Shown here one piece after another: positions 1 through 48,980 of a DNA stretch of 48,980 bases. The translations under genes and the position numbers were made by a program. The notes below the pieces were generated by a model. It was given only the letters and a program-made list of their open reading frames with translations. It was not told the DNA's origin and searched no databases. Origin of the DNA: a virus; IMG/VR virus record IMGVR_UViG_3300049827_000334, positions 1 through 48,980 of that record, one strand, 5' to 3'. Every line of letters begins with the position of its first letter. The first letter of the stretch is position 1.

Positions 1-53
1 GCTGAAGCCACAGCAAGGGCGTCCTATCCTCGTTAAAGGGCGCCTCTTGAACA

Positions 54-269
54 ATGGAACACACCGATGAACAGCTACTTGCCATGGCACTAGCTAACCT
101 TGGTGAATACATCCATGACAACTCACCTCAGTACATCCTGATCGAAGACGATCCACGCAACGAGGAAGACTACGACACATGGGAATACGGCACTGAGCCG
201 TTGCCTCATGATCACACTTGGCAGCAAACATCAATTGATGTAAGCGTAAGTCCAAGTGAGGCCGACTAG
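54..269 (+). CDS. Hypothetical acidic protein (71 aa)
   Basis: I do not recognise this protein. It is strongly acidic, rich in Asp, Glu and Tyr, with no membrane segment or known motif. Its TAG stop (267-269) lies inside the 5' end of the tRNA gene that follows, so CDS and tRNA overlap by about ten bases. That implies the tRNA is cut out of a longer transcript or has its own internal start. The acidic make-up would fit a small host-takeover protein, but this is only a guess. Confidence 0.6.
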   Translation: MEHTDEQLLAMALANLGEYIHDNSPQYILIEDDPRNEEDYDTWEYGTEPLPHDHTWQQTSIDVSVSPSEAD

Positions 270-335
270 CCCAACGGCAGAGGCAAGCGACTTAAAATCG
301 CTCAAGTCCCGGTTCGAATCCGGGGTCGGCTACCA
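260..335 (+). tRNA. tRNA with UAA anticodon (Leu-type), CCA encoded
   Basis: A full cloverleaf can be drawn. Acceptor stem 260-266 pairs with 325-331 (first pair G-U); D-arm 269-284 has GCC/GGC; anticodon stem 286-290 pairs with 298-302; the anticodon is TAA at 293-295; T-stem 308-312 pairs with 320-324 around a TTCGAAT loop. The discriminator is A332 and CCA is encoded at 333-335. The variable region (303-307) is only 5 nt, unlike bacterial tRNA-Leu, which has a long class II variable arm. The anticodon says Leu but the body is class I. Confidence 0.9.
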
Positions 336-356
336 ACCCACACTCAACTCAACATC

Positions 357-719
357 ATGCAATTCTTTGCTGCTTTCAAGTCCCTCATCCCTGAGTTCCA
401 CGCTTACTCGGATGAAGACAACCGTTACAACCTTGGTGCTACATGGACTAGCTCGGATGGTCTCAAGGACTACCACAACCTTGAGATGCGGTACGTCCAT
501 AACTCTGAGCGCCTTGCGCTCCAAGGGGAACCGCAGCCTGATGGAAGCTGGCGTTACGTTGAACCTAACGGCGCTGTCCATACCATCTCATCAGAACGTG
601 CTAAGCACTTCATGGAACAGACCAGAGCACACGCCACACTCATGGTTGGTATGCTCGATAAGCTACGTGAGTCAGGGGTCCTGGACGAGCCCCTAGACAC
701 CACTGCCGAAGCTGCCTAA
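357..719 (+). CDS. Conserved-looking hypothetical protein (120 aa)
   Basis: No family recognised. It is soluble, with mixed charge and many aromatic residues in the first half (a YNLGATWTSSDGL stretch near residue 24) and a helical C-terminal half ending in an acidic tail. The start is preceded by an A/C-rich leader (repeated CAACTCAAC type) with no Shine-Dalgarno, shared with several other genes here. It begins 21 nt after the tRNA CCA end and is followed by a strong terminator at 738-766. Confidence 0.7.
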   Translation: MQFFAAFKSLIPEFHAYSDEDNRYNLGATWTSSDGLKDYHNLEMRYVHNSERLALQGEPQPDGSWRYVEPNGAVHTISSERAKHFMEQTRAHATLMVGMLDKLRESGVLDEPLDTTAEAA

Positions 720-737
720 GATCACGACGGAATGTTC

Positions 738-766
738 GGCCCCTGCACCAGCGGGGGTCTTTTCTT
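738..766 (+). terminator. Rho-independent terminator
   Basis: A G+C-rich stem (738-746 with 751-759, loop ACCA) is followed by a T-rich run (760-766). It ends the transcript from the 120-aa gene. It also sits inside the 5' end of the longest reading frame that follows, which argues that the next gene starts at 768 and not at 732. Confidence 0.85.
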
Positions 767-767
767 C

Positions 768-1091
768 ATGATCTCAGAATCACTCATTGTCAAAGATGTA
801 ACAGAACTCATTGCTGATTACATTCCCGATGAGGAATGGGAACGCGTGTGCAACTATCTAGTTGAGAAGATTGTTGACAACATGCCATCAGATGTCATGT
901 TAAAACTCACTGGTCAATGCGATGCATTTGAAACAGCTGAGCAACTTCTGAACGCGTTCTATCTTGACGCACCACGAGAAGAACTAATCAAAGATTCGTT
1001 CAAACTTGTTGGCGCAGAACAAACTGCTTATCACCTTGACTCATTAAACCTCAACACAACGGATGGCCTTTCAGAAGCAACTCCTTCCTGA
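768..1091 (+). CDS. Hypothetical helical protein (107 aa)
   Basis: The frame is open from 732, but 732-766 is a terminator hairpin, so the ATG at 768 is preferred. The protein is predicted mostly helical and acidic, with no motif I recognise. Its 3' end overlaps the NrdR-like gene (starting 1063) by 29 nt, suggesting translational coupling. Confidence 0.65.
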   Translation: MISESLIVKDVTELIADYIPDEEWERVCNYLVEKIVDNMPSDVMLKLTGQCDAFETAEQLLNAFYLDAPREELIKDSFKLVGAEQTAYHLDSLNLNTTDGLSEATPS

Positions 1092-1413
1092 CTGTCCCCA
1101 ATGCAGACAACCTGGATTACGTGTCATTGAATCCAGGAAGACACAGCATGGTACACGCCGCCGCAAGGCATGCGAGTGCTGTGACTACCGCCTCACAACG
1201 CATGAAGTATCTGCTGACTTTTACAACGAAGCACAGCAGAACTTAATCTTGGTCTCTAAGCTTTATGCGTTGCTAGGTGGTAACGCTTTAGCATCTCAAC
1301 CACTGATAATCAAATGCTCTGATTGCTCTCATAACCAGGGCGATAACTGTGCATTTGGTTTTCCTGAATACGACACCACTGATTCTCACGACTGCAATCA
1401 CTATGAGCACTAA
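1063..1413 (+). CDS. NrdR-like zinc-ribbon protein without ATP-cone
   Basis: Residues 8-50 match the N-terminal zinc ribbon of NrdR, the repressor of ribonucleotide reductase genes: Cys11 and Cys14, a VIESR segment, an RRR-x-x-C block with Cys37 and Cys40, and a TTHE ending. Family knowledge: NrdR follows this with an ATP-cone of about 100 residues. Here the ATP-cone is absent; the C-terminal part is a second Cys cluster (Cys85, Cys88, Cys96, Cys111). It may bind NrdR boxes without nucleotide sensing, or use the zinc fold for another role. It neighbours thyX, so a nucleotide-metabolism role is plausible. Zinc-ribbon identity is firm; function is inferred. Confidence 0.7.
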   Translation: MAFQKQLLPDCPQCRQPGLRVIESRKTQHGTRRRKACECCDYRLTTHEVSADFYNEAQQNLILVSKLYALLGGNALASQPLIIKCSDCSHNQGDNCAFGFPEYDTTDSHDCNHYEH

Positions 1414-1705
1414 GCCTCAACACAAATATGCCATTGGCGAACGTGTTGCCGAACGTCCTAAAGCACACGGCATCTTTGCTGTACGTAATGAAGTTAAAGA
1501 TCGGATCCAGCAGTACCGCACTCAGCGGTATGGCACCGTGGTTGGTATCAACATCAAGCCCAACCGCAATGGCAGTCAACAAAAGTTTCTGTTGATTAAA
1601 TGGGATCACCTCAAGAGTCCCACCGAACATGCACAGATGCGGATCTGTCCTGCCGACCAACTTGTTAAGCTACAAGCTGAAGGCTATGGATTCCAGATCG
1701 AATGA
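1403..1705 (+). CDS. Hypothetical basic protein (100 aa)
   Basis: The frame is open further upstream, but the ATG at 1403 is preferred because the region before it is coding for the NrdR-like protein in another frame; this leaves an 11-nt overlap. The sequence is basic, with a beta-rich middle containing YGTVVGIN and KFLLIKWD, which look like strands of a small beta-barrel (KOW/SH3-like). That fold is a guess. It overlaps the cupin gene by 4 nt (ATGA). Confidence 0.7.
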   Translation: MSTKPQHKYAIGERVAERPKAHGIFAVRNEVKDRIQQYRTQRYGTVVGINIKPNRNGSQQKFLLIKWDHLKSPTEHAQMRICPADQLVKLQAEGYGFQIE

Positions 1706-2073
1706 AAGTTGATAAGCCCTGGGGTTGGTACAACACACTGACTCCAGAACAAACCGCTTTGTTCCGTGGCTATCTTGTCAAAGAACTTCATGTAAAGAAA
1801 GGTCATCGTCTTAGTCTCCAGCGCCATCAACACAGATCAGAACACTGGATTGTGGTGAATGGTGAAGGGATATTTGAGTCGGATGACTGCATGAAGCTGG
1901 TAAGTGAAGGCACTTACCTTTATATACCGAAAGGGTCAACCCATCGGTTGACTGCAAAAGACCAAGACATCCGCATTGTTGAAGTGCAGTGCGGTGAGAT
2001 TATCTCTGAAGAAGACATCGAACGCATCGAAGATGACTACTCACGAACAACACCGCAACAAGATGTTATCTGA
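1702..2073 (+). CDS. Cupin, mannose-6-phosphate isomerase type II-like
   Basis: The protein begins with the PWGWY signature and continues with VKELHVKKGHRLSLQRH and a HRSEHW block, the metal-binding cupin motif of the C-terminal domain of type II mannose-6-phosphate isomerase/GDP-mannose pyrophosphorylase (ManC/RfbM family). Only the cupin is present, without the nucleotidyltransferase half. Family knowledge: this domain interconverts fructose-6-P and mannose-6-P. It would feed mannose into the GDP-mannose route used by the gmd gene at 23.4 kb. Single-domain cupins of this type are common, so sugar-phosphate isomerase activity is likely but not proved. Confidence 0.75.
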   Translation: MKVDKPWGWYNTLTPEQTALFRGYLVKELHVKKGHRLSLQRHQHRSEHWIVVNGEGIFESDDCMKLVSEGTYLYIPKGSTHRLTAKDQDIRIVEVQCGEIISEEDIERIEDDYSRTTPQQDVI

Positions 2074-2251
2074 TGGTATTGTATGGAGTTTTTTAATCTG
2101 TGGTGCACTAGCACTTTTGTTTACATTGTTTCGTCCAGAACGCAAACCTGAAGATAGGTTTAAAGTTGTGGACACTTATAAGAATTGCAATGTAATCAGG
2201 TACACTGACCCCAGCAACAACTGGCATTACTTCTTTCGGTGCAGCACATGA
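2033..2251 (+). CDS. Small membrane protein
   Basis: One clear transmembrane helix (GIVWSFLICGALALLFTLF) follows a short hydrophilic N-terminus; the tail has two Cys and many aromatic residues. Starts at 2033 or 2063 are both possible; the later one gives a smaller overlap with the cupin gene. The stop overlaps the thyX ATG (ATGA). Function unknown. Confidence 0.65.
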   Translation: MTTHEQHRNKMLSDGIVWSFLICGALALLFTLFRPERKPEDRFKVVDTYKNCNVIRYTDPSNNWHYFFRCST

Positions 2252-2910
2252 ATGTTGAACTAACTTGGGTTACGCCCAATGCAGAAGAACTGATTGTCAA
2301 GATGGCTCGGGTCTCTGCACCCAGCAATCAAGACAACATGGATACAGCACCACGCCTACTCAGGTATCTGATCAAGCACAAGCATTGGTCACCATTTGAG
2401 ATGGCAAACATGTGCGTTGAGATTGAAACAACACGTGCAATCTCACCTCAGATCTTGCGTCACCGTTCATTTTCATTCCAGGAATTTAGTCAGCGCTATG
2501 CAGACATCAGTGACATAGGCAGCATCACACTGCCGCATCTACGTAGCCAGGACTACAAGAACAGGCAGAACTCTAATGACGATCTGAAAGAACGTCTTGG
2601 TGGTGAGAAGCTTGCTCATTTCTACAGGCGCATGTCCACAATTCTTGAGGACTCTAAGCATCTGTATCAAGAGATGCTAAGCGAGGGAGTGGCAAAGGAA
2701 TCAGCACGTTTCATTTTGCCACTTTCGACACCAACCCGTCTCTTCATGAACGGTACACTGCGTTCATGGATACACTACCTCCAGCTTCGTTGTGACCCAG
2801 GAACTCAGCTCGAACACAGAGAGATTGCAGAAGAAATTAAACGAATCTTCTGCAAAGAATTCCCCATCATCGGAGAAGCTGTGTTCTCAACAGATTCAAC
2901 GTCTGATTGA
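2248..2910 (+). CDS. thyX: Flavin-dependent thymidylate synthase ThyX
   Basis: ThyX converts dUMP to dTMP using FAD, NADPH and methylene-tetrahydrofolate. The signature RHR-x7-S is present at residues 71-81 (RHRSFSFQEFS), followed by QRY. Length of 220 aa is normal for the family. The longest frame begins with GTG at 2239, but the ATG at 2248, overlapping the previous stop as ATGA, is the better start. Cyanophages often carry thyX. With the dCTP deaminase at 43.9 kb it gives part of a dCTP-dUTP-dUMP-dTMP route; no dUTPase is visible in the window. Confidence 0.97.
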   Translation: MNVELTWVTPNAEELIVKMARVSAPSNQDNMDTAPRLLRYLIKHKHWSPFEMANMCVEIETTRAISPQILRHRSFSFQEFSQRYADISDIGSITLPHLRSQDYKNRQNSNDDLKERLGGEKLAHFYRRMSTILEDSKHLYQEMLSEGVAKESARFILPLSTPTRLFMNGTLRSWIHYLQLRCDPGTQLEHREIAEEIKRIFCKEFPIIGEAVFSTDSTSD

Positions 2911-3064
2911 AAAGTACAGTGAACCAGAAAAGGCCAGAGAGTTTCTTAGAAACGCTGGCATCATTGATGAAAATGGCGACTTAATGCCGCCATATCAACC
3001 ACTTCCTAATGAAGATGAAGTAAGCAAGTGGCGATCAGAAGGTCGCGGTTGTTTGTTTTTCTAG
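2792..3064 (+). CDS. Hypothetical protein downstream of thyX; start uncertain
   Basis: The C-terminal half (EKYSEPEKAREFLRNAGI then DENGDLMPPYQP) looks like a genuine small phage protein: a short helix followed by a proline-rich turn. The longest frame starts with GTG at 2792 and overlaps thyX by about 120 nt, which is too much to be comfortable. No ATG lies nearer to the thyX stop; an ATT at 2906 would make an ATTGA overlap. I keep the frame and mark the start as unresolved. Confidence 0.5.
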   Translation: MTQELSSNTERLQKKLNESSAKNSPSSEKLCSQQIQRLIEKYSEPEKAREFLRNAGIIDENGDLMPPYQPLPNEDEVSKWRSEGRGCLFF

Positions 3065-3151
3065 CTGCTTGATGGCATGCTTGGACTCCACATCCTTGCG
3101 TGCCACTTTCTTTTTCTGGCCCACCAGGTAAACGATCAGTGCTTTGTTCAT
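3035..3151 (-). CDS. Small basic protein (38 aa)
   Basis: Reads MNKALIVYLVGQKKK then a charged helix. A clear Shine-Dalgarno (GGAGG, 3160-3164 on the plus strand) lies about 9 nt upstream, and the ATG overlaps the stop of the DUF4278-like gene (ATGA), supporting a two-gene minus-strand unit. Its 3' end overlaps the converging plus-strand ORF by 30 nt. Function unknown. Confidence 0.65.
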   Translation of the reverse strand: MNKALIVYLVGQKKKVARKDVESKHAIKQLEKQTTATF

Positions 3152-3300
3152 TTGATTTGACCTCCAGTGAAGAAAGGATTATAGCGGACGTTACGATACG
3201 TCAGGCTGAGCCAGGGACGGTGGGCTAAATTCCACCATGCCCTGTCTGTCTTGGCCTGATCCTCCTGCTCGTACTTACAACCACGGTATGTAAGAGTCAT
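3148..3300 (-). CDS. DUF4278-like protein with two LTYR repeats
   Basis: The 50-aa protein contains LTYRGCKYE near its start and LTYRNVRYN near its end. This paired LxYRGxxY repeat is the hallmark of DUF4278, a small family known mainly from cyanobacteria and their phages, of unknown function. The frame is open to 3411 but the inner ATG at 3300 puts the first repeat at residue 3, as in the family. It is a useful host marker. Confidence 0.7.
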   Translation of the reverse strand: MTLTYRGCKYEQEDQAKTDRAWWNLAHRPWLSLTYRNVRYNPFFTGGQIK

Positions 3301-3373
3301 TATTCTGTAGCGGTTTATACGGAAAGTATATGACCGTTGTGGTAAATGCTGTCGTTCATCCGGTAACACAACC

Positions 3374-3550
3374 ATGTCTTTTCTTTTGGCTCGCGTTACA
3401 GACGAGTCCAATCTTCCAGATGAATATTATCAATTTGTTCAACAGTTCACATACTGGCAAGGCAGCCATGCTTCTCAAATTGATACAGAATCATTGATGC
3501 TTTTGTTATGGCAAATGCACAAACGAATTGAGCAACTTGAAGCCCAGTAG
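3374..3550 (+). CDS. Hypothetical protein (58 aa)
   Basis: An intact ORF begins with MSFLLARVTDESNLPDEYYQ and ends in a helix with IEQLEAQ. It is acidic and helical, and fills the gap between the minus-strand DUF4278 cassette and the gene at 3565 with only 14 nt to spare. It has no family that I recognise, but its composition is protein-like. Confidence 0.6.
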   Translation: MSFLLARVTDESNLPDEYYQFVQQFTYWQGSHASQIDTESLMLLLWQMHKRIEQLEAQ

Positions 3551-3564
3551 ACCACCTCACTATC

Positions 3565-3819
3565 ATGCCCTACTTCACCAAAAAGCCCGTTCAGATTGAA
3601 GCCCGCGAGCACACTGGAAGTGCATCTTCTGCGGCAGGGCTGATTAAATGGATCGTTGACCAAGGAGGAGAGGCCAGTGCGATTGGCGAGTTTCTGCTGA
3701 TCGAAACCCTTGAGGGGAGGCATCGAGCCAACCCCGGCGACTGGATTATTCGCGGGGTTAAGGGAGAGTTTTACCCCTGCAAGCCAGACATCTTTGCCGC
3801 TACCTACGAGCCCTCCTAG
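3565..3819 (+). CDS. Conserved phage protein (PGDWII / GEFYPC type)
   Basis: The pattern YFTKKPVQIEA at the start, LLIETLEG in the middle, then NPGDWIIRGVKGEFYPCKPD and an aromatic end, matches a small protein found in very many phages of unrelated hosts. The family has no known function that I can name. Length (84 aa) is normal. The leader before the start is A/C-rich without Shine-Dalgarno. Confidence 0.8.
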   Translation: MPYFTKKPVQIEAREHTGSASSAAGLIKWIVDQGGEASAIGEFLLIETLEGRHRANPGDWIIRGVKGEFYPCKPDIFAATYEPS

Positions 3820-3919
3820 TCCGATCAACTTGTAAGTCAGGCTTACATGTTCCACAGATGTGTTAAACATTCCGGAATTTCCGGACAGTTCGACCTCCCA
3901 CCAGTAGTCAGACCCACTA

Positions 3920-4216
3920 ATGAAAGGATTCAACACAACCAAACAGAAGACCCATTCATCTGCTTACTGGGTTGCTTGTTACACCAAAGACAATGAAGAC
4001 GAACCTGTTGATATTCACAAGAGAGTTCTGTCCTACAAACCAGGACAAGACAGGGAAGTTTTGATGACAAAGTACTGTCATTCAATCATGAAGATCAACA
4101 GGAATGTATGGGAGATCCTGGTGCACCAGGGTCCATCTGAAATCCCAGACTCAGGCGATCAAATCGTGATTCGTTTATCACGTGAACCTTTCAAAGGCTG
4201 TGGACGCCTTCAATAA
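3920..4216 (+). CDS. Hypothetical protein (98 aa)
   Basis: No recognised domain. Positively charged N-terminus, a YWVACYTKD segment, and a basic C-terminus. It ends directly at the left border of the structured RNA region (4217-4560), so the RNA could be part of its transcript. Confidence 0.6.
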   Translation: MKGFNTTKQKTHSSAYWVACYTKDNEDEPVDIHKRVLSYKPGQDREVLMTKYCHSIMKINRNVWEILVHQGPSEIPDSGDQIVIRLSREPFKGCGRLQ

Positions 4217-4560
4217 GGGAAGCAGCTGTGTGGAACCAGCTGCCATCACACTCAGAAGATCTAGGCCATGCTTCTCGGGGCAAGGCCCTGACCGCAATCT
4301 TCTCTGCGGGTAACGCCCCATGAAGATAAAGGGCTTTTGCATCCTACAGAAATGTTTTATATTTGGTCTGGTTCTGCAGACCACTCGTGGCCACGAGTCA
4401 AAGGAGTTACAGAGTGGAAGCTGTAACTCCTAACCAAGCGGAAGATCATGGGGAGTAAGGGCCGACCCTTACTTAAACTCTGTGCACAGAATCCCCACTC
4501 CGTATTCCCGAACGGGAAGATGGACCTGAGCACGTCCTTAAACTACTCATTAGTTTTTCT
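4217..4560 (+). ncRNA. Candidate structured RNA with many perfect hairpins
   Basis: This 344-nt stretch has no credible ORF. Perfect or near-perfect stems: 4222-4228/4237-4243; 4277-4281/4315-4319 enclosing 4292-4296/4305-4309; 4365-4370/4377-4382; the 16-nt palindrome 4383-4398; the 10-bp stem 4403-4412/4421-4430; 4449-4453/4493-4497 enclosing the 8-bp stem 4454-4461/4466-4473 and palindrome 4479-4490; 4505-4509/4514-4518; 4522-4525/4534-4537. The loop at 4297-4303 can pair with 4254-4260, giving a pseudoknot. GAAGAT occurs four times (4255, 4322, 4441, 4516). It ends in an AT-rich hairpin and T-run at 4540-4560. I know no named RNA class that fits. It could be a free ncRNA or the leader of the GP88 gene. 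Confidence 0.6.
4540..4560 (+). terminator. Weak intrinsic terminator at the end of the RNA candidate
   Basis: AAACTA (4540-4545) pairs with TAGTTT (4551-4556) around a CTCAT loop, and the T-run continues into TTCT. The stem is AT-rich, so termination may be partial, letting some transcription through to the GP88 gene at 4585. Confidence 0.4.
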
Positions 4561-4584
4561 TATCATTCAACGCAACTCAACACC

Positions 4585-5352
4585 ATGAAACTCCTCAAGT
4601 TTTCTACCGGCAACGGCAAGCTCAAGAACCGCCTGATCTTCAACATTCCAGCGGGCTACTCCTGCCCCCATGCTGGTGTTTGTAAGACCATGGCCGACCG
4701 TGTTACCGGCAAGATCATGGACTTGCCACAACGCTCTGGCACAGAAGCTGACGAGTACCGTTGCTTTGCTGCCATGGCAGAGACTCGTCCTACCGTGCGC
4801 GATGCTCGTTGGCATAACTGGGATCTATTGCGTGAGACCATCCACCTCAATGGCAATCAGACCACACTGCTCCGTGATCTGATCGATATGTCACTGTTGA
4901 TGCATCCTCCGAAGAAACTCATCCGCATCCATGAGTCAGGTGACTTCTGGACTGAGAACTACATGAAGGCTTGGATGATGGTGGCCCAGGAGCGTCCCAA
5001 CCAGAAGTTCTATGCCTACACCAAGTCCCTTGGTATGTGGATCAACTTGCGGGAACTCATCCCACCCAACTTCTATCTCACCGCTTCTTGCGGTGGGACA
5101 CTTGACTATCTCATCCCCAAGTATCCGCACGTGTTCCAGCGCATTGCTTACGTGGTCTACACAGAAGCTGAGGCGGCAGAACGCGGGCTTGAGATCGATC
5201 ATGACGACAGCCACTGCTTAGGTGACAAGCCCTTTGCACTGCTGGTACATGGCTCCCAGCGTGCTGGGTCTGATGCCATGAAAGCCATTACTCAACGTAA
5301 GAAGGAAGGTGGATTTGTGGGATACGGCAAATCAAAACAGAAGACAACCTAA
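4585..5352 (+). CDS. GP88-family phage protein
   Basis: The N-terminal segment has FSTGNGKLKN, FNIPAGYSCPHAGVC and, later, YRCFAAMAETRPTVRDARW, the pattern of the phage GP88 family (named from a mycobacteriophage gene; also common in cyanophages). Three or four Cys lie in the N-terminal third and could bind a metal or Fe-S cluster. A central segment reads IRIHESGDFWTENYMKAW, and LTASCGGT follows. Biochemical function is unknown to me. Length 255 aa is typical. The A/C-rich leader before the ATG (CAACGCAACTCAACACC) lacks a Shine-Dalgarno. The long RNA candidate upstream may regulate it. Confidence 0.75.
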   Translation: MKLLKFSTGNGKLKNRLIFNIPAGYSCPHAGVCKTMADRVTGKIMDLPQRSGTEADEYRCFAAMAETRPTVRDARWHNWDLLRETIHLNGNQTTLLRDLIDMSLLMHPPKKLIRIHESGDFWTENYMKAWMMVAQERPNQKFYAYTKSLGMWINLRELIPPNFYLTASCGGTLDYLIPKYPHVFQRIAYVVYTEAEAAERGLEIDHDDSHCLGDKPFALLVHGSQRAGSDAMKAITQRKKEGGFVGYGKSKQKTT

Positions 5353-5358
5353 AGACAC

Positions 5359-5386
5359 TTGACGGGAATGAAAGATGGGATAGTAT
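5359..5386 (+). promoter_or_regulatory. Sigma70-type promoter for the polymerase operon
   Basis: TTGACG (5359-5364) and TAGTAT (5381-5386) are spaced by 16 nt, the best -35/-10 pair I see near an operon start. It would give a short leader before the ORF at 5408 and the DNA polymerase gene. An 11-bp perfect inverted repeat (5365-5375/5394-5404) overlaps the spacer and start region. Confidence 0.5.
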
Positions 5387-5404
5387 CTGTCCGTCTTTCA
5401 TTCC
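5365..5404 (+). repeat. 11-bp inverted repeat between GP88 and the polymerase operon
   Basis: GGAATGAAAGA (5365-5375) is perfectly complementary to 5394-5404, with an 18-nt loop. Followed by TTT it could act as a terminator for the GP88 gene; as DNA it could be an operator on the promoter it overlaps. A rival pairing, 5361-5365 with 5391-5395, shares bases with it. Confidence 0.6.
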
Positions 5405-5407
5405 TTT

Positions 5408-5641
5408 ATGTCTTACGTTATTGCTACCTGGAAAGATGGTCGTCCATTTGCAGTCACTGCTTGTGAGACCTCTAATCAATTTCAGTTAATTCCGTTAGAT
5501 TCAGAAGTAGCTCTGAACAAGATCTTCTCCCACCCATACAGGGCTGGTGCTCAACAGATCTTGACGTGGATTAACAAACATGACACCATCCTTGCCAGTG
5601 AAGAACTCCAAGTTCGCGACGAAGCCCAGTTCAGAAAATGA
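5408..5641 (+). CDS. Hypothetical protein overlapping polA start (77 aa)
   Basis: Begins MSYVIATWKDGRPFAVTACE and looks like a compact alpha/beta protein. It overlaps the start of the DNA polymerase gene by 62 nt, which suggests that polymerase translation is coupled to it. No family recognised. Confidence 0.65.
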   Translation: MSYVIATWKDGRPFAVTACETSNQFQLIPLDSEVALNKIFSHPYRAGAQQILTWINKHDTILASEELQVRDEAQFRK

Positions 5642-7439
5642 AACGTGGCTTGTCTTTGACTGCGAGACGGATGGCCTGTATGACAAAGCCTCTGTTGTTC
5701 ATTGTTTAGTTATTTATGACATCAACAAACAACAAACTTTTACTTATGGGCCTGATGGTATTGATGCTGCTCTTGCTCATCTGGCAACCGCTGATGTATT
5801 AATTGGTCACAACGTCATCTTCTATGACGTACCGGTTCTGCAAAAGCTGCATTCATTTGACTGCAAAGCACGCATTCTTGACACTCTCATTTGCACACGT
5901 TTGATCTGGCCTAAGGAAAGACTCTATGACCTGGACTGCGAACAATATCCGCAAGTTCCAAAGGACCTACGCGGATCCGCATCACTTAAGGCTTGGGGAT
6001 GGCGCTTGGCCGACCACAAGATCAACTTCAAAGACTTCTCCGAATATTCTCAGGAGATGCTTGACTACTGTGTCCAAGACGTTGTGGTCACCACAAAACT
6101 TTGGCAACAGATCGTCAAGCAACGCTATGAAGAATCAGCGCTCAAACTTGAACACGACTTTGCTTTGGCAATTAACAGACAAGTGCGAGCAGGTTTTCCT
6201 TTTGATGTTGATGCATGCCTTGATCTTGTGGATGTTCTTAGAACAAAACAAAAAGAACTGGAGTGTCATTTGAAGGAATTATTTCCGCCTATTACACATG
6301 AAGAAACATTCATTCCAAAGGTAAACAATTCCAAACGTGGCTATGTCAAAGGAGAACCATTCATTAAGCAACGTATCGAGGAGTTCAATCCTGGATCTCG
6401 TGACCAAATTATTAATCGACTGTGGAAAAAGTACGGATGGAAATCAGAGAAAACAACTGCGAAAGGAAATCCAAGCATTGATGATGAAGTATTAGCACAG
6501 CTTCCATACCCAGAAGCTCAGCCATTGGCTGAGTATATGCTCATCACAAAACGTCTTGGTCAAATTGCCGATGGCAACAATGCATGGCTCAAGCTTGTTA
6601 ACACTGATGATCTATGTATTCACGGCGACGTGGTTACTAATGGTTGTATTACTGGGCGTTGTAGCCATCGGTATCCAAATATGGGCCAAGTTCCGGCAGG
6701 TTACTCACCCTATGGCAAGGAATGCCGTAATCTTTTTCACGCTCCTTACAACTGGCATCTCATTGGGGTGGATGCTAAAGCATTGGAACTACGTTGTCTT
6801 GCTGGATACTTAGCCATCTGGGATGAAGGCGAGTATGCCAACATCGTGACAGATGAATCTATTGACATCCATACCTACAACCAACAACAGTTTGGTGTAG
6901 AGACCAGGGACATCAGCAAGCGTTTGCTGTATGGAATGTTATATGGATGTGGTGCTATCAAAGCTGGTACTATCATCGATCCGAATGAAAAAGATCCAGA
7001 AGTTCTACGTCATATGGGAAAATCTGCAATTAATTCATTCATGAATGGTGTGCCAGCACTTAAGAAACTTAAGCAAAACTTAGAACTTGCACTCTGTGAT
7101 CGTGGTTATCTACGTGGATTAGATGGGCGTGCACTCTGGTGCCGCTCTGAATTCAAAGCTTTGAATGTTTTGCTCCAGGCTGCAGGTGCTGTGATCATGA
7201 AACAAGTGGTCATCAACCTGCATGAATCACTGGAAGCAGCTGGTCTGGTGCATGGCAAAGACTGGATCCAACACGCCATGATCCATGACGAAGTCCAGCT
7301 TTCTTGCCCAGAGGACACTGTTGCAACAATCCAAGAACATGCTCTGGCTGCTTTTCCAAAAGCCCAGGAGTTCTTTGGATTCCGCTGTAAGATTGAGGGC
7401 GACTCGCACGTCGGTTACACCTGGGCACAAACCCACTAA
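5580..7439 (+). CDS. T7-type family A DNA polymerase with 3'-5' exonuclease
   Basis: This replicates the phage genome. The N-terminal 3'-5' proofreading domain starts with VFDCETDG (Asp27, Glu29) and continues to a CVQDVVVT segment; SLKAWGWRLAD closely resembles the T7 exonuclease domain. Polymerase motif A is VDAKALELR (about residue 396), motif B has Lys447 and Tyr451 (KRLLYGMLYG), and motif C is HDEV at 569-572. There is no 5' nuclease domain, as in T7. Tyr451 sits at the position of E. coli Phe762/T7 Tyr526, a state reported to be common in virulent phages. Length 619 aa is somewhat shorter than T7 (704). The ATG at 5580 is the only good start. Confidence 0.97.
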   Translation: MTPSLPVKNSKFATKPSSENETWLVFDCETDGLYDKASVVHCLVIYDINKQQTFTYGPDGIDAALAHLATADVLIGHNVIFYDVPVLQKLHSFDCKARILDTLICTRLIWPKERLYDLDCEQYPQVPKDLRGSASLKAWGWRLADHKINFKDFSEYSQEMLDYCVQDVVVTTKLWQQIVKQRYEESALKLEHDFALAINRQVRAGFPFDVDACLDLVDVLRTKQKELECHLKELFPPITHEETFIPKVNNSKRGYVKGEPFIKQRIEEFNPGSRDQIINRLWKKYGWKSEKTTAKGNPSIDDEVLAQLPYPEAQPLAEYMLITKRLGQIADGNNAWLKLVNTDDLCIHGDVVTNGCITGRCSHRYPNMGQVPAGYSPYGKECRNLFHAPYNWHLIGVDAKALELRCLAGYLAIWDEGEYANIVTDESIDIHTYNQQQFGVETRDISKRLLYGMLYGCGAIKAGTIIDPNEKDPEVLRHMGKSAINSFMNGVPALKKLKQNLELALCDRGYLRGLDGRALWCRSEFKALNVLLQAAGAVIMKQVVINLHESLEAAGLVHGKDWIQHAMIHDEVQLSCPEDTVATIQEHALAAFPKAQEFFGFRCKIEGDSHVGYTWAQTH

Positions 7440-7444
7440 ACTCC

Positions 7445-7696
7445 ATGACAACCAAACGCAAGCCAACCCTCAAGCAACTATTCAAAGCCTGGCTTAAGCA
7501 TCGGCAGAAAAGCAATGAAGCATCAAGGTTGAAATGGGAACTTGATGATCTTGCTAACAAAACAAAACCAGGGACTGAGTTAATTGTCCACGAAGGTACT
7601 GTATATCGAATTACAACACGAAGTACTTTTAATGGACGTATTAATTACGAAGTTGAACGTATTGCTCAAGCTGAAGAGCTAGAAACAATTAAGTAG
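7445..7696 (+). CDS. Hypothetical basic protein (83 aa)
   Basis: Begins 5 nt after the polymerase stop. It has a Lys/Arg-rich helical N-terminus and a short beta segment (TVYRITTRSTFNGRINYEV). It could bind nucleic acid, judging only from charge. No family recognised. Confidence 0.65.
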   Translation: MTTKRKPTLKQLFKAWLKHRQKSNEASRLKWELDDLANKTKPGTELIVHEGTVYRITTRSTFNGRINYEVERIAQAEELETIK

Positions 7697-7702
7697 TTGT
7701 TT

Positions 7703-7755
7703 CCGTCCTTAGTATGACGTTAAACTGCTTTAACACCTACCGTCTGAATCAATGA
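7703..7755 (+). promoter_or_regulatory. Conserved hairpin leader, copy A (upstream of SSB)
   Basis: CCGTCC (7703-7708), stem TTAGTA (7709-7714), 11-nt loop TGACGTTAAAC (7715-7725), then TGCTTT. Only four of the six stem pairs form in this copy. An ATG at 7714 opens a 13-codon mini-ORF (MTLNCFNTYRLNQ) whose TGA (7753-7755) overlaps the SSB start as ATGA. The loop ends 26 nt before the SSB ATG, as in copy B. Confidence 0.7.
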
Positions 7756-8573
7756 ACTTTGCATCTGTCTGTGCTGTCCTCATGGAAGAACCCCGTGAGG
7801 TTTACACCAGTGAGACATCATTCAATCTCCGTGCATTAGTTAACTTGCCTCCGGTCAGCAACAAAGCACCAACTCCAATTGAACTCAATGTCTATGGAAA
7901 GTCCTGCGATAAATTCCGCACCTATAAAGCAGGAGCACGTCTGCACATTCACAGCGCCAAGCTACGTTTCGACGTTCAATCCAGAACGTATTCGTTGCAT
8001 GGAGGAATTGTGTATGAAGTTACTGAAAGTACGCCAATCCTTAACGACGTAATTCTTTCAGGTCGTTGCATCAAAGATATCGACGTATCAGATGAACGCG
8101 TGTTTCGCACGACAGCTGATGGTCTGATGATCTGTAATCAAACTTTGTCCGTTCCAATGGGCAAGAACAAGGCAGATCTTTTTAATTTCTTTGCGATCAA
8201 CTCAACTAAAGATCGTCTGAATAATGCAGAACTGATTGCTAACTACACACGCAAAGGCGTGGGTTTGACTATCCACGGCAAACTAGTGACTGATGCCTGG
8301 ACTGATAAGGCAACTAAGGAGCGCCGCACAGCTACTAAAATTCAAGTCACAAACTTGACGCTGCCTCCTAAGCCCAGTGAGAACGGTGCAGTTGAGTCTC
8401 AGGTGAAACCTGTGGCATCCACCACAAACAGTACAACGGCTGAGAATACCGTTAACCTATGGGCAACCACCAACACACAACCTGATCCCTGGAACCAGGC
8501 TTCGGGTGGTGGTCTGCCAGACCTGCCAGGTCAATACGGCTCGGCACCTGAACTTGAAGAACTTCCATTTTGA
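7752..8573 (+). CDS. Single-stranded DNA-binding protein with two OB folds
   Basis: Coats ssDNA during replication. Residues about 100-205 match a bacterial SSB OB fold: SGRCIKDIDV, a LFNFFAINST strand, ANYTRKGVGLTIHGKLVTDA, WTDKATKERRTATKIQV. Residues 1-95 look like a second, diverged OB fold (LRALVNLPP, IELNVYGKSC, AGARLHIHSAKLRF). The C-terminus is a long Asn/Thr/Pro/Gly linker ending in ELEELPF, the acidic partner-binding tip typical of SSB. Two OB folds in one chain is the arrangement of Deinococcus SSB and would form a dimer rather than tetramer. The conserved hairpin leader directly upstream suggests tight translational control. Confidence 0.85.
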   Translation: MNFASVCAVLMEEPREVYTSETSFNLRALVNLPPVSNKAPTPIELNVYGKSCDKFRTYKAGARLHIHSAKLRFDVQSRTYSLHGGIVYEVTESTPILNDVILSGRCIKDIDVSDERVFRTTADGLMICNQTLSVPMGKNKADLFNFFAINSTKDRLNNAELIANYTRKGVGLTIHGKLVTDAWTDKATKERRTATKIQVTNLTLPPKPSENGAVESQVKPVASTTNSTTAENTVNLWATTNTQPDPWNQASGGGLPDLPGQYGSAPELEELPF

Positions 8574-8576
8574 TTC

Positions 8577-8798
8577 ATGCCATTGAACATCAAACTAGAT
8601 AAAAGCGAAGACCTTACTTTGCTTGATGCTATTGCCTACGAATTTTTTATGGATCACATCAACGGATATGTTGATCCAACAGAAGAAGAGGTTGAAGTGC
8701 AAGTTGCAAAGCTTGCACTAGCTTCTTTTCACGTAGGTGAAATTTTTATCTTGGCTCGCGACAAGTACTATCAAAAAACTGATGACACCGACACATGA
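8577..8798 (+). CDS. Hypothetical acidic helical protein (73 aa)
   Basis: Starts 3 nt after the SSB stop. Acidic, helical, with EEEVEVQVAKLALASFH in the middle. No family recognised. Its end overlaps the next gene by 17 nt. Confidence 0.65.
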   Translation: MPLNIKLDKSEDLTLLDAIAYEFFMDHINGYVDPTEEEVEVQVAKLALASFHVGEIFILARDKYYQKTDDTDT

Positions 8799-9021
8799 TC
8801 AGTTCACTCTTCTTTATGAAGATGAACACACCAAAGTTCTACATGAATTCAAAGGCGTGATTGCCGATGATGTAGTCCAACACATTGTGGATTTCCTCAA
8901 GGGTTGCGGCTACATGGAAAGCAATGTCTTTGAAGCCATGAAAGAACTATCTGAGATGTATTTCGATTCATTACGTACCGAACAATACGTAATGAAATGG
9001 GATAAAGCTAAAGCAGAATGA
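8782..9021 (+). CDS. Hypothetical protein (79 aa)
   Basis: The frame is open from 8737, but the inner ATG at 8782 gives a 17-nt overlap with the upstream gene and a more natural start (MTPTHDQFTLLYEDEH). Acidic, mixed alpha/beta. No family recognised. Confidence 0.65.
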   Translation: MTPTHDQFTLLYEDEHTKVLHEFKGVIADDVVQHIVDFLKGCGYMESNVFEAMKELSEMYFDSLRTEQYVMKWDKAKAE

Positions 9022-9025
9022 TGAT

Positions 9026-9078
9026 CCGTCCTGAGCATGACGTTAAACTGCTCACCCTTGACTACGAAACAACCATGA
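9026..9078 (+). promoter_or_regulatory. Conserved hairpin leader, copy B (upstream of the 339-aa gene)
   Basis: CCGTCC (9026-9031), stem TGAGCA (9032-9037) perfectly paired with TGCTCA (9049-9054), and loop TGACGTTAAAC (9038-9048). The ATG at 9037 opens a 13-codon mini-ORF (MTLNCSPLTTKQP) whose TGA (9076-9078) overlaps the ATG at 9075. Its loop-to-start distance (26 nt) equals that of copy A. Confidence 0.75.
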
Positions 9079-10091
9079 CCTCTTCCATGACCACCAAGAA
9101 AACAGCTGCGCTTGCAACCCGTGGACTTGACTCTTTCCGGATGTTCCAGTCCAAAGAGTTTGTGTCTGGCTACCAGAATCTTGTAACAATTCAACCCCTA
9201 AACAAATCCAAAGTACGTGGTTGGTTTGTCCGAAAGTCTGATCTGGATACTTGCGGCTGGACTGCAACTGAAGATCAATTCACCAAAGGCTCTGTCATCT
9301 GGGATTACAAGCAGACCTTTGGCATGGCGCCCAATACTTCCATCGAGGAAGGCCTGAACTTCACTGAACCTCGCGTTCAGATCCTGTTGCGTTCTCCACT
9401 CATGGTGGAAGAAACCAGTGGGATGCGTCAGACGATTGGCACCTTTGAGGATCCCGATGTCAAAGCCATGTTTGACAACGATAAGGTAGCAGCTGACCTT
9501 GCCAACAGCAAAGGTGAGATGTACAAGCGCAAGTACAGCGTGCGTACCAAGTACCTTGTTTACATCTTGACTGAGGACAACAAGCGTGCCCACAAGATTC
9601 CAATGGTGCTGACCCTCAAAGGTCTGAACGGCACCGACGTATCGGACAAGGTCAAGCTGTACGAGAAGGAAATGTCTAAGTGCCTGAGCAAAGCACTGGA
9701 CTCCGAAGTGCCCCTGGCATTCAACGAGAAGTTCTATGCCACCACGGTGTTTGCTCCCGTGCTCGCCAATGAGATGCGTGGTGCCAACAACGTTGAGATC
9801 TGCGCTATCGAATCCTTCGAGATTCCTGCTTATAGCTCCCAGGATGATGCGGTTGAATCGCTGAATCGCCTGTCGATTCCTGATGAAGATCGTGAATCTA
9901 CCTGGAAGATGCAGGAGATGTTTGATGACTACATCAACCAGCACTCTCGTCAAGATGCCCAGCGCCTCAATGGTGCTTACGGAATCAAGGATGGTGTGCA
10001 GATCCTGCCCGTTTCTCGGACCACTGATGCCGTTGAAGTGAAGGCTCTGCCCTCGCGCAACGAACTCACTGGTGAAGACGAGTCACTCTGA
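9075..10091 (+). CDS. Conserved phage protein of unknown function (338 aa)
   Basis: Not recognised. It is a soluble alpha/beta protein with segments such as FVSGYQNLVTIQPLN, RGWFVRKSDLD and an acidic C-terminus (ELTGEDESL). Codon use is cleaner and more C-rich than in neighbours, suggesting high expression. The frame extends to 9018, but that would translate the conserved hairpin leader; the ATG at 9075 fits the leader-to-start spacing seen in the other two copies. Its place right after SSB, with the same leader, suggests a replication or recombination role; the acidic tail resembles that of single-strand-binding proteins. This is inference. Confidence 0.75.
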   Translation: MTSSMTTKKTAALATRGLDSFRMFQSKEFVSGYQNLVTIQPLNKSKVRGWFVRKSDLDTCGWTATEDQFTKGSVIWDYKQTFGMAPNTSIEEGLNFTEPRVQILLRSPLMVEETSGMRQTIGTFEDPDVKAMFDNDKVAADLANSKGEMYKRKYSVRTKYLVYILTEDNKRAHKIPMVLTLKGLNGTDVSDKVKLYEKEMSKCLSKALDSEVPLAFNEKFYATTVFAPVLANEMRGANNVEICAIESFEIPAYSSQDDAVESLNRLSIPDEDRESTWKMQEMFDDYINQHSRQDAQRLNGAYGIKDGVQILPVSRTTDAVEVKALPSRNELTGEDESL

Positions 10092-10346
10092 TCCAGGGAT
10101 CTGGGGGTTAGTTACATCACTTGGTTCAACTGCAACATTGTTGAAGATGAACATGTCTTGGACTAACCCCCTTATTACACCTTGACGATTAGTGGCGATC
10201 TGCGCAAGCAAGGTCGCCATTTCTTTTAAGGTACCAACTGAATCACAATCTTGTATGGATCGTTTGATTTTTTCCAGCCAAAACTTATCATCAAGTGTTG
10301 GTTCAATCTGGAACTGAGTTAACGGTACGTACTTGATTTCTTCCAT
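10083..10346 (-). CDS. Small hypothetical protein (87 aa), minus strand
   Basis: Starts MEEIKYVPLTQFQIEPTLDD and has a helical core with LLAQIATNRQGVIRGLV. The QIA-x-x-RQ-x-x-IRGL pattern looks like a conserved small phage protein I have seen in cyanophages but cannot name. It converges on the 338-aa gene with a 9-nt tail overlap, and is the only minus-strand gene in this block. Confidence 0.7.
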   Translation of the reverse strand: MEEIKYVPLTQFQIEPTLDDKFWLEKIKRSIQDCDSVGTLKEMATLLAQIATNRQGVIRGLVQDMFIFNNVAVEPSDVTNPQIPGSE

Positions 10347-10424
10347 GTGTATTTAGTTGTTACAAACATTTTACTTCTACAGTTAAGTTCAACAACACCT
10401 TTCCAAATGTATTAAGGATTACCA

Positions 10425-10628
10425 ATGAAACCCGAAGACAAAGCTGCACTCAAGGCTGGAGGCACTACGGCAGTTGTTGCTGGTGCCCTTGCCACATGCT
10501 TAGCAAATCCTGTAGCATGGGCTGCGGTCCTCTACGGTACGTATAGGATTGGCAAGGCAGCACGCGAGATTGTTCGTGAACGCTCCAAGGCAAAGACGGT
10601 CGATCAAGACTTCGACCTCTACATCTGA
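10425..10628 (+). CDS. Small protein with Ala/Gly-rich hydrophobic segment (67 aa)
   Basis: Residues 12-42 are hydrophobic and Ala/Gly-rich (GGTTAVVAGALATCLANPV then AWAAVLYGTY), consistent with one or two short membrane helices; the C-terminus is charged. Possibly a small membrane or holin-type protein, but there is no lysis context here. Confidence 0.6.
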   Translation: MKPEDKAALKAGGTTAVVAGALATCLANPVAWAAVLYGTYRIGKAAREIVRERSKAKTVDQDFDLYI

Positions 10629-10652
10629 TTCAAACTCAACCCAACTCAACTC

Positions 10653-11597
10653 ATGTCAACGCAACTCCTTCAGGAACTCAACGCAGCGCAGGCGTGCATC
10701 TATACGCGGACGAACATCCATCGTGCGTTCCAAGATTTTGATGACACTGAAATCGCCGGCATTTATCTGCGAGGCGACGATTGTCTTGTGGTGCGTCGCG
10801 ATGGTAGTGAGCAGGCTTACTCACGGCAGCTAATCAAAGCTGCATACTCCACCTACACTCATAGACTAAAAGATTTCTTTTCGTATCTTGGCCCCAATTA
10901 TCGTGGCCCTAGTGTATGGCATAACAATGCTTACATACTATTTAAGGGCTGGAACTACACACACGCACTCGGACACCTGACCTCGAATGCAAAACTCCAA
11001 GCACACTGGGCAGACAAATTCATACATGTATCAGACCCCGAAAAGATCAAGGCTCTCATTCAATCTGACCAAACGGACCTGGGCCATTTGGTTGCGCCTG
11101 ACGGACTTCGGCTTCCGAATCGGCCGCTTGATATGGACGGTGAACTGGATGATGTGCAAGAACAACGGTCCTCGTTTGGTGAACCTAGTTGTTCATGTGG
11201 GTCCTTTCAACGCCAGCTTTCAAATCTATCTGCTTTCCAAGAAGAGATCCAGGGATTCAAGCCCTGGTGCATCCATCTGACTTGGTTCAACAAGTACAGG
11301 GAACTACTTTGTAAACGCACTGATACCCGTAATGCCAGCCCCAGTGGTACACCTGAGAAGTGTGTAGCCTGGTGGTATGCACCTCCCTCTGATCACACCA
11401 GTGATGGTCGCTTTGTTTTGCTTCACACCAAATCTGGTGCTCAAGCTCCTCTGAGTCACTGGCGTACCTACAAACCACAAGAAGTGTTCACGCAGCACCA
11501 TGCATGGGATCTGTTCTTCAATATGATGGAGGCTGACTACACACCGTTCCCTGGCACATCACTACCACAACTTAAAGCCGCTGTCAAAAGACAATGA
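10653..11597 (+). CDS. Hypothetical protein (314 aa)
   Basis: Not recognised. The N-terminal 140 residues include IYLRGDDCLVVRRDGS and a LGPNYRGPSVWHNNAY stretch; the middle has a short Cys cluster (SCSCGSF); the C-terminal part is rich in Trp and His. The start has the CAACTCAAC-type leader without Shine-Dalgarno. It overlaps the next ORF by 4 nt. Confidence 0.7.
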   Translation: MSTQLLQELNAAQACIYTRTNIHRAFQDFDDTEIAGIYLRGDDCLVVRRDGSEQAYSRQLIKAAYSTYTHRLKDFFSYLGPNYRGPSVWHNNAYILFKGWNYTHALGHLTSNAKLQAHWADKFIHVSDPEKIKALIQSDQTDLGHLVAPDGLRLPNRPLDMDGELDDVQEQRSSFGEPSCSCGSFQRQLSNLSAFQEEIQGFKPWCIHLTWFNKYRELLCKRTDTRNASPSGTPEKCVAWWYAPPSDHTSDGRFVLLHTKSGAQAPLSHWRTYKPQEVFTQHHAWDLFFNMMEADYTPFPGTSLPQLKAAVKRQ

Positions 11598-11824
11598 TGG
11601 ATGATGAACTCCGTCAGTATGCACTGTCACTCGTTACAAAAGTATCTGAACAACCCATGATGTTATCCAACGGCAAATACTCTTTGCACCTTGAGGTTGA
11701 TGAAGACACCTACTGGGGTCTTGTTAAGCTAGGTGCAGAGATCAGAACTGATTGTGAAACCTATGCAGAAAATGTCCTCCTCGGTCTTGTTGAATCCGAA
11801 CTCGATAAACAAGCTGCAAATTGA
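11594..11824 (+). CDS. Hypothetical acidic protein (76 aa)
   Basis: Begins MMDDELRQYALSLVTKV; acidic and mostly helical. ATGA overlap with the upstream gene. No family recognised. Confidence 0.6.
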   Translation: MMDDELRQYALSLVTKVSEQPMMLSNGKYSLHLEVDEDTYWGLVKLGAEIRTDCETYAENVLLGLVESELDKQAAN

Positions 11825-11978
11825 ATGCATTGATGAAGAGGATGGTTCCATGACCATCCGTATTGATTGGGATGAAACAGATCCTGATCTCCAATGGTGG
11901 ACCGACTTGGGTCCAGAAGGTCAAGAAACCTTTATTATTGATGCACTCCGAGAAGCTTTGGATTGTTATGTCGATTGA
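11772..11978 (+). CDS. Hypothetical acidic protein (68 aa)
   Basis: The frame opens at 11733; the ATG at 11772 is a more likely start and still overlaps the previous gene by 53 nt. The core reads IECIDEEDGSMTIRIDWDET, a beta-hairpin-like acidic segment. No family recognised. Confidence 0.55.
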   Translation: MSSSVLLNPNSINKLQIECIDEEDGSMTIRIDWDETDPDLQWWTDLGPEGQETFIIDALREALDCYVD

Positions 11979-12363
11979 CACCTACGGTCTTCCCTCTGAA
12001 CAGTACCAAGAGTTTTTTGAAGACAACATCAGGTTTGCTGCCAAGTTATACAAACGGGCGCATGCAATCTTAGATGAAGAAGATCTTGGCTACTTGGAAT
12101 TAAAAGCAACCCATGAGTTGTTTACAGATGCTGTTTATGCAGCCAATGATGACTGTCGCCGGTACCAAAAGGCCAACAACCCAGAGGCACTCAAGGACAA
12201 TGACATCTTTGGTTTGACTCCCTCTAGAGAAGAACTGATGGAAGAAATTCAGTCCGTCAACGCCAAAGTTGAAGCACTGGTTGATTACATTGCTCGGCTG
12301 GTTGAGACCACAACAGATGGTCTTAACGGACTGGCTGAAGCCATGGACAACAAGCAGGATTGA
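11968..12363 (+). CDS. Hypothetical helical protein (131 aa)
   Basis: Real start is probably the ATG at 11968 (MSIDTYGLPSEQYQEFFEDN), 11 nt inside the previous gene, although the frame is open from 11863. The C-terminal 50 residues have heptad-like spacing (VNAKVEALVDYIARLVE), suggesting a short coiled coil. Function unknown. Confidence 0.65.
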   Translation: MSIDTYGLPSEQYQEFFEDNIRFAAKLYKRAHAILDEEDLGYLELKATHELFTDAVYAANDDCRRYQKANNPEALKDNDIFGLTPSREELMEEIQSVNAKVEALVDYIARLVETTTDGLNGLAEAMDNKQD

Positions 12364-12371
12364 TCTTAGTT

Positions 12372-12407
12372 ATGGCCATTACAATAACTAAAGATTGGTT
12401 TGCGTAA
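12372..12407 (+). other. Putative leader mini-ORF (11 codons)
   Basis: ATG at 12372 opens MAITITKDWFA, whose TAA (12405-12407) overlaps the ATG of the next gene as TAATG. Both start with ATGGCCATTA, so the mini-ORF start and the gene start are direct repeats. It could couple translation to the downstream gene, or be a duplicated start left by a small rearrangement. Confidence 0.35.
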
Positions 12408-12613
12408 TGGCCATTAAAAGTGTAAAGAAAAAGCTAGCTCTTCTTGCTGAGCGTTTCTTAATTCGCCTTAAAGTAACTTACCTTGTGTGGCGTATTAGCC
12501 TTAGCAAAAGTAAACCCACTCGTGTAAACCAAGCCTATCGTGTTTATTTAACCTTAGTTTGCGGTGACGCAGAGACCGTTAAGCAACCTTACATCAATCC
12601 ACGTTTGCATTAA
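12407..12613 (+). CDS. Small basic protein (68 aa)
   Basis: Begins MAIKSVKKKLALLAERFLIR; very basic, with a helical N-terminal half. Start at 12407 follows the TAATG junction with the mini-ORF. No family recognised; nucleic-acid binding is possible from charge alone. Confidence 0.55.
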   Translation: MAIKSVKKKLALLAERFLIRLKVTYLVWRISLSKSKPTRVNQAYRVYLTLVCGDAETVKQPYINPRLH

Positions 12614-12632
12614 AGCAAAAGTTGTGTAGCAT
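12605..12632 (+). promoter_or_regulatory. Possible promoter for the 2OG oxygenase gene
   Basis: TTGCAT (12605-12610) and TAGCAT (12627-12632) are 16 nt apart, 22 nt before the ATG at 12655. Match to consensus is moderate only. Confidence 0.3.
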
Positions 12633-12654
12633 GATTCTGTTTCTCAATTGATCC

Positions 12655-13290
12655 ATGGCATTCCAAAGCGTTTGGTACGAAACAGAACTACCAAGCGAAA
12701 TTGTAACTATCCTTGAAAAAACTCTTGAAGAAAAATACGATGAAGAACTGACGCAGTCAGTAGTTGAAGTAGGAGGCGGAGGTGTTGTTAACGAAAAAAT
12801 CCGCAAAGCAAAGAACGCATGGTTGCCTTCTACCCACTGGATTAGTGGTTTTGTCATGCACTTTGTTAACCTGGCAAACACTCAAAACTTTTGCTATGAC
12901 CTAACTGGATTGGATGGCCAGACCGCTCAGTACACTATTTATGACAAAGGCGAGTTTTACAACTGGCATTGCGACCAAGGTGTTTCAAGCTTTTATAAAC
13001 CTGAATCCAACCAGGTCCATGGCTATGACGACAAACTGTTGAAGGACAAACTCAGTACAGACAGCGAGTTGGTTCGTAAGCTTTCGTTCTCGCTCCAGCT
13101 GTCTAATGATGAGGACTACAAAGGTGGTGAGCTTCAAATCATGGATGAATCTGATGGCATCTATGAAGTACCAAAGAAGAAAGGACTCCTGGTCTGCTTT
13201 GATTCCAGGGCTCGTCACCGTGTAAACAAGATCACCTCTGGTCGCCGTAAGTCTTTAGTCGGCTGGGTCGTTGGACCTCGTTGGCGTTGA
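12655..13290 (+). CDS. 2OG-Fe(II) oxygenase (prolyl hydroxylase-like)
   Basis: Fe(II)/2-oxoglutarate dioxygenase of the double-stranded beta-helix fold. The iron ligands are His105-x-Asp107 (YNWHCDQG) and a distal His188 (RARHRVNKI), with Arg197 or Arg198 ten residues on for 2OG binding. LSFSLQLSNDEDYKGGEL is the strand pair typical of PiuC/P4H-type enzymes. Length 211 aa is normal. Such oxygenases are frequent in cyanophages, with substrates usually unknown; protein or nucleobase hydroxylation are both possible. Confidence 0.9.
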   Translation: MAFQSVWYETELPSEIVTILEKTLEEKYDEELTQSVVEVGGGGVVNEKIRKAKNAWLPSTHWISGFVMHFVNLANTQNFCYDLTGLDGQTAQYTIYDKGEFYNWHCDQGVSSFYKPESNQVHGYDDKLLKDKLSTDSELVRKLSFSLQLSNDEDYKGGELQIMDESDGIYEVPKKKGLLVCFDSRARHRVNKITSGRRKSLVGWVVGPRWR

Positions 13291-13331
13291 CATCTCTGGT
13301 AGACTGATTCCGCATAACCCCTGCAGGGCCG

Positions 13332-13360
13332 CCGTCCTGGTCATGACGTAAAACTGACCA
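13332..13360 (+). promoter_or_regulatory. Conserved hairpin leader, copy C
   Basis: CCGTCC (13332-13337), stem TGGTCA (13338-13343) paired with TGACCA (13355-13360), loop TGACGTAAAAC (13344-13354). The stem differs from copy B at two positions and both changes are compensated. Here the ATG at 13343 is followed after one codon by TAA, so the 13-codon mini-ORF of copies A and B is absent. The loop ends 25 nt before the ATG at 13380. A perfect -35 box (TTGACA, 13287-13292) lies upstream, without an obvious -10. Confidence 0.7.
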
Positions 13361-13379
13361 CGCCATCTCACTTCAACTC

Positions 13380-13493
13380 ATGTTCGAATCCTTGTTTGCC
13401 ACCGTAGTTCCGGTGTTAAAAGATCTTCTTTGGGCAGCAGCAGGCATGCTGCTGACCTATGTACTCAACAAATTCCAATCTCAATTCAACTAA
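13380..13493 (+). CDS. Small single-helix membrane protein (37 aa)
   Basis: Reads MFESLFATVVPVLKDLLWAA then AGMLLTYVLNKF and a short polar tail. A single hydrophobic helix, clean start and stop, and the conserved hairpin leader 25 nt upstream support a real gene. It could be a holin-like or membrane-remodelling peptide. It ends 3 nt before the Gp157-like gene. Confidence 0.65.
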   Translation: MFESLFATVVPVLKDLLWAAAGMLLTYVLNKFQSQFN

Positions 13494-13496
13494 ACC

Positions 13497-14210
13497 ATGT
13501 CTCAAATCACGCAAACTAAACTCAAGGATCTTAATATCCTCAAGCTTTACGAGCATTATGCTGCTCTCGAAAAGTCTCTGCCTCTTCTCACTCCTGAATC
13601 CCAAGAGCTTGCAAAAGCTGAGCTGGAAGCTTGTGCCCTCTTGCGTTCAGAAAAGATTGATCGCATCTACTACGCAATGGCAGCGCATGAAGATGCGTTG
13701 GAGCGAATCAAGAAAGAAGGAGATCTCATCACACAAGCCAAACGTCACCACGAATCCCAGCTGCGGTCCCTCAAAGGCTTGCTAAGTTATCTACGTCGGG
13801 TGCTGCCTCAGGACTCGAACAAAATCACCGGTCGCAACTACCAGTTCACCCTTGTTAAAAAGAAAGAACTCACCGTCGAGATCTCCACGGACCCGGAGTT
13901 TTGGCACACTGAAGAAAGAGAACTTTATTGCATTGAAGAAACAATCACCACAACCAGAGAAGTTGTATTACGATCACTGTCAGGAGACATTCTCGATAAG
14001 AGAATCGAACCCAAATCAACCACTAAAGTCCTCCCTAACCTCGATGCCATCCGTGACGCCTATCAAGCGGGTCAACAATTACCAGCTGGAGTCAAAGTCA
14101 AACAAGACTACAGCGTACGTTCCACCCGAATCTTCGACAACAAAAGAGTGGACTTGGCTGCATCCGAGTATCCAGGAGAGCTTCTACCAGAAGTTGATTC
14201 CGCCGACTGA
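13497..14210 (+). CDS. Gp157-like phage protein
   Basis: The first 110 residues form a long charged helical region: LYEHYAALEKSLPLLTPES, KIDRIYYAMAAHEDAL, KRHHESQLRSLKGLLSYLRR. This helix layout, ending with a leucine-rich LKGLLSYLRR-type segment, resembles the siphovirus Gp157 family (PF05565), linked in streptococcal phages to replication or phage resistance. The C-terminal half is beta-rich and ends in a conserved-looking GYSVRST-like segment and an acidic tail. Family assignment is by pattern only. Confidence 0.6.
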   Translation: MSQITQTKLKDLNILKLYEHYAALEKSLPLLTPESQELAKAELEACALLRSEKIDRIYYAMAAHEDALERIKKEGDLITQAKRHHESQLRSLKGLLSYLRRVLPQDSNKITGRNYQFTLVKKKELTVEISTDPEFWHTEERELYCIEETITTTREVVLRSLSGDILDKRIEPKSTTKVLPNLDAIRDAYQAGQQLPAGVKVKQDYSVRSTRIFDNKRVDLAASEYPGELLPEVDSAD

Positions 14211-14232
14211 TGGAGATGATGCACGCATCAAG

Positions 14233-14457
14233 ATGAATTGCCATGACCATGCGGTCGAAGACTTTAATCTTCAACTGGAGATGAATGCTCTTGAGATCAG
14301 CATGCTTACTGATGGCAATGAAGTTCTTCCCTACAACGAAGGACGCCTTGATGAACTAGAGCAAAAGAAACTCAAGCTTCTTGTGGGTAAACGCTTCCAT
14401 CAAAATGCATCACATGCCTATTGGTATTGGTTGCAACGCGAGAAAGGAGTTAAATAA
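14233..14457 (+). CDS. Hypothetical protein (74 aa)
   Basis: The frame is open far upstream, through the Gp157-like gene, but the ATG at 14233 (MNCHDHAVEDFNLQLEMNAL) is the first that does not overlap it. Helical and charged, with a His-rich start. No family recognised. Confidence 0.6.
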   Translation: MNCHDHAVEDFNLQLEMNALEISMLTDGNEVLPYNEGRLDELEQKKLKLLVGKRFHQNASHAYWYWLQREKGVK

Positions 14458-14492
14458 ACTGCAATACAATAGGTAGATACGACAGGAGTCTC

Positions 14493-14756
14493 ATGGGCGG
14501 TGATCCAGTGCTGAACAAGTTGATCGCTGGTTTTACCAATGATGGGACTCCATTGTCTGCAACCATTGGTTCCAAGATGGAGCATGGTGTCGTCATCTTG
14601 ACGGCAGCCATGCTTGCCAATGAAAACCTTGCATCTTCAATGGATGCAGAAGAAATGGTTGATGCTGCTATCAACTATTACAACTTGATTCAAGAACGGC
14701 TTGGTTACTATCAGCAGCACCAAGCACATTCGCTCGAGCGTCTGTTAGGTAACTGA
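14493..14756 (+). CDS. Hypothetical protein (87 aa)
   Basis: A good Shine-Dalgarno (GGAG, 14485-14488) precedes the ATG, unlike most genes in the previous block. Mixed helical protein with AAMLANENLASSMDAEEM. No family recognised. Confidence 0.65.
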   Translation: MGGDPVLNKLIAGFTNDGTPLSATIGSKMEHGVVILTAAMLANENLASSMDAEEMVDAAINYYNLIQERLGYYQQHQAHSLERLLGN

Positions 14757-14757
14757 T

Positions 14758-15138
14758 ATGGGCTATGCAAGCCAATTAGCTAGAAGCTACAGCAACCCTG
14801 AATCTGTTTGGAATTCTTTAGGTGCTGTTGGTAGTACCAGTGCATGGGATCGCAGTAGCGCAGATCTTGCTGCATTTGAAAACATTCTCTCAGCTGCAAA
14901 ACTTGGTAAAAAAAGTGGTACTTCAGGTACAGACCGCTACAAACCAGCTGGCCCTCCCGCTTATGGAAGTTTTGCTGGCAGTAGCGCCTTTAACGTAGCA
15001 CAAGCACTATCTCCCGATAATCCAAACAACCCCCTGTTACCACAAAACATCGCAGAAAAACTTGGCAGATATCAAGAAGGTGTGATGGCTGGTAAATACA
15101 TGAAGCCTTTACGTGTTAGTGATCTGTTTGCAGGTTAA
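14758..15138 (+). CDS. Hypothetical protein, Gly/Ser/Ala-rich (126 aa)
   Basis: Starts 1 nt after the previous stop. Low-complexity Ser/Ala/Gly/Pro composition (GTSGTDRYKPAGPPAYGSF) suggests a disordered or structural protein. Together with the next virion-like genes it may belong to the particle. No family recognised. Confidence 0.6.
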   Translation: MGYASQLARSYSNPESVWNSLGAVGSTSAWDRSSADLAAFENILSAAKLGKKSGTSGTDRYKPAGPPAYGSFAGSSAFNVAQALSPDNPNNPLLPQNIAEKLGRYQEGVMAGKYMKPLRVSDLFAG

Positions 15139-15163
15139 ACTGGTTAGGCCATACATCTAAAGG

Positions 15164-15358
15164 ATGGAATCTGTACCGGTCCCCAAGTTAACTGTGTCTC
15201 TTGCAGTCGACATTGAGGTTGCATACAACTCTTTTGAAGGCAAGACTAAGGATGAGATTACTGAGTCTCTTCAAGACGAGTTACATGACCTGCTTTTTGA
15301 GCTGGACCAGGTCACAGGCGTTTACAGTAACTGTACCTCCATCACTTCTTACGACTGA
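15164..15358 (+). CDS. Hypothetical acidic protein (64 aa)
   Basis: Begins MESVPVPKLTVSLAVDIEVA; beta strand followed by an acidic helix (EITESLQDELHDLLFELDQV). ATGA-type overlap with the next gene. No family recognised. Confidence 0.6.
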   Translation: MESVPVPKLTVSLAVDIEVAYNSFEGKTKDEITESLQDELHDLLFELDQVTGVYSNCTSITSYD

Positions 15359-15624
15359 TGATGAACACTGACTACCTGGCTGGCTGGGACGTAGCCGCTG
15401 AGCAGCGTAAGGCTGACTTCATGGAGCACATGTATCAATGCTCTGGTCGCGCCAATGGTGGCCCTGGTGTTGTTGGGCTTTATACAGGGCTATGGCAAGA
15501 ATTTTGCATCCGGGAAGCTGGTCCCATCATGCGGGATCGTTACTTTGAAATGCTTGATGCTGTCCGTGAATACGAAGAAGGCAAGCTGCAAGCGGTAACA
15601 GAACCGGTTCAAATTGTTGCCTAG
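15358..15624 (+). CDS. Hypothetical protein (88 aa)
   Basis: Begins MMNTDYLAGWDVAAEQRKAD; two ATG codons in tandem make 15358 or 15361 the start. Contains a Gly-rich turn (GRANGGPGVVGLYTGLW) between helices. No family recognised. Followed by a terminator. Confidence 0.6.
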   Translation: MMNTDYLAGWDVAAEQRKADFMEHMYQCSGRANGGPGVVGLYTGLWQEFCIREAGPIMRDRYFEMLDAVREYEEGKLQAVTEPVQIVA

Positions 15625-15652
15625 TGCTTACGTTGAACTGACAAACCTTATT

Positions 15653-15682
15653 GGACGTACCACATTGGTGGTGCGTCCTTTT
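15653..15682 (+). terminator. Rho-independent terminator
   Basis: GGACGTACCAC (15653-15663) pairs with GTGGTGCGTCC (15668-15678; one G-U), loop ATTG, followed by TTTT. It ends the 14.5-15.6 kb gene set. It also overlaps the longest frame of the next gene, so that gene should start at 15687. Confidence 0.8.
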
Positions 15683-15686
15683 ACTT

Positions 15687-16037
15687 ATGGAACACCCTCA
15701 CGAACCTATCGATGCCATTAAGAAATGGCAAGACTGGTACAAAAGCCATAGAGTTGTTGCATCCATTGACAACCCCCTTGTGTCAAAAGACAGCCGTGAA
15801 AACATGCATGACACAACCAATGCAATAGAAACGATCGGTAAAGAAATTTGGTTACAAAAAGTGGAAGAACATTTTGCTGATACTCTTGCCGAATTTCAGT
15901 ACGAACTCTCTGGTAAAGACTTTTATAAAGCCTTCTGCAGAGCAGCGCATACCAATATGGAAGTTGCTCGGAAAGAGTATGAGCGGGCAAAAGAATTAGT
16001 TGATATGCTTCAGGATTCACAGCCTGGTCAAGACTGA
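15687..16037 (+). CDS. Hypothetical helical protein (116 aa)
   Basis: Start moved to the ATG at 15687 because the upstream part of the frame is a terminator. Sequence is helical with many charged residues (EVARKEYERAKELVDML near the end). No family recognised. Confidence 0.65.
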   Translation: MEHPHEPIDAIKKWQDWYKSHRVVASIDNPLVSKDSRENMHDTTNAIETIGKEIWLQKVEEHFADTLAEFQYELSGKDFYKAFCRAAHTNMEVARKEYERAKELVDMLQDSQPGQD

Positions 16038-16273
16038 TGTCTCGTTACAATAACGACGAATATCCGACACAAATCTGTGACGACTGTGGAGCCAGCTACG
16101 GTAATTGGTTCAAGAAAGGCTACTACATTGGTCCGCCTCATCATTGCGCTACTTATCACAGCGGAACTTGTGATATTTGCAAGGCTGACAATGTTCCTGT
16201 AACGGAACCACGGGACTATGGACACCTTCGTGCAAAATGGAGGACTGAGATAATAAAGAGAAATGACATATAA
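16037..16273 (+). CDS. Small zinc-ribbon-like protein (78 aa)
   Basis: Two Cys pairs, CDDC near residue 14 and CDIC near residue 45, with a His-His-Cys-x3-His group between them (PPHHCATYHSGTC), form a plausible zinc-binding site. Basic C-terminus. ATG overlaps the previous stop by 1 nt. Zinc binding is likely; role unknown, perhaps nucleic-acid binding. Confidence 0.6.
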   Translation: MSRYNNDEYPTQICDDCGASYGNWFKKGYYIGPPHHCATYHSGTCDICKADNVPVTEPRDYGHLRAKWRTEIIKRNDI

Positions 16274-16276
16274 ACC

Positions 16277-17602
16277 ATGCCTATTTATAGGGAAGCTAAC
16301 GAACGACTTTTGTATGAAGTTGTTAAAGTCCAAACTTGCAGTGGACAGCCACTTGAAGTAACTACTACCTCTGGTGCAAATGTTTATGTCCAACCTGCCG
16401 GCATGGCAGGTGATGCATTTGGACGTACGCGTGTATCAGCACCTCTTACTTTATTTGATTCAAGCCATCGTTACAACGACAATAGTTTATGGTCTACCTC
16501 CAGTGGAGGTGGCGCTACCTATGCATTTAGTCCAAATGAAGGTCTTGTTAACCTCAATGTAACTACTGCATCTGGATCTGAAATTATCAGAGAAACTAAC
16601 AAGGTTTGCTCATATCAACCGGGGAAATCCCTGTTGTTTATGTCAACCTTTGTAATGAATCCTGCAAAGACTAACCTACGACAACGTGTTGGTTACTACG
16701 GTGCTGCCAATGGCATGTACCTGGAAGTCAGTGGTACTACTGGTCCTGCCTTTGTTGAACGTAGTTCTGTAAGCGGAAGCGTTCAAGAAACACGCGTACC
16801 TCAAACAAGCTGGAATATTGACAAACTAGATGGCACTGGGCAATCTGGTATTACTCTTGATATCAGCAAAGCACAGATCCTTTGGTTTGATATCGAATGG
16901 CTTGGACTTGGCACGGTACGTGCTGGGTTTGTAATCAATGGTGCCTTTGTACATTGCCATTCATTCCATCATGCAAACCTAATTACATCTACTTACATTA
17001 CAACGGCATCTTTGCCGTTGCGTTATGAAATTACTAATGTTGGAACCACAGCAAGCAGTAGTACATTAAAACAAGTTTGCTCAACCGTATTGTCGGAAGG
17101 TGGGTATGAATTACGTGGTGACCAAGGAGCAATTGAAACTCCTGTAGCATCACCTCGTTCTTTAACAAACGCATCTACCTTATATCCAATCATTTCTATC
17201 CGTCTTAAAACAACGCCTAATCGTTTAGATGCAATTGTAATTTTGACTGCCCTTTCAATTATGGGTATTACAAATAACGCAAGCTACAACTGGAAGGTTG
17301 CAGTGGGAGGGACTACAAACGCAGGGACTTGGGATACGGTATCGTCCACTTCTTCCGTTCAATACAACATTACAGGAACCAGCTATACAATTGGCACAGG
17401 ACGTGTCCTTGCCAGTGGTTTTACCAACGGTTCAAACCAAGGCTCTGCTGTGATTGATATCCTAAAAGAAGCATTGTTTAAATTCCAGTTGGAACGCAAT
17501 GGTTTGACAGGTACCCCCACAGAGCTGACTCTCCTTTGTGCAAGCGAAGATGGGGGCGCTGAAGTGCTTGCTTCCATGGATTGGGAAGAAGTTTCTCGCT
17601 GA
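16277..17602 (+). CDS. Virion structural protein (adhesin/fibre-type)
   Basis: 441 aa, beta-rich, high in Ser/Thr/Gly/Asn. It contains AFGRTRVSAPLTLFDSSHRY (about residues 50-70), a motif shared by cyanophage structural proteins of the particle surface. The rest looks like a concanavalin-type beta sandwich (FDIEWLGLGTVRAGFVINGA). No enzymatic motif. Position among small ORFs and before the Dps-like gene gives no direct assembly clue. Confidence 0.65.
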   Translation: MPIYREANERLLYEVVKVQTCSGQPLEVTTTSGANVYVQPAGMAGDAFGRTRVSAPLTLFDSSHRYNDNSLWSTSSGGGATYAFSPNEGLVNLNVTTASGSEIIRETNKVCSYQPGKSLLFMSTFVMNPAKTNLRQRVGYYGAANGMYLEVSGTTGPAFVERSSVSGSVQETRVPQTSWNIDKLDGTGQSGITLDISKAQILWFDIEWLGLGTVRAGFVINGAFVHCHSFHHANLITSTYITTASLPLRYEITNVGTTASSSTLKQVCSTVLSEGGYELRGDQGAIETPVASPRSLTNASTLYPIISIRLKTTPNRLDAIVILTALSIMGITNNASYNWKVAVGGTTNAGTWDTVSSTSSVQYNITGTSYTIGTGRVLASGFTNGSNQGSAVIDILKEALFKFQLERNGLTGTPTELTLLCASEDGGAEVLASMDWEEVSR

Positions 17603-17628
17603 TAAACTAGAAAAAGCGCATTAAGACT

Positions 17629-18180
17629 ATGTATACCCCCGGCCCCCAGACGGTTCCCGTAGCTCAAACCCCCACTCCTCAAGCAGCGCCCCAGCCGCAA
17701 GAGAAACCAAAAGCTCCTGGTAAATCAAAGAATGGTGATGTCGGGGCATTTATTCAGCAGTGCATCTCCCTGTGTTCCTACCTCAAGGAACTTCAGACAC
17801 AGGCCCATCTCATTCACCTGAACTACGAGGGGGCGAACTTCCTCGGGGTGCATGCATTCCTTGGAGACCAGTACGAAGCTCATCAGACGCAGTTCGATAC
17901 ACTTGCTGAATTTATTCGCAGCATGGACTACCTGCTGCCAATGTGTGCCAGGGGTCTGGCTGATGCTGGCCCTGGTATCCAACACGTTACCAGCTACAAG
18001 GGTACGGATCAACTCGCCACGTACTACAAGAACCTGGAAGAGCTGGGCATGAAGACCAAAAAACTGGAGCCCATTGCTGCCAAGGCGGGTGCTATTGATA
18101 TTCAAAACTACATGGCTGACCTCTGTGGTCAAGCCTTTAAGGCTGCTTGGTTTGTTAAAGCTACGTTGCGGAATGGTTGA
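17629..18180 (+). CDS. Dps-like ferritin-family protein
   Basis: Dps proteins form 12-mers that oxidise iron and protect DNA. The Dps ferroxidase helix pair is visible: HLNYEGANFLGVH, then DTLAEFIR. By alignment with E. coli Dps, His63, His75, Asp90 and Glu94 match His51, His63, Asp78 and Glu82. The fifth ligand, Asp67, is Gly79 here with Asp80 next to it. The N-terminal 36 residues are a disordered Pro/Gln/Lys tail, as in DNA-binding Dps tails. Length (183 aa) is normal. The gene directly precedes a metallopeptidase (TGATG overlap). It may protect phage DNA, or a particle component, from photosynthetic oxidative stress; that is inference. Confidence 0.75.
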   Translation: MYTPGPQTVPVAQTPTPQAAPQPQEKPKAPGKSKNGDVGAFIQQCISLCSYLKELQTQAHLIHLNYEGANFLGVHAFLGDQYEAHQTQFDTLAEFIRSMDYLLPMCARGLADAGPGIQHVTSYKGTDQLATYYKNLEELGMKTKKLEPIAAKAGAIDIQNYMADLCGQAFKAAWFVKATLRNG

Positions 18181-19052
18181 TGCCAAACCTGTTTCAAAAC
18201 TTTCTTAATCAAGTTGGACAAAGATATAAAGAAGCAGATAAACGTCTTGGTGGTTGGCTGCCAGGGGGTGGTACTGCTTCTCCAGTTACCCGTGCAATAT
18301 TTCCTCCTCAAGTTGCTCCTGCTAGATCAAAAGAGTTAGAAAGAATCACTGGAGTAAAAGGAAGAATTATTGATCCACAAAAGACTCCCAGTCTTGTTTC
18401 AAGTATTGCCCCTGTTTTTTCTGCATGGGGAACAAATGATTATGCCAATCCTTTGCTAGGTGAAATTGGCATGTCTAACTATCAAGGTACGGGTAAATCT
18501 CCGCACGAAGTGTACACAGAAATACATGAGCTTGGTCATTTAAATCCTGCAGATAAGAAATATTATTCTTATGGCGGTGTTGCAGGACGTTTCTTAACTG
18601 GTGTTAGTGAGCGCTTAGGAAAACCAATGCCTCTTCAATTGGCAGGTGGTTTGGCATTACAGTATTTAGACGCGCCAGAAGAAGATCGTGCAGAACGTTT
18701 TGCATCTCGTTTTGCGCAACAACTTAACTACCCTGCTCCTGAAATGACTTCTGAAGGGACTTCTTCCTATGGAGACATGCTAAGAAAACAAGGCAGTGGA
18801 ATCAGTCAAGAAGCTATTAATAGTGTGATCAATCCCTTTGGAATCCCTGAAAAAGTAATTAAAAAAACAACTGAGTTTATCAACCAGCAACAAGCAGCCG
18901 CTCTTCAAAAAGAATTGTCACGTTCACTTCCTAGTTATCGAGAGCGCTTTGCAAACGAAATAAATCCTTCCAAAGAAAATCTAAAAGAATCAGAACGACT
19001 TAACAACTTGGCAAAACAAATAGAAGCTCTAGGGGTTGAGCCAAAGTATTAA
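18180..19052 (+). CDS. Putative zinc metallopeptidase (HELGH)
   Basis: The zinc-binding HExxH motif occurs as EIHELGHLNP (about residues 113-122), and a downstream EEDRAERFASRFA segment about 55 residues later offers the third ligand Glu, as in ImmA/IrrE- and M48-type peptidases. The N-terminus (LFQNFLNQVGQRYKEADKRL) is helical; the C-terminus is long, helical and charged, ending in a coiled-coil-like stretch. It could cleave host or virion proteins; position next to a structural protein and Dps favours a virion-associated role. Start ATG 18180 overlaps the Dps stop (TGATG). Confidence 0.6.
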   Translation: MPNLFQNFLNQVGQRYKEADKRLGGWLPGGGTASPVTRAIFPPQVAPARSKELERITGVKGRIIDPQKTPSLVSSIAPVFSAWGTNDYANPLLGEIGMSNYQGTGKSPHEVYTEIHELGHLNPADKKYYSYGGVAGRFLTGVSERLGKPMPLQLAGGLALQYLDAPEEDRAERFASRFAQQLNYPAPEMTSEGTSSYGDMLRKQGSGISQEAINSVINPFGIPEKVIKKTTEFINQQQAAALQKELSRSLPSYRERFANEINPSKENLKESERLNNLAKQIEALGVEPKY

Positions 19053-19306
19053 CTTGCTGTCCAGTGCTCAAGCCTGTGGCAGTTGCAGCAAAGCGGAATG
19101 CACTTTTCAATCTCTGCTTCGACCCTGTTCCAGGCGTAACCGTGGTTAACCATGGATGATATGTTGTTATCCTTGTCACCTACGTGGTGAAACTCAAGGA
19201 CACGATGATCATCCAACCCACACTTCTCGCACTGCAAAGTCTTCTTGTACTCCAAAAGCTTCTGTCGATTCTTATCGATACGTTTTTTGGCATCAACCCA
19301 AGCCAC
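19049..19306 (-). CDS. HNH endonuclease (free-standing)
   Basis: 85 aa with a zinc-stabilised HNH fold: Cys26-x2-Cys29, LEFHH at residues 37-41, and Cys73-x2-Cys76 in CCNCHRLEH. The layout matches small phage HNH homing-type nucleases. It starts with GTG at 19306 and overlaps the metallopeptidase gene end by 4 nt. It lies next to tRNA-Pro; homing nucleases often sit beside conserved loci such as tRNAs. Confidence 0.85.
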   Translation of the reverse strand: MAWVDAKKRIDKNRQKLLEYKKTLQCEKCGLDDHRVLEFHHVGDKDNNISSMVNHGYAWNRVEAEIEKCIPLCCNCHRLEHWTAS

Positions 19307-19380
19307 GTATAGTTTTTTGTCAACTGTACATATAATTTATCAGTATTCTTGATAAACGTGGTTTATTGAGATTCTTAATA

Positions 19381-19454
19381 TCGGAGATGCAGGATTTGAA
19401 CCTGCGGCCCTCTGCTCCCAAAGCAGATGCGCTACCAAGCTGCGCTAATCCCCG
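19381..19454 (-). tRNA. tRNA-Pro (UGG)
   Basis: On the minus strand: acceptor CGGGGAT pairs with ATCTCCG (one G-U); D-arm GCGC..GCGC; anticodon stem TCTGC/GCAGA with loop TTTGGGA and anticodon TGG (19418-19420); T-arm GCAGG TTCAAAT CCTGC. CCA is not encoded. It could supply CCA/CCG-rich phage genes. Confidence 0.92.
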
Positions 19455-19617
19455 GTATAGGGCGAGAATGTCCACCTACGATGCCTTTTGACTTCGGCCT
19501 CTACGATGTGGCTGAGGGGATCCTTCGTTTAATGCAACGTTCCTTGTTGCACCCTTGGTAATAGATGGAGCAAGTGTGATACACCTCATAAGGATGTAAC
19601 AGTGACTCGCCCTCTAT
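19455..19617 (-). ncRNA. Second candidate structured RNA, next to tRNA-Pro
   Basis: Gene-free between the 211-aa ORF and tRNA-Pro. A closing 7-bp stem (19460-19466 with 19606-19612) encloses: a hairpin 19472-19475/19508-19511 with direct repeats of TACGATG inside; and a stem 19520-19525/19590-19595 that itself holds hairpins 19533-19538/19546-19551 and 19574-19577/19581-19584. All pairings are exact. It is probably transcribed with tRNA-Pro on the minus strand. No known class recognised. Confidence 0.4.
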
Positions 19618-19647
19618 CTGCCCCATCATAAGAGAGGGGGAACAAAA

Positions 19648-20283
19648 TTAGTCTACATGCTTTACTTCATACATGTAATGGTCTGAGGTTTCCAGCTTGC
19701 GTTTATTTTCTACAGAATAAACCGTCAGATCAATTTCATACCCTGGGTTCTCCTTAATACGATTGAAGGTCCAGGCGTTGTCGTACCAAATGATTCGGTT
19801 GTTGGGATACGCATAGTAATTGCCACTCTCCATCTTGAAGAGGTGTGCGCACTTATGCTCAGGAGTCTCTGAGAAATTAAAGTCGGTCGTACCCTTGTTT
19901 TCCCATGACCAATCAAGGGTAAACATGTAGGTACCAAGGGCTTTGTCTCCGTTTGGCTTGATCAACTCTGCCTGTAGACCAACAAGACGGGCGCGTTTTT
20001 GTACATCGATATACGGTGAAAAACAATCCCAATACATCACGTCTTCCAACGGTTCGATGGGTGCATCGGGCTTCCAGCAGAACGCATGGAGTGGACGCCT
20101 TGTCCAGTTCACACCGTTCTCAAGGAAAGCTTCAAACAACGGCACACGTTTCTCAATACTGGCAACACAGTGCACGTCGCACTTGGTCACCTCGCCATGA
20201 CCTTGTGTGTGGTTATAAAGGAACTCATTGCGGATATAGCAAGACCAGTCCGGCAAGTTGTGATTCAAATATGCCACGTACAA
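19648..20283 (-). CDS. Hypothetical protein (about 210 aa)
   Basis: Not recognised. The protein has YLNHNLPDWSCYIRNEFLYN near its start and later YPNNRIIWYDNAWTF, with many Trp, Tyr and Cys residues in an alpha/beta pattern. The longest frame starts with TTG at 20283; GTG at 20277 is another option. A terminator for the upstream minus-strand genes sits right before the start, so the mRNA start is unclear. It neighbours the glycan genes and may act there. Confidence 0.65.
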   Translation of the reverse strand: MYVAYLNHNLPDWSCYIRNEFLYNHTQGHGEVTKCDVHCVASIEKRVPLFEAFLENGVNWTRRPLHAFCWKPDAPIEPLEDVMYWDCFSPYIDVQKRARLVGLQAELIKPNGDKALGTYMFTLDWSWENKGTTDFNFSETPEHKCAHLFKMESGNYYAYPNNRIIWYDNAWTFNRIKENPGYEIDLTVYSVENKRKLETSDHYMYEVKHVD

Positions 20284-20286
20284 AAA

Positions 20287-20308
20287 ATCCCGGTTGTTAT
20301 ACCGGGAT
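20287..20308 (-). terminator. Rho-independent terminator (minus strand)
   Basis: On the minus strand ATCCCGG pairs with CCGGGAT (7 bp, 8-nt loop) and is followed by six T. It would end transcripts of the minus-strand block that runs from 23.4 kb down to 20.4 kb. The 20309-20413 gap also contains a 7-bp hairpin (20343-20359 around CGT) and a GGGAC/GTCCC pair. Confidence 0.7.
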
Positions 20309-20413
20309 CATAACTTCCTTCTCACTCAACCGCTGTGAAGCACCACGTTCGTAACGTGGAGGGACTTTCGACTATTGGTCCCAGAGCTGAATTGCTCCGG
20401 TGTCAGGATATCA

Positions 20414-20581
20414 CTATTTTTTCTTCTTTGCGGCAGCTTCCTTCTTCTTGGCAATCATCTCTTTAAACTTGTCGCGAGCAGCGGCTTGCTTATCAGTAGC
20501 ACCTGCTTTGCCCTTTGGAGGTACAGCTTTACCCTTAGGAGGAACTGCTTTGCTGCTAGCTGGTTTCTTGGCTTGAGCCAT
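20414..20581 (-). CDS. Lys/Ala-rich basic protein with a repeat (55 aa)
   Basis: Begins MAQAKKPASSK, has the repeat AVPPKGK twice in tandem, and ends in a KKKEAAAKKKK tail. Highly basic, with the Lys/Ala/Pro composition of H1-like or DNA-condensing proteins. The frame is intact. Function inferred only from composition. Confidence 0.6.
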   Translation of the reverse strand: MAQAKKPASSKAVPPKGKAVPPKGKAGATDKQAAARDKFKEMIAKKKEAAAKKKK

Positions 20582-20611
20582 AATAATTAAGTATCTCTTT
20601 TGATTATAGAT

Positions 20612-20812
20612 TTACTTACTTTGTTTATAACGACGGGCCGCACGTCCTGCTTGTTTTGCTTTCTCTGTGTTGGGCACAAATTGTTTACCCTCGCGACTGG
20701 CAGCACGTTTCTTTTGATCTGTCTCCTCACGTTCTTCTTTAGATAAAGAAGCCCACGCACTCTCTGGTAGGTAACGCTTTGTATATCCTTTTTGTATAGC
20801 TTTGTCTGCCAT
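20612..20812 (-). CDS. DUF5872 C-terminal half (split family)
   Basis: Reads YTKRYLPESAWASLSKEERE, then TDQKKRAASREGKQFVPNT. This is the C-terminal half of DUF5872, whose members usually carry both halves in one chain. The N-terminal half is the adjacent gene (20812-21096); stop and start overlap as TAATG. Basic and probably nucleic-acid or virion associated; function unknown. Confidence 0.75.
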   Translation of the reverse strand: MADKAIQKGYTKRYLPESAWASLSKEEREETDQKKRAASREGKQFVPNTEKAKQAGRAARRYKQSK

Positions 20813-21096
20813 TACTTAGAGTCCTTGTATTTTTTAGCTGCAGACTTAGCCTTGCCTCTTTTCTCATACTCATCTTTAGTCATCCACTTCTCCTTGCCCC
20901 ACTTCTCCAGAGACTTCTGTTTCTCACCCTTGCCGCCCTTGTAGCCGCCGCCTGCTTCCTTGTACTCCTGGGCTACCAGCTGAGCTTTACGGGCAGACCA
21001 CTGCCCAGGCTTGCCGCCCTTAGAGCCAGCCATTACGCGGTCTTTAATCCGTTCCCGTAACTCTGGTTTGGAATACTTGCTATCATCCTGGGCCAT
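20812..21096 (-). CDS. DUF5872 N-terminal half (split family)
   Basis: Contains KYSKPELRERIKDRVMAGSK, GGKPGQWSARKAQLVAQEYK and GGGYKGGKGEKQKSLEKW, the N-terminal part of DUF5872. The protein stops after about 94 aa and a separate start codon makes the C-terminal half, so the family is split into two cistrons that probably work as a pair. Confidence 0.75.
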   Translation of the reverse strand: MAQDDSKYSKPELRERIKDRVMAGSKGGKPGQWSARKAQLVAQEYKEAGGGYKGGKGEKQKSLEKWGKEKWMTKDEYEKRGKAKSAAKKYKDSK

Positions 21097-21265
21097 CAGG
21101 ATTATCTTTCTTTTCTTCTAATATTTTAGCCCACTTACATGGACGAGCAGACTTAGCCCAATCCTTTGGGGGATTGGGTATCAGTCGCTCTAACTGCCAG
21201 AAGTATTCCTGGAGTCTTTCTTGTTCAGTTGGCTGCCTAAATTTTCTTTTCTGTTCGGCCACCAA
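21083..21265 (-). CDS. Small protein (60 aa)
   Basis: Begins MVAEQKRKFRQPTEQERLQE; basic N-terminal helix, then PNPPKDWAKSARPCKWAKIL. It overlaps the DUF5872 gene by 14 nt. No family recognised. Confidence 0.6.
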   Translation of the reverse strand: MVAEQKRKFRQPTEQERLQEYFWQLERLIPNPPKDWAKSARPCKWAKILEEKKDNPDGPG

Positions 21266-21434
21266 ACTTCTCCATAATCTCGTCCATCTGCTCCAAGGAT
21301 TCGAGTCTGGTAATCATGTCAGACAGCATACTGATGACAATGGGATGTTCACCACGGGCAGCAAATGCAATTGCATCACGTAAGTTATCGGATGCCTGCA
21401 TGACAGACTCTTTGACTTGAGTAGAGAGAGACAT
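21237..21434 (-). CDS. Small conserved cyanophage-like protein (65 aa)
   Basis: The frame is open from 21479 but the ATG at 21434 (MSLSTQVKESVMQASDNLRD) fits small cyanophage proteins of the same style, with AIAFAARGEHPIVISMLSDM following. Helical and acidic. No function known to me. It overlaps the 60-aa gene by 29 nt. Confidence 0.65.
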   Translation of the reverse strand: MSLSTQVKESVMQASDNLRDAIAFAARGEHPIVISMLSDMITRLESLEQMDEIMEKFGGRTEKKI

Positions 21435-21478
21435 CTCGGATTCTTTGGGTGTCCTTACTATAGGGGCAACGATATACA

Positions 21479-22213
21479 TTAGGGCTTATGAAGGATTGGT
21501 ACCTTGTACATACCAATTCTGTCATGCCCTCTCTTGGCAAATTCCATGCAGATGGTAGTGGTATCACAATCCCATTGCTTGGTTTTTGGGTTGATTTCCG
21601 AAAAACGAACGCCTTGTGCAATTGGATCTGCTTTGTAAACACAAAAACAATTGAAGGTAGCCGCTAAGGAGAGGCATTCGGGAAGCTCAGAAATTTTAGG
21701 GCCAAAATATTCGGAGTCTTCGGCATTTACCCTGGTAGCCCAGCTGTCATAAATCCAGTCAGGTACACCAATGCCCTGAGGTAAAACACTGTAGCCAGAG
21801 GCAATATCAAGGTCAGAATGAATCATCTGGCCTACGTCTACAGTGCTGTACGTCACGTCAGGTTCAATGGAGATCACCTTGTCGTAAGCCTCCAGGCCAA
21901 CAATCTCATCAGCAATAGATAAAGTTTTGTTGCGTGCCATGGCTAGGTATTTGACCCGCTCCTCCGCTTTGATGGAGTGAAAGTAAGGCCAATCAAAGTT
22001 GCGGATTGCAATGTTGACCTTGTTGAGTTTCTTCTTGAGCAAGGGCTCAACCGCATTCAATGCCTGTTTGGTGCCATCGTTTGAATCGTTCTCCAGGACA
22101 ACAAGATCAAAAACGGTATCCTGGTGTACATCACACAGACTTTGCAACTGGTTGGCCCAGGTGGAAACGTGCTTGGCTCGGTTGCGAATGATGGTTGAAA
22201 TCAGGCAGCGCAT
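21479..22213 (-). CDS. Glycosyltransferase-like protein (GT-A, CAP59-like)
   Basis: The N-terminal part has VVLENDSNDGT (about residue 38-48), then EERVKYLAMARNKTL and VISIEPDVTYS, the ENDS-x-DGT/RVKYLA-x-RN pattern of CAP59-type mannosyltransferases and related nucleotide-sugar transferases. It probably transfers a sugar from GDP- or UDP-sugar. A DxD-like metal site is not clear (SIEPDV). It overlaps the ColD-like gene by 13 nt and probably belongs to the same transcript. Confidence 0.65.
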   Translation of the reverse strand: MRCLISTIIRNRAKHVSTWANQLQSLCDVHQDTVFDLVVLENDSNDGTKQALNAVEPLLKKKLNKVNIAIRNFDWPYFHSIKAEERVKYLAMARNKTLSIADEIVGLEAYDKVISIEPDVTYSTVDVGQMIHSDLDIASGYSVLPQGIGVPDWIYDSWATRVNAEDSEYFGPKISELPECLSLAATFNCFCVYKADPIAQGVRFSEINPKTKQWDCDTTTICMEFAKRGHDRIGMYKVPILHKP

Positions 22214-23373
22214 GAGTGCAACTCCTTGGCCAGGGCTGAGATCTGGCGCTCGGTAATGAAGTGGTTATTGCCAATATAGAAGGCGTGGTCGTGAATTTCC
22301 TCGCTGTTGGGCAAATACGGACTTTTCTTGTAGTCCTTCATGAAAGGCTGACGCAACAGGTTGCCGACCAGGAAGGGACGTGTCTCCACGCCAATCGACC
22401 GCAGGTGCTTAATTAAGTAGTTGCGGGTCTCAGGTGATACACAATGGAACGGTAAGGTCATAGCACTGTTGCCAAATGGGTTGGGCAGGTGCTTGATCCA
22501 AGGGTGATCCATCATGGACATGTAAAACTGGAAATAATTTTGTTGTCTTTTGCTAACAAACTTATCTAGTTTTTTAAGTTGAACTAGGCCAATAACCGCA
22601 CCTAATTCATTATTGCGGAAATTGTAACCTTCAGTCGGGAACAAGAAGGCTGGGTCAATATCGGGGGCAGCAGCTTCTTCTGTTAGGCGGTACGAACCGT
22701 ACATCTCACGCGACATACCGTGAGAACGTTTAGCACGCATCAAGTTATACAATTCTTCGCTATCGGTACATACCATGCCACCTTCAATAGTGGTCATGTG
22801 GTGACCAAAGTAAAACGAGAAAGTAGAGCCTAAACCTGCATTACCAACCTTTTCATCATCAAGATCAAGTGCACCATGGGATTCGCAGCAGTCTTCCAGG
22901 AGGATGGCATTGGGCCAATACTCTTTGATCTGCCGTAGGTCGTTGGCAAATCCCATGATGTGCGTCACATAGATTACATCAGGTTCAATACCTAGTTCCT
23001 TAAACCTTTTTAAAGATTCAAAACAAGGCGAATAGGCTTCGTAGTCAATGTCATAGAAAAACATCTCATGTCCCTGTTGCTTAAACGTTGAGATATTGGT
23101 AGCCCAATTCACGGCAGGGCAGAAGATCTTAAGTTTGGCACGCTTGCCAAAATACATTTCACGTACTGCGTCCAGCAGCAATGTATTGGCAGTGGTACCG
23201 CTGCTGACAAACAAAGAGAACTTGCGTTTCTGCCAGAGGGACCACTCTTGTTCAAACTCCAGGCACTTAGGGCCGTTGGTGAAACGGTCACTGGTCAAGA
23301 TGAATTTGGTCAGCTCAAATTTCTCCTTCACTCCAATGGTGTTTTTCTGGAGCGGCCAATCAAATTGAGCCAT
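22201..23373 (-). CDS. ColD-like PLP-dependent GDP-sugar 3-dehydratase
   Basis: A DegT/DnrJ/EryC1/StrS fold protein. The segment SFYFGHHMTTIEGGM has His191 where aminotransferases have the Schiff-base Lys. Family knowledge: this Lys-to-His switch defines the sugar 3-dehydratases ColD (GDP-4-keto-6-deoxymannose 3-dehydratase) and E1; the E1 Fe-S cysteines are not seen, so ColD fits better. Other motifs: EDCCESHGA with Asp161 at the PLP-nitrogen site, and SSGTTANT. Length 390 aa matches ColD. The gene is divergent from gmd, whose product makes the ColD substrate. A ColC-type enzyme (GDP-colitose synthase) is not in the window. Confidence 0.85.
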   Translation of the reverse strand: MAQFDWPLQKNTIGVKEKFELTKFILTSDRFTNGPKCLEFEQEWSLWQKRKFSLFVSSGTTANTLLLDAVREMYFGKRAKLKIFCPAVNWATNISTFKQQGHEMFFYDIDYEAYSPCFESLKRFKELGIEPDVIYVTHIMGFANDLRQIKEYWPNAILLEDCCESHGALDLDDEKVGNAGLGSTFSFYFGHHMTTIEGGMVCTDSEELYNLMRAKRSHGMSREMYGSYRLTEEAAAPDIDPAFLFPTEGYNFRNNELGAVIGLVQLKKLDKFVSKRQQNYFQFYMSMMDHPWIKHLPNPFGNSAMTLPFHCVSPETRNYLIKHLRSIGVETRPFLVGNLLRQPFMKDYKKSPYLPNSEEIHDHAFYIGNNHFITERQISALAKELHSCAA

Positions 23374-23424
23374 TTCTACCGCTTTACATCTTGGTTATAG
23401 TAACGAGTATAGACAAAAGGTTCG

Positions 23425-24450
23425 ATGAAAAAAGCACTGATCACGGGAATTACGGGACAAGACGGTGCCTATCTCACCCACAGTCTCGTGTCCAAGGGAT
23501 ACGAAGTGCTTGGTCTTGTCCGCAACAACGCCAATCCAGGAAATAAAGACAAGCTGAAGTGGATCTTTCATGGTCAGATCCCATCATCGGTACGCTTTGA
23601 GTACTCCGATATGACAGATGCTACCTCTGTGCACAGGGCTGTAGATTCTTTTGCTCCTGATGAGGTATACAATCTGGCGGCTCAAAGCCACGTTGGCGTC
23701 AGCTTCAAGTCTCCTGGTAGTACCTCATATACAAACGCAATTGGGGTGCTGAATATTTTGGAGGCTTGCCGTAATGCCAATGCCAAACCAAAGTTTTACC
23801 AAGCCGCAACATCGGAGATGTTCGGGAAGGTGCAGCAGGTGCCCCAGGTGGAATCCACTCCCTTCTATCCGCGTAGTCCGTATGGGGTCGCCAAACTCTT
23901 TGGGTACTGGTTGACAATCAACTACCGGGAAAGCTACGACCTCTTTGGTTGCAATGGAATCCTCTTCAACCACGAATCACCGCTGCGTGGAGAGGAGTTT
24001 GTTACCCGTAAGATCACTAAAGCTGTCGGTCAAATCTGGAAGGGACGCCAAGAATTTGTGGAGCTTGGCAACCTGGACGCAAAACGAGACTGGGGTCATG
24101 CCCGTGACTACGTGGAAGCAATGTATCTCATGCTCCAGCAAGATGAGCCGGACGACTATGTGATCGCAACGGGCCAACAGACTAGCGTGCGTACCTTCTG
24201 TGAAATGGCTTTTGAATTAGCTGGTCTTCCTATCGAATGGGACGGGGAAGGTATTGAGGAAGTTGGTTACTGCCGAAAACTGGATCATGTAGTGATCCGT
24301 ATTAATCCTGACTTCTATCGTCCAGCAGAAGTTGATTCTTTGCTTGGCGACTCCAGCTATGCACAGAAAAAACTGGGGTGGAAACTAAATTCCACCCTGG
24401 AAAAATTGGTAGAAGAAATGGTGGCCTACGACATCAGCAAAGCTTCCTGA
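23425..24450 (+). CDS. gmd: GDP-mannose 4,6-dehydratase
   Basis: Short-chain dehydrogenase fold converting GDP-mannose to GDP-4-keto-6-deoxymannose. NADP-binding GITGQDG at residues 8-14; catalytic Thr129-Ser130-Glu131 (ATSEMFG); YxxxK as Tyr153/Lys157 (PYGVAK); NHESPLRGEEFVTRKI is a Gmd hallmark. Length 341 aa is typical. Divergent from the ColD-like gene across a 51-bp gap, and converging with a glycosyltransferase with a 25-nt tail overlap. Confidence 0.97.
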   Translation: MKKALITGITGQDGAYLTHSLVSKGYEVLGLVRNNANPGNKDKLKWIFHGQIPSSVRFEYSDMTDATSVHRAVDSFAPDEVYNLAAQSHVGVSFKSPGSTSYTNAIGVLNILEACRNANAKPKFYQAATSEMFGKVQQVPQVESTPFYPRSPYGVAKLFGYWLTINYRESYDLFGCNGILFNHESPLRGEEFVTRKITKAVGQIWKGRQEFVELGNLDAKRDWGHARDYVEAMYLMLQQDEPDDYVIATGQQTSVRTFCEMAFELAGLPIEWDGEGIEEVGYCRKLDHVVIRINPDFYRPAEVDSLLGDSSYAQKKLGWKLNSTLEKLVEEMVAYDISKAS

Positions 24451-25274
24451 AGACGGCCTTGGTGAAACTTCACAACATCGGGGTGGGGAACCACCTCTTT
24501 GTTGTGGATGATCTTGGCATGCAAAGTTGGATCTGCAATTACTTCGTAGCCATTGCTGCGGATACCAGCGCAAAACTCCCAGTGCTCTACACCATCAATT
24601 ACTGCCCACTCAACACCATCCTCGCAGTCCATAGCCTCAGCTTTAACCATAGCAATCGAACCAAACGCACTATTGCAGCTCACTGCTTCTCCGTTGTCCC
24701 AAAGCATGCGGTCTTCTGTATGTAAGAAAGGATTAGCTGCAAACGTTAAACACTGTTTGTCGTCCCGATCTTTGAGAGACCAGCTGTCAAAGTAAGACGG
24801 GCGGTCAGTATCTTCAACGTAATCACGTACGTTTTGAACGGTATTGGGTGAGACCATACCCCATGTGGGATTAGCATCCAGGACTTCAACCATGTCAAGG
24901 ATTAACTCTGGCTCCCAGTGCACATCACTATCAGCAACCAACAGGTAATCAAAGTTGTAGTACGTCTCAAGAGGTGAGAGCGCCAGGTTGCGGTAACGGG
25001 CTTGATATTTGACGCGCTCTAGGGAGGAGACACTACCCCACTTGGGTGCATCAATGTTTTCGGATAACAAGATCCCTTTGCGTGTGGAAAGCCAGTCCAT
25101 CAGGATATGCGGCGTTCCATCCACAGAATCGTTCTCAAAAAAACTGTAGACGCAACGAATGTTATTGGCATGAAGCAATGTCTCCATCGCTTCAAACTGA
25201 TCAAGGGACCTGTCGATGTAGCTTTCACTATCACGCCAAAGTGATAGCACAGCAACAATCTTGGAGTCCTTCAT
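24426..25274 (-). CDS. Glycosyltransferase (GT-A, CAP59-like, DxD)
   Basis: Same family style as the gene at 21.5 kb: FFENDSVDGT, then RVKYQARYRNLALSPL and LLVADSDVHWE with a clear DSD metal site. It probably uses a GDP-sugar and a divalent metal. It overlaps the 52-aa gene by 4 nt (ATGA), and its end overlaps gmd. Acceptor unknown: host LPS-like glycan, virion protein or DNA base are possibilities. Confidence 0.75.
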   Translation of the reverse strand: MKDSKIVAVLSLWRDSESYIDRSLDQFEAMETLLHANNIRCVYSFFENDSVDGTPHILMDWLSTRKGILLSENIDAPKWGSVSSLERVKYQARYRNLALSPLETYYNFDYLLVADSDVHWEPELILDMVEVLDANPTWGMVSPNTVQNVRDYVEDTDRPSYFDSWSLKDRDDKQCLTFAANPFLHTEDRMLWDNGEAVSCNSAFGSIAMVKAEAMDCEDGVEWAVIDGVEHWEFCAGIRSNGYEVIADPTLHAKIIHNKEVVPHPDVVKFHQGRLQEALLMS

Positions 25275-25429
25275 AGATCAATCCGTGTGTAAGGAACGTC
25301 TTGTTCCCGTAATTTAGCCTCAAATCGATCTGCTTCTACGGTTTCAACGTCTTCGTAGGCAAGGTTTTTAAAACAACCAGTGCGGCAGTCCTCGTCAAAA
25401 TCGTAATAGAAACGGGTTAGGTTGCGCAT
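25271..25429 (-). CDS. Small protein with paired Cys (52 aa)
   Basis: Reads MRNLTRFYYDFDEDCRTGCF and then a helical charged part ending in PYTRIDL. Two Cys (15 and 19) lie close to a Tyr-rich stretch. Its stop overlaps the glycosyltransferase ATG, and its start overlaps the end of the Hli-like gene by 13 nt, so it is within an operon. No family recognised. Confidence 0.65.
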   Translation of the reverse strand: MRNLTRFYYDFDEDCRTGCFKNLAYEDVETVEADRFEAKLREQDVPYTRIDL

Positions 25430-25668
25430 AGAACTATGTCCCAAATTGATTTGTGTGAGACTAATTCTAAGATCAACACTGTGGACAGAGCAAGCATTGC
25501 CACACGGCCGTTAACTCGCTCTGCATACCAGATATGATCGTTCATATTCTCATGCCATTCCCAAAACTTAAGGTCCGGGCATTCTTCCCAGATGAATTTG
25601 AGGACGGCGCCAAACATCCAACCAAAGCAAGAGACGTAACCTTTTACTCCATACCAAAACTTGTTCAT
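25417..25668 (-). CDS. hli: High-light-inducible protein (Hli) type
   Basis: The C-terminal half carries the chlorophyll-binding LHC/Hli motif: AERVNGRVAMLALS, with Glu50, Asn53 and Arg55 in the ExxNxR pattern, inside one membrane helix ending near residue 71. Hli proteins bind chlorophyll and protect photosystem II under light stress; many cyanophages carry hli genes. The extra N-terminal 45 residues are rich in Trp, Phe and Cys and unusual for this family. ATG at 25543 (MNDHIWYAE) would give a shorter, more typical Hli. ATGA overlap with the upstream membrane ORF. Confidence 0.85.
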   Translation of the reverse strand: MNKFWYGVKGYVSCFGWMFGAVLKFIWEECPDLKFWEWHENMNDHIWYAERVNGRVAMLALSTVLILELVSHKSIWDIVLCAT

Positions 25669-25769
25669 TGGCGGGAAGCAACCTCAACAAAAAACAGGTA
25701 GGCATCCATGCTAATGACAACCAGCATTGCCCCAAGGATCGCCGCAATTGCGTAGTTGAAATCGTCCAT
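25665..25769 (-). CDS. Tiny single-helix membrane protein (34 aa)
   Basis: Reads MDDFNYAIAAILGAMLVVIS, then MDAYLFFVEVASRQ: one hydrophobic helix with an acidic start. Its stop overlaps the Hli-like start (ATGA), so the two are likely translated together. Size and layout resemble small photosystem subunits, but I see no match to a named one. Confidence 0.6.
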   Translation of the reverse strand: MDDFNYAIAAILGAMLVVISMDAYLFFVEVASRQ

Positions 25770-25821
25770 CGTCCAAATCTCGACTTATGCGTTAAGCTAA
25801 CAGCAATATACAAAACCATCA

Positions 25822-26676
25822 ATGGTTGCTAACATAAATCAAGGTGATCCTTGGATTGAGGCCAAGGAAAAGCAACCGGAGATGATGCGGGACCTTAACA
25901 GGACCGCAGCCAGAATTACGCTTAACGGAAAACGTCACTATACAACTCCGTTACCCACTGGACCTGCGCCGTCCGTAACTACAATTATTAGCGAAACAGC
26001 TTCCGAAGCAAACAAACGGAAGCTTGAAATGTGGTCGAAAGCAAATCCAGGTGTCAAAGAACAAGCAGCCGAGCGGGGCACTGCCATTCACTATGGTATG
26101 GAGCAGTACCTCAAAGGGAATAAGAACCCGGAAATCAAGGACGAATATGCAGATTTTTGGGCGGGCATGCCGTCAATTCTGGATCAATTCCAGGAAGTCC
26201 TTTGGGCCGAGTCGCCTGTTCTGGATAAATATAACTTTACTATTGGTGCTGATGACGTTGCTCGCGTCTGGGGTTGTGACTCAGAAGGTCGTGCTTGGGC
26301 TGGTGCTCCTGATATTATTGCTGTTGCCAATAACAAACTAACGCTCGCGGACTTAAAGACCAGCGTCAAACCATACAGCCGTAAATGGCCAAAAGATCTG
26401 GAGAAGGGGTCCCAGGAGTGGAGAGATCTGCTCGGTGGTCACATGAAATTCAAGAAGACCTGCAAGCAGCTTGCGGCCTACGATATTGCAATTGAACAGA
26501 CTCTGGGTATGAAGGTGCAGCAGGCTGCCATCCTGGTATCGACACCAGCCCGCACTCAGGTGTTTAAGATCTCCCGGAACTTTCTTAATATGCTCCGGGA
26601 AGATTGGTTCAAGATCGTTGATGAATACTACAAGCAGATTGAAAACTGCAATGTATATGATCCAGACCTAATCTGA
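25822..26676 (+). CDS. RecB/Cas4-like PD-(D/E)XK exonuclease
   Basis: Contains ERGTAIHYGMEQYL, the RGT-x-x-H motif of Cas4/RecB nucleases, and GAPDIIAVANNKLTLADLKTS, giving Asp and D-x-K of the catalytic PD-(D/E)XK core. A downstream KKTCKQLAAYDIAIEQ matches the QxxxY motif. It probably processes DNA ends in replication or recombination. Length 284 aa is usual for phage members. It precedes the primase/helicase. Confidence 0.85.
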   Translation: MVANINQGDPWIEAKEKQPEMMRDLNRTAARITLNGKRHYTTPLPTGPAPSVTTIISETASEANKRKLEMWSKANPGVKEQAAERGTAIHYGMEQYLKGNKNPEIKDEYADFWAGMPSILDQFQEVLWAESPVLDKYNFTIGADDVARVWGCDSEGRAWAGAPDIIAVANNKLTLADLKTSVKPYSRKWPKDLEKGSQEWRDLLGGHMKFKKTCKQLAAYDIAIEQTLGMKVQQAAILVSTPARTQVFKISRNFLNMLREDWFKIVDEYYKQIENCNVYDPDLI

Positions 26677-26677
26677 A

Positions 26678-26833
26678 TCACATCATGCTGTTCATCATGT
26701 TCTCAACGTTGCCGCCGGAAGAGCCTTGGTTAAAAGCGGCAGCACGCTCGTCGCTCTCTTCTTGTTCACCTTTCTTCTGTGCCTTCAGGTTTTCAAGAAG
26801 CTGACCAAAACGATCAAGGGAAGGATCCTGCAT
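26678..26833 (-). CDS. Small acidic protein (51 aa)
   Basis: The frame opens at 26875, with ATG choices at 26857 and 26833; I choose 26833 (MQDPSLDRFGQLLENLKAQK) because a TATAAT-like box lies upstream (26857-26862 on the minus strand). Helical, with a Ser/Gly/Asn-rich C-terminus. No family recognised. Confidence 0.5.
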   Translation of the reverse strand: MQDPSLDRFGQLLENLKAQKKGEQEESDERAAAFNQGSSGGNVENMMNSMM

Positions 26834-26866
26834 GTCTATAGTTGTATGTAAATTCATTATAACAAA

Positions 26867-27151
26867 GTGATTCAAGCGTTATTCAAGAGCATCATTGATG
26901 CCGTAATTAAATGGTGGAAACGTGTCTGGTTTGAGGCAAAGCTAAAGGCCAGACTTGATATGATTGAACTGGAAAATCGGATTCAATCCGAGTTAGAGCG
27001 GGAAATTGAACAACGCCCTATCTACTCGGAAAAACCAATTGACCCTGAGCTTCAAACCGGTGAGTCTCAAAAGCTCGGCGGCGAGATGCGGCTGACTGCC
27101 CCTTGGTACACTGATGGCCTGGAACCCGAACGGAAAGATGGAGAGCCGTAA
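26867..27151 (+). CDS. Small helical protein (94 aa)
   Basis: Begins with GTG at 26867 (MIQALFKSIIDAVIKWWKRV); amphipathic helix, then charged heptads (DMIELENRIQSELEREIEQR), then a polar tail. May associate with membranes. No family recognised. Confidence 0.55.
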   Translation: MIQALFKSIIDAVIKWWKRVWFEAKLKARLDMIELENRIQSELEREIEQRPIYSEKPIDPELQTGESQKLGGEMRLTAPWYTDGLEPERKDGEP

Positions 27152-27290
27152 ACGTCACGCATGGCAAGTCGCATGTGAGACAGCTGTTGTTACAAGGGAA
27201 GATGCATTGCAGGTGTACCAGCGGTTGATGCGGCAGTTTGAAGAATTAGATCCAATTGAGACATGTAATGAGTCCAACAAGACTCGCTGA
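27138..27290 (+). CDS. Small basic protein (50 aa)
   Basis: Starts within the end of the previous gene (14-nt overlap). MESRKRHAWQVACETAVVTR, then a helical stretch (ALQVYQRLMRQFEELDPIE). Intact frame with sensible composition. No family recognised. Confidence 0.55.
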   Translation: MESRKRHAWQVACETAVVTREDALQVYQRLMRQFEELDPIETCNESNKTR

Positions 27291-27315
27291 TCTACCAAAA
27301 GGCGTAATGGTTGGT

Positions 27316-27363
27316 CTGGATTGGCGGCCGTAGGATAAGGAAACACTCAAATCCAGCCCCTAC
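27316..27363 (+). promoter_or_regulatory. Possible pseudoknot directly before a start codon
   Basis: CTGGATT (27316-27322) pairs with AATCCAG (27350-27356); GTAGG (27330-27334), within its loop, pairs with CCTAC (27359-27363), crossing the first stem. The second stem ends two bases before the ATG at 27366. This could block or gate ribosome entry. One loop is only 2 nt, so geometry is doubtful. Confidence 0.3.
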
Positions 27364-27365
27364 CC

Positions 27366-27551
27366 ATGGACATCAATGTCGGCATGGGTGAGTGGATAAA
27401 TAGTCTCACGAGTCGCATGTTAAATGCGGCGGATGGAGACTGCTTTTATCTGCCCACCTTGATGCATCTCCACGCATTTCAACTGGTAAAAGATACTTCG
27501 TTTTCTGAGCGAAACTTTAAAGTAGAGGTTGAGGAAAAAAGTAAGGCATGA
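27366..27551 (+). CDS. Small protein before the primase gene (61 aa)
   Basis: Begins MDINVGMGEWINSLTSRMLN and has a Cys at residue 26; charged C-terminus. It overlaps the prim-pol start by 4 nt (ATGA), so it is probably expressed with it. No family recognised. Confidence 0.6.
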   Translation: MDINVGMGEWINSLTSRMLNAADGDCFYLPTLMHLHAFQLVKDTSFSERNFKVEVEEKSKA

Positions 27552-30208
27552 CGAACCGCAACGAGCAAGCGCTGAAGCCAGGCGAAATCAACCTGGGCTA
27601 TATCCCTATTGATTGGCCCCTCACACCCCTAGGAGCCAAGAAAGATCCCTACGTCCAAGGATGGCAAAATAAACCATACAGCGTACGTGACATTGAAGAA
27701 GAAATTGTTTCCGGCGAGTGTCGAGCCATTGGTTTACTCGGTGGCCCTGTCTACAATCATCCCTATGGCTTGGTTTGGGTTGATGTTGACGGTCCCTCCG
27801 TCTACCCACTCATTGAAGAGATCAGTGGACTTCCCTTACAAGATGCGCTGCCTCCCACCCTTACCATCCTCAGCGGTAAAATTGGCCGCGAACGAAAACT
27901 CTATAAACTAAACCGCGATAAACACAAGCACTTCGCCCGTAATAAGTACACCTGGCACGCAGAGGCTGACAAAGAAAAACTTGAGATCCTTTGGAAAAAG
28001 CACCAAGGCGTGCTAATGGGTCTTCATCCAGAAACGGATGGTTACTTCACCGCAGAAAATCAAGGCTTTGAGTGGGCTGATCAGCTTCCCGAATTTCCGG
28101 ACTGGCTGCTAAATGCCATCATCAATAAAAACGTTCGGCACGGTACTCCGGCGAAGGAGCGCACCAGGGTCATTGGTCCTGGTTTTGCAATCAACTCGGA
28201 AGTGTCACTGGAACGGGACATCCAGCTGGCGACGGAAGCAACTTGGGGTTTACTGGAGAAGAACCCAGGTGCTGCAGATGATTACGACATCTGGATCACT
28301 GTTGGTCAGACCCTCCATCAACTTGATGAATCGCTCCTTGATGTGTGGGATGAGTGGTCAAAGCACTCCGAAAAGTACCGTGAAGGTGAGTGCCACAGGC
28401 GTTGGCGTTCCTTTTCAAAAGATGGGGGCCGTGGTCTTGGCTCTCTCATTCATATCGCTAGGGAGAATGGCTGGAATCCTCCTCCTGACAATTCCCGTGC
28501 GATGAATGTGGATGATGAGACACTTGAACATGTTTCGAAATTATTGGCTGAATTAGAGCAGGATCTTGCCATGCCCCTTGAAGTTGCTGAAGAAGTTCTA
28601 ACGTCCGCTCCTCTGCCAACTCCTTCGCTGCAACGGGACTCCAAGCAAGGTAAGAAAGAAGGAAAAGACCAACGTACGCGTAACCCTTCATCTGGTGAGA
28701 TCACGGATGTCTTGTTGCAAGAGTATAGGGGGAACCTGCTATTCAGTCAGCCCCATGGTCAATTCTTTATGTATGCCAAAGAATCGCAAGGTCTTTGGTC
28801 TCCCCTAACCAAGGTCGAAGCATTAGGTGACATCCGCCATCGGCTGCAGGTGCTATCCCAAGGAAAGAACCCCTTCCTGCCAAGCGGCTTTACAAGCAAC
28901 TTGATGAACGATGTCTACACACAACTGCAATCGGTACTTGCCTTTGAGGATTGGTATGACGGCACTGAACTGCTGTTGTTCACCAATGGTGTGCTGAATG
29001 TTGAAACCAGGGAGCTACTTCCCTTCAACCGGGAAATGCACATGCTGCAGCAGATGCCGTATGCCTATAACCCGGCAGCAACTTGTGAAGATATTGTGAA
29101 GTGGCTGAAGCACACACAACACGACAGCTGGGAACGTACTCAAGTTCTGCGTGCGTGGCTGCGGGCAACACTGCTCGGACGCTATGAGATCCAGAAGTTT
29201 GTAGAGATTGTCGGTCCTGGTAAGTCGGGTAAGTCAACCTACGCAAACCTGGCGGTAGCACTGGTCGGTAAAAGCAACACCTACTCCACGGACTTTGAAA
29301 ACCTGGAGAAGAACCGCTTTGAAGCAGCTGCTTACATGGGTAAAAAGCTCCTGCTATTCCAGGATGCTGACCGTTGGGGTGGTTCCGTATCTCGTCTGAA
29401 AGCCATCACCGGTAATGACTGGATCCGTAGTGAGCGCAAGTACCAAGGCGAAGCACTGGATCCATTTCAATATCATGGAATGGTCATGATCACGGCTAAT
29501 GAAGCAATTCAGTCCACTGATTACACTTCTGGTCTCGCTCGCCGTCGCCTCACTATTCCGTTTGATCGTCCGTTCACGGGCGGCCCGAACGAACAGAAAG
29601 AACTGATCAAGTTTAATTCCAAAGGTGAACCGCAAGGTGTCTTCTCTCCGCTACTGCCAGGTCTGGTGAACTGGTTGCTGGATATGACGGAAGATGAGAT
29701 GCGTGAATACCTGATGGAAACTTCCAAGAAGGTGAAGTTTTTCCAGAAGTACGAGCGTACTCAAACCCTGCGTTCCAACCCACTGCTGGACTGGCTTGAT
29801 CACAAGGTGGTGTTTGACCCAGGTGTGACTTCGGCTATTGGCTTTACGAAGAACGCACCGATGGGCGCTTCCAATATCTATGCCAATAAGGACACCTGGT
29901 TGTATGCAAGCTATGCGGAGTTCTGCCGTCAGTGCAACGTTGGCATTATGTCGCGTAACCGCTTTGAGCCTCTACTGATCGACATCTGCAAGCATCAGCT
30001 GAAAATCAATGCCTACCCCCTGCGTAATACCAAGGGCATGCGGATCGTTAACCTGGTGGTACGTGAGTCGAGCGAGAAGTACGAAGGATGGCCATCCGTT
30101 GTGGAGGTGGCATCTGATAAAGAAAAGTACAAAGAGTTTTATGGAATGTCGCTAGATGTGAACGCTGATGCGAAAATGGAGGATGAACTAGAAATCCACG
30201 ATGTCTAA
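27548..30208 (+). CDS. Prim-pol / SF3 helicase fusion (primase-helicase)
   Basis: The N-terminal ~200 residues resemble a bifunctional prim-pol (AEP) domain: PLGAKKDPYVQGW, a VDVDG acid pair (residues 77-80) and a PPTLTILSGKIG block. Then a PriCT-type helical segment (about 240-310: WITVGQTLHQLDESLLD, RGLGSLIHIARENGW). A linker (about 320-385) leads to a D5/SF3 helicase: Walker A GPGKSGKST near residue 557, Walker B LLLFQDADR near 603, and a sensor with TANEAIQ. It probably primes and unwinds DNA for the T7-type polymerase. 886 aa is normal for such fusions. Start ATG 27548. Confidence 0.9.
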   Translation: MTNRNEQALKPGEINLGYIPIDWPLTPLGAKKDPYVQGWQNKPYSVRDIEEEIVSGECRAIGLLGGPVYNHPYGLVWVDVDGPSVYPLIEEISGLPLQDALPPTLTILSGKIGRERKLYKLNRDKHKHFARNKYTWHAEADKEKLEILWKKHQGVLMGLHPETDGYFTAENQGFEWADQLPEFPDWLLNAIINKNVRHGTPAKERTRVIGPGFAINSEVSLERDIQLATEATWGLLEKNPGAADDYDIWITVGQTLHQLDESLLDVWDEWSKHSEKYREGECHRRWRSFSKDGGRGLGSLIHIARENGWNPPPDNSRAMNVDDETLEHVSKLLAELEQDLAMPLEVAEEVLTSAPLPTPSLQRDSKQGKKEGKDQRTRNPSSGEITDVLLQEYRGNLLFSQPHGQFFMYAKESQGLWSPLTKVEALGDIRHRLQVLSQGKNPFLPSGFTSNLMNDVYTQLQSVLAFEDWYDGTELLLFTNGVLNVETRELLPFNREMHMLQQMPYAYNPAATCEDIVKWLKHTQHDSWERTQVLRAWLRATLLGRYEIQKFVEIVGPGKSGKSTYANLAVALVGKSNTYSTDFENLEKNRFEAAAYMGKKLLLFQDADRWGGSVSRLKAITGNDWIRSERKYQGEALDPFQYHGMVMITANEAIQSTDYTSGLARRRLTIPFDRPFTGGPNEQKELIKFNSKGEPQGVFSPLLPGLVNWLLDMTEDEMREYLMETSKKVKFFQKYERTQTLRSNPLLDWLDHKVVFDPGVTSAIGFTKNAPMGASNIYANKDTWLYASYAEFCRQCNVGIMSRNRFEPLLIDICKHQLKINAYPLRNTKGMRIVNLVVRESSEKYEGWPSVVEVASDKEKYKEFYGMSLDVNADAKMEDELEIHDV

Positions 30209-30626
30209 TGGGCGGCACCTGATCCTGGATCTGTACGACTGCAGTGCAGAAGTCCTGGATGACTACGACTACCTCTCCGAAACACTGGAGACTGCACTAC
30301 AGATGTCAAGTGCAACGATTCTTCGGATCTTTGGGGAAAAATTTCAACCCCAAGGAGTGACGCTCTTAGCATTGTTGGCTGAATCCCATGCCTCTATCCA
30401 CACATGGCCAGAGATTGGGTATGCAGCTATCGACTTGTACACCTGTGGTGATACTACAAATACCCATAAGGCAGCTGAGTTTTTAAAACATAAACTCAAG
30501 GCCAAAATATCGGAGGAACGGGAATTAACCCGTTCTATTACCCCCGGCGAAAAAGGAGCAGTTGCTGCGTTGGATAAGCTATACGCTGAAAACAACACTG
30601 GGATGAAGGCATTGTCAGATGCCTAG
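30201..30626 (+). CDS. speD: S-adenosylmethionine decarboxylase proenzyme family
   Basis: Class 1 bacterial-type SpeD. GRHLILDLYDC at the start, self-cleavage site Glu61-Ser62 (AESHASIHTWPE) that makes the pyruvoyl cofactor, His67 and Cys82 (IDLYTCGD). Length 141 aa. It supplies decarboxylated AdoMet for spermidine synthesis; cyanophages are known to carry speD. Some SpeD homologues have been reported to have become ornithine or arginine decarboxylases, so the substrate is not certain. ATG overlaps the helicase gene end by 8 nt. Confidence 0.93.
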   Translation: MSNGRHLILDLYDCSAEVLDDYDYLSETLETALQMSSATILRIFGEKFQPQGVTLLALLAESHASIHTWPEIGYAAIDLYTCGDTTNTHKAAEFLKHKLKAKISEERELTRSITPGEKGAVAALDKLYAENNTGMKALSDA

Positions 30627-30629
30627 TGT

Positions 30630-30660
30630 TTGGCATTTATGTTATCGGTTTGTGTATAGT
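30630..30660 (+). promoter_or_regulatory. Possible promoter for the GT4-like gene
   Basis: TTGGCA (30630-30635) and TATAGT (30655-30660) are separated by 19 nt. A perfect 8-bp inverted repeat (AATCGAGA, 30662-30669, with 30673-30680, 3-nt gap) follows at the expected start of transcription and ends two bases before the ATG at 30683. It may be an operator or a hairpin that controls translation. Confidence 0.4.
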
Positions 30661-30661
30661 T

Positions 30662-30680
30662 AATCGAGAATATCTCGATT
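30662..30680 (+). repeat. 8-bp inverted repeat just before the GT4-like gene
   Basis: AATCGAGA/TCTCGATT with an ATA spacer, perfect. It ends two bases upstream of the ATG at 30683, so in RNA it would cover the ribosome landing site. Confidence 0.65.
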
Positions 30681-30682
30681 TA

Positions 30683-31951
30683 ATGAGTAAAAAACCGAAG
30701 CTTTTGTGGGTTGGCGACATCGTTGCCATGACCGGCTTTGCACGCGTCACCCATAACGTCATTGAGCGCCTGAAGGATCAGTACGAGATCGTGGTCCTGG
30801 GTTGTAACTGGTATGGGGATCCCGATCCCATGCAGGAACAATTCAAGATCTATCCGGCATCGAACCGATTCCAACAGGCGCCCTTCGGTGAGGAACGCAT
30901 CCGCGAGATCGTTGAACGTGAACGACCGGATGTTGTCTTCACAATCAATGACTGCTGGATCATCAACGCTCAGTACGCACAGATTGCTGATCTGCACCAG
31001 AGCATGGGCTTCAAGTTTGTGGGTTACATGCCCATGGACTCCTATGGCTGGATCGGATCCCTTGCTGATACCGCTAACAACTGGGATGCAGTGGTCTCCT
31101 ATACAGAATTTGGCGCACATGAATTCATTAAGGGCGGCATCCAGAAGGCCATCCATGTTATTCCTCATGGTGTGACGGCTGGTCAATTCAAGCCTGGTGA
31201 CAAGATTGAAGCGCGTAAGAAGCTGGGTCTGAAGGAGGATTCCTTCATTGTCTTCAATGGCAACCGCAACCAGTTCCGCAAACGAATCGACATCACTATT
31301 GACGCCTTTGCCGAATTTGCCGTTGGTAAACCTGAAGCTCAGCTGTACCTGCACATGGGTACCAAGGACCAGGGCTGGGATGTGATGCAGGTCTTTGCAC
31401 GTGAGATGCAGAAGCGTGGTCTCGATCCCAACGGACGCATCATCATGACCTCCCCTACCGCTGGTCCGCCGTCCGTGCCCGTCGACATGTTGGAGACTAT
31501 CTATCAAGCCGTCGATGTCGGCGTCAACACCTGTAAAGGGGAAGGCTGGGGACTGGTCAACTTTGAGCACGCAGCCTGCCGTGTCGCACAGGTCGTGCCT
31601 GATCACACCTCTTGCAAGGAGATCTTCGAGGGCTACGGCAAGTTGATTCGTTGCGACCACGTTGATGTGGACACCAACTTCGCAAGGGAGATGCCTTGCC
31701 CCTCCGCCCAGCACCTTGCAGAAATCCTCAACGAACTTTACGAAGATCGGGACAAGCTCGATGCCGTAGCCGAACTGTGCTACATCCGCGTAACGGATGA
31801 TCAGTTCAACTGGGATACGGTTGCCGCACAATTTGATGGGGTGTTCCAGGAGGTGCTCAATCCTCCTAAGCCGGAAGTAAGGTTGGAGCCGAAGGGCAAG
31901 AAAGCTAAAAAGAAAGGGAAGGCTCAAGGCGTAGAGCTTGCTGCCGTCTAA
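30683..31951 (+). CDS. GT4-like (GT-B) glycosyltransferase
   Basis: KLLWVGDIVAMTGFARVTHN opens the first Rossmann domain; VIPHGVTAGQF, the VFNGNRNQFRKR donor-site block, and CKGEGWGLVNFEHAACRVAQ (the E-x7-E motif of GT4 enzymes) follow. It transfers a sugar from an activated nucleotide sugar. C-terminal ~25 residues are a Lys-rich tail (KGKKAKKKGKAQG). Start at 30683 rather than 30626 because of the inverted repeat and promoter between. A strong terminator follows. Confidence 0.85.
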   Translation: MSKKPKLLWVGDIVAMTGFARVTHNVIERLKDQYEIVVLGCNWYGDPDPMQEQFKIYPASNRFQQAPFGEERIREIVERERPDVVFTINDCWIINAQYAQIADLHQSMGFKFVGYMPMDSYGWIGSLADTANNWDAVVSYTEFGAHEFIKGGIQKAIHVIPHGVTAGQFKPGDKIEARKKLGLKEDSFIVFNGNRNQFRKRIDITIDAFAEFAVGKPEAQLYLHMGTKDQGWDVMQVFAREMQKRGLDPNGRIIMTSPTAGPPSVPVDMLETIYQAVDVGVNTCKGEGWGLVNFEHAACRVAQVVPDHTSCKEIFEGYGKLIRCDHVDVDTNFAREMPCPSAQHLAEILNELYEDRDKLDAVAELCYIRVTDDQFNWDTVAAQFDGVFQEVLNPPKPEVRLEPKGKKAKKKGKAQGVELAAV

Positions 31952-31984
31952 GATCTGACCGGACGATCCGCATGGGTGGATGAG

Positions 31985-32013
31985 GCCTCTCGTCGCAAAC
32001 GAGGGGCTTTTTT
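31985..32013 (+). terminator. Strong Rho-independent terminator
   Basis: GCCTCTCGT (31985-31993) pairs with ACGAGGGGC (31999-32007, one G-U), loop CGCAA, followed by six T. It ends the 25.8-32 kb operon. Confidence 0.9.
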
Positions 32014-32024
32014 ATGGCAAGGCA

Positions 32025-32039
32025 GTCTCATTATGAGAC
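32025..32039. repeat. 15-bp inverted repeat in the 32.0-32.2 kb gap
   Basis: GTCTCAT (32025-32031) and ATGAGAC (32033-32039) around a single T. It is in the ~200-nt gap between the terminator and the HNH-like ORF; beyond it I see only a short direct repeat GTAAAGTC near 32186. Could be an operator. Confidence 0.5.
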
Positions 32040-32213
32040 CAAAACCGTGAGTTTTAGAGTGGGACTTTAGAGGCATTCCAATCCTTACATGACGTAAATA
32101 ACAAGAGGAAGTAACGTGTCATAGTCCGTTTTAATGACAAGATGCTACAGGTTGTTATTTAGCTCATAGAAAGATAGATAGTATTGTAAAGTCCGTAAAG
32201 TCGCCCTCCGCCC

Positions 32214-32576
32214 ATGGCTCGCCGGTACAGGCCCATGCCACCCCTCTGGTACGTGAAGCAACGGTTAAGACTGAGCGACAAGTACCCCAGTGGCTTGGAA
32301 TGGGCAGAAACCAATCGTCGCCATAAGGATGGGGAGATGGCTGGGTACCTGGAGCATCACGGCAGGTACTACGTCGTTTCTTTAGATAACGAAAAATTGC
32401 ATGCCCACCGCATCGTTTACTACCTACGTACTGGCGAGGATCCGGGGAACGCAGACGTGAAGCGTCCTGAGGACTGCCCCAAGCATGAGCTGCCGACCGA
32501 GCTGTGGCTTGAGTCACGGAAGGAGAAGCAGCCACGCACCCGCCGCAACCGTCGTCAAACCGCTGTTCTGAACTGA
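32214..32576 (+). CDS. HNH homing-endonuclease-like protein, possibly degenerate
   Basis: The core GEMAGYLEHHGRYYVV... KLHAHRIVYYLRTGEDPGN resembles the N-terminal half of HNH homing nucleases (HAHRIVY-type helix). The expected DH-x-N..DNR-x-x-NLR part is not visible; the rest is basic and Pro-rich. It may be a truncated or decayed nuclease. Basic C-terminus (TRRNRRQTAV). Confidence 0.55.
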   Translation: MARRYRPMPPLWYVKQRLRLSDKYPSGLEWAETNRRHKDGEMAGYLEHHGRYYVVSLDNEKLHAHRIVYYLRTGEDPGNADVKRPEDCPKHELPTELWLESRKEKQPRTRRNRRQTAVLN

Positions 32577-32577
32577 G

Positions 32578-33261
32578 ATGGCAAGCTTCATCAAGAAACT
32601 CGAAACCACTCTGGGACTCGCGAGATTCAGGCACGTCAATGCCATTGATTCCCTGGAGGAGGAACGACTCAACGAGCTGGGGTACTACACAGGCTTTGCT
32701 TGTCCTCACGGCCATCTCATCCGAGACTCATCTGAGCATTGGTGCTATGAATGCGCCAAGAAGATCCTCAGTAACGTCTGCGGGTTTGACGTGAATTACC
32801 TGCAGTCCGACTATCGCATCAAGTACGCCAAGGTCTGGAGTCAAGTCAATGTCACCTTCCCGGATGAGTGCTGGGAGATCAACGGACCTTCTGGCACCAC
32901 ACCTAAGCGTGTTTGTCTTCCTTCCTATCGATCTCTATACAGCAAACAGAAGTCTGAAAATGTCAATATCCATAAAGCGATCTACCAGTGCGCCTGGGGT
33001 GATGTGGGATCTCTTCTGGTGACACGTCTGTGCGGAAACAAAAAGTGCGGCAACCCACTACACCTAGTTTCAAGCTTCAATAGAAACTTCCCGCCTCAGA
33101 CGATTGCTCCTTGCGTTACAGAATTTGAAGCCAAGAAGTTGATGATGTTCAACCAGGGGGAGCATAATGGATTGGATGTAAGCAAAGTGATTCTCAAAGA
33201 TCACAAAAACCCCATTGCCAACCCGGAATATGTTAAGAATCGCCCCGAGTACAATGAATAA
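32578..33261 (+). CDS. Cys-rich His-Me/HNH-type nuclease-like protein
   Basis: Starts 1 nt after the HNH-like gene. CPHGHLIRDSSEHWCYECAK gives a first Cys/His zinc site; TRLCGNKKCGNPLHLVSSF matches the C-x-N-x-x-C-x-NP-x-HL block of zinc-bound His-Me finger homing endonucleases. Between them lies an EINGPSGTTPKR stretch. 227 aa. Nuclease role inferred from the motif. Confidence 0.55.
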   Translation: MASFIKKLETTLGLARFRHVNAIDSLEEERLNELGYYTGFACPHGHLIRDSSEHWCYECAKKILSNVCGFDVNYLQSDYRIKYAKVWSQVNVTFPDECWEINGPSGTTPKRVCLPSYRSLYSKQKSENVNIHKAIYQCAWGDVGSLLVTRLCGNKKCGNPLHLVSSFNRNFPPQTIAPCVTEFEAKKLMMFNQGEHNGLDVSKVILKDHKNPIANPEYVKNRPEYNE

Positions 33262-33281
33262 ATAAGGATTGTTGGGTAGAA

Positions 33282-34199
33282 GTGTCACGGGTATCCAATC
33301 AAACTAATCAACGTCAAAGAACAAAAGAAAATCCGCTAGACCTTGGAACGTTTGGTGAACTTTCTCTGCGTTACTTGACGGGTACACTTGGTCCTTTAAA
33401 CCAGGTGGGTCTGAATGGTTACGGTGGTGGTACGTATAACCACTGGTTCCGTATTAATATCACTAGTCCTGCTTGGATTATTATTGCCAAGGGTGGCCCA
33501 AGGCCTAATTATATTCAAACGTCTGTGTACGATTTGAATGTTAACCCGGTCAACGGGCTACCAATTTTTGATGCTGATTCAATCCGTCAGGGATTAAATA
33601 CTGTTGGTTCTGTATACATTCCGTATCTTGATACGGTAATGAGCCATCAATCAGATTTATACAATACATTTGACCCTGTACGCTTAGATCGCGGAGACGA
33701 CCGTTACTATCCATTGCCACAAGGGAGCTATCTCCTTTGTGTTTCTTCAACACGCAACGAAAGGATTGACTATTCAGTTGGTATTGTTGTTGAATTCGCG
33801 CAAAGCGAACTCTTCTTGGCGCTAGAGGACTACAGTCTATTTCTCCAAGAAACAACAATTGATCCTGTTACAACAGTAACGGTTGATTCTCCTGTTACTG
33901 TTAACACGACTATCTCAACTGAGCCAGGGAGACCTAACGGCTTTACTCAAGATCTTTGTCAGATTAACTCAGGTGTTACCGTTACCATTTTAAATGGTTC
34001 CGAGTGGTTGATTGGACAACAAAGTACGGGTGGCGGCGCTGCTACCAATGACTTCTTTCTTCTTGAATATGGTAATGAGTCATTTCTTGATACCATTCAC
34101 GATCACACACTGTCAGAATGGAGAGATGCCTGGAACGCACAACATCACCCTGATGACAAGTTCCCGGATCTCTTTATCCCACTGACAAATAGGCCATGA
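33282..34199 (+). CDS. Virion structural protein (305 aa)
   Basis: Starts with GTG. TFGELSLRYLTGTLGPLNQV and TYNHWFRINITSPAWIIIAK are beta-rich, Asn/Thr-rich segments typical of phage head-decoration or fibre proteins. The C-terminal part ends with a LSEWRDAWNAQHHPDD motif. No enzymatic signature. It precedes the lysis/tail region. Confidence 0.55.
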   Translation: MSRVSNQTNQRQRTKENPLDLGTFGELSLRYLTGTLGPLNQVGLNGYGGGTYNHWFRINITSPAWIIIAKGGPRPNYIQTSVYDLNVNPVNGLPIFDADSIRQGLNTVGSVYIPYLDTVMSHQSDLYNTFDPVRLDRGDDRYYPLPQGSYLLCVSSTRNERIDYSVGIVVEFAQSELFLALEDYSLFLQETTIDPVTTVTVDSPVTVNTTISTEPGRPNGFTQDLCQINSGVTVTILNGSEWLIGQQSTGGGAATNDFFLLEYGNESFLDTIHDHTLSEWRDAWNAQHHPDDKFPDLFIPLTNRP

Positions 34200-34309
34200 T
34201 CACACGTCTTTTGTCTGTATTTAAACAGAAGCATTCTCCTGAGATAGCTTGGAAGCGTTATTGTGAAAAGAATCCAAGCGCTCCATGTTGCCGCATTTAC
34301 GATGTCTGA
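34196..34309 (+). CDS. Small protein with Cys (37 aa)
   Basis: ATGA overlap with the virion gene. MITRLLSVFKQKHSPEIAWK then a CEKNPSAPCCRIYDV end with three Cys. Intact frame. Function unknown. Confidence 0.45.
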   Translation: MITRLLSVFKQKHSPEIAWKRYCEKNPSAPCCRIYDV

Positions 34310-34430
34310 AGACGAACAAAAAGTAAACAAAGAAGAAAATAAATACCGTAGTTCAAATATCACAGACGCAACCGAAAAAGATTGGGAAGATTTTTTTGCT
34401 GTCCAAGAGGAAAATATATTCGACCGTTAG
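34302..34430 (+). CDS. Small acidic protein (42 aa)
   Basis: 8-nt overlap with the previous ORF. MSEDEQKVNKEENKYRSSNI and an acidic helical end (KDWEDFFAVQEEN). Low confidence because of its size, but spacing and frame are clean. Confidence 0.45.
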   Translation: MSEDEQKVNKEENKYRSSNITDATEKDWEDFFAVQEENIFDR

Positions 34431-34453
34431 AATAAAAGAAACGGGAGGTACCC

Positions 34454-34618
34454 ATGCACAAACTTAACGAATACATTGAAGTTGCGCTTGCTATTCACGC
34501 TGCAGCTTCTGCTATCTGCGCACTAACACCTACTCCCAAGGATGATGAAATTCTTGGTAAGGCTTATAAAGTTCTTGAGTTTCTTGCTCTGAACATTGGT
34601 CGCGCCAAACAGCGCTGA
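34454..34618 (+). CDS. Small holin-like protein (54 aa)
   Basis: A strong Shine-Dalgarno (GGGAGGT, 34443-34449) precedes the ATG. MHKLNEYIEVALAIHAAASA then ICALTPTPKDDEILGKAYKV and an amphipathic end. The hydrophobic stretch followed by TPTPKDD resembles small cyanophage proteins beside the lysis genes; a holin or scaffold of the tail is possible. It converges with the minus-strand peptidoglycan hydrolase. Confidence 0.6.
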   Translation: MHKLNEYIEVALAIHAAASAICALTPTPKDDEILGKAYKVLEFLALNIGRAKQR

Positions 34619-34780
34619 TTAATCAGGTAAAGCCTGGAACCAAAACACAGTTCCACCTTGTTTTTCTACCCAATCACGTGTTGCAAGTGCGTTGTTCTTC
34701 TCAAGAGTGACGCACTTTTTTTCATTGCCAAGTTCCCAGCACATATTGACGCGTATGTGCGGATCTTTCTTGCATTTCAC
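34619..34780 (-). CDS. Small Cys-containing protein after the endolysin (53 aa)
   Basis: The frame is open to 34852, overlapping the hydrolase by 71 nt. A GTG at 34780, two bases after the hydrolase stop, gives a tightly spaced start (MKCKKDPHIRVNMCWELGNE). Three Cys and an amphipathic end (VEKQGGTVFWFQAL). Function unknown; possibly an endolysin partner. Confidence 0.45.
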   Translation of the reverse strand: MKCKKDPHIRVNMCWELGNEKKCVTLEKNNALATRDWVEKQGGTVFWFQALPD

Positions 34781-34781
34781 T

Positions 34782-35783
34782 TCAGTAGTCCCAACGAACG
34801 CGAGGCTTTCCTTCTCTAATCCCAAGATGCACAAATCCTTTTGGAGCACCATAGCCTACTGAATAAGGCCAGTTTTTATCACACCAGGCTTGTACGGCAT
34901 AAATATCGGCGCCTTGGATGTAAAAATCAATGGCTCCTTTTGATGGTGCGCTATAAGTATGCTCGCTGTTTTTGGCGCCACCCACTTGTGTGTTGATGGG
35001 TTCAGGTCGAGAAGCGCTTGTAATGATGATGGGCTTATTACCAAAAGCACTACGCACTTTTTCTAGGAACTGACATAGCTGAAGTGCCGTGTCGCACTGA
35101 TGTTGCTTGGTAAAACGACGTGCTTCTTGGTTGAGTGTCAGCTCGCCATATTTGATATTGGGCGTAATTTGAAACGTAAATGGGCTCCAAGGATTAAATT
35201 TAGGTTTCTCGGTATTACCAGGAGTTCCAGTCATGCGATCCATGACCTGGATTAATTTTGTACTGTACAAAGGATCTGTTGCGTATCCTTCTTCTTTTAG
35301 TAAGCGTGCACATTCATTCCTATTACTGGCACGATTAACACCTTTATATCCTTTGTAATCTTTGTACCAGCGAGCTACTAAATAATCAACGCAGTCATAT
35401 AAGGTATTAAAGGCTTTAAACCAATCTTTGATCGTTACAGCCTGACCACCATAAACTTCTTGGGTAGTGACGTAACAACCTTCTCCATCTTTTGCTTTGA
35501 TACCAAAATAGTTATGAGTACAAGCAACATGTTTTCCCTGTGCGCTCTCTAGATACCACTGAGCAGCAACACATTCAGGGAACTTGGCACCGGCTTTTTT
35601 TGCAGCACCAAGAACACCTTCCCATGTATTAGAAAATTCCGGCTCTGTCTCTGGGTCATTGCGATATTTAACCGCAAACTCCTCAAGTACAGAAGCCGGA
35701 ATTTTAGCCTCTAACCATGTAAACGCATCTTGTTGATGCGCAAGTTCTTTGTAATACTTGGCTGCATCAACAAGTTTAATCAT
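34782..35783 (-). CDS. Two-domain peptidoglycan hydrolase (GH73 + M15)
   Basis: N-terminal half: AAQWYLESAQGKHVACTHNY, FGIKAKDGEG and CARLLKEEGYATDP, the pattern of GH73 glucosaminidase domains. C-terminal half: SASRPEPINTQVGGAKNSEH, GAIDFYI and FVHLGIREGKPRVRWDY, the zinc-peptidase M15A (PF08291) pattern with His-x6-Asp and a distal His. It cuts both glycan strands and cross-links. The two activities are fused in one chain, which fits a tail-tip or endolysin role. It lies between the holin-like ORF and tail-fibre genes. Confidence 0.85.
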   Translation of the reverse strand: MIKLVDAAKYYKELAHQQDAFTWLEAKIPASVLEEFAVKYRNDPETEPEFSNTWEGVLGAAKKAGAKFPECVAAQWYLESAQGKHVACTHNYFGIKAKDGEGCYVTTQEVYGGQAVTIKDWFKAFNTLYDCVDYLVARWYKDYKGYKGVNRASNRNECARLLKEEGYATDPLYSTKLIQVMDRMTGTPGNTEKPKFNPWSPFTFQITPNIKYGELTLNQEARRFTKQHQCDTALQLCQFLEKVRSAFGNKPIIITSASRPEPINTQVGGAKNSEHTYSAPSKGAIDFYIQGADIYAVQAWCDKNWPYSVGYGAPKGFVHLGIREGKPRVRWDY

Positions 35784-35788
35784 GGCAC

Positions 35789-36187
35789 CTATGCAGGCTG
35801 ATTAGGTACTTCTACCCAAGATTGAGTGGCTTCATCCCATTCGTAACTTTTACCGTCAGTAGGATAAGGAATCGGAGGATCCCATAACCCAGTGGTTGTA
35901 TTTAATAACCAAGAGGGATAAGGCTTGGGCGGAATAAAACCGTCAATTACGTTGTCGTAAGTGTAACCAAGGCCGGCATAATTCTTTCGAAACGCTTTAG
36001 ATTGGTCTGGGCCAGGGGTGTTGCTGTTAGGTAAATAATACACACCACCACGGGTGTTATAGCTGGTTTGTTTATAGGTTTGACCAGTGCGAGCGCTTAG
36101 CTCTGCTTCTTTACCGTCGTCTTCATCACGGCCAACGGTAACAAAAGTGACGATGTTGTTCTCGTCGAGAAGTGCGAAGTGTGCCAT
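35789..36187 (-). CDS. Conserved phage tail-region protein (132 aa)
   Basis: MAHFALLDENNIVTFVTVGR and FRKNYAGLGYTYDNVIDGFI with PPKPYPSWLLN and a closing YEWDEATQSWVEVP. This is a very common small protein in marine phages, usually located beside tail-fibre genes. No function known to me. Its ATG is adjacent to the Gly-rich gene stop. Confidence 0.8.
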   Translation of the reverse strand: MAHFALLDENNIVTFVTVGRDEDDGKEAELSARTGQTYKQTSYNTRGGVYYLPNSNTPGPDQSKAFRKNYAGLGYTYDNVIDGFIPPKPYPSWLLNTTTGLWDPPIPYPTDGKSYEWDEATQSWVEVPNQPA

Positions 36188-37932
36188 TAGGAGAATGTTA
36201 CGGTTTCAGAAGTAGTCGACGTTGCAGTAACAGTATAAATCTTAAATCCTGCTACGGCTGTAGATAAAGAACTTGTTACACCACCGGAAAAAGTAGCGTT
36301 ATTACTAGCTGGGATTTTAATAATAACCACACCAGAACCTCCTCCCGCTGAAGAAGCGCTGGGACCTGTGTCTCCCGCGCCTCCACCGCCACCACCCGTA
36401 TTAGCGGCTCCAGCTGTTACGCTTTGGCTGGAGGTGCCACCGTTACCGCCGCCACCGGTACCACCAGCGCCTCCAGTTGAGGTTCGGCAACCACCGCCAC
36501 CGCCGCCGGCGTAAGTAACACTTGTACCGGTAATTGTTGACGTAGCGCCACTACCGCCAGGACCTGCATTATTGCCACTGTTATTGGAACCAGCAGCACC
36601 GGCACCACCGCCGCCACCGCCTGCAATTCCACTGCTTTGGGAGTTACCGCCAGGATTTCCTTCTGATGGGCTGTATCCCCCAGCATTTCCAGAACCACCG
36701 TTTGTATTCTGGTAACCGCCACCGCCACCAGAGCCACCACTCGCTGCATTTGAACCACCTCGTCCACCTCGTCCACCACCTGTGGATGAAATCGAAGAAA
36801 ATACAGAGTTACTGCCAGATGTGTTGTTAGTTGGAGGTGTTCTTGGTGATCCAGCGCCTCCAGCACCAACTGTGACTGTATATGATGTTTTGTTTAATAA
36901 TGCTGAACCTGTGCGGTAACCACCTGCACCACCACCGCCGCCATCGTCAGCGCATCCACCGCCACCGCCTGCAACAACTAGATATTCAACGGAAACTAAA
37001 GTAGAACTATCTACAAAAGAAACTGTTTCGCTCGTTGTTGAAGTAGCTGTAACCGTATAGATATTAAAACCTGTTACAGCTGTGCTTAGGCTAGCGGTAA
37101 CTCCACCAGAAAAAACAGCTGCATAATTATTTGGGATTCTAATAATAACGACGCCGGAACCACCTGCACCACCGCTAAAGCTACTTCCGGTACTTCCAGC
37201 GCCACCGCCACCGCCGCCCGTGTTTGCCGTACCTGCTGTACCTGTTCCATTACGTGCACCAGCGCCACCGCCGCCAGAACCGCCAGAACCGCCTGAACCA
37301 CTTGGTGTATAGCCAGAGGCACCGCCACCGCCGCCGCCTGCGCGTGTTACAGAAGAACCTGTAATAGAAGAAGCAGTGCCGCTTCCTCCAGATCCACCGT
37401 TTTCAGAACTTCCGTCCGCAACACCATTAGCACCACTCGCACTCGCGCCACCGCCACCGCCTGATGCGTTTTGACCTCCCGTATTATCAGGATCAGCGTT
37501 ACCTCCGGGATTGCCTTGAGATGGACTTGTACTTGGTGTGTTACCTAACCCGCCAGGTGCGTTGTTTCTTCCGCCGCCGCCACCGCCAGAGCCACCAGCG
37601 ATACCGGGGCCATTACTGCTATTAGCACCGCCGCCACCGCCACCTGCTGAAGTAACAGTACTAAAAACAGAATTAGACCCAGAACCTCCGTTTCCGGTTG
37701 AACCTCCTGATCCAGCACTACCACCAGCGCCAACAGTTACTGTGTAAGGTACACCTGTTGAAAAAGGTACAGAACTAAATACTCTATACCCACCAGCGCC
37801 ACCGCCGCCGCCAGCATGTCCTCCAGCATCTCCACCGCCGCCGCCTCCCCCAGCAACAACTAGGTAATCAGCAGTTAATGGTAGTGCAACATCACCGCTT
37901 GATATTCCAAGCAACATCTGGATGAAGGACAT
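36187..37932 (-). CDS. Glycine-rich tail fibre/adhesin with internal duplication
   Basis: Two tandem units, each opening with YLVVAGGGGGG and closing with GVVIIRIPNNYAAVFSGGVT then a FNIYTVTATSTTSETV-type strand. The poly-Gly body (many GGGGG runs) resembles the polyglycine-II fold of phage receptor-binding tips. 581 aa; N-terminal 20 residues are non-repetitive. It may bind host surface glycans. Long Gly tracts are also recombination-prone, so gene length may vary. Confidence 0.8.
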   Translation of the reverse strand: MSFIQMLLGISSGDVALPLTADYLVVAGGGGGGGDAGGHAGGGGGAGGYRVFSSVPFSTGVPYTVTVGAGGSAGSGGSTGNGGSGSNSVFSTVTSAGGGGGGANSSNGPGIAGGSGGGGGGRNNAPGGLGNTPSTSPSQGNPGGNADPDNTGGQNASGGGGGASASGANGVADGSSENGGSGGSGTASSITGSSVTRAGGGGGGASGYTPSGSGGSGGSGGGGAGARNGTGTAGTANTGGGGGGAGSTGSSFSGGAGGSGVVIIRIPNNYAAVFSGGVTASLSTAVTGFNIYTVTATSTTSETVSFVDSSTLVSVEYLVVAGGGGGCADDGGGGGAGGYRTGSALLNKTSYTVTVGAGGAGSPRTPPTNNTSGSNSVFSSISSTGGGRGGRGGSNAASGGSGGGGGYQNTNGGSGNAGGYSPSEGNPGGNSQSSGIAGGGGGGAGAAGSNNSGNNAGPGGSGATSTITGTSVTYAGGGGGGCRTSTGGAGGTGGGGNGGTSSQSVTAGAANTGGGGGGAGDTGPSASSAGGGSGVVIIKIPASNNATFSGGVTSSLSTAVAGFKIYTVTATSTTSETVTFS

Positions 37933-37933
37933 A

Positions 37934-38770
37934 TCAGCTTAACCCTGCACCACCAATTACAAACTCAGTGCCTGCTGCACCTGAAACACATAATAACGTG
38001 GCCAAACCTCGCTGAGCAAGCGTCCGATTACCTACGCCAGACGTACCGGCTTGGCGAAGAGTAACGTTAGTACCTTGAGTGATTGTAATATTTCCAGTGG
38101 TGTTGTTATAGATGCTTACTGCTTGACCAACAACAAATACACCAGAAGGCACTGTTACGCCAGCTGTAGTAAAAATGTGGTCCCCAGCATCTGCTGCAGT
38201 GAGTGTATAGGAAGTTGTTTGTACAACTTGTGGAACATCACGAACATTGCCAGCTGCATCTCTAACTGTGCTACCTGAAACAGTACCTGTAAAACCACCA
38301 CTTGCAAAGTTAGCCGCAGTACCAGTAACGGTTGTTCCGGTGATTGTTGTAAAACCTGCTGTATTACCAGTTAACGTTCCAAACCGGCCAGCGGTGCCAG
38401 TGACAGTTGCTCCTGTGATTGTTGTAAAACCTGCAGTACCGCCAGTAATAGTTTCAAATTGACCAGCTGTACCTGTGACGGTTGCCCCTGTAACAGTACC
38501 AAAACCAGCAGCAGTACCGGTTAAATTTGTAAAGCGACCTGTATTTCCACTAACCGTTGCACCACTGAGTGTTGTGGTAAAAATACCTGTAACAGCGGTA
38601 ATAGTAGTGAAATTACCTACGTTACCAGTGATTGTTGCGCCAGAAATTGTGCCGGTTGTTGAAATGTTTGTAAATCCGGCGCCTGCAGCTAATCCGCTAA
38701 CTGTCGTAGTTGCATCAACGCCAGCTGACGTGTAGGTAATATTATCAACTTTTAGGGTTCCGTAAGGCAT
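37934..38770 (-). CDS. Repeat-containing tail fibre (278 aa)
   Basis: Starts MPYGTLKVDNITYTSAGVD and continues with repeats of the type GFTTITGATVTGTAGQF (about 20 residues each) up to residue ~190; the C-terminal ~90 residues are a different, globular domain (YTLTAADAGDHIFTTAGVTV and following). Probably a beta-helix fibre. Repeats are shared with the 897-aa fibre next to it, so the genes could recombine. Confidence 0.85.
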   Translation of the reverse strand: MPYGTLKVDNITYTSAGVDATTTVSGLAAGAGFTNISTTGTISGATITGNVGNFTTITAVTGIFTTTLSGATVSGNTGRFTNLTGTAAGFGTVTGATVTGTAGQFETITGGTAGFTTITGATVTGTAGRFGTLTGNTAGFTTITGTTVTGTAANFASGGFTGTVSGSTVRDAAGNVRDVPQVVQTTSYTLTAADAGDHIFTTAGVTVPSGVFVVGQAVSIYNNTTGNITITQGTNVTLRQAGTSGVGNRTLAQRGLATLLCVSGAAGTEFVIGGAGLS

Positions 38771-41400
38771 TACCGTGTCCCTTTGTATTCTTAATACCTA
38801 GTTTAATTCAATTCTACACAAGGATGGCCCAGCGCGAACCATCTGGTACATCAACCGTAAATCCAGTTTGAATTTCTACCGGACCTTGGCTTAACCCATT
38901 AAATCCATTGCTGATTCCAAAGTTAACATCAATCACAATCTTGCTTTGCATAATTGTGGTGATGCCGCCACCGCCTCCGCCACTCTGAGCAACCCAAGAA
39001 GTAGTGCCGTTTCCATTTGTTTGAAGAACAAATCCATTTGTACCAACGGTTGTCGGAAAAGAAAACAGACCCCTGGGGCGTACATCACCAGAGCCAGTAA
39101 CAAATGTTGTACCGCCTGCAACAAATGTCGAGCCTGATACGGTTACAAATACACCAGTCGTTGCCTGAACCGTATTACCAGTAACTGTTGCACCGGAGAC
39201 TTGCGTTGTAAAGATTCCGTTTACCCCGGTGATTTGAGTAACGTTTGCCGTCTGTCCAGTAATAGAAGAACCGGAAAGAGTAACAAAGTTAGCCGTAGTA
39301 CCAGTGACAGTTTCTCCTGTAATAGCAGTGAAACCTGCAGTATTCCCTGTTAACGTCCCAAACTGACCGGCGGTGCCAGTAATAGTTGCACCACTTAACA
39401 CAGTAGTGAATACACCACTGATACCCGTGATATTGCTTCCTAAAACCGTATTACCAGTAACTGTGGCCCCAGAAAGATTGCTGGTGAATACACCTGAGAT
39501 TCCGGTAATATTGCTAAATTGGCCCGCATTACCTGTTACAACTGCACCAGAAATTTGAGTTGTGAATACACCATTAACACCAGTTATTGCAGTTGCTTGT
39601 ACTGCATTACCTGTGATTAAGGTTCCAGAAATTTGCGTGGTATAAACACCACTTACAAAGTTAGCGGTTGTACCAGTAACAGTGGTGCCTGTGATACTGG
39701 TCGTAAAATTACCCGCAACAAAGTTGGCGGTTGTACCTGTTACAGTTGCTCCAGTGACAGTGGTAAATCCAGCTGTCCCTCCTGTTAATACGGTGAATTG
39801 AGCTACGTTTCCAGTGACCGTAGCACCTGAAATTTGAGAGGTGAAGACGCCAGAGACGCCAGTGATACTGGTTGCCTGAAGCGTTGTTCCTGTAATTGTG
39901 GTACCGCTTAAAGTTCCGGTAACTTGAACGCCAGAACTGAAATAACCAGATCCTTCAACTCGTAAATTACCGGAAACAACCAGATCTCCGGTAACAGTAT
40001 GAGATGCTGCAACAAGAGTACCAAAAATACCGCTGGTAAAACGCGCAATTCCACCGGTAACTGTTTGGCCGGAAACCTGGGTCGTAAAGACACCGCTAAC
40101 AAAGTTGGCAGTTGTACCAGTGACGGTTGTGCCTGTAACGGTTGTAAAACCAGCTGTGTTTCCGGTAACGGTGCCAAAGAACCCATTGTTGCCCTGGATA
40201 GAAGTACCAGAGACTGTGGTCGTACCGATAACCGTACCACCCGTGATAACGCTTCCTTCAAGACTTAGGAACCGACCGTATTCACCAGTGATATTTAAAC
40301 CAGAAACTTGCGTGGTAAATACGCCACTAATAAAGTTAGCAACGGAGCCAGTGAGGGTTGTACCTGTGAGGGTTGTGAAGCCACCACCTGCACCGGTAAT
40401 AGTAATGCCACTGACACGACCGGTGACATTAATACCGGAGCTAAAGAAACCAGAACCACGGACAATTAAATCACTATTAACGGTTGCATTACCAGTAACC
40501 GTAATATTTTCTCGGACAATACCGGTGGTAAAAAATGCAGTAATTGCATTGAGTGTTGTGAAGTTACCAGTAGTTCCGGTGACGGTTTGACCGGTAATCG
40601 TTGTGAAACCTGCAGTACCGCCAGTAATAGTTGTAAATTGACCCGCATTACCAGTGACGGTTGCACCAGAAACCTGGGTCGTACCAATAATATTGACCCC
40701 AGTTACGTTTGTGAACTGGGCATTAGTACCAGTAATGGTCGTACCGCTAACCGTACCAGTAATCTGAACGCCAGAGCTAAAGAAGCCAGAACCACGAACG
40801 ATGAGGTCACCACTAACAGTTGAGTTACCGGTGATGGTGTGAGAACCAGCGTTCAGGACCTGGAAGTTACCCGTCGTGAAGTTAGCTGTCGTGCCAGTGA
40901 CTGTGGCTCCAGACAGTAACGTCGTATAAATACCAGTGATGCCGGTTGCAGTACCAAAGGCACCGAAGTCACCAGTGACCGTACCGCCTTTGAGGTAATT
41001 ACTAAATACACCGGAGACTGCGGCTAGGTTACCAAAGTTGCCTGTATTGCCGGTAACAGTAGCGCCAGAAACAATAGTAGTAAAAGTACCGGACACACCC
41101 GTCAGGGTGGTCACAGAAAAACTATTGGTAGTTAATGTATTTGCTGTAACGTTTGTTGCGTTGAGATTGGTACCTGTAATGGTGGTACCACTGAACGTCC
41201 CAGTAACGTTTGTTGTACCAGAGACGTAGAGGATTCCAACGTTTGTTGTATTACTGACGTTCAGACCAGAGATTGTGGCTTGATCTTGAACTGTTAGGTT
41301 GTCTTCAATTAAAACAGAACCGCTAACGGTACCACCAGTGCGTGGCAGGTAGTAAACGTTAAGGTATGCCTTGGTTCCAGATATTGTTAACTTCTTATTT
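38100..41400 (-). repeat. DNA/protein repeat tract in the two fibre genes
   Basis: The translated units of ~20-25 residues (ACCGGTACTGT-like codons) recur dozens of times through the 278-aa and 897-aa fibre genes. Such tracts favour recombination between units and between the two genes, a way to change receptor range. Confidence 0.8.
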
Positions 41401-41507
41401 TTAATCGCAGGGTCAACTTCACCGACATCCACTACTGTCAGCAGATCTCCATCCGCTAACTGGATGCCGGCAAGTTCTTGTAGCTCGGATATACGCCTGT
41501 TGGCCAC
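38814..41507 (-). CDS. Long repetitive tail fibre (897 aa)
   Basis: N-terminal attachment-like region (RISELQELAGIQLADGDLLT) then about 700 residues of TVTGTTANF / TTITGGTAGF-type units, with three longer repeats built on NLRVEGSGYFSSGVQVTGT and similar. C-terminal ~60 residues differ (IQTGFTVDVPDGSRWAILV). Probably trimeric beta-helix fibre that recognises the host. GTG start at 41507; a TATAAT box lies at 41538-41543 (minus strand). Confidence 0.85.
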   Translation of the reverse strand: MANRRISELQELAGIQLADGDLLTVVDVGEVDPAIKNKKLTISGTKAYLNVYYLPRTGGTVSGSVLIEDNLTVQDQATISGLNVSNTTNVGILYVSGTTNVTGTFSGTTITGTNLNATNVTANTLTTNSFSVTTLTGVSGTFTTIVSGATVTGNTGNFGNLAAVSGVFSNYLKGGTVTGDFGAFGTATGITGIYTTLLSGATVTGTTANFTTGNFQVLNAGSHTITGNSTVSGDLIVRGSGFFSSGVQITGTVSGTTITGTNAQFTNVTGVNIIGTTQVSGATVTGNAGQFTTITGGTAGFTTITGQTVTGTTGNFTTLNAITAFFTTGIVRENITVTGNATVNSDLIVRGSGFFSSGINVTGRVSGITITGAGGGFTTLTGTTLTGSVANFISGVFTTQVSGLNITGEYGRFLSLEGSVITGGTVIGTTTVSGTSIQGNNGFFGTVTGNTAGFTTVTGTTVTGTTANFVSGVFTTQVSGQTVTGGIARFTSGIFGTLVAASHTVTGDLVVSGNLRVEGSGYFSSGVQVTGTLSGTTITGTTLQATSITGVSGVFTSQISGATVTGNVAQFTVLTGGTAGFTTVTGATVTGTTANFVAGNFTTSITGTTVTGTTANFVSGVYTTQISGTLITGNAVQATAITGVNGVFTTQISGAVVTGNAGQFSNITGISGVFTSNLSGATVTGNTVLGSNITGISGVFTTVLSGATITGTAGQFGTLTGNTAGFTAITGETVTGTTANFVTLSGSSITGQTANVTQITGVNGIFTTQVSGATVTGNTVQATTGVFVTVSGSTFVAGGTTFVTGSGDVRPRGLFSFPTTVGTNGFVLQTNGNGTTSWVAQSGGGGGGITTIMQSKIVIDVNFGISNGFNGLSQGPVEIQTGFTVDVPDGSRWAILV

Positions 41508-41537
41508 CTATTAAATCACAAAAACCCCATAAAATGA

Positions 41538-41543
41538 ATTATA
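41538..41543 (-). promoter_or_regulatory. TATAAT box upstream of the long fibre gene
   Basis: A perfect -10 hexamer on the minus strand, about 31 nt before the GTG start at 41507. No good -35 partner is seen, which would fit a late phage promoter or a phage-modified RNA polymerase. Confidence 0.35.
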
Positions 41544-41561
41544 GTCGCAGTGTGTCTAACC

Positions 41562-41951
41562 TCACCGAGCCTTGATTTCAATGCGCGGTAAGTGGTTGGA
41601 CGCAAAGTTCCAGGCTGTCTCAACACCTGTGACAAGGCCACAAGCAATCGCAAAAACAATGATGAGTTCTGCAACAGTTAAGTTGCGGCGCAAGTAAATG
41701 ATTTGCGGTTGAGGAGCCTGAGGAACAGGAATAGAAGGCCGTGGAGCAGTAGGAATCTCTTCTTGAGGGACCATCTGCTGCTGTTGTTGTTGTTGTTGCA
41801 GAATCGTCATCCGAATCGCTTCTTCCCGTGCACGAGCCTTCATGGCTTCCAGCATTTCAGGAGTAATTCCCTGAAGAGCTGGCGGCATTTGCGGGATTTG
41901 AGGCTGCTCAACTTGTTGAGTAGGGGTACTGGAAGGAATTTGTTCTTCCAT
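41562..41951 (-). CDS. Poly-Q protein with C-terminal membrane helix (129 aa)
   Basis: Real start MEEQIPSSTPT at 41951 (the frame opens at 41984). Pro/Gln-rich N-terminus, an eight-Gln tract, then a single membrane helix (NLTVAELIIVFAIACGLVTG) and a short basic tail. A tail-anchored membrane or virion protein; function unknown. Located at the head of the minus-strand tail block, divergent from the HTH gene. Confidence 0.65.
   Translation of the reverse strand: MEEQIPSSTPTQQVEQPQIPQMPPALQGITPEMLEAMKARAREEAIRMTILQQQQQQQQMVPQEEIPTAPRPSIPVPQAPQPQIIYLRRNLTVAELIIVFAIACGLVTGVETAWNFASNHLPRIEIKAR
41775..41801. repeat. CTG/TTG microsatellite (poly-Gln tract)
   Basis: Trinucleotide run coding for eight Gln in the 129-aa protein on the minus strand. 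Slippage here could change the Gln count between isolates. Confidence 0.75.
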
Positions 41952-42005
41952 TGTGATGCAAAAGATTTGCCCATACACTAGCATCTAACCAAAACGTTTG
42001 CTGTT

Positions 42006-42428
42006 ATGAAATACGGTCTGCGCAAAAGCCTGGAAGATATTGCGTTTGAGCTGAAAGGAATCAAGAACGTCCTTAGTTCCATGTGGCACAGCCGTTATTC
42101 AACCGGTGAAATTGATGTTTTGAATCCAGAGGCTTACGCCGATGAGTACATATCGACAGAAGAATGCGCCAAACGACTGGGGGTCTCTGATCAGACCATC
42201 CGTAATTGGATTGCCATCGGTCGGCGTGATCCAAATAAAGGATGGACAGAAGGTATCCATTTCGTCAACGTCTCTCCTGATCCCAACCGTAAAGCTGTCC
42301 TTCGCGTGCCTTGGAACCAGCTGGTGCAATCCTTCTCCAAGAATAGGGACTTGGAATCTGGAGACCTAAGAGGTAAAGGCGACAGTGCAACAAAGATGTA
42401 CAAGACAGATAGGGGCTTTCTCGAATAA
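42006..42428 (+). CDS. HTH DNA-binding protein (MerR/excisionase-like)
   Basis: Residues 45-100 hold YISTEECAKRLGVSDQTIRN then WIAIGRRDPNKGW, a helix-turn-helix with wing of the MerR/excisionase type. N-terminus helical (RKSLEDIAFELKGIKNVL); polar Lys-rich tail. A transcription factor is likely; the divergent gap with the tail block could be its target. It overlaps the next gene by 1 nt (TAATG). Confidence 0.7.
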   Translation: MKYGLRKSLEDIAFELKGIKNVLSSMWHSRYSTGEIDVLNPEAYADEYISTEECAKRLGVSDQTIRNWIAIGRRDPNKGWTEGIHFVNVSPDPNRKAVLRVPWNQLVQSFSKNRDLESGDLRGKGDSATKMYKTDRGFLE

Positions 42429-42898
42429 TGGCCCATCGATTCCGTGGAGTTGAGATCTCCTCCATCACAATTGAGAATCACGAGCAACTCCTTCCGGAAT
42501 CCCTGATCCGGCAAGTTGAGATGTTCATCCCACCAGAAGGGTCGTTTGATGACGGGTGTTTACAGCGATACCTCGAAAACTTAAAAAACTACGAGGAAGA
42601 AGATGCCAACTCTGGCATGACTCTTGCCAACAGGTTGCGTCTGGCTTTCCAGGATCTGGCACCCGATACGATCTGCGGTAAGTTTCCACAAGCCGAGCTT
42701 CCCCTCAAGAGAAGGTTGCGTTGCGTTGCTGAGTACCTGATTCGCTCTGGTGAATTTGACAAAGTTCGTGACGACAACGGCAAGCTGGTTAAAAAACGTG
42801 GCGTCCTTGGTAAGCTTGTTGTCTTGTATCAACCCACCGAAAAGCTTCTAGAATCTCTACATCGTCAAGGATTGATTGAAAATGGTAAGCAGGCGTGA
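42428..42898 (+). CDS. Hypothetical protein (156 aa)
   Basis: Not recognised. EISSITIENHEQLLPESLIR at the start; helical middle; KKRGVLGKLVVLYQPTEK near the end. Located within a three-gene plus-strand run beginning with the HTH gene. It may be its partner. Confidence 0.65.
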   Translation: MAHRFRGVEISSITIENHEQLLPESLIRQVEMFIPPEGSFDDGCLQRYLENLKNYEEEDANSGMTLANRLRLAFQDLAPDTICGKFPQAELPLKRRLRCVAEYLIRSGEFDKVRDDNGKLVKKRGVLGKLVVLYQPTEKLLESLHRQGLIENGKQA

Positions 42899-43271
42899 AA
42901 AGCTAATTGCATCTGTTATTGGCCCAGAGTTAGACCAGACTAAAGCACGGATGCTGGATGCCACCATCAAGCTAATCCTTGGTGACATGGGGGAACAGTA
43001 TTGCAAGATGTGGGAAGTGGAAGGACCTGGGGTAATGGTCTTCCAGCCAGAAAACAAAGAACGTTCTATGTTCTTCTGGACCCTCAAGGAAATTCATTCG
43101 GCCCAAGAAGATTGTGAACGGAGTAACGATGGTGACATGGCAGAAACTTTTCGCCGTATTCTCTCGGCTGCACAAAAAATTGATCCAACAGAAAAAGCTG
43201 GTTATGTCATCAACGATAAAGATGGCATCCGCTACTGCGAAATCGATTACAACAAAGCGTCTAAGAAATGA
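42882..43271 (+). CDS. Hypothetical protein (129 aa)
   Basis: Start is the ATG at 42882 (frame opens with TTG at 42876). Helical N-terminus (REKLIASVIGPELDQTKARM), then VEGPGVMVFQPENKERSMFF and a mixed C-terminus. No family recognised. It overlaps the previous gene by 17 nt and the Dam-like gene by 4 nt. Confidence 0.65.
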   Translation: MVSRREKLIASVIGPELDQTKARMLDATIKLILGDMGEQYCKMWEVEGPGVMVFQPENKERSMFFWTLKEIHSAQEDCERSNDGDMAETFRRILSAAQKIDPTEKAGYVINDKDGIRYCEIDYNKASKK

Positions 43272-43864
43272 AAGAAGCTGGGGTCCGTGGTGTTAAAGCA
43301 CGTTCAGAAGACTCCGAATTAATCACCAATTCGGATTTAATTGTTGCTGCAAATGAAGTGATGGGCGGCATCGAGTTAGATGTTGCCAGTAGCAAGGTTG
43401 CCAATGAATATGTTCAGGCTCCTGCTTTTTTCACACCATCAGATGATGGGTTGAATGCACAGCAGTGGTACGGAAATGTCTATTTGTTTCCGCCAGCGGG
43501 TGCATACTTCTGGGACATCAAGCATGAGCGATGGAAGATGACACGTGCATCATCTCCGTCACTCACTTCTTCTCACGCAGTTTGGTTCCGCAAGCTATAC
43601 CGGTCTTGGCTTGCAAAAGAAATCAAGCAAGCTATCTACTTTACCAACTGTCCGGACATGATCCGGTACGAGCCCAAGATCTTTAGTTTTCCTTTATGTA
43701 TCTTGCGGGTAGCGCCTAGCTTGTTGCGCCACAACAGTCAAGGAATCAAACAACATAGAACGTGCACTTCCATGGTTGTCTATCTTCCTCCCACGGACTC
43801 GTCCGATGTGGCAGTCGAACGTTTTATTGACGTTTACTCGGAACGCGGGCATATTCTCTCGTGA
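43268..43864 (+). CDS. Dam-like protein with altered catalytic motif
   Basis: The region ITNSDLIVAANEVMGGIELDV, VASSKVANEYVQAPAFFTPS and DDGLNAQQWYGNVYLFPP matches the layout of phage DNA N6-adenine methyltransferases (PF05869): an LDVAAS-like block, FFTPSDDGL and W-x-G. In active enzymes a (D/N)PP(Y/F) motif follows; here it is FPPAG. The catalytic residues are therefore missing, though a PP pair remains. It may be an inactive, DNA-binding or decoy homologue. 198 aa. Directly precedes the dCTP deaminase. Confidence 0.6.
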   Translation: MKEAGVRGVKARSEDSELITNSDLIVAANEVMGGIELDVASSKVANEYVQAPAFFTPSDDGLNAQQWYGNVYLFPPAGAYFWDIKHERWKMTRASSPSLTSSHAVWFRKLYRSWLAKEIKQAIYFTNCPDMIRYEPKIFSFPLCILRVAPSLLRHNSQGIKQHRTCTSMVVYLPPTDSSDVAVERFIDVYSERGHILS

Positions 43865-43897
43865 TTTCTGTATACTAAAAATCGAATGACAGGGACC

Positions 43898-44485
43898 ATG
43901 AGCGTTCTGGCCGACTGGGAAATCAAGCAGCTTGCAGAAGAAGAAGGGATGATTGCTCCTTTTGTTGATCATCTAGTCAACAAAGAAAATGGTCGCAAGC
44001 TTCTTAGTTACGGTCTTAGCTCCTATGGGTACGATATTCGTCTTTCCCCTGAGCAGTGCCTTATCTTTGGTCGTATTTCAGAAGGCGATTGCGATCCAAA
44101 GAACTTTGATCCTGAAATCCTGAAGCCTTCCGAACTTCTGGAAGACGAACGCGGTCAGTACTTCCTGCTACCTCCCTACGGATATTGTCTTGGTGTGGCC
44201 CAGGAACGCCTCAAGCTTCCTCGTGATGTGACCGTCGTTGCTGTTGGTAAATCTACCTACGCACGTTCTGGCATTCTGGTGAACATTACTCCGGCAGAAA
44301 GTGGTTGGGAAGGCTACCTAACACTGGAGATCAGTAATTGCACTGGTCTTTTCAACAGGATTTACGCCAATGAAGGAATCACACAGCTTCTCTTCTATCG
44401 AGGCAATCCATGTCATGTGACTTACCAAGATCGTAAGGGTAAGTACCAAGATCAACCAGATCGTGTTGTCTTTTCTCAAGTCTGA
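43898..44485 (+). CDS. dcd: dCTP deaminase
   Basis: GKSTYARSGILVNITPAESG then WEGYLTLEISN is the core of the Dcd/dUTPase fold with the catalytic Ser-x-x-Arg and Glu; SYGLSSYGYDIRL is the family N-terminal motif. It deaminates dCTP to dUTP (some relatives also hydrolyse it to dUMP), feeding ThyX. ATG at 43898 is preferred over 43886 because AGGG lies just before it and the first residues MSVLADWEI match the family start. Confidence 0.93.
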   Translation: MSVLADWEIKQLAEEEGMIAPFVDHLVNKENGRKLLSYGLSSYGYDIRLSPEQCLIFGRISEGDCDPKNFDPEILKPSELLEDERGQYFLLPPYGYCLGVAQERLKLPRDVTVVAVGKSTYARSGILVNITPAESGWEGYLTLEISNCTGLFNRIYANEGITQLLFYRGNPCHVTYQDRKGKYQDQPDRVVFSQV

Positions 44486-44911
44486 TCAAGAAAAAGCATC
44501 AAGATAGTTGTAAGCCCGGCCAGAATTTGGTTTGGGCTTATCAGCGTATCCAACAGCGCCCTTCCTTCCGCCTGAATCACCTGTTGTGGGAAGTGCTACT
44601 CCTTGAATGGAAGCTGGAACCCTGGGCGTCCTGCCACGAATCGTGGGTTCATCAATACCAGCGCGAAGCTTGTATGCACCAGCGGACTTTGCTGCTCGCA
44701 TGAACTTGGCAACGCGTCCTTGTTCATCGTTTAACGACTCAGCTTGGAAGCGTTCATCTTCTGGTAGACGACGCAGGTCTGTATCGTACGCTTGTTCAGG
44801 CCTTAGGTCTGAGACCTCAGCACCTGATGTACCAGCGTCAGGACGTGGGTCATATCCAGTAGTAACTGGACGCCCTTCTTCGCCTTCTCGTGGGTTATAG
44901 AATCTTGCCAT
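44486..44911 (-). CDS. Hypothetical protein (141 aa)
   Basis: Start ATG 44911 (MARFYNPREGEEGRPVTTGY); the frame opens at 44938. Arg/Gly/Asp-rich, low-complexity and probably disordered. It is on the minus strand between two plus-strand genes. No family recognised. Confidence 0.6.
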   Translation of the reverse strand: MARFYNPREGEEGRPVTTGYDPRPDAGTSGAEVSDLRPEQAYDTDLRRLPEDERFQAESLNDEQGRVAKFMRAAKSAGAYKLRAGIDEPTIRGRTPRVPASIQGVALPTTGDSGGRKGAVGYADKPKPNSGRAYNYLDAFS

Positions 44912-44950
44912 AGTATCATTGTAAAAGGACTGAATCAACGATTAAATACA

Positions 44951-45295
44951 ATGAACCACGCAGCTGCTTTCCTTGATGCGTTTGTTCAAGACGAGGTTAT
45001 GTGTCGGTGTCTTGATGAAGAAGATTTCGGACAACCTCTCGATAACGAAGAAAATGATGTACCCTTATATGACATGTACAACAGAGGCTTAGTTGCATGC
45101 GAACAAGGGCTGGAGAGGAATCCCTTAAACATCGAGGGGATGAAGCGTCCCGGAGTGACGGGCCTGATTCCATCAATGGAGGAGGGGCTGGCAATGGGGG
45201 CCTCACCGAAACCCCGGTCTTTAGTTTTGGAACTGGAAGAGCCGGACGAGAAGGAACGGATGCTGTCAGCGAAAAGACTTGGTTTGAGCCGGTAA
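44951..45295 (+). CDS. Hypothetical protein overlapping the DUF3310 gene (114 aa)
   Basis: MNHAAAFLDAFVQDEVMCRC, then acidic segments. It shares 199 nt with the DUF3310 ORF in another frame. The first 50 codons look real. The rest may be either an alternative frame or the upstream part of a single protein joined to DUF3310 by a -1 frameshift. Confidence 0.5.
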   Translation: MNHAAAFLDAFVQDEVMCRCLDEEDFGQPLDNEENDVPLYDMYNRGLVACEQGLERNPLNIEGMKRPGVTGLIPSMEEGLAMGASPKPRSLVLELEEPDEKERMLSAKRLGLSR

Positions 45296-45618
45296 TTGAA
45301 GTGAGTGATTGCCCAGGAGGTGTCTGTCCTGTTCCCTGGGCCATCAAAACTTTAGAGAATCCCGTCTTTACATTTGACGGTCCTCCTGCGATCAAGAAGG
45401 ATGAGGTCAATCATCCCTCGCACTATACCGATGGTGCCATCGAATGCATTGAAGCTATCGAGGCAGAACTGACTCCAGAAGAGTATCGTGGTTACCTCAA
45501 GGGTAATATTGCCAAATATATTTGGCGTGAACGCAGTAAGGGCGGTATCACTTCATTAAAAAAGGCCCAGTGGTATCTGGACCGGTTAGTACAGTTCGAC
45601 GAAATTCAGAACGGCTGA
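45097..45618 (+). CDS. DUF3310 domain protein
   Basis: The C-terminal ~60 residues carry NHPSHYTDGAIECIEAIEAE, LKGNIAKYIWRERSKGGI and SLKKAQWYLDRL: DUF3310, the domain also found in T7 gp1.7 (a nucleotide kinase). The N-terminal ~100 residues are low-complexity, with ETPVFSFGTG and ENPVFTFDGP repeated in this frame, which suggests this frame is used. The start may be 45097 or come from 44951 by frameshift. Role: nucleotide metabolism is possible. Confidence 0.75.
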   Translation: MRTRAGEESLKHRGDEASRSDGPDSINGGGAGNGGLTETPVFSFGTGRAGREGTDAVSEKTWFEPVIEVSDCPGGVCPVPWAIKTLENPVFTFDGPPAIKKDEVNHPSHYTDGAIECIEAIEAELTPEEYRGYLKGNIAKYIWRERSKGGITSLKKAQWYLDRLVQFDEIQNG

Positions 45619-45911
45619 AGATCGTCTTCCTCATCGTCCTCGTCGTCGCTGTAAACACAAGCGGCGGCGAGTTCTGCCAGCTCTAGATCCGTGGGCCAGT
45701 CCACATCGATATCGATGTTTTCATCTGCCATGATGTCTTTGATGGCGTGCCATTCCATCAAGCGTTGGTGGTAGAGATTAAGCAAGGCGGAATACAGTTC
45801 TTCCCATGTCATCTCTTGGGCCTGAAGCTCGGCTTTGCGCATTGCAAATTGCAGCTCCAAAGGCAGTTCAAACTCCCGTGGTTCTACCGAACGCTCCATG
45901 CCACTCTGCAT
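45606..45911 (-). CDS. nblA: NblA-like phycobilisome degradation protein
   Basis: FELPLELQFAMRKAELQAQE then MTWEELYSALLNLYHQ aligns with the NblA core: ELxLExQFxxR, a Gln/Met pair (QxxxM) and LxxLYxQ. Cyanobacterial NblA (about 60 aa) targets phycobilisomes for proteolysis; freshwater cyanophages such as Ma-LMM01 are known to carry it. Here the protein is 101 aa, with an acidic C-terminal extension rich in Asp/Glu. ATG at 45911; an inner start at 45899 is also possible. The match is by pattern. Confidence 0.65.
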   Translation of the reverse strand: MQSGMERSVEPREFELPLELQFAMRKAELQAQEMTWEELYSALLNLYHQRLMEWHAIKDIMADENIDIDVDWPTDLELAELAAACVYSDDEDDEEDDLQPF

Positions 45912-45935
45912 TAATTCCTAGCAATTATTCTAATG

Positions 45936-46595
45936 CTAGCTGTTAAACAGGAGATCTAGCTCTTCTGAGGCAAAGGTACACCATGGGTCCTCGTCGATGT
46001 CAAAGTCATTGGCAAACTTGGATAGTACATACGGATTGATGTGTTCCTCCAGGGACCGGATGGCTCTGACCTGGTGGGGAGCAGCCGTGTAGTTACGAAA
46101 GGCAGCAAGCAAGATCTCTGTGGAGGACCAGGGATTGGCGTCCACTTCAGCAAGGAACAGAGCAATTTCTTCCCGGCGGCGATCAACAAGAGTGCCGACA
46201 ACGGAATGGTTTTGATCAAAGATCCACTGCCCCATCTCCTTTGTGGCTTCACAGAAGTCTTCCCGTTCAATGCAATCGATCACGTTGCTGTAAAGGAAGG
46301 GCTCCCATCCAATGGAGTGTACAAAAGAGATAAGGGCTTGACGCATACTGTTATCAAGCCCCAGGTTCAGCTTGATCAGCTGGGTGTCGATGATAGAAGC
46401 TTCGTGGAATAAATACTCCAGTGCTTTTTCTTTACTGCAGCACTGACCACGTTTAACAGGAGAACCATCGGGATAGAACTGAGTTCCAAACCCGATGGTG
46501 TAGGGCTCTTCTCCTGTGACCGGATCTGGGTACGCCTTTTCGTTGAACCCTTCGTGTTTACGAATAAGGTTAATCGCACGCGAAAGATCCGACAT
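45936..46595 (-). CDS. GH24 lysozyme (endolysin)
   Basis: T4-lysozyme family. From MSDLSRAINLIRKHEGF: catalytic Glu15 (KHEGF), Asp24 (AYPDP), and Thr33 in YTIGFGT; NSMRQALISFVHSIGW and VGTLVDRRREEIALFL follow. It cleaves peptidoglycan. There are three more residues between Asp and Thr than in T4, and a C-terminal extension of about 60 aa (from SSTEILLAAF) without clear domain. Start ATG 46595 rather than 46619. Confidence 0.93.
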   Translation of the reverse strand: MSDLSRAINLIRKHEGFNEKAYPDPVTGEEPYTIGFGTQFYPDGSPVKRGQCCSKEKALEYLFHEASIIDTQLIKLNLGLDNSMRQALISFVHSIGWEPFLYSNVIDCIEREDFCEATKEMGQWIFDQNHSVVGTLVDRRREEIALFLAEVDANPWSSTEILLAAFRNYTAAPHQVRAIRSLEEHINPYVLSKFANDFDIDEDPWCTFASEELDLLFNS

Positions 46596-46630
46596 GGAGG
46601 TAACTATTATTACCTCCAATCATACACAAA

Positions 46631-46753
46631 TTATTTACCTTGACCGCGACGAAGTTTACGTCCATGACTAGGTAAAGAATTACGCCCCTGGCCTTGTCTC
46701 GTGCGCTTCGGTTTGGACTCAAGACGGACTGTGGTTGATTTGGGTTTTGCCAT
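46631..46753 (-). CDS. Small basic protein, K/R/G-rich (40 aa)
   Basis: Starts MAKPKSTTVRLESKPKRTRQ and ends with GRKLRRGQGK. Highly basic, Gly/Gln-rich, like small cyanophage proteins of unknown role. Sits between the lysozyme and the 99-aa gene. Confidence 0.65.
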   Translation of the reverse strand: MAKPKSTTVRLESKPKRTRQGQGRNSLPSHGRKLRRGQGK

Positions 46754-46791
46754 GCTGGTAAGGAATCAGCCTACGCAGCTTAGCGAGAAAA

Positions 46792-47091
46792 TCACCATTT
46801 GACTTTATGACTCCAATACCTTGCTGACATCTTGTCAGGGTTCGGATCCTGGGCGTTATGCCGAGCGTAGTACGAACGCTTACGGGCCTTGTCCTTCTCT
46901 GTCTTTGGGTTCTTACCAGCGCCTTCCACGCCTTGCTGGCCGAAACGAATGATCTTCTCTTCTCCACCTTCACAAGCCTTCACCACGTGACTCTTGGTTG
47001 GATGTCCAGGGGTCTTCTGTGGCTTGTTGCAAGCCATCTTGTCCTTCGCAATTTTGGCTGCACCTGCAGCCTTACGGTGTTTATCAGACAT
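46792..47091 (-). CDS. Conserved basic phage protein (99 aa)
   Basis: VVKACEGGEEKIIRFGQQGV, then GAGKNPKTEKDKARKRSYYA and a conserved end DPNPDKMSARYWSHKVKW. Very basic, two Cys. The RFGQQGV...ARHNAQDP pattern resembles a small T4-like or cyanophage protein, function unknown. ATG at 47091 overlaps the large gene stop (TGATG). Confidence 0.7.
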   Translation of the reverse strand: MSDKHRKAAGAAKIAKDKMACNKPQKTPGHPTKSHVVKACEGGEEKIIRFGQQGVEGAGKNPKTEKDKARKRSYYARHNAQDPNPDKMSARYWSHKVKW

Positions 47092-48980
47092 CAAGTGAAC
47101 CCTTTAAAGAGTGAAGTGAACTCACCAAGGATCCGTTCACCGGACTTGGATTTATAAGTTTCTTTTTCTTCGTCATCTAACAGTTTAAAATAACTGGATT
47201 TTTCTTGGTCTGTTTTAGTCCCCGATTCTGCGGAACCAAAGAGACTGCTTACAGAACCAAGGGCAGTGAAAGGGTCATCACTGGTAAGACCTGCATATGC
47301 ACCGCCAAGTTGAAGACCTTTCTTCGATGCACCTTGTTCCATCAGTTGCATCTCTTCTTTACTCACATCAGTCATAAATTTGCCGTAAAAATCTTCTTCG
47401 CTTCCTTGGTAACCCGCATTTTTAAATGTTTTATAAAGACTAGTGGCGTAAGGAGATGTTGTTGATTTTGCGTCCTCAGGACGTTGGATGTAATCCACAC
47501 CTACTTTTTTCTGTGTAGGAGTAACCCCTTTTTCATTTAAATACTTAATAGCTTCTCGTACGTTGACTGCATTATTAGTTCTAAACTGATCAGCAATATA
47601 TTGCTTGACTTCATTAACGCCCATTCCCTGACCCGCAATACCAAGTGTTCCAAGCATTTTGTCCCACTCATCCTTATTTGTTTCTGGGCTTACACCTTCA
47701 ATAACGCTGTCTGCAAATTCTTCTGGTGTTACAAACTGCAAGAAATTAACATCTACAAGATCAATATCTTTTGAAGCAACTTCTGGGATAATTTTTGTAT
47801 TGATGTAATCGGTTGCGTCTTTAAGAGTAATAATATCTTTCGCTGGATCAAAACCTTTGGCGGCACCAACTACTTGATAATGCAACTTTGCAAATTGATT
47901 TTTATCATTCGGATCTAATCCATAGTGATAAGCCCATTGGTTCCAAGTCCAATCAGTACCTGGCGCTTTAGTTTCACCATTACGTTTTGCTGTCTCCCAG
48001 TCATTAGCAACTTGATTTACCTGTTCTTGATACCTTGCAACCTTTGGATCGTCTGACGTGAAGTTGCCAGTTGGGTTCATGTAAAAGGCTGCGTCAAAGT
48101 TTAAAGGCGCTGTGCTATAGACATTATCTAAGTAAGCTTGTGCCCTAAGAGCCGCAACATTTTTTAATTTGGCAAGAGACTTTTGTACATCAAAAATATT
48201 TTTATCTTGTTGTTGTACTTGAATTGTACTGATGAACTCACTCATTGATTTGGAGTTATCAAATCGAGGTTTTAGGTAGTCATCAATGTATCGCTTTGCA
48301 AAGTCCGCAGTAAGTGTATAAGTTTTATTTGGATCAGTCGGGTCCTGAACGGTAATTCCTTTTTCGTAGTTACCAGCAAGTTGTTCATCAAACCACTTTT
48401 GCCAGTTATAAGAAACTCCATTAAAAGTTGGAACTCCAGTTGCCTTGGAGAGACTTTGTTCTAAACTTTCTCTTGCTTTTTCTGGGTTGGCTACAAAACC
48501 AAGGATGCCGCCAATGCCGCTGTCACCAAGCAATGAGTTGGTAATTGTTTCATTGATGGTCATTACCTCATTGAAACCTTCTAATCCCTTATAAAATTCA
48601 AGATCTCTTTCTTTTGCTTTTGCTTTGATAAGTTCATCGGCAGCTTTCTTGAGTGAATCGCTAGTCAAAGAACCAAATTGTTGCTGGGCTTGTTTATCCT
48701 TTGCCGCAAGCTCAGTGCCTACCGTTTTACTAAGAATAGTGTCGCCTTCAATTCCAAGGACTTTGTCTCGATATTGCTGATACTCAGCATCAGTCATTTC
48801 CTCTTCGTAATTCTCAGGAAGCTCTGCAAACTTTGCTTCGTTACCGCGATAACCAGCCGCTTTCCCTTGCGTGGTGTAGTGCCAGTGCAGATAACTATCG
48901 AAAGAATAACGACCTGTAATATCAAGATCAGGAAGCAAATATGCATTTCCGTCTTCATCCCGATAGCCTGTATCTACAGC
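47091..48980 (-). CDS. Large virion-associated protein, partial (runs off the right edge)
   Basis: Open from 48980 leftwards, so the N-terminus is missing: at least 629 aa remain. Acidic, helical, Gln/Lys/Asp-rich with LHWHYTTQGKAAGYRGNEAK near the left end of the visible part and no enzyme motif. Long helical stretches (ELIKAKAKERDLEFYKGLEG) and size suggest an internal virion or tape-measure-like component. It is the first gene of the minus-strand run with the basic genes and lysozyme downstream. Confidence 0.6.
   Translation of the reverse strand, partial: AVDTGYRDEDGNAYLLPDLDITGRYSFDSYLHWHYTTQGKAAGYRGNEAKFAELPENYEEEMTDAEYQQYRDKVLGIEGDTILSKTVGTELAAKDKQAQQQFGSLTSDSLKKAADELIKAKAKERDLEFYKGLEGFNEVMTINETITNSLLGDSGIGGILGFVANPEKARESLEQSLSKATGVPTFNGVSYNWQKWFDEQLAGNYEKGITVQDPTDPNKTYTLTADFAKRYIDDYLKPRFDNSKSMSEFISTIQVQQQDKNIFDVQKSLAKLKNVAALRAQAYLDNVYSTAPLNFDAAFYMNPTGNFTSDDPKVARYQEQVNQVANDWETAKRNGETKAPGTDWTWNQWAYHYGLDPNDKNQFAKLHYQVVGAAKGFDPAKDIITLKDATDYINTKIIPEVASKDIDLVDVNFLQFVTPEEFADSVIEGVSPETNKDEWDKMLGTLGIAGQGMGVNEVKQYIADQFRTNNAVNVREAIKYLNEKGVTPTQKKVGVDYIQRPEDAKSTTSPYATSLYKTFKNAGYQGSEEDFYGKFMTDVSKEEMQLMEQGASKKGLQLGGAYAGLTSDDPFTALGSVSSLFGSAESGTKTDQEKSSYFKLLDDEEKETYKSKSGERILGEFTSLFKGFT

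Follow-up and report, generated by a model that had tools for sequence, protein, structure and literature searches.

We found that the repeated leader motif of the window (the whole 48,980-nt stretch of viral DNA that was analysed, IMG/VR record IMGVR_UViG_3300049827_000334, positions 1 to 48,980) almost certainly folds, judging from the covariation of both of its helices, into a 28-nt H-type RNA pseudoknot. We favour, while holding it somewhat short of probable, the reading that this pseudoknot is a phage-wide punctuation element that would protect or separate RNA ends at gene boundaries. A slightly more tentative and wider proposal is that it may represent a phage-wide family of RNAs not described before, in which a minimal pseudoknot serves as universal punctuation of polycistronic phage RNA, blocks nucleases at mRNA and tRNA borders, and came to occur, through transfer or convergence, in phages infecting cyanobacteria, Firmicutes, Actinobacteria, Proteobacteria and Bacteroidetes.

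The fold and its copies in the window

The initial annotation had described three copies of a hairpin leader motif at 7703, 9026 and 13332. These were confirmed with 0 mismatches to CCGTCCTNNNNATGACGTWAAACTG (3 found, compared to 0.01 expected by chance), as were the two compensated pairs that distinguish the stems of copies B and C, the four of six pairs retained in copy A, and the distances of 26, 26 and 25 nt from the loop end to the ATG codons at 7752, 9075 and 13380. The inner stem of the hairpin is present, but the structure is not a simple hairpin: the CGTC of the supposedly constant CCGTCC pairs with the GACG of the supposed loop, and because this outer stem covaries, a simple hairpin is ruled out in favour of a pseudoknot. 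An intrinsic terminator or simple hairpin leader was also rejected, since the second helix covaries and the copies are followed by no consistent T-run. The helices are interleaved (a-b-a'-b'), with covariation on both, as in H-type pseudoknots.

The consensus of the 28-nt element is NNNC-C-URRNYA-U-GNNN-NWAAAC-URNYYA. Stem 1 comprises 4 bp whose sequence is almost unconstrained apart from an invariant C-G pair at the junction. Loop 1 consists of one C, the two helices are separated by one U, stem 2 has 6 bp (U-A/G, R-Y, R-Y, N-N, Y-R and A-U), and loop 3 is NWAAAC. The strongest conservation gathers at the helix junction (C-G, single C, U, AAAC and A-U), and pseudoknot riboswitches such as preQ1 bind their ligand at the helix junction. 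A riboswitch in which this invariant junction binds a small molecule or nucleobase nevertheless appears improbable: no alternative expression platform is visible, the contexts, tRNAs among them, have no functional relation to one another, and a triple-stranded pseudoknot would need the conserved loops anyway.

All window copies and their neighbouring genes are on the + strand. The count of three had overlooked a fourth copy, copy 0, which was found at 4522–4549 by a descriptor scan (GGAC C TGAGCA C GTCC TTAAAC TACTCA; covariance model E 2.8e-6, whereas the best-scoring non-copy in the window reached only E 0.46). Its outer stem, GGAC/GTCC, is entirely unlike that of the other window copies, yet complementary, and recurs at the corresponding site in many relatives. 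Copy 0 ends 35 nt 5' of the ATG at 4585 of a gene (4585–5352) for a Gp88-like protein (phrog_1392).

Copy A (7704–7731; E 8.5e-9) consists of stem 1 CGTC/GACG, loop 1 C, stem 2 TTAGTA/TGCTTT, with 4/6 pairs, and loop 3 TTAAAC. It lies 7 nt after the stop codon of the gene at 7445–7696 and in the leader of a gene for a single-strand DNA-binding protein, or SSB (7752–8573; phrog_44, Pfam SSB). Copy B (9027–9054; E 2.4e-11) has 10/10 pairs, with stem 1 at 9027–9030/9039–9042, loop 1 C at 9031, stem 2 at 9032–9037/9049–9054, loop 2 U at 9038 and loop 3 at 9043–9048. The phrog_935 gene upstream (8737–9021) ends in tandem stops, with its stop at 9021, 5 nt ahead of the pseudoknot, and the gene downstream (9075–10091) encodes a DUF5895 protein, for which 80 relatives were kept. 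Copy C (13333–13360; E 3.6e-10), also with 10/10 pairs and with stem 2 TGGTCA/TGACCA, lies 42 nt after the stop of a 2OG-Fe(II) oxygenase gene (12655–13290) and 19 nt 5' of the ATG of a 37-aa ORF (13380–13493) that gave no match in family searches.

A 13-codon mini-ORF overlapping the downstream start as ATGA does occur at copies A (7714–7755) and B (9037–9078), as had been noted, but the functional coupling suggested for it did not hold, as the ORF is not conserved in relatives. The 13-codon ATGA overlap was found at 20/52 SSB sites and 16/28 DUF5895 sites, its ATG is replaced by AAG or ACG in some relatives, and at the third site, where copy C reads M-T-stop, the ORF in relatives is mostly 2–4 codons long. 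The mini-ORFs were therefore rejected as a functional part and judged to be by-products of the A-U-G at the helix junction combined with a constant spacing of about 20 nt.

Covariation and occurrence among phages

When the scan was run with both arms of stem 1 left as N, 186 contexts were obtained in two sets (148 and 38). Stem 1 had at least three of four pairs in 148/148 and 38/38 contexts, and it was perfect in 112/148 and 30/38, compared to 7.9 and 9.8 with shuffled partners. Chance pairing in the predicted stem 1 is rejected by these partner-shuffle controls. There were 28 distinct perfect stem-1 helices in the 148-context set, and at least 28 across the 186 contexts. In a formal covariation count of 70 sequences, 96.6% of cells were paired, as opposed to 77.8% when shuffled, and 142 double changes were counted compared to 47, a value that none of 500 shuffles equalled; structures slid along the same sequences paired at 25–37%. 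Among relatives retrieved through their proteins, 80/85 had at least five of the six stem-2 pairs, compared to about 48 with shuffled arms, and G-U pairs were common. In about 4.2 Mb, scanned on the + strand, the descriptor matched 405 times, whereas 2 matches were found in 8.4 Mb of simulated sequence. A reversed-sequence control was discarded because reversing both strands preserves pairing, and simulated sequence and partner shuffles were used instead.

Pair-preserving changes in relatives, which the initial annotation had named as a check, are thus abundant, and together with the G-U pairs, which indicate an element acting at the RNA level, they bear out its description of a cis RNA element of no named class. 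Rfam 15 covariance models (E ≤ 1) gave no relevant match in the window and six diverse loci, and a literature search, in which subscription journals were thinly covered, returned no description of the element. The alternative also offered, a phage promoter, does not fit, as both interleaved stems vary freely in sequence while pairing is kept. A DNA-level signal of this kind, or a repeat-binding site, would explain near-identical dispersed copies 5' of genes, and one Staphylococcus copy carries an annotated BPROM promoter. It is very improbable, given that the interleaved stems stay paired across 28 different stem-1 sequences, that G-U pairs are common, that the strand bias tracks transcription, and that hosts and polymerases are unrelated.

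Copies were found in cyanophages, in phages of Firmicutes, actinobacteria, Roseobacter and Vibrio, and in crAss-like phages. S-EIV1-like cyanophages have 4–7 copies per genome, the Vibrio phage copy has stem 1 TCTC/GAGA, and the T4-like cyanophage S-CRM01 has a degenerate copy 27 nt 5' of gp32. Matches in phiEcoM-GJ1 were judged doubtful due to a poor stem 1, and E. coli genomes gave no match to the single stem-1 variant tried.

Borders of RNA units and the proposed role

The pseudoknot sites are borders of RNA units, right after a stop codon, tRNA or intrinsic terminator and right before a start region or tRNA, and the strand bias of the copies follows transcription. The gap from stop codon to pseudoknot has a sharp peak at 5–6 nt, which was modal in 24/80 context clusters and 40/128 upstream-gene clusters, with almost no copies closer. 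On the downstream side, the pseudoknot ends 18–23 nt ahead of the ATG in the source phage group and about 55–65 nt ahead of capsid-scaffold genes in Firmicutes phages; downstream genes were assigned by crude ORF calls, which left 31 + 38 of 152 context clusters without one.

The sharp stop gap is what would be expected of an insulator at the level of the ribosome, located at the mRNA entrance of a ribosome with a stop codon in its A site and either halting post-termination sliding or separating the translation of neighbouring genes, and the spacing matches that of recoding pseudoknots. We consider this unlikely, as no ribosome precedes the copies that lie between tRNAs or follow terminators, and the 5-nt limit may merely reflect the escape of the fold from unfolding by terminating ribosomes. 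Recoding itself (stop readthrough or frameshifting after the upstream gene) has a gap of 5–8 nt after the stop codon in its favour, but its probability is close to negligible: the median in-frame extension was 14 codons, no slippery consensus was found and the stop type was inconsistent, tandem stops occur as at copy B, and some contexts are tRNAs.

A tRNA was found downstream of 34/684 matches compared to 6/684 random positions, and the gap was 2–7 nt in 27 of these 34. In S-CRM01 the order is tRNA-Ser/pseudoknot/tRNA-Met/pseudoknot/tRNA-Leu, with gaps of 2–4 nt. Such an order could also reflect an element that prevents joint misfolding of tRNAs and start regions, or guides tRNA end processing, without blocking exonucleases. 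This explanation is also unlikely, a shade more so than the ribosome-level one, because any stable hairpin should suffice, which leaves the conserved loop core (C and AAAC) unexplained.

About equally unlikely is a translational operator like that of T4 gene 32, in which phage SSB binds the pseudoknot, spreads over the unstructured start region and represses SSB and other genes. Copy A precedes an SSB gene, as does the degenerate S-CRM01 copy, the layout of pseudoknot, about 20 unstructured nt and AUG is that of such an operator, and there is precedent in T4 and RB69. An SSB gene thus lies downstream of one of the four window copies and of the S-CRM01 copy. However, most copies are away from SSB genes, and such regulation is impossible where a copy precedes a tRNA or a capsid-scaffold gene, lies between two tRNAs or sits at convergent gene ends; an SSB-only operator was rejected as too narrow given the tRNA and capsid contexts. 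The claim of the initial annotation that the element gates the downstream gene was too narrow as well, because copies are also found at tRNAs, either 2–7 nt ahead of one or between two, and at a small number of convergent gene ends.

Because mRNA and tRNA borders both carry the element, a role at the RNA level that is independent of translation is the only one that fits both. In the punctuation role that we favour, the pseudoknot would act through its structure and not its sequence, as a compact roadblock in polycistronic phage RNA. The RNA would be cut in the short single strand adjoining the pseudoknot. Acting as a cap, the pseudoknot would then shield the newly made end from exonucleases; mostly this would be the 5' end of the mRNA or tRNA that follows, and at times the 3' end of the RNA that precedes. 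It would also keep the flanking RNA units independent. The precedent is the leader of T4 gene 32, which RNase E cleaves about 4 nt 5' of the pseudoknot to give the most stable T4 mRNA (PMC3014915). Two groups of copies count against this role. A few lie at convergent gene ends (the KatG-type contigs L216/L218/L234, and also L212, L264/L315, L282 and L360), where a 5' cap would serve no RNA downstream, and some Firmicutes copies sit 3' of an intrinsic terminator, where no upstream end needs protection; a single directional role therefore fails for some cases. The hosts are diverse, and therefore no single nuclease is implicated; an RNase J-specific block, suggested by the hosts, was weakened by the Vibrio phage and crAss-like copies.

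In phages whose hosts span at least five bacterial phyla, a 28-nt fold with an invariant loop core is placed with nucleotide exactness among stop codons, start regions and tRNAs. If the element does define and protect RNA ends, it would constitute a general, overlooked layer of phage gene expression and a very small portable part for RNA stability or insulation. It would also give wider context to the long-isolated T4 gene 32 pseudoknot, which a 2010 review described as possibly the sole viral pseudoknot in translational autoregulation (PMC3014915). The consensus and covariance model make the proposal testable at once in cultured phages.

Comparison with known systems

The gene 32 leader pseudoknot of T4 and RB69 serves as a translational operator and also forms the 5' end of an mRNA that is processed and very stable. 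It resembles the new element in being H-type, with a one-nt loop 1, a stem 1 of 4–5 bp, a stem 2 of 6–7 bp and a short purine-containing loop 3, and in being followed by an unstructured stretch ahead of the AUG and, at copy A and the degenerate S-CRM01 copy, by an SSB gene. The T4 pseudoknot (TGCC-A-GCTATGA-GGTA-AAGTG-TCATAGC) differs in that its loop 1 is A and not C, and its best fold has neither the U between the helices nor the NWAAAC loop 3. The covariance model of the element (R1), when run on T4, did not find the gene 32 site, and membership in the gene 32 leader family is ruled out by the different core sequence and loop pattern. Repeated use and tRNA sites are absent from the review account of the T4 pseudoknot (PMC3014915).

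The new element also shares features with frameshift pseudoknots of the luteovirus type, which differ from it in lying within coding overlaps, following a slippery site and having a shorter stem 2, and in not belonging to phage DNA genomes. Those pseudoknots (e.g., BWYV) are very compact and H-type, with a single inter-helix U, a C in loop 1 and an A-rich loop 3 ending in C; the compact H-type form, inter-helix U, loop 1 C and A-rich loop 3 are common to both. The xrRNAs of flaviviruses and plant viruses are folded RNAs that stop a 5'-to-3' nuclease and define an RNA end, a role that is only proposed for the new element, and they have a ring-like fold that the new element does not. REP-type intercistronic stabilisers and T7 RNase III sites are intercistronic structures that define ends and set the stability of parts of an operon; these are hairpins or long duplexes, unlike the new element, whose short pseudoknot fold has a conserved core.

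Fold of the repeated element

The initial annotation had placed a hairpin motif at window positions 7703, 9026 and 13332, and it was found there with zero mismatches to the pattern (0.01 expected by chance), followed by genes for SSB, DUF5895 and a 37-aa ORF. The gaps to the next ATG (26, 26 and 25 nt), the two compensated stem differences between the second and third copies and the four of six stem pairs in the first were likewise as described. The stem was borne out, but a simple hairpin was not: in relatives, the constant 5′ bases covary and pair with the supposed loop (CGTC..GACG, TGTC..GACA), so that the element is near certain to be a pseudoknot, with interleaved helices of 4 bp (stem 1) and 6 bp (stem 2). 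Most of the 80 relatives, collected through the DUF5895 protein without use of the motif, carried it at the same places, and pair-preserving changes, the support that the annotation had sought, were found in both stems.

A generic descriptor yielded 487 unique copies, including further stem-1 types such as GGAC/GTCC, to which a fourth copy in the window, at 4522 ahead of a Gp88-like gene, belongs; a descriptor gave 405 real + strand hits, compared to 2 in 8.4 Mb of simulated sequence, the real length being half the simulated. Because complementarity was built into these searches, the viral collection was scanned with both stem-1 arms unconstrained. In two sets of unique contexts among the matches listed, 148/148 and 38/38 had three or all four of the stem-1 pairs, and stem 1 was perfect in 112 and 30, relative to 7.9 and 9.8 with partners shuffled; the first set held 28 different perfect helices. 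Over 70 sequences, 96.6% of cells were paired, with a covariation of 0.487 (0.131 shuffled; 0.02-0.09 for slid structures). At sites fetched by protein homology, stem 2 had at least 5/6 positions paired in 80 of 85 sequences, versus about 48 shuffled, with numerous G-U pairs. The consensus, NNNC-C-URRNYA-U-GNNN-NWAAAC-URNYYA, leaves both stems nearly free, with fixed bases confined to the junction and loops, a pattern that selection on the fold itself would be expected to produce.

Distribution across phages

The DUF5895 and SSB proteins of the window matched only one named phage, Synechococcus phage S-EIV1 (81 and 57% identity, respectively); therefore, the window, a virus record of 48,980 bases, comes from a freshwater cyanophage of the S-EIV1-like kind. 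On its minus strand, two large ORFs (36187-37932 and 38814-41507), with long glycine-rich and repeated tracts at 36371-41341, probably encode tail-fibre-like proteins. An inverted repeat, GGGGGTTAGT...ACTAACCCCC, lies at 10100-10175 between DUF5895 and the minus-strand ORF 10083-10346, and a hairpin-like repeat, TTCCCGAACGGGAA (4490-4521), immediately precedes the fourth copy, as in relatives.

A covariance model, the kind of search that had been proposed for related phages, found four window copies (E 2.4e-11 to 2.8e-6; next match E 0.46). It also recovered copies elsewhere: each S-EIV1-like genome tested has 4-7, S-EIV1 and the T4-like cyanophage S-CRM01 have 7 each, and two other contigs have 8-9. 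Among named phages, copies were also present in, for example, Staphylococcus phietaviruses, Streptococcus Javan271/383, Lactobacillus phiEF-1.1 and phig1e, deep-sea D6E, Moorella MTATph1, Mycobacterium Labelle, Arthrobacter Molivia, Corynebacterium phi673, Paracoccus ParMal1, Roseophage SIO1, Nostoc NMeng1, a Vibrio phage set and crAss-like phages, a few fitting only with a shorter stem 1 or longer loop 3. Counts from looser patterns in viral contigs are among the matches listed and are lower bounds. One strict pattern matched only nine stretches across the 257 Gb of bacterial and archaeal sequence sampled, at least two in clear phage context (L205/L206, a scaffold-type leader; L208, cyanophage-like); therefore, the element looks essentially phage-borne. 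Rfam gave no match, in keeping with the view that no named class applies, and no description was found in the open-access literature searched. Pseudoknots also occur in tandem, spaced by 14-80 nt and in some cases differing in stem 1 between neighbours, in contigs L450 (1156-1225), L477 (7404-7509), L358, L359 and L563.

Placement at gene and tRNA borders

The commonest distance from stop codon to pseudoknot was exactly 5 nt (27/128 upstream-gene clusters), with 6 nt in 13 and less than 5 nt in 3; independent context clusters gave the same outcome. Recoding at the upstream stop is unlikely because the in-frame extensions are short. The gap to the ATG was 18-23 nt in nearly every cyanophage case. 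In Firmicutes phages, the head scaffold gene follows, then the major capsid gene; scaffold leaders of L440-L442, L447 and L454 share a TTATGCA stretch 3′ of the pseudoknot and then, in several of them beyond a short hairpin, have the Shine-Dalgarno sequence and the scaffold gene, so that the capsid operon has a longer conserved leader. The Heliusvirales gut phages L455 and L456 share, from 1201, a structured-looking non-coding stretch of ~100 nt right after the pseudoknot. Some copies sit directly 3′ of an intrinsic terminator, and a few between convergent genes. In six IMG/VR contigs, viral or host (L216, L218, L234, L308, L320, L332), a catalase-peroxidase (KatG-like) gene precedes the pseudoknot, and a convergent gene ends a few nt beyond it.

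A tRNA followed 34 of 684 copies, versus 6 of 684 random positions, starting 2-7 nt after the pseudoknot in 27 of the 34. S-CRM01 has copies on either side of tRNA-Met, separating it from tRNA-Ser on one side and from tRNA-Leu on the other (gaps 2-4 nt), another 3 nt after tRNA-Tyr and a degenerate one 5′ of gp32. ARAGORN places a tRNA-Ser, absent from the record's annotation, just 5′ of the first pseudoknot of the S-CRM01 locus L618 (~429-514; S-CRM01 ~149328-149413). In crAss phage cr7_1 (L450, ~1230-1310), a degenerate-tRNA-looking sequence missed by ARAGORN lies 3′ of the pseudoknot; its sister phage cr124_1 has two tRNA-Val there.

The two 13-codon mini-ORFs are present in the first two copies, but the functional coupling proposed for them did not hold, the 13-codon form not being constant in relatives. 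Their ATG spans the helix junction: its A belongs to stem 2, its U lies between the two helices and its G belongs to stem 1; this triplet is ATG at 44/52 SSB and 21/28 DUF5895 sites, the 13-codon ATGA overlap occurs at 20/52 and 16/28, and at the third site the ORF mostly has 2-4 codons. The mini-ORF is regarded as a by-product of the conserved structure and gap.

Possible function and the gene 32 leaders

The contexts (stop/ATG, tRNA/tRNA, terminator/scaffold and convergent ends) have a border between RNA units as their sole common feature, and no translation-based role fits them all. We infer, tentatively, that the pseudoknot may be a punctuation element that defines RNA ends and blocks nucleases; SSB might also use it where the downstream gene is ssb. 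This possible role is favoured because the contexts share only such borders and because of a precedent in T4, where the gene 32 leader pseudoknot starts at -67 and an RNase E cut at -71 leaves the most stable T4 mRNA, the upstream part being degraded (PMC3014915). The T4 (TGCC-A-GCTATGA-GGTA-AAGTG-TCATAGC) and RB69 (ATACC-A-GCTACGA-GGTAT-AAGTG-TCGTAGC) leader folds, taken from the records, have the same topology as the element but an unlike core. Because of this core, and because the covariance model did not find either leader, the element is not placed in that family; at most, it functions like the T4/RB69 leader.
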